NCBI GenBank assembly: GCA_945882065.1
Contig: CAMCWI010000008.1
Coordinates: forward strand, 1 to 36,793
Reading direction: 5' to 3'
Origin: Akkermansia muciniphila
Lineage (GTDB): Bacteria; Verrucomicrobiota; Verrucomicrobiia; Limisphaerales; JADLHS01
Length of the DNA stretch: 36,793 nucleotides
Of the stretch, positions 1-36,793 are shown piece after piece (within the stretch, counting starts at the first letter, position 1; each line of letters begins with the position of its first letter). The position numbers were made by a program, and so were the translations under genes. The notes under the pieces are model-generated. The model saw only the letters and a program-made list of their open reading frames with translations, had not been told where the DNA came from and ran no database searches.

Positions 1-159
1 TTCGGCCACGTTACCGCTCCGCTCTACAGCGCGGCCAGGCCGTTCCCTTTCCCGCCCCATCTAATTGGTCAGGTGATGGCGACTGCGGGATTACTCGCAC
101 TAAAAAAAGTCAACACCTGATCACAAACAAGCAAAAAATCCCCCCATCAAATAAACACC

Positions 160-2187
160 ATGCAAACTACATCCCCCTCAGTAAACAAAAAGAACAGCAC
201 ACGTCCCCGCACCAATACCAACACCGACGTTCAGGCCGAGGTGCCTCGATTAAACACCGAGTCACTTGAATTGCGCGCCACTGTTGACGCCATCAACAAG
301 GTTCAAGCGGTCATCGAGTTTGAACTCGACGGTACCATCATCACCGCCAACGAGAACTTTCTCAAAACGCTCGGCTATTCACTCAGTGAGATTCAAGGTC
401 AGCATCACAGAATGTTTGTGGAGGCGTCGCATCAGAACAGCTCGGACTACAAACAATTTTGGGCTAACCTCGGCGCAGGCAAATTCCAAAAGGCGGAATA
501 CAAACGCATCGGCAAAGGCGGCAAGGAAGTCTGGATTCAAGCCAGTTACAACCCGTTGTTTGACGCTGACGGCAAGCCATACAAGGTGGTCAAGTTTGCA
601 ACGGATTGCACCGAACAACACAAGCTTCTTGACGAAGCCGTGGAACTCCGGGTGCGCGCCGAGATCACCAATCTCACCAGCATCGTTTCCGAAGCCGACC
701 TCAAAGGCGACATCCTGAACGTCAACGAAAAGTTTATTGAGGTGTCCAAATATAGCCGCGAAGAACTCATCGGAAAGCCTCACAACACAACGCGCCATCC
801 CGACATGTCGAAGGAGGTCTTCAAGGAAATGTGGTCCACCATCGGGAGGGGCAAAATCTTTCGTGGGATCGTGAAGAACCGCGCCAAAGATGGTACGCCC
901 TACTACGTGGACGCGGTAATCGCTCCTGTGCTTGGCGAGAACGGCAAACCGAGGAAATATATAGGCGTCCGCTACGACATTACGGCGGCCGAAATCGAAC
1001 GTCAAAATGCGAAGGGTGTCTTGAACGCGATTGACGAAGCCTACGCCTTTATTGAGTTCAACCTCAAGGGTGAAGTCGTCACAGCCAATACAAACTTCCT
1101 CAAGACGCTCGGCTACCAACTCAACGAGATCACTGGGAAACACCATCGCATGTTCGTAGAACCGTCTTATGTCAATTCCCCGGCTTATTCACAATTCTGG
1201 ACAGATTTGAACAACGGCCAGGCCAAGGCAGATGTGTTCAAACGCATCACCAAAGACGGACGCGAGATTCACATCCAAGCCGTCTATGCTCCGGTTAAGG
1301 ACGAGATGGGCAGAATCTTCAAAATCATCAAGATTGCAACGGATGTATCCATGCAGAAACTCTTTGAGGCCAAGCTAGCAAAAACCCTTGCGGCCGTGGC
1401 GCAAAATGCCACCACTCTCAGTTCCGCTTCAGAAGAGCTGTCCGCTAACAGCGCTCAGATGGTCAGCAACGCGGAAGAAACAGCAACACAAGCGGGGGTC
1501 GTATCTGCGGCTGCTGAACAAGTCAGTAAGAATGTTCAAACCGTCGCCACTGGCACTGAGGAAATGGGCGCCAGCATCAAGGAGATTGCCAAGAATGCCC
1601 AAGATGCAGCCAAGGTCGCTGCCAGCGCGGTCAAGACTGCCGAGACCACTAATGCGACGATTTCCAAACTCGGAGATAGCAGCGCAGAAATCGGAAAGGT
1701 CATCAAGGTCATCACATCCATCGCGCAGCAAACCAACCTGCTGGCGTTGAACGCCACCATCGAAGCCGCACGCGCTGGTGAAGCGGGAAAAGGCTTCGCG
1801 GTGGTCGCCAATGAGGTTAAGGAGCTAGCCAAGGAAACTGCCAAAGCCACTGAAGACATCAGCCAAAAGATCGAAGCAATCCAAGGCGATACGAAGAGTG
1901 CCGTCATTGCTATTGGGGAGATCAGCGCGATTATCAACAAAATCAACGACTATCAGAACACTATTGCCAGCGCGGTTGAAGAACAGACCGCAACGACGAA
2001 TGAGATCAGCCGCAACGTGGCAGAAGCCGCCAAGGGCAGCACGGAGATCGCACAAAACATCACGGGTGTAGCCACTGCCGCCAAGAGCACGACCTCTGGT
2101 GCAAATGATACACAGAAAGCTGCTGGCGAACTCTCACGCATGGCTTCCGAACTTCAGGCCATCGTTAGCAATTTCCAGAACAAGTGA
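160..2187 (+). CDS. Methyl-accepting chemotaxis protein, apparently soluble, three PAS domains plus MCP signalling domain
   Basis: Three PAS-like blocks ([72 protein letters not shown]); MCP hairpin tip [37 protein letters not shown]; no evident transmembrane segment. Confidence 0.95.
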
Positions 2188-2249
2188 GCCACGTTGCATC
2201 TTTGCCTGCCATGCAGACGCACTCGCAACTCACGTTGACTGGGATCGTC

Positions 2250-2278
2250 TCCCGCACTGCCCTCCCGGCGGTGCGGGA
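2250..2278. terminator. Hairpin downstream of the MCP gene, possible terminator or processing hairpin
   Basis: TCCCGCAC ... GTGCGGGA inverted repeat in the 2188-2369 intergenic gap; no clear T-tract follows. Confidence 0.3.
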
Positions 2279-2369
2279 CTCCGCACCACAAAAAACGAGG
2301 ATCAATCCCTCCCAACAAGCCAGCCAAAAGCATTGCTTGGACAAAAATTGTTAAACACTCAGAAAGCCT

Positions 2370-2735
2370 ATGCGCGCGCTTATTGTAGATGATTCAAAAT
2401 CCATGCGGATGATTCTCGGCAAAGCCTTAAAGGAAGTCGGCTTCGAGGTTATCGAGGCAGCCGACGGCCAGCAGGCCCTCGACCAGCTCAATGCTGGCGA
2501 GGAAGTAGAGCTGATGCTCGTGGATTGGAACATGCCCGTGATGAACGGTTATGAACTCGTCTGCGCCGTCCGGGTAAACGCACTCCTGGGCAACATCCGT
2601 ATCATGATGGTCACCACTGAAACCTCCATCACTAATGTCGAAAAGGCACTCAATGCAGGGGCCAATGAATATCTGATGAAGCCCTTCACCAAGGAGCTTC
2701 TGCTCGAAAAATTAGCGATGCTCGGTCTAGCTTAG
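2370..2735 (+). CDS. CheY-like single-domain response regulator
   Basis: MRALIVDDSKSMRMIL, LMLVDWNMPVMNGYEL, MVTTE, LMKPFTKE receiver motifs. Confidence 0.95.
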   Translation: MRALIVDDSKSMRMILGKALKEVGFEVIEAADGQQALDQLNAGEEVELMLVDWNMPVMNGYELVCAVRVNALLGNIRIMMVTTETSITNVEKALNAGANEYLMKPFTKELLLEKLAMLGLA

Positions 2736-2750
2736 TTGAATTAAGGGATT

Positions 2751-3851
2751 ATGCCAAAAATTCGTGTTCTTATTATCGATGACGCGGTGGTCATCCGCCG
2801 ACTTCTCACGGACTGCCTGTCCGCTGATCCCGACGTCGAAGTCGTGGGGACAGCTTCGGACGGGAAGATCGGTCTCGCCAAAATTTCGCAACTCAATCCC
2901 GACCTTGTCACTCTCGACATTGAGATGCCAGTGATGGACGGGTTGGAAACTGTGGCTGCGATCCGCAAGATTTACAAAAAACTGCCGGTAATCATGTTCA
3001 GCACGCTTACTGAGCGTGGGGCCAGCGCCACACTGGACGCACTCTCACGGGGTGCGAATGATTATGTCACAAAGCCCTCCAACGTGGGCAGCGTCGCAAT
3101 CGGGATGCAGCGCATCCGGGATGAACTCATCCCAAAAATCAAAGCTCTGTGCCGGAAAACGCCTGAAATCTCAGCCCCATTTGTACCGCGTAAGCCGATA
3201 AACATCATCGGGGCGAACCACCCGGAAGTGGTGACCCTTGGTGTTTCCACCGGTGGGCCGAATGCTCTGGCGACGATGTTTCCAGGCCTCCAAAAGAATT
3301 TCCCTGTGCCCGTGGTGATGGTTCAGCACATGCCTCCACTGTTCACGCGTTTGCTAGCAGAACGACTCAGCGTCGTTTCCAACCTGCGTGTTCGTGAAGG
3401 CGTGGAAGGCGCGCTGTTGCAGCCCGGCGATGCGTGGATCGCCCCGGGCGGTTTCCACATGGAACTCATCCGGACTGCGGAAGGCGTGAAGTTAAAACTG
3501 CACGAAGAGCCTCCCGAAAACTCCTGCCGCCCAGCGGTGGATGTGTTATTCCGATCGGTGGCCAAGGTGTACGGCTCCAAATCGCTCGCCGTGATTCTCA
3601 CCGGCATGGGGCAGGACGGCATGCGCGGTTGCGAACACATCCGCGAACGTGGCGGCGAAGTGCTGATTCAAGATGAAGCTACGAGCGTGGTCTGGGGGAT
3701 GCCTGGCGCGGTGTCTGCCGCCGGGCTGGCGAACAAGACATTGCCGCTGGACGCGATTGCTTCCGAGATCAACAGGCGCGTCGGCCTGATTACCGGGGCA
3801 GCAAAGCCCGTTGTTCCGCCTGTAAAGAATTTATCTGTCTTATACGTATAA
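2751..3851 (+). CDS. cheB: Protein-glutamate methylesterase CheB (receiver + methylesterase)
   Basis: N-terminal REC (LIIDDAVVIRRLL, DLVTLDIEMPVMDGLE); catalytic domain LGVSTGGPNAL, VQHMPPLFT, ILTGMGQDGMRG. Confidence 0.95.
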   Translation: MPKIRVLIIDDAVVIRRLLTDCLSADPDVEVVGTASDGKIGLAKISQLNPDLVTLDIEMPVMDGLETVAAIRKIYKKLPVIMFSTLTERGASATLDALSRGANDYVTKPSNVGSVAIGMQRIRDELIPKIKALCRKTPEISAPFVPRKPINIIGANHPEVVTLGVSTGGPNALATMFPGLQKNFPVPVVMVQHMPPLFTRLLAERLSVVSNLRVREGVEGALLQPGDAWIAPGGFHMELIRTAEGVKLKLHEEPPENSCRPAVDVLFRSVAKVYGSKSLAVILTGMGQDGMRGCEHIRERGGEVLIQDEATSVVWGMPGAVSAAGLANKTLPLDAIASEINRRVGLITGAAKPVVPPVKNLSVLYV

Positions 3852-4669
3852 TGAACGTTCCCGATTTCGATTTTATTTGCAGTTTCATCCGCCAGGAAGC
3901 GGCCATTGTGCTCGAAAAGGGCAAGGAATATCTGGTGGAATCCCGCCTGCTCACGCTGGCGCGCAAGGAAAACATTGCGTCCATTGACATTCTCATCCAG
4001 CAAGTGCGCACCGCTCCCAAGGGGCCGCTCGCCCGCAAGGTGGTCGATGCCATGACCACGAACGAGACCTCGTTCTTCCGCGACATTCATCCTTTTGAGA
4101 CGCTGAAGAAAACAATTCTCCCGGAGTTGATGGTGAAGCGCGGAACGGACAAACAATTTAACATCTGGTGCGGTGCGGCCTCCACCGGTCAGGAGATTTA
4201 CAGCATGTTGATGCTCATCAACGAGCATCTTCCGGAATTGCTCACCTGGAATTTCAAATTCGTTGCCACCGACCTATGCCAAGACGTGTTGGCCAAATCA
4301 AAATTAGGCCGCTACAACCAGCTCGAAGTCAACCGCGGCCTGCCCGCCGCAATGTTAGTCAAATACTTCACCCGCACCGGAAGCGATTGGGAGGTGCGCG
4401 AGGATTTGCGCCGCCGGGTGGATTTTAAGGAAATGAATCTGGTGAAAGACTGGTTGCCTCTTCCACCGTTGGACATCGTGATGCTGCGGAATGTGCTAAT
4501 CTATTTTGATGTTGAGAGCAAGAAAGCCATCCTCGCCAAAATCCGCCGATTGCTCCGTCCGGGCGGCTACTTGTTCCTCGGCGGCGCGGAGACCACATTC
4601 AATGTTGACGATGCTTTTGAACGGGTGATGTTCGACAAGACCACCTGTTACCGCGTGAAGAAGGGATGA
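3851..4669 (+). CDS. cheR: Chemotaxis protein methyltransferase CheR
   Basis: TNETSFFRDIHPFETLKKTILPEL, IWCGAASTGQEIYSMLM, MLRNVLIYFDVESKKAIL, GGYLFLGGAET; starts at the stop codon of cheB. Confidence 0.95.
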   Translation: MNVPDFDFICSFIRQEAAIVLEKGKEYLVESRLLTLARKENIASIDILIQQVRTAPKGPLARKVVDAMTTNETSFFRDIHPFETLKKTILPELMVKRGTDKQFNIWCGAASTGQEIYSMLMLINEHLPELLTWNFKFVATDLCQDVLAKSKLGRYNQLEVNRGLPAAMLVKYFTRTGSDWEVREDLRRRVDFKEMNLVKDWLPLPPLDIVMLRNVLIYFDVESKKAILAKIRRLLRPGGYLFLGGAETTFNVDDAFERVMFDKTTCYRVKKG

Positions 4670-4684
4670 ACAAGGAACACCACC

Positions 4685-5530
4685 ATGATTGACATCCAAA
4701 AACTCATTGAACAAGCAAACGAACTGTCGCCACTTCCGGCCAGCACGGTGCGTCTGGCCCGGATGGTCAGCAGTCCGGAATCCGACCTCAACGAGGTGGC
4801 CGAACTCATTGAGTTTGATCAAGGGTTGACGGTGAAATTGCTTCGCGCCGCCAACTCCGCCGCCAATGCCAGCGCCACTCGCATCAGTAATGTGAAAGAA
4901 GCCGTGGGCCGCCTCGGCACTGCACAGGTCATGGCTCTTGCAATGGCCGCGAGCACCAGACCCTTTCTCCAATCGCGTATCCACAATTACGGACCGGGCG
5001 AACCCAACCTGTGGCGACATTCCGTAGCCGCAGCCGTGGCGGCAGAAGTCGCACCCCATTTCTGCAAAGTGCCGGCGCCGCCGGAGACACTCACCACTGC
5101 TCTGCTCCACGACATCGGCAAACTCGTTATGAGCCGTTTTCTAAACCCGGAAATTCTCGGCTTCATCAAGAGCGCACAGGAAGTGGATCATCTCGGCGAG
5201 CGGGAGGCGGAATCACTGCTGCTTTCGGTGGATCATGCCGAACTGGGGGGACTCATTGCCCAACATTGGGAGCTCCCGGAACGCATTGTTCAAGGCATCA
5301 CCCACCATCATAACCCCGAAGAATCAGAGGACGTGATATGCGCCTTCACCTATATGGCTAACCAGATCGCCAAACGCATCGAAGCCGGACTCGATGGTCG
5401 CAGACTGAATCTGGTGATCCCCGACGACATTTTGGAGCAGGTGGGTCTGACAAAGAGTTCTTTGGACAACTATTGTCCTATTGCGGCTTCGCGTTTTGAA
5501 CAGTTGCGCAAGCGATATGATGCCGTTTGA
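4685..5530 (+). CDS. HDOD domain signalling protein
   Basis: SPLPASTVRLARMVSSPESDLNEVAELIEFDQGLTVKLLRAANSA; LWRHSVAAAVAAEVA; ALLHDIGKLVMSRF. Confidence 0.9.
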   Translation: MIDIQKLIEQANELSPLPASTVRLARMVSSPESDLNEVAELIEFDQGLTVKLLRAANSAANASATRISNVKEAVGRLGTAQVMALAMAASTRPFLQSRIHNYGPGEPNLWRHSVAAAVAAEVAPHFCKVPAPPETLTTALLHDIGKLVMSRFLNPEILGFIKSAQEVDHLGEREAESLLLSVDHAELGGLIAQHWELPERIVQGITHHHNPEESEDVICAFTYMANQIAKRIEAGLDGRRLNLVIPDDILEQVGLTKSSLDNYCPIAASRFEQLRKRYDAV

Positions 5531-5574
5531 CAACCTCTTTGAAGCCTCAAGACAAAAACTAACAAAAAACTAAT

Positions 5575-6066
5575 ATGACAAACACCAAGACAAGTCTTGT
5601 TGAAACAGTCAGCGAACTGCTGCAAACCAGCACCACTGAGGTCTTCCGCACCATGTTCGGTCTGGAAACGTCACCGTTACCCGCAGACCAATTGGAATTA
5701 TCCAACCGCCCCCTAGTGGCGGGGTCAATTGGCTTCATCGGGGAGGCGAATGGCATGGTCCACGTCCACGTCTCCTCCGACTTCGCGCGCACCCTCACCA
5801 GCAGGATGCTTGGCATGGCTGAGAATGAAATTGATGGTTACGAAATGGTCAACGACGTGATCGGCGAATTGAGCAACATGATTGTCGGCGCGGTGAAATC
5901 TCAGCTATGCGACATGGGCAACACTTGCGTGCTGACCATCCCCGCCATCGTCCGTGGAGAAAACATCAATGTATCTCCAACGAGTTCAACCGATCAATCG
6001 CTTCTCGGATTTTGTTGTGGCAATAACCACATACTGATTGAACTCCAGTTGAAGCAGTCCACATGA
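5575..6066 (+). CDS. CheX-like chemotaxis phosphatase
   Basis: ExxN-type motif in NDVIGELSNMIVGAVKSQLCD; small alpha/beta protein next to cheY-like genes. Confidence 0.85.
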   Translation: MTNTKTSLVETVSELLQTSTTEVFRTMFGLETSPLPADQLELSNRPLVAGSIGFIGEANGMVHVHVSSDFARTLTSRMLGMAENEIDGYEMVNDVIGELSNMIVGAVKSQLCDMGNTCVLTIPAIVRGENINVSPTSSTDQSLLGFCCGNNHILIELQLKQST

Positions 6067-6084
6067 CCCAAACACATCACCATT

Positions 6085-6480
6085 ATGAGCGCAAAAATCC
6101 TAAGTGTAGATGACAGCAAAACTATCCGGATGATCGTCAAGCGGGCATTTGCCCCTTATGACGCCACTGTGTTTGAAGCCGCCAATGGCGAGGAAGGCCT
6201 CGCCGCATCATTGGCCAACAAACCTGATATCATAATTTTGGACATCACCATGCCCGTGATGGATGGCGTGACGATGCTCACCAAGCTCAAAGAAAACGCC
6301 GATCTCAAGAACATTCCCGTGATTATGCTCACCGCCGAGTCTGGGCGGGAGAATGTAGCATTCATCGCCAACCTTGGTGTAAGTGATTATCTGGTAAAAC
6401 CGTTCAAGGACGATCAACTCATCGAGAAAGTTAAGAGAGTTGTGACCTTGCAGCCCAAGACGGCTGCTGTTGCGGCGTGA
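6085..6480 (+). CDS. CheY-like single-domain response regulator
   Basis: ILSVDDSKTIRMIVK, PDIIILDITMPVMDGVTML, MLTAES, YLVKPFKDDQL. Confidence 0.95.
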   Translation: MSAKILSVDDSKTIRMIVKRAFAPYDATVFEAANGEEGLAASLANKPDIIILDITMPVMDGVTMLTKLKENADLKNIPVIMLTAESGRENVAFIANLGVSDYLVKPFKDDQLIEKVKRVVTLQPKTAAVAA

Positions 6481-6635
6481 TCGCAAGAATTTATCAGCAA
6501 CGGGCTAAAGCATCATTATTCTGTGCCGATAAATAGGATGGTAACAACGACGCACCAGCGTCTGTTGGCCTTGGTGGACTGGCCTGGAGCCAGAACGTTG
6601 AAGGCACAATCGAATTGGAATCTGTCCTCCTGGGG

Positions 6636-6665
6636 AGGCACAACCACTTCGGTTGTGCCTTTTTG
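6636..6665 (+). terminator. Rho-independent terminator or attenuator hairpin
   Basis: AGGCACAACC-ACTTC-GGTTGTGCCT followed by TTTTTGCTTTTGTT; perfect 10-bp stem just upstream of an HDOD gene. Confidence 0.85.
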
Positions 6666-6681
6666 CTTTTGTTGAAACGGC

Positions 6682-7614
6682 ATGGCCCTTGGAAGCCACA
6701 CGAAAAATATGCATGAAACTTTAATACGAGAATACGAAGGGCAGTTTGGTAATGGCAGAACCATTAATGACATCGTGGGCCTGGTTGAAGAACTGCCACC
6801 GATGCCTGATGTACTGACAAAGGCCATGCGTTTGACGGACGACCCCAATAGCGAACCTGGTGACCTAGCCAAAATCATCTTACAAGACCCATCTTTGACT
6901 ACTCCCATCCTGCGCATCGCCAACTCTGCCGTATTTGGTCAGCAGCGAGAGGTGACGTCATTGAACACTGCGATACTGCTGGTTGGCATGCGCCAGATCA
7001 AGAACATGCTCATGGCAACCACCCTCCGCCGCTGGAATCGGAGATTCGGCCCTATGGAGCGATTGGTCTGGGAGAAATCGCTGGGTGCTGCCTGTGCGGC
7101 CAAGATCCTGTGTCATTCTCTGAAGAAGAAATATAGTGACGAACTTTATTTGACTGCCCTTCTCCATAACCTTGGTCAGATCGTCTTGCTTTCCTGTGAA
7201 GAAATCAGGGATCAGTATTGCGCCGTAACCAACCGGATCAGCGAACACAAAGAAGATTTCGCCACGGCAGAGCGGGCGGTGATCGGTTTTTCACATCCTC
7301 TAGTAGGAGCGCTTGTGGCTCAGAAATGGGAACTGGGTCGCCCCATCTGCGAGGCCATTCTCCACTACACGGATCCATTTGAAGGCATCTTTGGGGAGCA
7401 GGAGGAAAAAGTCGCCTTACTCAAACTTGCCACCGGCATAGGGCTGCTTGCCGGACTGGGTTGTCCCTATGGACATTCAGTGGACTTGGAAGAATTGAAG
7501 CAATTAGCACTCGCAGTTGGAATGCCCGAGGACTCTCTGGAATTGAGTTGTTTCGCAGAAACGCAGCGGGCGACTAAAGAGCTTTTCGCGTCTGAATCGG
7601 GTGCTTACGCCTGA
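6682..7614 (+). CDS. HDOD domain signalling protein (internal ATG at 6709 is an alternative start)
   Basis: ELPPMPDVLTKAMRLTDDPNSEPGDLAKIILQDPSLTTPILRIANSAVFG; LTALLHNLGQIVL. Confidence 0.9.
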   Translation: MALGSHTKNMHETLIREYEGQFGNGRTINDIVGLVEELPPMPDVLTKAMRLTDDPNSEPGDLAKIILQDPSLTTPILRIANSAVFGQQREVTSLNTAILLVGMRQIKNMLMATTLRRWNRRFGPMERLVWEKSLGAACAAKILCHSLKKKYSDELYLTALLHNLGQIVLLSCEEIRDQYCAVTNRISEHKEDFATAERAVIGFSHPLVGALVAQKWELGRPICEAILHYTDPFEGIFGEQEEKVALLKLATGIGLLAGLGCPYGHSVDLEELKQLALAVGMPEDSLELSCFAETQRATKELFASESGAYA

Positions 7615-7630
7615 TGGCACTGCAAACTAT

Positions 7631-8356
7631 ATGCTAAACATAACCACCGAAGACATTGCCAAAAAATTTGGATTAGAGTCTGTTCCGGAAAGCGTTAAAC
7701 GGTTGAGCCAACTTCTTGGCAAACGTGATGCTAGCACGGAAGATTTCGCCAAATTGATTTCGCAGGACAAAGACCTCACCGCACGATTGCTACGCGCCGC
7801 AAATCCACGCGCTGAATCTGAAGAAGACTACACGACGACAACCGTCGAGGATGCGCTCGGGCGCACCGGCATGAGCAGCGCCCTGTTGTTGGCGATGAGT
7901 GATCCACTCATCCGAGCTGTCCACAAATCTTTTGCACTGATGCTCAAGATCGAGCTGAAAGCACTTGCACCAACTGCTCTGGATCCGCTGAAGGAAGAAC
8001 ACGTGCTCGGTGAAGTGAGCTTTTCCGGCAAAGCTATCGGCCTTGTGCATCTGCGATTGCCCAACGCGTTTCTGCCATTGCTCGGCGAACGTCTTCTAGG
8101 TCTCGCGCCTGACGACATGGAAGACGAAGCCACGGCAAACGACGTCATTGGAGAGCTATGCAACATGATCGTCGGCAATTTCAAATCCAACCTGTGCGAC
8201 GCCGGACTCACCTGCAAACTCAGCCCGCCCAAGATCGCCAGAACTGAAGAATTCAAATTGCGTGTCGTTGACGGAGGAACGTCTCAGCGTTACGGCTTTT
8301 GCGCCAAGGAACTCGATTTCTTCGCCGACCTCAGCGTGAATCCCTGGAGCGAGTAA
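7631..8356 (+). CDS. Fusion of a truncated N-terminal HDOD-like half to a CheX-like domain
   Basis: N-term VPESVKRLSQLLGKRDASTEDFAKLISQDKDLTARLLRAANP...VEDALGRTGMSSALLLAMSDPL aligns by eye with the HDOD N-terminal half; C-term NDVIGELCNMIVGNFKSNLCDAGLTCKL matches the CheX protein at 5575-6066. Confidence 0.8.
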   Translation: MLNITTEDIAKKFGLESVPESVKRLSQLLGKRDASTEDFAKLISQDKDLTARLLRAANPRAESEEDYTTTTVEDALGRTGMSSALLLAMSDPLIRAVHKSFALMLKIELKALAPTALDPLKEEHVLGEVSFSGKAIGLVHLRLPNAFLPLLGERLLGLAPDDMEDEATANDVIGELCNMIVGNFKSNLCDAGLTCKLSPPKIARTEEFKLRVVDGGTSQRYGFCAKELDFFADLSVNPWSE

Positions 8357-8657
8357 TTAATTAGCCGCGCTGCAAAGGTGGCCATGAGGAGCAGTTGCTT
8401 CCATTACCGAAAGCACACTGTTAGTTGACCGGGACAGTGCCACGCGGTAGGCAAGGCATTTGGGCGTTTACAATTGTTCGTAACCGGGAAGCCGAGTTAG
8501 CGTTTAAATCGTCGTCACCATTGCCAATTCGGTTGGAGCGTACAGTTCAAATCGGGGAAACCTACCAGATACACACAATCCCAGATCTCGCTCGCGCCCG
8601 GCCTTCAAGCTTGATTTGCGTGTCGTGTTGCCTAGCATCCCGCGCAGTTGTTACGGC

Positions 8658-9818
8658 ATGAAAGCAATCCTCGCACTAGAAGACGGTTCAATTTTTCACG
8701 GCACAGGTTTTGGCGCACGCGCTTCAGCCTGCGGCGAGGTTTGTTTCAATACTTCCATGACCGGCTATCAGGAAATCCTCACTGATCCGTCCTACAAGGG
8801 CCAGATCGTGACGATGACTTACCCGCTCATCGGCAATTACGGCATCAACGAGCAGGACATGGAATCTTGGCGTCCGCACGCAGCAGGATTTGTCATCCGA
8901 GAGCTTTCACCCGTGGTCAGCAACTGGCGTGCGGATTGTTCACTCTCAGAATATCTGGAGAAAAATGGCATCCCCGGCATCCAGGGGATTGATACGCGGC
9001 AACTCACCAAGAAACTTCGCGTGCGCGGCGCGTTGAATGGATTCATCAACACCGAAAACATTTCTGCCGACGAAGCGGTGAAGCGCGCCAAAGAATGGCC
9101 CGGACTCGTGGGAGTGGATTACGTCAAGGAAGTCACGCACAAGCAGGCGTTCCAGTGGGACGCGAAGGATGAACAGAGCGGCGCATTCGATCTCGTGCGC
9201 GGCACTGCTGTGGTGGATGCCCGCAAACATCACAAGCCGCTTCCGCCTGCGGACATTCCCATCGTGGCGTTCGACTTCGGGATGAAATACAACATCCTGC
9301 GCCGTCTGCGGCAGCATGGTTTCAAGACTCAAGTGTTACCCGCCACGACTTCCGCCGCCGAAGCGTTGAAGCATAAGCCCGCTGGAATTTTTCTCTCGAA
9401 CGGCCCCGGCGATCCTGCTGCACTTGACTACATCGTGCGCGAGGTGAAGGCGCTCGTGGACTCTGGCATTCCTATTTTCGGTATCTGCCTCGGACACCAA
9501 ATTCTCGGTCAGGCTCTCGGTGGAAAGACTTTCAAACTCAAGTTCGGTCATCGTGGCGGTAACCAACCCGTGAAAGATTTGGATTCCGGCAAAGTCGAGA
9601 TCACCTCCCAGAATCATGGGTTCGCCGTGGACGCGAAGTCGCTGCCGGCGGATGTGGCGGTGAACCGCATCAACTTGAATGATCAAACCGTGGAGGGTTT
9701 GCGCCACAAAACGAAGCCGATCTTCTGCGTGCAATATCACCCAGAAGCCGCGCCCGGCCCGCATGATTCCACGCCGTTGTTCGGAGAGTTTCGGCAGATG
9801 ATCGAGCGCAAGGGTTGA
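8658..9818 (+). CDS. carA: Carbamoyl-phosphate synthase small subunit
   Basis: [72 protein letters not shown]. Confidence 0.97.
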
Positions 9819-9914
9819 CATGCGCGTTGGAATCAATTCATACGACGATGACAATTCGGCGTTTGCGTTTGACTTGAAATTGCGTCCACGGATAACTTGC
9901 TCACAGAAATCAAT

Positions 9915-10481
9915 ATGGCAAAACTCGTAATCCTCAGTCAGGGAATGGCGGGTCGCTCGCATGAGCTGAAGGTGGACAAGACCACCATCGGCCGCGTGGA
10001 CGACAATACATTTCCCATCGCTGAGTCTTCAGTCTCCAGCCATCATTGCGAAATCCTCCTGCGCGGCGCAGACGTGGTCGTTCACGACCTCAACTCCACC
10101 AACGGCACTTTCATCAACGGCAATCAGATCACGGGCGAAGCTGTTTTGAAACCCGGACAGGTTCTGAAGCTCGGCCAGATCGAATTGAAACTCGAAGGCG
10201 AAGGCGAAGGCGCACCCGCCACGGAAGCCCCTTCCGCCTCACCCGCACCTGCGCCAGCACCGACCAAACAATCCGCAGACAACACCACCGTCCTGAAACG
10301 CGGGGTGAACCTCACGGAGTTTGAACAGGGCGCAAAAGGCTTCGACACCTCCGGCAAGGGCTTCACGAAGAAAGACAACAAGGCAAACAAGATTTTCATG
10401 ATTGGTGCCATCGTCGTCGGCGTGATCATCCTCGGTATCGTTCTGTTTGCGCTGATGTCTGCCAGTTCTCCCTCAAAGTGA
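9915..10481 (+). CDS. FHA domain protein with Pro/Ala linker and C-terminal transmembrane anchor
   Basis: TTIGRVDDNTFPIAESSVSSHHCEIL...HDLNSTNGTFING FHA motifs; C-terminal hydrophobic FMIGAIVVGVIILGIVLFALM. Confidence 0.9.
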   Translation: MAKLVILSQGMAGRSHELKVDKTTIGRVDDNTFPIAESSVSSHHCEILLRGADVVVHDLNSTNGTFINGNQITGEAVLKPGQVLKLGQIELKLEGEGEGAPATEAPSASPAPAPAPTKQSADNTTVLKRGVNLTEFEQGAKGFDTSGKGFTKKDNKANKIFMIGAIVVGVIILGIVLFALMSASSPSK

Positions 10482-10565
10482 TTCCCGGGTTTCGCTCGCA
10501 AAACTTTCGGCCGCGCGTTCCCAAATTGATTGCTTCCGCAACTTCGCAGCGGTTCAATATCCACA

Positions 10566-11345
10566 ATGATGGCTAAACGTGTCATTCCCTGCCTCGACGT
10601 TCACGACGGCAAAGTCACTCGCGGTGTGCAATTCGGCGTCGCCGAGAAAGGCGGCCTCCGCAACGTCGGCGATCCCGTCGAGCTCGCCCTGCGTTACAAC
10701 GAACAGGGCGCGGACGAAATGGTGTTCTTCGACATCACGGCCACCGCGCACGGTCGCGGCACGATGGTAGATGTGATCGAGCGCACCGCCGATCAATGCT
10801 TCATGCCGCTCACGGTTGGCGGAGGCATCAAATCCGTGGACGACATGTACACGATGCTGCGCGCTGGCGCGGACAAGATCAGCATCAACTCCAGCGCAAT
10901 CGCCAATCCCGAACTCATCCGCCAAGGCGCGGAAAAATTCGGCAGCCAGTGCATCGTCGTTTCGATTGATGCCAAACGCATCGCGCCCGGCGTGGACAAA
11001 TGGGGCGTGTTCTCCCACGGTGGACGCAAAGACACCGGCCTAGACGCGGTGGATTGGGCCAGGCGCGCCGTCTCGCTCGGCGCTGGCGAAATCGTGCTGA
11101 ACTCGATTGACGCCGACGGCACAAAAGCAGGGTTTGATCTTGTCATCACGCGCCGCATCAGCGAATCAGTCGGCGTTCCCGTTGTCGCCAGCGGCGGCGC
11201 AGGCAAGCTTGAACACATGGCGGAGGTCTTGCTCGAAGGCCGGGCTGACGCCGTTCTTGCTGCGAGCATTTTTCACTTCGGGACTTTTACAGTGGGCGAC
11301 GTGAAACAGTTTTTGGCGAAGCAGGATATTTCGGTGCGACTCTGA
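10566..11345 (+). CDS. hisF: Imidazole glycerol phosphate synthase cyclase subunit
   Basis: [66 protein letters not shown]. Confidence 0.97.
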
Positions 11346-11611
11346 AATGCGGGCGCAAGAAAACCAATCTGCGTTTGCCGACATACGGCACAAGCCCCAT
11401 CCACTAAATTTTGAAGGTGGCCTCGCTGCGAAGCGCACTTTGGTTGGAACTCAGCGTGGTTACCGGCTCGGCTATTGAGATCCTCACCGAAGGCGGCGTT
11501 CCGATTACCCCGCAGGCGTAACGACGAGGCCAGTGTGGGATGCGCCTATTCCTATCCGATGCCAGAAATCCTCTTGGCGTTCGTGCCCTGTGTTTCCTAT
11601 TTTGCCTGCCT

Positions 11612-12877
11612 ATGAAATGGAGATTTGAATGGTTGTATCGTGCGGGACTGGCGTTGTTGTTCGTCGTCGCGTTCGGGTCGGTGTGGGCCGGCGCGCAGAA
11701 TGCCGCGATCACAAACGCACCAAATGTCACCGCCTCCAGTGACGCGCTGACTTCTGATTCGAGCAATGAGAGGAAGGATGCGAAGAAGATTGCGCTGACA
11801 TTTGGTTTGGATCGCGTTGAACTCCTGTGCAAGTCCGATCCGTTGCTGGACGAACCTTATTGGAAATATCTCGCCTCGCTGTTCTACATCCTTCTCGCGT
11901 TCTATGTTTCCAAGATTCTCGATTTCGTCATCGGCGTCTGGCTTAAGCGTCTGGCCACAAAGTCAGACACGAAGTACGACGATCTTGTGTTGGAACTGTT
12001 GCGCGGTCCCGTGAAGGTGGTGGCGTTTGTCATGTTTCTCCACATTGGTCTAGCGATGTTCGATTGGCCCGCCAAGACGCAGATGTATCTCTCCAAGGCA
12101 CTGCTAATCGTGGTGGCGTGCTCGATCACGTATGTGGCTCTCAAGGTCGTGGACATGCTGCTCGGTCTTTGGCGCGATCGGCACGCGCACGCAGAAGATA
12201 AATTATTCGCCGCACAACTTTTCCCGGTCGTGAGCAAGGTCGCCAAGTTCGGCGTGGTCATCGCGGCCATAGTTCTGACGGCGGACAATCTCGGCGTGAA
12301 GATCACCAGCCTGCTCGCGGGCTTGTCCATCGGTGGTCTCGCGCTCGGTCTCGCAGCACAGGACACGGTGGCGAACCTGTTCGGTGCGGTGGCCATCTTC
12401 TTGGATAAACCTTTTCGCATCGGCGACATGGTGAAGGTGGAGGGAGTGCAGGGAAACATCGAGCAGATTGGCCTTCGCAGCACGCGCATCCGCAATCTGG
12501 ACGGGCATCTCGTCGCCATCCCGAACAAGACGATGGGCAACGCCATCATCACGAACATCACGCGGCGTCCTAGCATCCGCACCGAGATGAACATTGGCAT
12601 CACCTACAACACGCCGACTGAGAAAGTGAAGCGAGCCACGGAAATTCTGGACGAAATCTTTCGCGCCGATCCAAAGACGCAGGACCTGATCATCAGTTTC
12701 AACAAGTTCAACGATTCCGCGCTCAACATTTTTGTGGTTCACATCTGGGACGGCACGGAAGGCAAGGAACACTTCGACGCGTTGCAGGAACTGAATCTCA
12801 AGATCAAGGAACGGTTCGATGCGGAGAAAATCGAGTTCGCGTTCCCCACGCAGACGCTACATGTGAAACAAGGCTGA
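11612..12877 (+). CDS. MscS-family mechanosensitive channel with N-terminal signal sequence
   Basis: AGLSIGGLALGLAAQDTVANLFGAVAIFLDKPFRIGDMVKVEGVQGNIEQIGLRSTRIRNLDGHLVAIPNKTMGNAIITN. Confidence 0.93.
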   Translation: MKWRFEWLYRAGLALLFVVAFGSVWAGAQNAAITNAPNVTASSDALTSDSSNERKDAKKIALTFGLDRVELLCKSDPLLDEPYWKYLASLFYILLAFYVSKILDFVIGVWLKRLATKSDTKYDDLVLELLRGPVKVVAFVMFLHIGLAMFDWPAKTQMYLSKALLIVVACSITYVALKVVDMLLGLWRDRHAHAEDKLFAAQLFPVVSKVAKFGVVIAAIVLTADNLGVKITSLLAGLSIGGLALGLAAQDTVANLFGAVAIFLDKPFRIGDMVKVEGVQGNIEQIGLRSTRIRNLDGHLVAIPNKTMGNAIITNITRRPSIRTEMNIGITYNTPTEKVKRATEILDEIFRADPKTQDLIISFNKFNDSALNIFVVHIWDGTEGKEHFDALQELNLKIKERFDAEKIEFAFPTQTLHVKQG

Positions 12878-12938
12878 CAGACTTTTCCTCTGCGCGTGCT
12901 GGATTTTTAGCACGGCTCAGGCATATTCGTGGCCAATC

Positions 12939-13823
12939 ATGCAACTGATTCGAGACATCTACGCCACCAAGCGCGCCACCGGTAAGCCTGTCATCTCGCT
13001 GGAATTTTTCCCACCGAAGACCGAGGAGGGCGACCGCGCATTGCTGGAGAAACATATTCCGACGTTGATGACAACGCGCCCGGATTTTTGTTCCGTGACC
13101 TACGGCGCAGGCGGCAGCACGCGCGACAAGACGTTGATGATCGTGGATCGTATCCAGCGCGAACACAATCTCACCGCGCTCGCGCATCTCACCTGCGTCA
13201 ATCACACGCGCGAACAAGTGGGCGAGTTGTTGCAGAAGATCAAGGCTGCTGGATGCAAAAACATTCTCGCGTTGCGCGGCGATCCTCCCACGGGTGGCGA
13301 ATTTGTCGCAACGCCCGGTGGCTTCGAGTTTTCATCGCAACTCGTGAAGTTCATCCGCGAGCAGGGCGGGTTCAGCATCGGCTGCGCGGGTTTTCCCGAA
13401 GGTCATATCGCGTGCAAGGAAGGCAAACTCGTGGACTGGGCGCGGCTGAAAGACAAGGTCAATGCAGGTGCGGACTTCGTCATCACGCAGATGTTTTTCG
13501 ACAACGCAGATTATTTCGAGTTCCGCGATCACCTCACCAAGAACGGCGTCAACGTCCCGATTGTTCCGGGAATGATCTCCATCGTGAGCGCGACTCAGAT
13601 CAAGAAGTTCACGGTGATGTGCGGCGCAAAAATCCCTCCCGCGCTCGGCGCGAAGCTGGATGCCATCGGGACGGACGACGCTGCGGCGGCCGAGTTCGGC
13701 ATCGAATACTGCACGAAGCAATGCGAGGAATTGTTGCGCGGCGGCGCGCCCGGTCTGCATTTCTACACGCTCAACAAAGCCGCTTCCACCGTGCAGGTTT
13801 TGAAAAACCTCAAGCTGGCTTGA
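12939..13823 (+). CDS. metF: Methylenetetrahydrofolate reductase
   Basis: VISLEFFPPKTEEGDRALLE, FCSVTYGAGGSTRDKT, ILALRGDPP, ADFVITQMFFDNADYFEF. Confidence 0.95.
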   Translation: MQLIRDIYATKRATGKPVISLEFFPPKTEEGDRALLEKHIPTLMTTRPDFCSVTYGAGGSTRDKTLMIVDRIQREHNLTALAHLTCVNHTREQVGELLQKIKAAGCKNILALRGDPPTGGEFVATPGGFEFSSQLVKFIREQGGFSIGCAGFPEGHIACKEGKLVDWARLKDKVNAGADFVITQMFFDNADYFEFRDHLTKNGVNVPIVPGMISIVSATQIKKFTVMCGAKIPPALGAKLDAIGTDDAAAAEFGIEYCTKQCEELLRGGAPGLHFYTLNKAASTVQVLKNLKLA

Positions 13824-13825
13824 GT

Positions 13826-14242
13826 GTGAGCCATAAATCTTTCGTCCATCAACGTCGTGTCACCTACGCCGATTGCACCGTCGGCAATCACATCTATTAC
13901 GGGCGTTACTTGGAAATTCTCGAAACTGCTCGCGGAGAATTGTTCCGTTCAGCGGGCGCAACATTCCTTCAGCTTCAAGAGTCGGGGAACATTTTTCCAG
14001 TGGTTGAAGCGCATCTCCGCTACAAAGCTCCCGCGCGTTACGACGACACGTTGAACATTGAAATCTGGCTCACGGCTGCCGAGCGTGTGCGGCTGAATTT
14101 TTCCTACCGGATCACGAACCAGAACGGCACGCTGATCTTCGAAGGCGAGACGCTTCATGTCTGCACGAGTATTGAGGAAAAGTTGAAGCGTCTCCCGGAG
14201 GAGTTGGTTGCTGCGCTCGCGCCGCATGTAAGAGCGGCTTAA
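13826..14242 (+). CDS. Acyl-CoA thioesterase, YbgC/4-hydroxybenzoyl-CoA thioesterase-like (GTG start)
   Basis: C-terminal part of ORF 13088-14242: VTYADCTVGNHIYYGRYLEILETARGELFRSAG; the upstream part of that ORF is the out-of-frame shadow of metF. Confidence 0.85.
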   Translation: MSHKSFVHQRRVTYADCTVGNHIYYGRYLEILETARGELFRSAGATFLQLQESGNIFPVVEAHLRYKAPARYDDTLNIEIWLTAAERVRLNFSYRITNQNGTLIFEGETLHVCTSIEEKLKRLPEELVAALAPHVRAA

Positions 14243-14301
14243 GCCCTATCCAAAGTCTCGACACGGCTATTCCGCATTCGTACCGTTCCACCAGATTATT
14301 T

Positions 14302-14463
14302 ATGGAAGCACTCATCATTCTCGCCTTTGTTCTCACAGCAGGAGTCTTCTTTGTCATCATCAGCCGGTTGCAGCGCGGTGGAGACAAGCACAAGCATGAC
14401 GAAAATTGCGGCCATGATCATCACGATTCAAACGACGGCGGTTGTTGCGGCGGCCATCATTGA
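14302..14463 (+). CDS. 53-aa membrane-anchored His/Cys-rich microprotein
   Basis: Own translation: MEALIILAFVLTAGVFFVIISRLQRGGDKHKHDENCGHDHHDSNDGGCCGGHH; one hydrophobic helix plus metal-ligand-rich tail; below the length cutoff of the ORF track. Confidence 0.65.
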   Translation: MEALIILAFVLTAGVFFVIISRLQRGGDKHKHDENCGHDHHDSNDGGCCGGHH

Positions 14464-14712
14464 TCCACGCGGTTGACTTCTCGTCAGTAACTTTTCAGGA
14501 GCATTCGTTGGCATCTTCCGTCTGACGAACATGGGAATGTTTTTAAGATGCGTGAGAACCGACCGTTTTCGCGTCAGCCTCACGCACCGAAGTTTTAGTT
14601 ACGCGCTGAATCTCTCAGCTTTCCCCGCAAATCCTGCGCGGCCCGCGTCATGCTAAAAGTATTATTGAACCAAACCCATCGTGACGGCGTTCTAAACAAA
14701 CCCCGAAAATTT

Positions 14713-15327
14713 ATGAAAACACTCATGCAGTCGTTCCTCGCACTGTTCCTCACCACGTCTCTTCTCGCCGCCGAAAAACCCGCGCCTCCTCCCGCGCCTC
14801 CCGCCGAGATCGTTTTCCGCGAGTTGCGTTACGACGCCAAAGTCTCCGAGGACAAAGCGCGTTTCACCGTGGACATCACCGCCGAATCCACCGGCAAAGG
14901 CGAGGCCGTCGTCACTTTGTTCGAGGGCGAACTAGCTTTGCTGCCGCCGAAACTTCCCGATGGGCTACATTTCGAGCGCGATGGAAATGTTTATCGGCTC
15001 TTCATCACGTGTGCGGGGAAACATCAATTCAAGTTCGATGTTGTCGCGAAGATCACGCGCGCCGAGCCGTGGAATCAGGCCGCGTTCAAAGGTCCGCTCG
15101 CGGCTATTGCTAGCGTGAACGCGCAGGCCAGCGGCGCGGATGTTGATCTGCAATTGCTCACCGGCACAGTGATCGAATCTGTGCAGACCAATAACCTGGC
15201 CCGTGTGCGTGGTTTCCTCGGCGCGGAATCACAACTCTCGCTCCGCTGGCAAAGTCGCGCGGCGGCCTGCGACCCGCCTGCAATCTCACGGACTTTACTT
15301 TCGGCTTCGGTTTTGGTTTCTCCGTAG
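14713..15327 (+). pseudogene. 3'-truncated gene for a secreted Verrucomicrobia-type hypothetical protein
   Basis: Signal peptide MKTLMQSFLALFLTTSLLAAEK; reading frame after LSLRWQSRAA (about 15260) is antisense to an integrase-like coding sequence, so the native C-terminus is missing. Confidence 0.6.
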
Positions 15328-15530
15328 GATTTGAAGCTGCGGGTTACACGCTTGCCAGCGACTTAGCAGGTGAGCCGGTAAAAGGGATATTTTGCCGTCT
15401 TGCCGTTGATCGTAGCCTCTACCCGACGATACCGGATGATTTTCCGGAATCCCACATTTGGCTTATCTGCCGCCGTCTCGTTTTGTGCGGTAACTGTGCG
15501 GCAACTTGATAAAACATCGTTTTCCCTTGA
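15258..15530 (-). pseudogene. Decayed N-terminal fragment of a tRNA-associated tyrosine recombinase/integrase
   Basis: Minus-strand translation ADKPNVGFRKIIRYRRVEATINGKTAKYPFYRLTC*VAGKRVTRSFKSYGETKTEAESKVREIAGGSQAAA; one in-frame TAA (15363-15365), then the same frame continues with integrase-N-terminus-like sequence; directly 3' of tRNA-Leu. Confidence 0.6.
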
Positions 15531-15535
15531 AAAAA

Positions 15536-15619
15536 TGGTGCGCGCGAGAGGACTTGAACCTCTAAACCTTGCGGTACCAGATCCTAAGTCTGGCGTGTCT
15601 GCCATTCCACCACGCGCGC
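15536..15619 (-). tRNA. tRNA-Leu (UAG anticodon), CCA encoded
   Basis: Reverse complement GCGCGCG...CCAGA-CTTAGGA-TCTGG...AGAGG-TTCAAGT-CCTCT-CGCGCGC-A-CCA; 7-bp acceptor stem, long variable arm, anticodon TAG. Confidence 0.95.
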
Positions 15620-15738
15620 AACCTCGAAACTTCTATCCCAAATCCCCCGAAAAATAAACCGCTAATCTTCGATGATCCACTTTAATCGGAATTCCTTGTG
15701 CGCAGACTAGCGTGGTTTAGCGGTTTAAAAATCCCTGC

Positions 15739-16752
15739 TCAGAAATCAAACTGGTCAATGTTGGCCTTGTTGAAGATGAAAGGTTTGCCAAGCAGGATGC
15801 TATCGCCTTCGATCTGGTATTCTCCCATTGAACCTACCTTGATGGTTTTGTCGCCTGTTTTGAGAGTTCCCTTCGCCAATGAGTCCGCCGCGAAGACCGC
15901 CAAGTAGCCGAGGTCTTCCGTGTTCCAAAGAATGACGCTGTCGGTCACTCCGTCATGGACGTAACGCCTGTTCTCGTTCGGCAGGCCGAGGCCGAGAACT
16001 TTCACTTTGCCGGTCTTGCCCGCCTGCTTCACCGCTTCCGCCGCGCCGGGAACACCGGGCGAACAGATCGCCATGATGCACTTGAGGTTCGCGTTCGCGC
16101 TTAACAACGCCGTGGTCTCGCTTTGCGCCTTATCTTTCAGATCATCGCACGGACGGAGCGCGATCATTTTCATGTTCGGATATTTGTCAGCACGACGAGC
16201 TTCAATGTGCTTCTGCCACTCGATCATGTTTCCAGCGGTGAGACTCGCCGTGATGATGGCGAACTCGCCTTCATTGCCGCACAACCGCGCCGCCTCGTCC
16301 ATCAGCGTGAAGCCGATGCCTTCGGGCGTGGCTTGATTGACAAAAAATTCCCGGGCGTCCGGCAACGCATCGGCGTCATACGTGATGACCTTGATGCCTT
16401 TGGCCTTGGCCTTGCGCAACGCGGTGGAGATGCCCTCGCGGTTCTCACAGGCTACGGCAATCGCATCCACGCCGAGCGTGATCCAATTCTCGACGATCTC
16501 GTTCTGCTTCGCGGGATCGGGATCGGTCGGGCCGTCAAACACGAGATCAACGCCGAGTTCCTTTGCCGCTTTGTCCGCGCCCTTCTTGCACGAGATGAAG
16601 TAAGCGTTGCCCTTGGACTTGGGCATGAGTGCGACGGTGATTTTCTTACCGCCATCGGGAGTGGTCGAGCCGCTGTTGCTCGAATCGGATTTGCCGCAAC
16701 CGCTCACGAATGCGATTCCGGCAACGAGTAGGAGTGAAATGATTTTCTTCAT
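15739..16752 (-). CDS. Sugar ABC transporter substrate-binding lipoprotein (RbsB/RhaS-like)
   Basis: Lipobox LLLVAGIAFVSGCGKS; periplasmic binding protein motifs KITVALMPKSKGNAYFISCKKGADKAAKELGVDLVFDGPTDPDPAKQNEIVENWI. Confidence 0.9.
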   Translation of the reverse strand: MKKIISLLLVAGIAFVSGCGKSDSSNSGSTTPDGGKKITVALMPKSKGNAYFISCKKGADKAAKELGVDLVFDGPTDPDPAKQNEIVENWITLGVDAIAVACENREGISTALRKAKAKGIKVITYDADALPDAREFFVNQATPEGIGFTLMDEAARLCGNEGEFAIITASLTAGNMIEWQKHIEARRADKYPNMKMIALRPCDDLKDKAQSETTALLSANANLKCIMAICSPGVPGAAEAVKQAGKTGKVKVLGLGLPNENRRYVHDGVTDSVILWNTEDLGYLAVFAADSLAKGTLKTGDKTIKVGSMGEYQIEGDSILLGKPFIFNKANIDQFDF

Positions 16753-17756
16753 GTGATGATTGGTTTGGTAACGGAAGTTTGCCGACGCGCGTTCAATGAG
16801 GCGAGCATTTTCGAGATGATGGAACTGGTCAACGCGAGAATCAAAAGTAGTCCGGTCAACATGCCGGCGACTTCGCGGGGTTGACGCGCATGAACGAGAC
16901 CGTTGTTCAACACTGCAATCGCCGCTACGCCCAGCAGCGTTCCGTGAACCGTGCCGACGCCGCCAAAAATACTCGTACCGCCCAGCACCACCGCCGTAAT
17001 CGCGAACAATTCATAGCCCATGCCCGCATCCGCCTTCGCCTGACCGAGCCGCGAGGTGTAAATGATCGCCGCCACCGCCGCGATGATTCCGGCCAGCACG
17101 TAGGCCATTGCCAGTCGGCGCTCAACCGAGATTCCGGCGTAGCGAGTTCCTTCCGGAGCGAAGCCGATGGCGCGGAATGAACGTCCAAACGTCGTGCGAT
17201 GCACCAGCAACCAGATGCCGATGGCAACGAGGATGAAGATGGGTGCTTGCGCCGGAATGCCGAGCCAGCGTTCCTGACCGAGAAATAGAAAAGATGCGGG
17301 AAAATTCGTGAACGTGTCCGCACCGCGCGTGATGGCTTCCGCCAGTCCGCGAAACAGCGAGAACGTACCGAGCGTGACGATCAGCGGCGGCAATCGCAGC
17401 CAGGTGATGAGTGTGGCGTTGAGCCCGCCGGCCAGCGCGCCGATTCCGATGGTGCAAGCCGCCGCCAGTGGGATGGACATACCCGCATCGCGCCAGAATT
17501 TGCCGAACAAGATCGCGCACAATCCCAGCAGCGAGCCGACCGACAGATCAATTCCGCCCGTGAGAATGATCGGCGTCATCACCAGCGCGAGCAGGCCGAT
17601 CTCGACGGAATGCCGCATGATGTCAAAGGTGTTGTCCACCGAGCCGAAGCGCGGCCCGACAGAGTTGAAGTAAAGCCACTCCAGCAGCACGACGAACAGC
17701 AAGATCGTTTCATGCCGGAGCAGGATGGCTTTGAATCCGTGTTTATCGGTGTTCAT
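16749..17756 (-). CDS. Sugar ABC transporter permease (RbsC/RhaQ-like)
   Basis: ILTGGIDLSVGSLLGLCAILFG, VLGGTSIFGGVGTVHGTLLG. Confidence 0.92.
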   Translation of the reverse strand: MNTDKHGFKAILLRHETILLFVVLLEWLYFNSVGPRFGSVDNTFDIMRHSVEIGLLALVMTPIILTGGIDLSVGSLLGLCAILFGKFWRDAGMSIPLAAACTIGIGALAGGLNATLITWLRLPPLIVTLGTFSLFRGLAEAITRGADTFTNFPASFLFLGQERWLGIPAQAPIFILVAIGIWLLVHRTTFGRSFRAIGFAPEGTRYAGISVERRLAMAYVLAGIIAAVAAIIYTSRLGQAKADAGMGYELFAITAVVLGGTSIFGGVGTVHGTLLGVAAIAVLNNGLVHARQPREVAGMLTGLLLILALTSSIISKMLASLNARRQTSVTKPIIT

Positions 17757-17763
17757 CCGTGGT
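17734..17763. repeat. 10-mer tandem repeat covering the start codon and first codons of the permease gene
   Basis: Minus strand ACCACGGATG-AACACCGATA-AACACGGATT; encodes MNTDKHGF. Confidence 0.7.
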
Positions 17764-18692
17764 TAGTTCCTTTGCTTTCTGGTTCGCAAACCATCCGCCA
17801 CGACCGCGAGCAGGATGATCGCGCCTTGAATCGCTTTTTCCCAATACGCTTCGATGTGCAGATGCGTCAACGCCGGGCTGATGCACGCGAGCAGCAACAA
17901 ACCGACGAACACCCCCCAAAGTTTTCCGCGTCCGCCCGACACTGCCACGCCGCCGACGACAGCAGCCGCGATGACCTTGAGTTCCAGTCCCGAGCCGGAC
18001 TTGGGATCAACTTGCGGCGATTGAACCACGTTCATCATCGCGGCCAACCCCACGAGCGCACCCATAAAAACAAACACGAAAAAAATGGTGAGCTGCGGAC
18101 GAATGCCCGCGAGCCGCGCGGCTTCGGCATCCGTGCCGACGGCGTAAACGAATCGTCCGGCGGAAAGATGTTTAGTCGCCAACGCCAGCAACACAAGCAG
18201 CGCGAGCGCGGCGAGAATGAGCGTCCATTGTCCCGCGATCTGGCTCAATCCGACCCATTGCAACCCGTCTGGCAGATTCACGAACTCGCCCTGCCGCTGC
18301 CAGCGCAACGCCTCGCGCCACGTTACCATCGTTGCCAGAGTCACGACGATGGAGGGCAAGCGCAGTCCCGCCACGAGCCAGCCGTTGACTGCGCCCATGA
18401 TCGCCCCGAATAGTACTGACGAGAGAAACACCAGTGGCAATGGCCAGCCTTTTGCGGCGAGTAAACCCCCGCACACGCTGCACACGGCGAACTGCGAGCC
18501 GACCGAAATATCAATCTGCCGACTGATGATGACGAGTGCCATGCCGCACGCGACCACGAGCGTTGGCGCTTCGCGCGTGAGCAGCGAGAGCAGCGGCTGC
18601 GGCTGGAAAAACGCCGGAGCAACAATCGCCAGGCCAAGCAGAACGACGAGCAGAGCGGCGGCGACGGAGAGTTCGCGGAAATGGCGTTTCAT
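17763..18692 (-). CDS. Sugar ABC transporter permease (RbsC/RhaP-like)
   Basis: VIISRQIDISVGSQFAVCSVCGG, AAVVGGVAVSGGRGKLWGVFVG. Confidence 0.92.
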   Translation of the reverse strand: MKRHFRELSVAAALLVVLLGLAIVAPAFFQPQPLLSLLTREAPTLVVACGMALVIISRQIDISVGSQFAVCSVCGGLLAAKGWPLPLVFLSSVLFGAIMGAVNGWLVAGLRLPSIVVTLATMVTWREALRWQRQGEFVNLPDGLQWVGLSQIAGQWTLILAALALLVLLALATKHLSAGRFVYAVGTDAEAARLAGIRPQLTIFFVFVFMGALVGLAAMMNVVQSPQVDPKSGSGLELKVIAAAVVGGVAVSGGRGKLWGVFVGLLLLACISPALTHLHIEAYWEKAIQGAIILLAVVADGLRTRKQRN

Positions 18693-18719
18693 CGGGTGCA
18701 GAACGGTTTGGGGAAAATA

Positions 18720-18787
18720 GGCAGAACAATTGACGGCATAATAATGGGAAACAGAGTCTTCATTATTCTGTCCTCAATAGTTCTGCC
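18720..18787. repeat. 68-bp imperfect palindrome (27-bp arms, 23/27 matching, 14-nt loop)
   Basis: GGCAGAACAATTGACGGCATAATAATG / loop GGAAACAGAGTCTT / CATTATTCTGTCCTCAATAGTTCTGCC; lies between the ATPase and permease genes of the sugar ABC operon. Confidence 0.9.
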
Positions 18788-18818
18788 AGATGTTTTATCC
18801 GAAATGAGGCGCATACAA

Positions 18819-20309
18819 TCAGTTCTGTTTTCCTAACGCCGCCGCCATCACTTCATGTGCATCGGTCTTGGCGAGGAGCATTGCAGTAATCGTTCCGCCG
18901 CGCATGACGGCGATGCGGTCGCTCATGCCGAGGACTTCCGGCAGGTCGCTCGAAATCATCAGCACGGCCAGACCTTCCTTGGCAAGGCGACGGATGATCT
19001 TGTGGATTTCACTTTTTGCACCCACGTCCACGCCTTGAGTTGGTTCGTCGAGAATGAGCAGCTTGGGTTTTGTCGCGAGCCAGCGGGCAAGGGAAACCTT
19101 TTGCTGATTGCCGCCGCTCAACGAACCGCCGGGTGCGTCGGGGCCGTACGCTTTCACGCCGAGATCGTGGGTGAAATCCAGTGCTAGTTGTCTCTCCGCA
19201 CCAAAGCGCAACCATGTGCCGGGAAAAACGCGGTCGTGAATCGCCATGGTCATGTTATGCGCGATGGGCATTTCCAAAATTACGCCGTGGCGGCGACGAT
19301 CTTCCGGCACATATGCGATGCCGTGCGCGACAGCTTCCTTCGGTGTTGAAATCGTGATGCGCTGGCCATTCAACAGAATTTCGCCAGAGTCGGCGGGCGT
19401 GATGCCGAAGATCACCCGCGCTAGTTCCGTGCGCCCCGCGCCGACTAATCCTGCCATGCCGACGATTTCGCCAGCTCGCACATCCAGCGAGATATTCTCC
19501 ACGCCACCTGCCGCGCAACCGAGGTTCTTGAGCGAAAGAACAACATTGCCTGCTGCGCTTTCGGACGGCGGATAGATGGCTGAAACCTCGCGGCCCACCA
19601 TGAGTTTGATTAGCGAGGACTCGTTCATCTCGCCGACTTTGTTTGTTCCGACGCTCTCGCCGTCGCGCAACACTGTTACGCGATCGGCTAGCGCAAAGAT
19701 TTCTTCGAGGCGATGCGAGATGTAGATGACGCCTACGCCGCTCGCACGCAAATCCTTCACGACGGCGAACAACAGATGCTGCTCCTTCTGTGTGAGCGAC
19801 GCGGTCGGCTCGTCCATGATGACGATGCGGGCACCCGCGCCGAGCGCGCAGGCGATTTCGACGAGTTGCTGCTCAGGCATCGAGAGGGAGCGAACTTCTG
19901 CATCTGGCGAAATCTCTGCGCCGATGCGTTTGAGAAGCTCGGCGGCACGCTGTTGGCGTATGGCCCAATTCACTTTGCGAAATACCGACGCGGATTCGAG
20001 TCTCAGGCCGATGTTTTCTGCGACGGTGAGGTCGGGGAACAACGCGGGCTGCTGATAAATGCAGGCGATGCCGAGTTTGTGTGCGGACGCGGGCGTGAGT
20101 TGCGAAACGCTTTCGCCGTTGATCTTGATTGAGCCGCCGTCGGGTTGGTGCGCGCCGGTGATGACCTTGATGAGGGTGGATTTGCCTGCGCCATTTTCGC
20201 CGAGCAACGCGTGGACTTCGCCCGCATGCAGATCAAACGACACCCCCTTGAGCGCGCGCACCGCGCCGAAGGATTTCGTCACTGCTGAAAGTTGGAGGAG
20301 AGTTTTCAA
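18819..20309 (-). CDS. Sugar ABC transporter ATP-binding protein, two ATPase domains (RbsA/RhaT-like)
   Basis: GENGAGKSTLIKVITG, SMPEQQLVEIA, IVIMDEPTASLTQKE; second half LSGGNQQKVSLARWLATKPKLLILDEPTQGVDVGAK. Confidence 0.95.
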   Translation of the reverse strand: MKTLLQLSAVTKSFGAVRALKGVSFDLHAGEVHALLGENGAGKSTLIKVITGAHQPDGGSIKINGESVSQLTPASAHKLGIACIYQQPALFPDLTVAENIGLRLESASVFRKVNWAIRQQRAAELLKRIGAEISPDAEVRSLSMPEQQLVEIACALGAGARIVIMDEPTASLTQKEQHLLFAVVKDLRASGVGVIYISHRLEEIFALADRVTVLRDGESVGTNKVGEMNESSLIKLMVGREVSAIYPPSESAAGNVVLSLKNLGCAAGGVENISLDVRAGEIVGMAGLVGAGRTELARVIFGITPADSGEILLNGQRITISTPKEAVAHGIAYVPEDRRRHGVILEMPIAHNMTMAIHDRVFPGTWLRFGAERQLALDFTHDLGVKAYGPDAPGGSLSGGNQQKVSLARWLATKPKLLILDEPTQGVDVGAKSEIHKIIRRLAKEGLAVLMISSDLPEVLGMSDRIAVMRGGTITAMLLAKTDAHEVMAAALGKQN

Positions 20310-20490
20310 AACGTTAATCCGTTCCGGGCGTGAAGAAACTTCCTGCTGCGAGTCCGCTGAGCCGGTTCAGATTGAAGCCAAAAAATGGGTTCGTCATCCA
20401 AGCCAGGATTTTGCGGAAACACGCTCTGAAAGCAAGGCTAACGCTGTTCGCAAATACGGGGTGATCGCATCTCAGTTTTTTGGAGTCTCA

Positions 20491-20607
20491 CATTAACGCC
20501 AGGCTTCAGCCTGGTGTGAGGCGTGAACTCCGTCACGACCCGAAAACGGTTAAACCCGTTCTCGCCTCTCCCTCCACATAACACCCGGATGAGTCCGGGT
20601 GTTAATG
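20491..20607. repeat. Multi-arm palindromic module
   Basis: Outer CATTAACGCC / GGTGTTAATG; internal CCAGGCT-TC-AGCCTGG (20499-20514), GAGGCG/CGCCTC, CGTGA/TCACG, and perfect TAACACCCGGA-TGAG-TCCGGGTGTTA (20579-20604). Confidence 0.8.
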
Positions 20608-20694
20608 AGAAAAACCCGCTGCTCACAAAAACTGAGATGCGCCTGCGTGACTGAAAGTGCGGCACAAGTGGCGGCGTGCTGAGAAGGGGTGTTC

Positions 20695-20955
20695 CCCCGA
20701 AAGCGTTCGGGGTTGAGTTGGAGTTCACGCTTTAGCTTGTCGAGGCGGAAGGGGACACGCTAAACCATCTTGCGTGCGTGCGTTGCTGCGCCCGAGGACG
20801 GGCGCACTGCTCCAAACGCTTCGCGCAGTTGGTAGGGCGGGCAGTCCTCTGCCCGCCGCCTGTTGGAACGGGCGCGTCCTGCTTTACCACGACGGCGCGC
20901 ACGGAGTGGCGCGCCCTACCGTTTGGACAGCCCGGACTTGTCCGCGCTGTCCAAA
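20695..20955. repeat. Run of short perfect or near-perfect hairpins
   Basis: CCCCGAA-AGCG-TTCGGGG (20695-20712); TGCGCCCG-AGGA-CGGGCGCA (20787-20806); GGCGGGCAG-TCCT-CTGCCCGCC (20836-20857) inside GGTAGGGCG/CGCCCTACC (20831-20920); TTTGGACAGCcCGGAC-TT-GTCCGcGCTGTCCAAA (20922-20955). Confidence 0.85.
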
Positions 20956-21038
20956 GTAATCGGACTTTCACAACGCTGCTTTTCCATCGCATTGCCAAAT
21001 GTTTGCACGGCAGTCCTTCCACCTCCACCTGATTTCGG

Positions 21039-21078
21039 CGCGCCAAGTTGGCGCGACCGGTGGCGTTGAGCCAACGCC
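21039..21078. repeat. Two further short hairpins immediately upstream of ffh
   Basis: CGCGCCAA-G-TTGGCGCG (21039-21055) and GGCGTTG-AGC-CAACGCC (21062-21078). Confidence 0.75.
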
Positions 21079-21117
21079 CATCTTGCCTATTGTCCCGGGA
21101 AAATTTACGCTGACACT

Positions 21118-22479
21118 ATGTTCGAATCGCTCAGTAACAAGCTCCAGAATACTTTCCGCAACTTGCGCGGCCTCGGAAAAATCTCCGAGACCAACGTCAC
21201 TGATGCGTTGCGCGATGTGCGCATGGCATTGCTGGAAGCCGATGTGAATTTCAAGGTGGCGCGGGATTTCATTGAACGCGTCCAGACCAAATCCATCGGC
21301 GCGGAAGTCATCCAGAGCGTTCAGCCCGGCCAGCAGATCGTCAAAATCATCTCGGATGAACTCACTGAACTGCTCGGCTCGCAGAATGCCGGAATCAACT
21401 TCGACAAGAATCCAACCAGCATCATGATGGTTGGTTTGCATGGCGCGGGCAAAACCACTTCCTCCGGCAAACTCGCGAGGCTTATCCAGAAACAAGGTCG
21501 CCAGCCGTTACTCGTCGCAGCGGACGTGTATCGCCCGGCGGCGATGGAACAGCTCGAAACGCTCGGCAAGCAACTCGACATCCCCGTATTCGTGAAGCGC
21601 GGTGAGACCGATGTGTTGAAGATTGCGCGCGAGGCGTTGGCTTTCGCAGAAGCGAACAATCGCAATACGATCATCTTCGACACGGCGGGTCGCTTGCAGA
21701 TTGATGAACCGCTCGTGCAGGAACTCGTGCGCCTGCGCGACCTCGTGAAGCCGCAGGAAATTCTCCTCGTGCTCGACGCGGCCACCGGTCAGGAAGCGGT
21801 GAATGTCGCCACGCATTTCGATCAAGCGCTGAACATCACGGGGTCAATCCTCACTAAGCTGGACGGCGACGCGCGCGGCGGCGCGGCGTTGAGCATGAAA
21901 TCCGTCACCGGCAAGCCCATCAAGTTCATGGGCGTTGGCGAAAAGTTGGAAGACTTTGAGCCGTTTCATCCTGAGCGCATGGCGTCGCGGATTCTCGGCA
22001 TGGGCGACGTGGTGAGTTTGGTTGAAAAGGCGGCGGAAGCCGTGAGCGAAGACGATGCGCGGCGCATGGAAGAAAAGATGCGCAAAGGCGAGTTCTCGCT
22101 GGAAGATTTTCTCGAACAGTTGCGCCAGATGAAGAAGCTCGGCCCGCTCGAAGACTTGATGAAGATGCTGCCCGGGGGCGCGGCAGCGATGAAAGGTCAG
22201 GACATGTCGAAACAGGAAAAAGAATTCGTCCGCATGGAAGCGATGATCTGCGGCATGACGCCGAAGGAACGTGCGACACCGCAAATCCTGAACGCGAAAC
22301 GCCGCATCCGCATCGCCAAAGGCAGCGGCACGAGCGTGACGGAGTTGAACACCATGCTGAACAAGTTCACGCAGATGCAACAGATGATGAAAAAGATGGG
22401 CAAGATGCAAAAGATGATGGCGAAGATGGGCGGCATGGGCGGTATGGGCAGCGGAATGCCAGGGATGTTTGGGCGGTGA
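21118..22479 (+). CDS. ffh: Signal recognition particle protein Ffh/SRP54
   Basis: MFESLSNKLQNTFRNLRG, GLHGAGKTTSSGKLA, DVYRPAAMEQL, DTAGRLQIDEPL, TKLDGDARGGAALS, Met-rich M domain. Confidence 0.98.
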   Translation: MFESLSNKLQNTFRNLRGLGKISETNVTDALRDVRMALLEADVNFKVARDFIERVQTKSIGAEVIQSVQPGQQIVKIISDELTELLGSQNAGINFDKNPTSIMMVGLHGAGKTTSSGKLARLIQKQGRQPLLVAADVYRPAAMEQLETLGKQLDIPVFVKRGETDVLKIAREALAFAEANNRNTIIFDTAGRLQIDEPLVQELVRLRDLVKPQEILLVLDAATGQEAVNVATHFDQALNITGSILTKLDGDARGGAALSMKSVTGKPIKFMGVGEKLEDFEPFHPERMASRILGMGDVVSLVEKAAEAVSEDDARRMEEKMRKGEFSLEDFLEQLRQMKKLGPLEDLMKMLPGGAAAMKGQDMSKQEKEFVRMEAMICGMTPKERATPQILNAKRRIRIAKGSGTSVTELNTMLNKFTQMQQMMKKMGKMQKMMAKMGGMGGMGSGMPGMFGR

Positions 22480-22509
22480 TGCAAAGACCGCTGAGTTCAA
22501 ATTGACTTC

Positions 22510-23025
22510 ATGAAGGCTCTGGCAAATTCTCCGTGCGTGTCTGAACTGCTCTGGTACGTGGCGCACACCAAACCACGTCGCGAAAAAAAACTGGCGGAGT
22601 TTTGCGAGCGTGAAGGTTTTGCCTTCGCGTTGCCTTGCTATGATTCCACCCGGAAGTATCGGGGCAAATCCGTCGTCTTCCACAAACCGCTATTTCCCAG
22701 CTACGTTTTTCTCCAATTGCTTCCGCGCGACGCTTCTACAATCCGACAAAACGATCTTATCGCGAATCTGCTGGATGTTTTCGATCAAGCCACTCTTGCG
22801 CGGCAGTTAAGGGAAATTCTCACGGCATTAGAATCAGGACTGGTCTTGCAAGTCGCGCCGGATATCGGCGAAGGTGCTCGCGTGCGCATCAAGTCTGGCC
22901 CGTTGCAAGGCGTCGAAGGTTGGGTGGAAAAACGACAAGGTATCAATGTGGTGTTGCTGAGGCTGGATTTCATCAATCAAGCCGCCGCTGTGAAAGTCGA
23001 GGCCGGATTGCTTGAGCCGATTTGA
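22510..23025 (+). CDS. NusG-family antitermination factor paralogue
   Basis: LWYVAHTKPRREKKLAEFCEREGF, LFPSYVFLQL, KOW-like GARVRIKSGPLQGVEGWVE. Confidence 0.85.
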   Translation: MKALANSPCVSELLWYVAHTKPRREKKLAEFCEREGFAFALPCYDSTRKYRGKSVVFHKPLFPSYVFLQLLPRDASTIRQNDLIANLLDVFDQATLARQLREILTALESGLVLQVAPDIGEGARVRIKSGPLQGVEGWVEKRQGINVVLLRLDFINQAAAVKVEAGLLEPI

Positions 23026-23095
23026 GAAGTCCCGAACTGGTTTCCTTCCTTTCGCAAACTTGCGCTTTGCTTCGCGCAATCTAAACTCCCGCCCC

Positions 23096-24391
23096 ATGCA
23101 TGATTTTCGTTATGTCGGAAACAAACTTTACTGCGAAGGCGTCTCCATCGAGACGCTCGCGAAGAAACACGGCACGCCGCTGTACGTCTATTCTCAAGCC
23201 ACGCTGACCCGTCGGTTTTTGGAATTGGATCGCGCCATGTCTCAGGTGGATCACCTCGTGTGCTTCGCCATGAAATCAAATTCCAATCAATCCGTACTCC
23301 GCACCATCGCCAATCTCGGCGGCGGCTTTGACATCGTCAGCGGCGGCGAACTGCAACGCGTCATCGCGGCGGGCGGCGATGCGAAGAAATGCGTGTTCGC
23401 CGGCGTGGGCAAGACAGAGGCGGAGATCGAGTTCGCTTTACGCAATGGAGTTTATTCCTTCAACGCTGAGAGCGAGCCGGAGTTACAGCGCATCAATAAA
23501 GTCGCGGCCCGCTTGAAGAAGGTCGCGCCCGTGGCTGTGCGATTGAATCCAAACGTGGACGCCAAGACGCACGCCAAGATCACCACTGGCACTTACGAAA
23601 ATAAATTCGGCATCGCGTTTGAAGACATCGCAGGGGTGTATGCGCGCGCGTCGAAGCTGAAAAATTTGCGCCTGCGCGGATTGCAGATGCACATCGGCTC
23701 GCAACTCACGGACGTTAATCCGTTCGAGTCGGCGGTGAAGAAGGTCGTCCCCGTGGTGGAAGCGTTAAAGGCTAAGCACGGCATCGAGTTCTTCAGCATC
23801 GGCGGCGGTGTGGGCATCGTTTATCAGGACGCACTCGCCAGCGGCGATGCGAAGTGGTGGAACAAGGAGGGTAAAAACATCCTTACGCCCCAGAAGTACG
23901 CAGCGCGATTGCTGCCACTGCTCAAGCCGCTGGGGCTTCGCATCCTGATGGAGCCGGGACGCTATATCTCGGGCAATTCCGGCATCCTTGTCACGCGCGT
24001 TGAGTACGTGAAGCGTACCGGAAAAAAGAATTTTGTTATCGTGGATGGCGCAATGAACGATCTCATCCGCCCTGCATTCTATGACGCGTATCACGAGATT
24101 GTCCCGCTCACGAAGAAGGGTGGAGCGACGATTTCCTCAGATGTGGTTGGCCCGGTGTGCGAATCAGGCGATTACTTCTGCAAAGACCGCGAACTGCCGA
24201 AAGTGGGCGAAGGCGATCATCTCGCGCTATTAAGCGCTGGCGCATATGGCTTCGTAATGGCGTCGAGCTACAACACGCGTTCGCTGGTGGCAGAGGTCTT
24301 GGTCAGCGGCAAGAAATCCGCTGTAGTTCGGGCGCGTCAGCCGGTGAAAGACATCTGGGCGGGCGAGTCTGTGGCGGCGTGGTTGAAGTGA
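23096..24391 (+). CDS. lysA: Diaminopimelate decarboxylase
   Basis: GTPLYVYSQ, FAMKSNSNQSVL, GGGFDIVSGGEL, LQMHIGSQL, EPGRYISGNSG, GPVCESGDYF, GAYGFVMASSYN. Confidence 0.95.
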   Translation: MHDFRYVGNKLYCEGVSIETLAKKHGTPLYVYSQATLTRRFLELDRAMSQVDHLVCFAMKSNSNQSVLRTIANLGGGFDIVSGGELQRVIAAGGDAKKCVFAGVGKTEAEIEFALRNGVYSFNAESEPELQRINKVAARLKKVAPVAVRLNPNVDAKTHAKITTGTYENKFGIAFEDIAGVYARASKLKNLRLRGLQMHIGSQLTDVNPFESAVKKVVPVVEALKAKHGIEFFSIGGGVGIVYQDALASGDAKWWNKEGKNILTPQKYAARLLPLLKPLGLRILMEPGRYISGNSGILVTRVEYVKRTGKKNFVIVDGAMNDLIRPAFYDAYHEIVPLTKKGGATISSDVVGPVCESGDYFCKDRELPKVGEGDHLALLSAGAYGFVMASSYNTRSLVAEVLVSGKKSAVVRARQPVKDIWAGESVAAWLK

Positions 24392-24473
24392 GAGCGATAA
24401 TACGCCGGAATAGAGGTTGAACTTAGAGTTGTTCACGCAAATAATCCGCACAACCAGTCATACGTTGTAATTC

Positions 24474-25100
24474 ATGAACGAGTGGAACATTCAATCCCGA
24501 GGACACGCCTGCTCGGCGTGCCAGTCAGCTTTCGCGGACAAGCAGGTTTATCACACGCTGCTGCTGGACGGCTCACCCGATCTACTCCGTTCGGACGTGT
24601 GCGAACCTTGCTGGCAAAAACAAACTGCTGACCACGCGAATCCCAAAGGTCTGATCTCCCGCTGGCAGGGCAACTACATCGCTCCGACCCCCGCAGTCGA
24701 AGCCATCCACAAGGAAACCGCCGAGACGCTGCTCAAGAAACTCATCGAGCAGAATGATCCGCGTTACATCCCGGCGGGCTTCATCCTAGCCGTGATGCTC
24801 GAACGCAAACGCATCCTCAAAGTGAAGGAGCAGATCATGCGCGAAGGTCGTCGCACCTTCATTTACGAGCAAGCCAAGACGGGCGATGTCTTCACAATCA
24901 CCGATCCCGATCTGCATCTGAACCAGCTTGAACAAGTGCAACGCGATGTCGCGCATCTGTTGGAACACGGCTTCAGCTCGCCTAAACTCGAAGGCTCCGT
25001 GCCGGTGAATCAGCCTGAAGTCGTCGCTGCTCCAGCGGATGCAACCGTAGCTTCTGGCGAAAGCGAAGCCGCCAACGCTGAACCTGCAACTGTTGCTTAA
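24474..25100 (+). CDS. Conserved hypothetical protein with putative Zn-binding CxxC pairs
   Basis: CSACQSAF...DVCEPCWQKQ; long intact ORF, compact spacing with rnc. Confidence 0.75.
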   Translation: MNEWNIQSRGHACSACQSAFADKQVYHTLLLDGSPDLLRSDVCEPCWQKQTADHANPKGLISRWQGNYIAPTPAVEAIHKETAETLLKKLIEQNDPRYIPAGFILAVMLERKRILKVKEQIMREGRRTFIYEQAKTGDVFTITDPDLHLNQLEQVQRDVAHLLEHGFSSPKLEGSVPVNQPEVVAAPADATVASGESEAANAEPATVA

Positions 25101-25110
25101 CCTTTGCGCC

Positions 25111-25812
25111 GTGCCTGATCTCGCCGTTCTCCAAGCCCGACTTGGTTATGATTTTCGCGATGAGAGCCTGCTGCTCGTCGCCGTTACGCATCCGTCAGTG
25201 GCGCACGAACTCGGCGCGCCCGTGCAACACAATCAGCGTCTGGAATTCCTCGGCGACGCCGTGCTGCAACTTGCTTTGACGCGCGAACTCTATGAACGAT
25301 TTCCCGGCTTCAGCGAAGGTCCTTTGACCAAGGCGCGCGCCAAACTGGTGAACCGCCGCTCGCTCGCCGTGCGTGGTCGCTCGCTTGAACTAGGTCAGCA
25401 CCTTATCCTGAGTCGTGGCGAAGAATCCCACGGTGGACGTGAACGATCCTCTGCCATTGCAGACGCCTACGAGTCTGTCGTCGGGGCGATATTTTTGGAC
25501 GGCGGCTATGATGCGGCGCGTGAATTTATTCTGCGTGAATTCAGTTCCGGCTTTGGCGAGGTCAGCGCGATTCCCGTGCTGGACAATCCCAAGGGAGAGT
25601 TGCAGGAATTGTTGCAGGCAAAGTCACCCGTCGCACCGAGGTATCACGTCATTTCCGCAACCGGCCCGGATCACGACCGCATGTTTGAATGCACAGTTCA
25701 TCACGCAGGAGTGGAACTCGCGAGCGGCTCTGGCAAAAGCAAGAAAGCCGCAGAGAGCGAAGCGGCTCAGGCCGCTTTGAATAAATTGCGCGAAGAACAG
25801 CCGACACCGTAA
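25111..25812 (+). CDS. rnc: Ribonuclease III (GTG start; alternative TTG at 25093)
   Basis: QRLEFLGDAVLQLALTRELYERFP signature, ADAYESVVGAIFLDGGYDAAREF, C-terminal dsRBD. Confidence 0.95.
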   Translation: MPDLAVLQARLGYDFRDESLLLVAVTHPSVAHELGAPVQHNQRLEFLGDAVLQLALTRELYERFPGFSEGPLTKARAKLVNRRSLAVRGRSLELGQHLILSRGEESHGGRERSSAIADAYESVVGAIFLDGGYDAAREFILREFSSGFGEVSAIPVLDNPKGELQELLQAKSPVAPRYHVISATGPDHDRMFECTVHHAGVELASGSGKSKKAAESEAAQAALNKLREEQPTP

Positions 25813-25825
25813 AAGTTCTCTCCCT

Positions 25826-26614
25826 ATGAAATCTTTGTTCAACTCCGCATCGAAAAGTTTAATCGGTGTCGTTCACCTCCGCCCGCTGCTCGGCTCACCG
25901 CGTTGGGGCGGCGATCTCAAATCACTCATCGCCTTCGCCGTGGCGGATGCGATTGCCTACGAACGCGGCGGCGCGAACGCCATCTTCGTCGAGAACTTTG
26001 GCGACGTGCCATTCACCAAAACTTCCGTCGGCCCGGAAACCATCGCGGCAATGACGGCAGCGGGTTGCGCGATCCGTGCGGCGGTGAAATTGCCCATCGG
26101 GTTCAATGTGTTGCGAAATGACGCCTGTGCCGCGCTCGCACTTTGCGCCGCGTGCGATGGTGATTTCATCCGTGTGAACATCCACACCGGCGCGATGCTC
26201 ACCGATCAAGGATTGATCGAAGGCGACGCATTCAACACGGTGCGCTATCGCGAACGCGTCCGCCCCGGCGCAAAGATTTTTGCCGATGTCCATGTGAAGC
26301 ACGCCGTGCCGCTCGGCGATTGGAGCATCGAGGACAGCGCCCACGACACTGTGGAGCGTGGGTTGGCAGATGCGCTCATCGTCTCTGGAGTTGGAACAGG
26401 TCAAGCCGCAGACATGGCGGATGTGGAACGTGTTCGGCGCGCATGTCCGAAAACCAAACTGTTGCTCGGCAGCGGCGTGAACGTGACAAACGTGAAAGAT
26501 TATCTGCGCTTCGCAGACGGGGTCATCGTGGGATCGTCATTAAAGAAGGACGGTAAGCTGGCAAACCCAGTGGATACGAAGCGCGTCGCCGCACTGGTCA
26601 AAGCGATGCGGTGA
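25826..26614 (+). CDS. BtpA/SgcQ family protein
   Basis: GVVHLRPLLGSPRWGG, ERGGANAIFVENFGDVPFTK, LPIGFNVLRNDACAALALC, FIRVNIHTGAMLTDQGLIEG, ALIVSGVGTGQA. Confidence 0.88.
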   Translation: MKSLFNSASKSLIGVVHLRPLLGSPRWGGDLKSLIAFAVADAIAYERGGANAIFVENFGDVPFTKTSVGPETIAAMTAAGCAIRAAVKLPIGFNVLRNDACAALALCAACDGDFIRVNIHTGAMLTDQGLIEGDAFNTVRYRERVRPGAKIFADVHVKHAVPLGDWSIEDSAHDTVERGLADALIVSGVGTGQAADMADVERVRRACPKTKLLLGSGVNVTNVKDYLRFADGVIVGSSLKKDGKLANPVDTKRVAALVKAMR

Positions 26615-26698
26615 CGGAGTGTGTCCGTCCCCGGGCACAGCGACATGCTAGAAGCGCGTGACGTGCATTTTCCGGGCGCGCGCCGCTTTCCCGACCTG

Positions 26699-27676
26699 TT
26701 ATTTTCCCACAGGCAAAAGATCAAGCGATTCCAGCACTGCTCGAATCTTCGCCCGTTCCGGCGCACGAAATTTTTCAAACGGTTCAGCCATCAGATCATC
26801 ACAGATTCCAAGCAACGAGCAGGCGCACTTCATGCCCTTGATGACGGCGGAAGCGTGCTGCCCAACCGAGTAGATGGCGACTAGGCAGAGGAGTTTTTCC
26901 TGAAGTGTCGAGACACGGGCAGCATCTCCGGACTTTACGGCTTGAAACAATTGCACAAACAGACTCGGATGAAATTTCGCACCGCCGTTCACGCCGCCGT
27001 CACCACCACGCCGCATCGTTTCGGTGAGCAGATGCTCCGGGCCGACGAGCACCGACCAATCCGGGCGATCCTTTTTTAACGCGACGAGCTTATCGAAATA
27101 AACGAGGTCAGCAGAACTGTCCTTGAGCCCGACAATTTTTTCGAGATGCGAAAGTTGACGTAATGTTTCGGGTTCAAAGTGAACCTTGGTGAGCTGCGGC
27201 ATATTGTAAATGAACAACGGCAGCGGCTGGTCCTGCGTAAGCCGGTTCACATAATCCAACAACTCCGGTTGTGCGACGGGCAGATAGTAAGGTCCGGCGG
27301 AAACTACGGCTTGCGCGCCAGCATCCGCCACGTAACGGGCAATAGCGATGGATTCAGTGAACGCCGTGTCGGTGATCCCGACGAGGACAGGAATCCTGCC
27401 GTGCACTTGTTTGTATACGCGCTCAATCACTTCGCGCCGCAGACGATAACTTAACCCCGGCCCTTCGCCGCTCGTGTCCAGAATAAAAAGTCCATGCACG
27501 CCACCGCCGATGATGTGTTCAACGAGCCGCTCAAATCCGGCAATGTCCAGAGCATCACGGTCACGCAATGGCGTGATCATGGGCGGGACAATTCCCGAAA
27601 GGCTTTTAACCGCGACTGAAGCTCCACTCGCACCTAGCTTGGTTTTGGCTTCCGACTTGATTGGCGACAGATTCAT
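26699..27676 (-). CDS. Dihydrodipicolinate synthase/N-acetylneuraminate lyase family protein
   Basis: VPPMITPLRDRDALDIAGFERLVEHIIGGGVHGLFILDTSGEG, FIYNMPQLT, IVGLKDSSADL. Confidence 0.88.
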   Translation of the reverse strand: MNLSPIKSEAKTKLGASGASVAVKSLSGIVPPMITPLRDRDALDIAGFERLVEHIIGGGVHGLFILDTSGEGPGLSYRLRREVIERVYKQVHGRIPVLVGITDTAFTESIAIARYVADAGAQAVVSAGPYYLPVAQPELLDYVNRLTQDQPLPLFIYNMPQLTKVHFEPETLRQLSHLEKIVGLKDSSADLVYFDKLVALKKDRPDWSVLVGPEHLLTETMRRGGDGGVNGGAKFHPSLFVQLFQAVKSGDAARVSTLQEKLLCLVAIYSVGQHASAVIKGMKCACSLLGICDDLMAEPFEKFRAPERAKIRAVLESLDLLPVGK

Positions 27677-27876
27677 CTGATTGTGAGCGGCGCGGCGGAT
27701 GGAATTCTTACAGGAGCTGAAACCATCACGCATCACGCATTGCTTGCACAATAACGTGTCACAATGCAGAGATCTGGGTAAATTGAGTTGAATATCCGAT
27801 TGTATCCGCGTGTATTCAAGTTTCTAAACTCAACCGGTGGCTTGCTCTGGTCATCTGGCTGTCGTAAAACGTCCGC

Positions 27877-28068
27877 GTGTCAGACGCGACCCCGCCTGCG
27901 AATCAATCGCACGATGCATCTTTCAAGATTGCCTGCCGGACAGACGGGGTCTTTGATGGCGAACACTGGCGCTGGTGTCCGCAGTGCGGGCACGAACTGC
28001 ACAATGAGAAATGCAAGCTCCGCTGCCCGCGTTGCCATTACTTTATGAGTTGCTCGGACTTTGATTGA
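27877..28068 (+). CDS. Small zinc-ribbon protein (63 aa, GTG start)
   Basis: CPQCGHELHNEKCKLRCPRCHYFMSCSDFD, paired CxxC knuckles. Confidence 0.7.
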   Translation: MSDATPPANQSHDASFKIACRTDGVFDGEHWRWCPQCGHELHNEKCKLRCPRCHYFMSCSDFD

Positions 28069-28195
28069 ATGCCTCACTGCAAACCGCGTGGTTCGTAAAA
28101 TCGCTACGCGTGCACTGCGTTCCGGCCCACATATCCGTGTCAGAAGCCAAGTTTGACAGGGCTTTCGCGCGCCCCAATAGTCTTCCGTAGCCTTG

Positions 28196-29986
28196 ATGCA
28201 AATATGTTTCAAACGGATTCTTTGCTGCCTCGCTGCGTTGTTCCTGCTTTCCAAAGGCAACGCAGGCGAGGTCCGCTCCACTTGGCTCGCCCGCGATTCG
28301 CTCGTTTCCAAGGACACGATCGCCACGGCCATGAACCTCGCGGCGTCCAACAATTTCAACGTCGTTTACGTCAACGCCTGGAGTCGCGGCTATCCGCTCT
28401 GGCGCAGTTTGGTTTTTTCCAACGAGACCGGACTCATCATTGATCCTTCCTACACGACTCGCGATGTCATGGCGGAAGCCATCGCGGAAGGACATCGCGT
28501 GGGACTGCACGTCGTCGCGTGGATGGAATATGGTTTCGTCGGCGGCTACACGGGATATTTTCCCGGCACAAGCGGTAAAGGAAAAATCTTCGACGTGCAT
28601 TCCGACTGGGTCGCGCAGCAGCAGGATGGAACGGAAATTGACGGCAGCAATTTTTATTGGATGGCTCACACGCGCCCCGACGTGCAGCAGTTCCTCATTA
28701 ACATGACCAAGGAACTGGTTTCCAACTATGACCTCGACGGCGTTGAATTGGATCGCATCCGGCTTTCGAGCCTCGCGTATGGTTATGATCCTTACTCGCG
28801 CTCTCTCTACGCGGCGGAGAACGGCGGGCAACAACCTCCCGCGAACACGAGCAACGCAGGCTGGATGCGTTGGCGTGCGGACAAGTTGAATTTATTTCAC
28901 GCCAATGCTTACGACGCGGTAAAGGCTTTGTATCCGCGCTTCATAGTGGCCAACGCGCCGAGCGCGTATGGCTACAGCACCTATGCGGCCTACAACAGCT
29001 TCTGTCAGGACTGGGTCTGGTGGCTCGCCAACGGCAAGGTGGACAGCATCGAACTCCAGTGTTACGTCTCCACACCCACGTCGTTCAGCAACAATCTCCG
29101 CTACGCGTCCAGGCAGGTTTCAAATCATGTCTCTAAGATCAGCCCCGGTTTTGCATTGCGTCCAAACAATGCCTGGATCGCAAACTCGGAGATTTTGAAA
29201 TACGTGGACGTGGCGCGCAGCGGCGGCTTCGGCGGGCAATCTGTCTGGTATCACGCCGACCTCACCGTCTCGAATAATTATCCCAACCTCTACGCCAACC
29301 GCTACGCCGCGCCGTCTGCGCCGGGTTATCTTCCCGCCGACTGGCGCAACTATCGCAACATCACAGCCATCTCCAACACCGCTGACGCTGTGCGCACCGG
29401 AACATGGACTTCGAGCGCCAATCAGGGTTACTCCGGCAACTCCCTCTACGCATCGTCCGGCATTCTCGCCACGATTGATTATTATTTCAACGTCCCCACC
29501 AACGGCATCTACGAGGTCTATGCGTTCACCGTTGTCAGCGGCAATCGCGCTACCAACGCGCCCTACGTCTGCTTCGACGCCTATGGAAATGTCGTCACCA
29601 ACTACGTCAATCAAACGCTCTCGCCCAACACGCGCTGGATCAAGTTGGGTGATGTTTTGCTCGCGCCCGGTCGCCGTCGCGTCACGCAACTTTCCAATCA
29701 AGCCGTGCCAGCCGGACAACTCACAAGCGCAGATGCGGTGATGATTTCACTCAACCGCCGCCTCTCCGAGAAACCGACGCTCACGCATCTCGGCATTGTG
29801 ACCAATGGACAGTTCCCGCTCCGACTCGGCGGCAATGTGGGGCAGCGTCTCCGCATAGAATCCTCCACGAACCTCGTGAACTGGACATCGCTCACCAACG
29901 TCACGATGCCCGGCGCGTTCGGGGAAGTCACTGTCGCGGCCACGAACGCGCCGCTCCGTTTCTATCGCGCCGCGCTCGCGCCGTGA
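28196..29986 (+). CDS. Secreted glycoside-hydrolase-like protein: GHL10 catalytic-like domain, golvesin/Xly-CBD-like domain, C-terminal module
   Basis: Signal peptide; EVRSTWLARDSLVSKDTIATAMNLAASNNFNVVYVNAWSRGYPLW; YDLDGVELDRIRLSS; WTSSANQGYSGNSLYASSG...YEVYAFTVVSGNRATNAPY. Confidence 0.85.
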   Translation: MQICFKRILCCLAALFLLSKGNAGEVRSTWLARDSLVSKDTIATAMNLAASNNFNVVYVNAWSRGYPLWRSLVFSNETGLIIDPSYTTRDVMAEAIAEGHRVGLHVVAWMEYGFVGGYTGYFPGTSGKGKIFDVHSDWVAQQQDGTEIDGSNFYWMAHTRPDVQQFLINMTKELVSNYDLDGVELDRIRLSSLAYGYDPYSRSLYAAENGGQQPPANTSNAGWMRWRADKLNLFHANAYDAVKALYPRFIVANAPSAYGYSTYAAYNSFCQDWVWWLANGKVDSIELQCYVSTPTSFSNNLRYASRQVSNHVSKISPGFALRPNNAWIANSEILKYVDVARSGGFGGQSVWYHADLTVSNNYPNLYANRYAAPSAPGYLPADWRNYRNITAISNTADAVRTGTWTSSANQGYSGNSLYASSGILATIDYYFNVPTNGIYEVYAFTVVSGNRATNAPYVCFDAYGNVVTNYVNQTLSPNTRWIKLGDVLLAPGRRRVTQLSNQAVPAGQLTSADAVMISLNRRLSEKPTLTHLGIVTNGQFPLRLGGNVGQRLRIESSTNLVNWTSLTNVTMPGAFGEVTVAATNAPLRFYRAALAP

Positions 29987-29993
29987 GGTGATG

Positions 29994-30074
29994 CGTTTTC
30001 CGTGTTCCGTTTTGCGTCAAGTATTCAGTGATGGTTGTCGCAGCTACTTGACGCAAAACGAAACACTCAAAACG
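29994..30074. repeat. 81-bp imperfect palindrome (30-bp arms, 27/30 matching, 21-nt loop)
   Basis: CGTTTTCCGTGTTCCGTTTTGCGTCAAGTA / TACTTGACGCAAAACGAAACACTCAAAACG; innermost 16 bp perfect; lies between convergent genes. Confidence 0.9.
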
Positions 30075-30078
30075 TTTC

Positions 30079-30720
30079 TCACTTTCCACCCGCCGTCTCC
30101 ACCCGCAACTCATCAAACCAGATCGGCGTCCCCGCAAACGGACTGCCCAGCACCGAAGACTTGCCCGTGACTGGCTCTTCCTTCTCGTCGGCTGAAACCG
30201 TCCACTCCTTCGGCTCGCTATCGCCTTGCCACGCCTTCCCTTCGATCTTCCACTCGCCGTCCTTGATCGCGCGTATCTGAAATCGTAGATGCGTCCACTC
30301 GCCGGATTTCCAATCAAAATTCACCGTCGCCTTCACCTCTGCATCCCGTAAAAGTTCTAGTGCTTTCTTGCTTGGTGACACTTGCAACTTCCATCCGCTC
30401 ACGCCGCCGAGTCCGACACCAAACGTCGGCGCGCGTCGTCCCTTGCTCGTGCTGAAAATCCTCGCGCACACGCTCGCGTTCTCTTTTTGATTCGGCCCAA
30501 ACTGCGCGCCAAAACTGTCCAGCGGCGCACCTGGAAGCTCGAGAACCTTGTTCGTCCCGTCCGCCTTCACCGCGAACTCCCCGCCCAGCACCATGATTTC
30601 TTCCGGCACTTTGCCAACCTCTGCCTTCTCAAAATCATTTTCGTAAAGAGGCTTCACCGCATCCGCAGCAAGAGAAGCACCGCAACAAGCCAGCAGTCCA
30701 CAAAGTAAAAAAGTTTTCAT
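30079..30720 (-). CDS. Secreted hypothetical protein
   Basis: Signal peptide MKTFLLCGLLACCGASLAADA; intact 213-aa ORF ending in WFDELRVETAGGK, suggestive of a concanavalin-like fold. Confidence 0.75.
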   Translation of the reverse strand: MKTFLLCGLLACCGASLAADAVKPLYENDFEKAEVGKVPEEIMVLGGEFAVKADGTNKVLELPGAPLDSFGAQFGPNQKENASVCARIFSTSKGRRAPTFGVGLGGVSGWKLQVSPSKKALELLRDAEVKATVNFDWKSGEWTHLRFQIRAIKDGEWKIEGKAWQGDSEPKEWTVSADEKEEPVTGKSSVLGSPFAGTPIWFDELRVETAGGK

Positions 30721-30737
30721 CCGTGTTAATCCGTGGT
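30718..30737. repeat. 10-mer tandem repeat supplying the start codon of the 30079-30720 gene
   Basis: Minus strand ACCACGGATT-AACACGGATG; same unit as 17734-17763. Confidence 0.65.
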
Positions 30738-30742
30738 TGAAA

Positions 30743-33700
30743 TTATTCGTTCCTCAGCGCCTTCAACAAATCCCCGCGCACCGCAAACCGCGTTGCCGCC
30801 CACGTCCATAACGCGCCGTTCACCAGCACTGCACCCAGCGTGATTGCCAGTGACATCAAGGGCAATTCACCGTTGGCCGAGAGCAACGCGGGCAATACCG
30901 CCACCGCTGCCGCGACAACTCCGAGCGCAAGCCCCGCCAGCAACAGCGTGCCATTCTCCATCAGGATCAGCCGTTGCAACGTCGCCTTGCGAAACCCCAC
31001 CGCCATCATCACCGCCAGTTCACCGCGACGCTCCAGCACATTTCGTAGCACCACGATCCCCAACCCCACGCTGCCGAGCAGCAGGCCGAGTCCACCCAAA
31101 ACCTGAAATGTGCCGAGATACGTGTTCTGCACCGCGTTGAATTGATTGAGCCGCGTCACGGTCGGCGTGAGTTCCAGTCCCACGTCCTGCATCGCCCGCG
31201 ACAACGTGGCCGACACTTGCGACACGGCGTTCGACGGGGCAACAATCAGAAACATTCGATACCCGCTCTCGCCCGGAAAGCGTTTCACGAACTCGGCTTC
31301 ATCAATGATGAGTTGTCCCTGCAAGATCGAGTTCGCCACCGCTCCTACGATCCGCACCTTGAACGGCTGCCCGCGCTCGTCAACGTAATCAATCGTGTCC
31401 CCGACTTTTTTCTTCATCGCCCATTGGATAGAGTTGGCGTCGCCGATGGCTGGGATTTCGTCCACAAGCAGGGGAATGTCTTTATCTTTGAACCAATATA
31501 AATGCGCCAGCGATTTCCAAGATTTTGGGTCTTTGATTTTTTTTGCTGCTTTTGCAAACGCAAACCGCCCCTCCAACATCTTTGATTTTACGCCAAGCAA
31601 CCTCGGCTTCTGCGCTGCATTCAGATTCAGACAACTCGCCTCGTCCCCGGCGCGCACGCGGAAGGGCACAACGTTCACGCAGACCAAATCTTTTTCATCC
31701 AATGCAAAAAATTCTTTGCCTGACTGCGAATTCAGATCATGCACGACCGGCATCGTTGTCTCGCCAATCAGGGCGAAGCCGCCTGTGCCGGAAGTTTTGT
31801 GTGTGGCGTCCCGATTCGCGTCCTGCCGAAACACGCCGATGCTCACGATGAGAAAGCTTCCACAGGCGAGCATCGCCATCGTCGCCAGACTCCGCTTCCG
31901 CCGCCGCGCACAACCACGCACTGCAAGTGACGCAAGCGTAATTGAATCGCCGATGCTCAAGTGTCCAAGCCGCGCGTTAGCAAACGCCAATCCCGCGATC
32001 AAAACCAACGCACCCGCGCCAAAGAACGCCCCTGCGTTCGCAGTATCGCCCTTCGCCAAAGTCCAACCCACCAATCCAAGCGCACCAACCAACGCCACGA
32101 CTGCGATGACTTTGGACTTTGGGCTCTGGGCTTTGGACTCCTCGGGTTGGATTTCCCCAGCCAGCAATTCGCGCGGCGACCGCTTCACGCACTTCCGCAA
32201 GGCCAGCCAGATGGTGATCGTCGAAACCACCACGCTTGCGAATAATCCGATCACGAGCGTTTGACCCGTGACGTGGAAACTCAACGCCGTTGCACCCACT
32301 GCATCCCGCCAGACCGTGCTCAAACCATGAATCATCGCCTTCGCGTAATAGATTCCGCCCACCGCGCCGATCACACCACCGATGAACGCCAGCACCACGC
32401 CTTCACGTAGAAAAAGCTTTCGCACCTGTGCTGGCGTGAATCCCAGCGCGAGCAGAGTGCCGATCTCCGGCGCGCGTTGGTCCAATCCGAATTGAAACAA
32501 CATCGCCATCAGCAATAACGCCGCTGCGATGACGAAGAAGCTGAAGCCGAGAAACAACCCGCCGAAGTCTTGGGATTCTTCGGCGGCTTTGAGTGCTTGC
32601 TCCCGCACCGGCTCAAAACGCAGGCCGAGTTCCTCCGGCTTGAGAGTGGCGAGGATTTTCTTTTCGAGCGCAGCTTGGTAATCCGTCACGGGAGAGTTCG
32701 TTGGAATCGGAAATCGGATCGCCGTCAGATTGCCGAAGCGATTGCCCCACATCTTCTGCCCGGCGGCGAGTGTGATGAACGCCTTGGGCGTGCCACGATG
32801 TTGCTTCCAGTAATCATCATCCTTCTTGCGGATTTCGTAAGTGAGCGGAAAGCCTGCATCCCATTCGCTCGTGCTTTCGGCCTTCTCGATACCGGGGAAA
32901 TCCGGCATGAGCGTGCGATCTGCCCACGGCAATTCCATCGGCACGATGCTGTGAACGCGAAACGTGTTCGTCGCCTCCAAAAGATTCGCGCCCGATTCCG
33001 GCAGAAAATAACTCAACGCAATTTCATCGCCGGGCTTCACCCGCAAATCGTCCGCGAGCCACTGACTCACGACGATCTCGTCATCGCGCAAATCTGACGG
33101 CGTCCACGGCGCACCGGCTGCGGTGACCATCGAGTAAGGCGCGGCGTTTGTGCCAGCGCGCAGCAGCGTGGCGAGGTAGGTGAGGATGGGTTGGGGTTGA
33201 AGATTTGTCACGACGACCATCGTTGCAGGCGGATTAGATGAATCGCTTGGCCTTCCGTATCCGTAGGCATATTGCGGAACAATGTGGTTTGTATGACTTT
33301 CCGCAGATCTTACCGCTGTGGGGTCTCGTAACCACCAAGACGTTGCTTTAGGAAGCACGCGATTGGTCGCAGCATTGACGAGCGATGGTTCCAGGAATAC
33401 GCGCTCGCTCACGAGCTCAATCCAGCGCTGTTCTGGCTCCACTCTCAATGTTGCTTGTATATCCGCTAACACGACACGAGCCTTTAGCATTTCTTTCAAA
33501 CTGGCTTCTATCTCGGCCGTTGGCAAAGGCTCCAGTCGAACTCGCCCAAGAGTTTCAGGACGAAGAACCATGCCGAGGAAGTCGCTAGCCAAACTCCGAT
33601 AGCCAGACGGAAGTTTTCGTAACACTCGGTCTTCCAAGCTGCCTTGATTCAACCACCTTTCCTTGCTGAGCATCAGGTTTGCGCGTGCTGGCAACCCAAC

Positions 33701-34315
33701 AGTTTCCCCGAGAATGTCACGCCGGATAAAACAGTTGAGCACGGGAATGGTGCTGGCGCGCAAACTAAAATCGCCGCCCAGTTCCGCCGGGATCACGGCT
33801 TGAACTGTCATGCGCACAGACGCGTTAGGAGTACTTGCGCGCGTCATCGGACTTTCTTGAGAAACAACCGATGGCTTTTCAATGTAGATCAAGATTTCGT
33901 CGCCAGGATGGGCATCAAGCTTTCGGGCAAGTTGGTAATTCAATACAACCATTCCCGGTGCTATTTGGGAGATAGCCTCGGAAATCTCCTCATTCCAAAA
34001 ATCCGCAGCCACGCCTAACACATTGATTTGATTGGCTCGCGCTGAACCATCGCGATTGGCCGCGGTTCCAGGCAGACTCAATACCGCGCCGCTAGGAGCA
34101 AGACCAGACATGAAGAATCGGTCGGTTGGACCGAGTGCGAGCGCAAATGGGCCTAATCGCTCCACCGCCCTCTCACGCAAACTTCCTTTCACCGAATCCC
34201 CCACCACCAGCGCGCCGATGAGCGCCGCGCTGCCGATGGTCGCGCCCAGCACCACGCCCAGATGCGAGCGCCAGTGGAAGCGCAGACTGCGACGGATGAG
34301 CGTGCGGAAAGTCAT
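30743..34315 (-). CDS. Large FtsX-family ABC transporter permease (1190 aa)
   Basis: RFHWRSHLGVVLGATIGSAALIGALVVGDSVKGSLRERA; GTLLALGFTPAQVRKLFLREGVVLAFIGGVIGAVGG; C-terminal ELAVMMAVGFRKATLQRLILMENGTLLLAGLALG; ATGA overlap with the ATPase gene. Confidence 0.92.
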   Translation of the reverse strand: MTFRTLIRRSLRFHWRSHLGVVLGATIGSAALIGALVVGDSVKGSLRERAVERLGPFALALGPTDRFFMSGLAPSGAVLSLPGTAANRDGSARANQINVLGVAADFWNEEISEAISQIAPGMVVLNYQLARKLDAHPGDEILIYIEKPSVVSQESPMTRASTPNASVRMTVQAVIPAELGGDFSLRASTIPVLNCFIRRDILGETVGLPARANLMLSKERWLNQGSLEDRVLRKLPSGYRSLASDFLGMVLRPETLGRVRLEPLPTAEIEASLKEMLKARVVLADIQATLRVEPEQRWIELVSERVFLEPSLVNAATNRVLPKATSWWLRDPTAVRSAESHTNHIVPQYAYGYGRPSDSSNPPATMVVVTNLQPQPILTYLATLLRAGTNAAPYSMVTAAGAPWTPSDLRDDEIVVSQWLADDLRVKPGDEIALSYFLPESGANLLEATNTFRVHSIVPMELPWADRTLMPDFPGIEKAESTSEWDAGFPLTYEIRKKDDDYWKQHRGTPKAFITLAAGQKMWGNRFGNLTAIRFPIPTNSPVTDYQAALEKKILATLKPEELGLRFEPVREQALKAAEESQDFGGLFLGFSFFVIAAALLLMAMLFQFGLDQRAPEIGTLLALGFTPAQVRKLFLREGVVLAFIGGVIGAVGGIYYAKAMIHGLSTVWRDAVGATALSFHVTGQTLVIGLFASVVVSTITIWLALRKCVKRSPRELLAGEIQPEESKAQSPKSKVIAVVALVGALGLVGWTLAKGDTANAGAFFGAGALVLIAGLAFANARLGHLSIGDSITLASLAVRGCARRRKRSLATMAMLACGSFLIVSIGVFRQDANRDATHKTSGTGGFALIGETTMPVVHDLNSQSGKEFFALDEKDLVCVNVVPFRVRAGDEASCLNLNAAQKPRLLGVKSKMLEGRFAFAKAAKKIKDPKSWKSLAHLYWFKDKDIPLLVDEIPAIGDANSIQWAMKKKVGDTIDYVDERGQPFKVRIVGAVANSILQGQLIIDEAEFVKRFPGESGYRMFLIVAPSNAVSQVSATLSRAMQDVGLELTPTVTRLNQFNAVQNTYLGTFQVLGGLGLLLGSVGLGIVVLRNVLERRGELAVMMAVGFRKATLQRLILMENGTLLLAGLALGVVAAAVAVLPALLSANGELPLMSLAITLGAVLVNGALWTWAATRFAVRGDLLKALRNE
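32109..32136. repeat. Heptanucleotide tandem array, 4 units, inside the FtsX-like gene
   Basis: ACTTTGG-ACTTTGG-GCTCTGG-GCTTTGG; encodes SKAQSPKSKV on the minus strand. Confidence 0.8.
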
Positions 34316-35112
34316 TTGAGTGCGGAGTGCGGAGTGCGGAGTGCGAAATTGTCTGTCATGCCAGACTCCATCAACTTTCCATCTTCAATCCTCGCCACTC
34401 GTCCCATGCGCTTCGCCAAATCCATCGCGTGGGTCACGACGATCAAGGTCACGCCTTCCTCCTGGTTCAACTCGACGAGCAATTGACCGAGCGAAGTCGC
34501 GGAGGCGTGATCGAGAGCGCCGGTAGGTTCATCGGCGAGCAGAAGTTGCGGACGGTTGATGAGCGCGCGGACGACGGCAGCGCGTTGGCGTTCGCCGCCA
34601 CTGAGTTGGCCGGGGCAATGGTGCAATCGCTCGCCGAGTCCGACGCGTTTGAGCAAACGCAAGGCGCGGGACGCGTCTGTTTCCGTAGCAGCCGAGGTGA
34701 CGAGGCTCTGATCAAGTGCAGAGTGCGGAGTGCGGAGTGGGGAATTGGAATGAGCCTTCTCACGTCGGCTGCTACGAGCCAGCGTCGGCACGAGGACGTT
34801 TTCCAACACAGTGCATTGCGGCAGGAGGTAATGAGATTGAAAGACGAAACCGATCTGCTTGTTGCGGACTTCGGCGAGTTGCAGGTCATCCAGCCCGGCG
34901 AGATTTTTTCCATCTAGGAACACTTCACCGCTGGTGGCGCGATCTAGCGTGCCGATGATTTGCAGCAAGGTGCTTTTGCCTGAGCCGCTCGGCCCGACGA
35001 TGGCTAGGGATTCACCGCGCGCGATGTTGAGAGAGACATCGGCGAGAACACTCACGGCGGCGTAACGCTTGGTGACTTTTCGCAATTCGATCAGATGTGC
35101 GGACGCAGACAT
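34312..35112 (-). CDS. LolD/MacB-type ABC transporter ATPase carrying an in-frame insertion
   Basis: GPSGSGKSTLLQIIGTLD, LSGGERQRAAVVRALINRP, LLLADEPTGALD; inserted RSSRREKAHSNSPLRTPHSALDQSLVTSAAT between VPTLA and ETDASRALRLLKRVGL. Confidence 0.93.
   Translation of the reverse strand: MSASAHLIELRKVTKRYAAVSVLADVSLNIARGESLAIVGPSGSGKSTLLQIIGTLDRATSGEVFLDGKNLAGLDDLQLAEVRNKQIGFVFQSHYLLPQCTVLENVLVPTLARSSRREKAHSNSPLRTPHSALDQSLVTSAATETDASRALRLLKRVGLGERLHHCPGQLSGGERQRAAVVRALINRPQLLLADEPTGALDHASATSLGQLLVELNQEEGVTLIVVTHAMDLAKRMGRVARIEDGKLMESGMTDNFALRTPHSALK
34320..34347. repeat. Heptanucleotide array (GTGCGGA)3 GTGCGAA forming the 3' end of the LolD-like gene
   Basis: GTGCGGA GTGCGGA GTGCGGA GTGCGAA then ATTG; encodes C-terminal FALRTPHSALK. 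Confidence 0.85.
34684..34776. mobile_element. 93-bp MITE-like element with 25-bp imperfect terminal inverted repeats and a heptamer-repeat core
   Basis: Left CGTAGCAGCCGAGGTGACGAGGCTC, right GAGCCTTCTCACGTCGGCTGCTACG (22/25 as inverted repeat); core GTGCAGA GTGCGGA GTGCGGA GTGGGGA ATTGGAA; length is 31 codons, frame preserved. Confidence 0.75.
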
Positions 35113-35372
35113 GGCTTAGTTGTGAGGGAAACGGGTTCTGGAAAACAGGAAAAAACATGTGGACTAACTTTTATCATGAAGCCCGGCAAGACGCCGCTCG
35201 TGCAGAATCAAGGTGCATAATGAGAGCGGGGGGCTGAATCCACCTTTGGCTTTCAGTTTGGCGGGATGGGTAGTGGATGAAAAGCTGATGGACGTAACAC
35301 AGTCTTTGATGTCAACCTCTGTGCAGTTATCCGGTGAAAACTATCTGAATCTCGACCGCCCGTCCTGAGTCT

Positions 35373-36793
35373 ATGAACATGATGAAAACTTTAGTCGCGA
35401 ATCCCTCAACGATTTTGGAAACACGCTCCATTCGCAAAGCACGCAAGGCAACACCCTTGATGCTTGGTGCATCTCTGGTGCTTGGAGTTTGGAGCTCGGT
35501 GACTTCCGCGCACGCTGCCGACTGGCCGCAGTGGGGCGGTAAGAACATCCGCAACATGTATTCGCCCCAGCGCGGTTTGCCTGATGCGTTCGGCAAGATC
35601 GAGTTCAAGCCCGGCTCGGACGACATCAGCACCAACGCCGTCAAGAATCTCAAATGGATCGCCAAGCTCGGCTCGCAAAGCTACGGCAACGTCACCGTCG
35701 CTGGCGGCAAGGTTTTCATCGGCACGAACAACGAACCTCCGCGAGATAAACGGCACGAGGGCGACCGCAGCATTCTCATGTGTTTCGATGAAAAGACCGG
35801 TGCGTTCCTCTGGCAACAAGTCGTGCCCAAGCTTGCCTCCGGCAAAGTTAACGATTGGGAAAGCCTCGGCATCCTCGCTTCACCCACAATCGAAGGCGAC
35901 CGCGTTTATATCGTCACCAGCCGATGCGAGGTGATGTGTCTCGACGTGAACGGCATGGCCAACGGTAACAACGGCCCGTTCAAGGACGAGGCGAAGTATT
36001 GCGTGAAGGACGTGCTGCTCGATCGCGGCAAACCCACCGAACGCAAAGCCCCGCCCATCGAACCCGGATCGCAGGATGGCGACATCATCTGGGTCTATGA
36101 CATGATGGATGAAATGGGCGTGTTCCCACACAACGCCGCGAATTGTTCCGTACTCATCGTGGATGACATCCTTTACACCTGCACCTCGAACGGCCAGGAC
36201 TGGACGCACTCGAACATCCCGTCGCCCAACGCGCCCAGCTTTCTCGCACTCGACAAGAAGACCGGCAAGTTCCTCGGCGAAGATGATGCGAAAATAGGCC
36301 CGAACATTTTGCACGGCCAATGGGGTTCGCCCACGCTCGCCGAAGTGAATGGCAAAAAACAGATCGTGTTCGGCGGCGGTGACGGCTGGTGTTATTCGTT
36401 CGATGCGAAGCCGGTTGAAACCCCGGATGGTCCGTTCCTCAAGACGGCTTGGAAGTTCGACGCCAACCCGCCTGAATACAAAAAGGACAAGGAAGGCAAA
36501 GCCATCAAGTATCCCGCTGCTGAAGGCGTGAGCGAAATCAACGCCACGCCCGTGTTCTGGAAGAACCGCATCTATGTCGCCACCGGCCAGGACCCCGAAC
36601 ACGGCGAAGGCGTTGGAATCCTGTTGTGCATTGATGCGACCAAAACCGGCGACGTGACCAAGTCCGCCAAGATTTGGGAATATCGCGGTGTTCATCGCAG
36701 CATTTCCACGGTGTCGCTCGATCCTGAAACGGGATTGATCTTCGTGGGCGACTTCTCCGGCTATGTACATTGCCTCGACGCCGAGACCGGCAA
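35373..36793 (+). CDS. Secreted PQQ-like beta-propeller repeat protein, incomplete (continues past window end)
   Basis: Own translation: MNMMKTLVANPSTILETRSIRKARKATPLMLGASLVLGVWSSVTSAHAADWPQWGGKNIRNMYSPQRGLP...VAGGKVFIGTNN...DEKTGAFLWQQVV...GDRVYIVTSRCEVMCLDVNG...GLIFVGDFSGYVHCLDAETG; no stop before the edge, hence absent from the ORF track. Confidence 0.92.
   Translation, partial: MNMMKTLVANPSTILETRSIRKARKATPLMLGASLVLGVWSSVTSAHAADWPQWGGKNIRNMYSPQRGLPDAFGKIEFKPGSDDISTNAVKNLKWIAKLGSQSYGNVTVAGGKVFIGTNNEPPRDKRHEGDRSILMCFDEKTGAFLWQQVVPKLASGKVNDWESLGILASPTIEGDRVYIVTSRCEVMCLDVNGMANGNNGPFKDEAKYCVKDVLLDRGKPTERKAPPIEPGSQDGDIIWVYDMMDEMGVFPHNAANCSVLIVDDILYTCTSNGQDWTHSNIPSPNAPSFLALDKKTGKFLGEDDAKIGPNILHGQWGSPTLAEVNGKKQIVFGGGDGWCYSFDAKPVETPDGPFLKTAWKFDANPPEYKKDKEGKAIKYPAAEGVSEINATPVFWKNRIYVATGQDPEHGEGVGILLCIDATKTGDVTKSAKIWEYRGVHRSISTVSLDPETGLIFVGDFSGYVHCLDAETG
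35456..35501. repeat. Degenerate heptamer array encoding the signal-peptide core of the PQQ-like protein
   Basis: CTTGATG CTTGGTG [CATC] TCTGGTG CTTGGAG TTTGGAG CTCGGTG; encodes LMLGASLVLGVWSSV. Confidence 0.6.

Follow-up and report, generated by a model that had tools for sequence, protein, structure and literature searches.

A stack of small, probably mobile hairpin repeats of several families between ffh and divergent ABC-transporter genes

The intergenic region upstream of ffh was found to contain a stack of seven palindromic modules, and is very probably a mosaic of non-autonomous mobile palindromes of the REP/BIME-like type, inserted side by side between divergent transcription units. 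At least seven families of small mobile hairpin repeats have left remnants in it, and for two or more of these a particular lineage of transposase is the partner in related bacteria. This reading is based on direct observation of an excess of hairpins, of the recurrence of the modules and their reshuffled order elsewhere, of the pairing of module B and the core of module A with transposases in relatives, and of presence or absence at matching sites elsewhere.

The locus is located on contig C8 of a 3.86 Mb draft genome (348 contigs; completeness 89.7%), probably that of a verrucomicrobium to judge by its repeats and relatives, within a window that comprises the whole 36793 bp stretch of DNA analysed here. 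The hairpin unit (coordinates 20466–21083) lies between ffh, which encodes the signal recognition particle protein (21118–22479, forward strand; TIGR00959, 590.8 bits), and ABC-transporter genes in the divergent orientation (15739–20309, reverse strand; identified using Pfam). The latter encode an ATPase (18819–20309), two permeases (17763–18692 and 16749–17756) and a substrate-binding protein (15739–16752). An arrangement of tRNA-Tyr and ffh displaced by the ABC operon was considered but dropped; the tRNA gene in the window is for Leu. A first-pass annotation of the sequence had placed the hairpins at 20491–21078, coordinates that exclude the outermost inverted repeat belonging to module A.

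Eight perfect stems with 7 bp or more and a loop of at most 8 nt were identified in the segment 20490–21078 (20499–20514, 20579–20604, 20695–20712, 20787–20806, 20836–20857, 20894–20915, 21039–21055 and 21062–21078), compared with 0.34 ± 0.57 (maximum 3) in 300 dinucleotide shuffles. Comparison with shuffled sequence had been set beforehand as a refuting test, and an excess was what it revealed. For stems of at least 8 bp, the density at this locus was joint first among 3877 windows in a 1.17-Mb sample of the same genome, and its folding as single-stranded DNA exceeded that of shuffles by 9.5 sd. In addition to the eight, a slightly imperfect hairpin, TTTGGACAGC, with 16-bp arms that are 94% complementary and a 2-nt loop, was found at 20922–20955. 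The palindromes quoted in the first-pass annotation were all present where it had placed them, and its description of many hairpins was correct, although the number is eight or nine and not quite the ten that it estimated.

The seven modules occur along the locus in the order A, X, E, D, B, F and C. Module A (20466–20641, forward strand) is a REP-type doublet in a palindromic frame, made up of an outer inverted repeat, CGCATCTCAGTTTTTTGGAG (20466–20485 and 20622–20641), the inner ends CATTAACGCC and GGTGTTAATG, and two hairpins (20499–20514 and 20579–20604). A central AACCGTTTCAACGGTT hairpin, present in full copies of A, has been lost from the copy at this locus. Full or near-full copies were identified on contigs C131, C251, C60, C19, C101 and C4, and the outer repeat was also found with other contents (L098 and L249). 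With respect to the criteria for MITEs, inverted repeats are present in module A, and no target-site duplication was resolved at the empty site corresponding to L019.

Module E, a truncated GGAG-tagged doublet, TTGGAGTTCACGCTTTAGCTTGTC...GACACGCTAAA (20717–20764, forward strand), is preceded by a left flank (20644–20716, forward strand; GCGTGACTGAAAGTGC...) within which lies module X, the palindrome CCCCGAAAGCGTTCGGGG (20695–20712). Intact copies of E are doublets of ~72 bp, other copies adjoin a flank, GTGACTGAAA, that is similar to this one, and E was also found in genomes G036 and G024. Module D (20780–20813, reverse strand) is a GGAG-tagged REP-like hairpin with its stem at 20787–20806 and a loop of 4 nt. 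Module B (20831–20920, forward strand) is a REP heterodimer, GGTAGGGCGGGCAGTCCTCTGCCCGCC ... GGCGCGCACGGAGTGGCGCGCCCTACC, that has its GTAG tags on the outside; its ends are GGTAGGGCG and CGCCCTACC, and at both ends the GTAG tag directly precedes a short hairpin. The two outer pairings reported in the first-pass annotation are therefore real, one consisting of the inner ends of A and the other of the ends of B. Module F, the imperfect hairpin TTTGGACAGCCCGGAC-TT-GTCCGCGCTGTCCAAA (20922–20955, forward strand), is related to TTTGGAGTGCGCGGACACGTCCGCGC on contig C227, and module C (21026–21083, forward strand) is a double hairpin (21039–21055 and 21062–21078) with a second copy on contig C329 (86% identity).

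All seven modules recur in the same genome, contrary to the other refuting outcome named in the first-pass annotation (recurrence of none of them), and the whole region gave 72 BLAST matches there. Searches were combined with module counts from the 1.17-Mb sample, which represents ~30% of the genome and in which B had 39 matches, D 27, A 10, E 8 and X 7; further occurrences of C and F are those on C329 and C227, respectively. Among the longer modules, copies were mostly 73–88% identical. Matches to the region were present in 24 of the 38 genomes searched, representing 17 of 31 genera. GTAGGGCGNNNC, from module B, occurred at 147 sites in the genome, compared with 71 for the reversed pattern, and many of these sites were paired 61 bp apart. 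On contig C329 the modules present are C, a D variant, D and B, in an order that differs from that at the locus, and the D–B unit recurs there together with its spacer. As the modules recur singly at many unrelated loci, and in another order on C329, the stack was assembled from independent parts.

When this locus was left out, the families formed 3 mixed pairs compared with 5.0 expected, and no clustering was seen beyond that due to their confinement to non-coding DNA. A test for clustering of the seven families at this locus beyond chance, in which 2000 random placements never brought more than four families within 600 bp, was set aside as biased, the families having been defined from this very locus.

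Repeats within 250 bp of 97 transposase loci were compared with the modules. GTAGGGC, the tag of module B, was found on both sides of all nine full-length DHLH RAYT loci (L211–L219; nine genera, identity of 55% or more). A tenth DHLH locus, L229, which is a 97%-identical fragment, has it on one side. It was absent from the remaining nine loci of the DHLH set, eight with <46% identity and one (L223) a fragment with 59%. The module A core was found on both sides of IS200-like transposases L341, L342 and L360 and on one side of L343, L344 and L346, whereas the 50 loci in the two RAYT classes all lacked it. The L168 protein matched the NCBIfam REP-associated tyrosine transposase model (81.1 bits; cut-off 80), that of L211 fell just under the cut-off of 80 for this model (77.6 bits), and that of L342 matched the NCBIfam IS200/IS605 transposase model (62.2 bits; cut-off 55). 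Judged from these flanking sequences, the B family pairs in relatives with the DHLH-motif RAYT clade, and the A core with an IS200-like Y1 transposase clade.

GGAG-tagged hairpins were present at 23 of 31 NHLH-type RAYT loci, at 17 of them on both sides (L091 and L162 being one and the same locus). A D-like sequence, GGAGCGCGGCCGTCCTCGGCCGCATC, flanks one NHLH-type RAYT (L181), and no RAYT had the exact stem of D next to it. Module D thus resembles the repeats of the NHLH-type RAYT clade at the level of the family, a weaker match than those for B and the A core, and modules E and F may be assigned to the same clade from the GGAG or GGAG-like tag alone.

In the assembled genome (89.7% complete), searches for a cognate transposase of B or of the A core found none. 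The genome does contain three genes that match the RAYT model (contigs C279, C153 and C69), and the repeats beside the first two of these are different ones. The NHLH-type RAYT on C279 (L091) has GGAG-tagged repeats on both sides and within its open frame. The RAYT on C153 (L362), which one match to X adjoins, is flanked by a different GTAG hairpin family, GTAGCGGCGGTCTGTGACCGCCG, and at least one further REP system is therefore present in this genome. The modules of the window were absent from the flanks of the top Pfam Y1_Tnp matches and of a 320-aa NHFH class of Y1 transposases, which carry their own repeats. The repeats flanking the NHFH class (L141–L160) are of the AAAGGGGTCAGTTCTTA / TAAGAACTGACCCCTTT type, and the class resembles the TIR-flanked transposases (TIRYT) in the available text of PMC3733652. 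An IS200-like transposase on contig C203 (L090) adjoins a restriction-modification-like frame and is flanked by CCTGGGGCGTTGCCCCAGG pairs.

Matching sites were examined in G005, the nearest relative compared, in which the ffh region is 86% identical. Sites occupied by B (L095 and L018), A (L019) and D (L255 and L248) were empty in G005. At one further matching site, a B doublet in this genome (L020; coordinates 281–366) corresponds to a D-type repeat in G005 (L271; coordinates 7998–8107).

B-type doublets were also found in frame inside long open frames, adding ~25–30 residues (for example GRAGSPLPAA...GAHGVTRPT). The host frames, named by eye from their translations, look like rsmB (L013:1508), a P-type ATPase gene (L017:1501), recQ (L023:1458), hemG (L095:6746), mfd (L006:1501), hrpA (L233:10125), and genes for a ketoacyl synthase (L026:1458), rluA (L259:5055) and a methyltransferase (L018:1502). 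The direction of movement is clearest for such copies inside genes. The recQ doublet was absent from six of the seven relatives with a match to recQ, and in the seventh, G009 (L364), it is in frame in the same loop. G009 belongs to another genus, and the shared doublet could have been inherited from a common ancestor, passed on by transfer, or inserted more than once in a loop that tolerates it. In the available text of PMC3733652, the verrucomicrobium Opitutus terrae is described as highly enriched in GTAG repeats, as the bacterium with the largest number of intragenic ones, and as having intragenic dimers.

The dispersed copies of every module, the other order on C329, the transposases flanked by B or the A core and the empty sites in G005 support the proposal in the first-pass annotation that the region is a landing zone for several palindromic repeat families. 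This applies to this spot and not as a general rule, as the families do not cluster beyond the effect of their confinement to non-coding DNA when the locus is omitted.

Each module would be a hairpin or an inverted hairpin doublet, or the remnant of one, that a Y1/HUH tyrosine transposase had moved in single-stranded form. The GTAG REP system to which module B belongs is paired with the DHLH-motif RAYT clade and the A core with the IS200-like Y1 clade, while D, E and F, with their GGAG or GGAG-like tags, may have belonged with a third clade, the NHLH-type RAYTs, whose flanking hairpins are tagged alike. Transposition by IS200/IS605 and RAYT proteins is known to proceed by a single-strand mechanism, and by analogy the same route is suggested here. 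Module B would be mobilised by a RAYT; the observation bearing on this is its presence or absence at matching sites. The order in which the modules were inserted is a matter of inference, and the stack may have survived since it lies upstream of both start regions, harming neither gene.

It may also be, though this seems unlikely, that existing REP hairpins attract unrelated REP families by serving as targets for other Y1 transposases, such that stacks grow at a few points that later become breakpoints of rearrangement. The site occupied by B in this genome and a D-type repeat in G005, the D–B unit on C329 and a change in gene order at the locus itself are compatible with hairpins acting as targets. 

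At the locus itself, homology with G005 extends to 20437 on the side of the ABC genes and begins again at 21072, just before ffh (L061 in G005), hence the mosaic coincides with the changed gene order. The neighbour of the ABC genes in G005 is a squalene-synthase-like gene, the counterpart of which is on contig C27 in this genome beside an apparent transposase remnant (both named by eye), and G005 lacks the A element there. Ahead of the ffh ATG, the two genomes have just 46 bp in common (21072–21117, forward strand), and this short segment presumably carries the native ffh start signals. Insertion at the exact ffh site was deduced rather than seen, as the contig with ffh in G005 reaches no further than 147 bp beyond the start codon on the upstream side.

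The location of the stack between two divergent genes, and the several proteins that BIMEs and REPs are reported to bind (available text of PMC2817692), would also fit modules that had been recruited as a working element, such as an insulator, a gyrase- or IHF-binding BIME or a bidirectional terminator between the operons. However, intrinsic terminators in the region show no excess (one compared with 1.5 expected from shuffles), and the ABC operon has a different neighbour in G005 without the A element, making such a role improbable.

A repeat-induced misassembly joining two unrelated pieces of the genome was considered, as the stack lies where gene order changes (20437/21072, with the squalene-synthase-like counterpart on C27) in a draft of 348 contigs. 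This is quite improbable, given that copies of the longer modules differ enough (mostly 73–88% identity) that they should rarely confuse an assembler, that the recurrence of D–B with its spacer on C329 indicates that at least this part is a real combination, and that the apparent transposase remnant on the C27 side of the old junction offers a biological cause.

The first-pass annotation had alternatively suggested a structured RNA. The locus folds as RNA 8.25 sd better than shuffles, and in the eight copies of module A compared, 10 of 36 pairs had both sides changed with pairing kept, although the RNAalifold covariation term was slightly unfavourable (+0.41). Kept pairing is also expected of DNA hairpins recognised by a transposase, and is thus no argument for RNA. 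A discrete structured non-coding RNA, or a long ffh leader acting through its fold, is highly improbable as no Rfam family reached threshold over the locus (best Yfr1, 20.3 bits; threshold 38), the modules recur singly at many unrelated loci and reordered on C329, the homology on the ffh side that begins only at 21072 leaves no conserved ffh leader in the stack, and no sigma-70-like promoter was found in the region, which is weak evidence in this phylum.

Read as a mosaic of mobile palindromes, an odd run of hairpins becomes an interpretable record of several past invasions by mobile repeats. The repeat types of one bacterial lineage can be linked to separate transposase clades, making the rules of recognition testable. 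The case also cautions against annotating stacks of this sort as RNA genes where they lie upstream of housekeeping genes.

GTAG REPs, their dimers and RAYTs, intragenic repeats and REP dimers nested in longer palindromes have been described already in the available text of Di Nocera et al. 2013 (PMC3733652) and Nunvar et al. 2010 (PMC2817692). Module B shares with the GTAG REPs and REPtrons described there a GTAG tag at one end, a short hairpin, inverted heterodimers, many dispersed copies, a flanking tyrosine transposase and copies inside genes, but differs from them in its stem words and RAYT clade, and from REPtrons in that a cognate RAYT was not found in the assembled genome. As in GTAG-15 of Anabaena variabilis, for which REP dimers inside longer palindromes are described in the same text of PMC3733652, module A has its doublet within a long outer inverted repeat, whereas here the partner of the doublet is an IS200-like transposase rather than a GTAG RAYT and the outer repeat can also enclose other contents (L098 and L249). 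The BIMEs and REPINs of E. coli and Pseudomonas (Bertels and Rainey 2011, PMC3116915) likewise include inverted REP pairs as one mobile unit and intergenic mosaics, but unrelated families of different transposase clades are stacked here in place of alternating copies of one REP. Similar in arrangement are mosaic intergenic regions of Neisseria, mentioned in PMC3733652 and compared here by that description, in which palindromic repeats of different families are interleaved in one intergenic region, though the repeat families are others. The kind of element, a REP/BIME-type mosaic, is therefore already known, and the present case adds a new stack to it.
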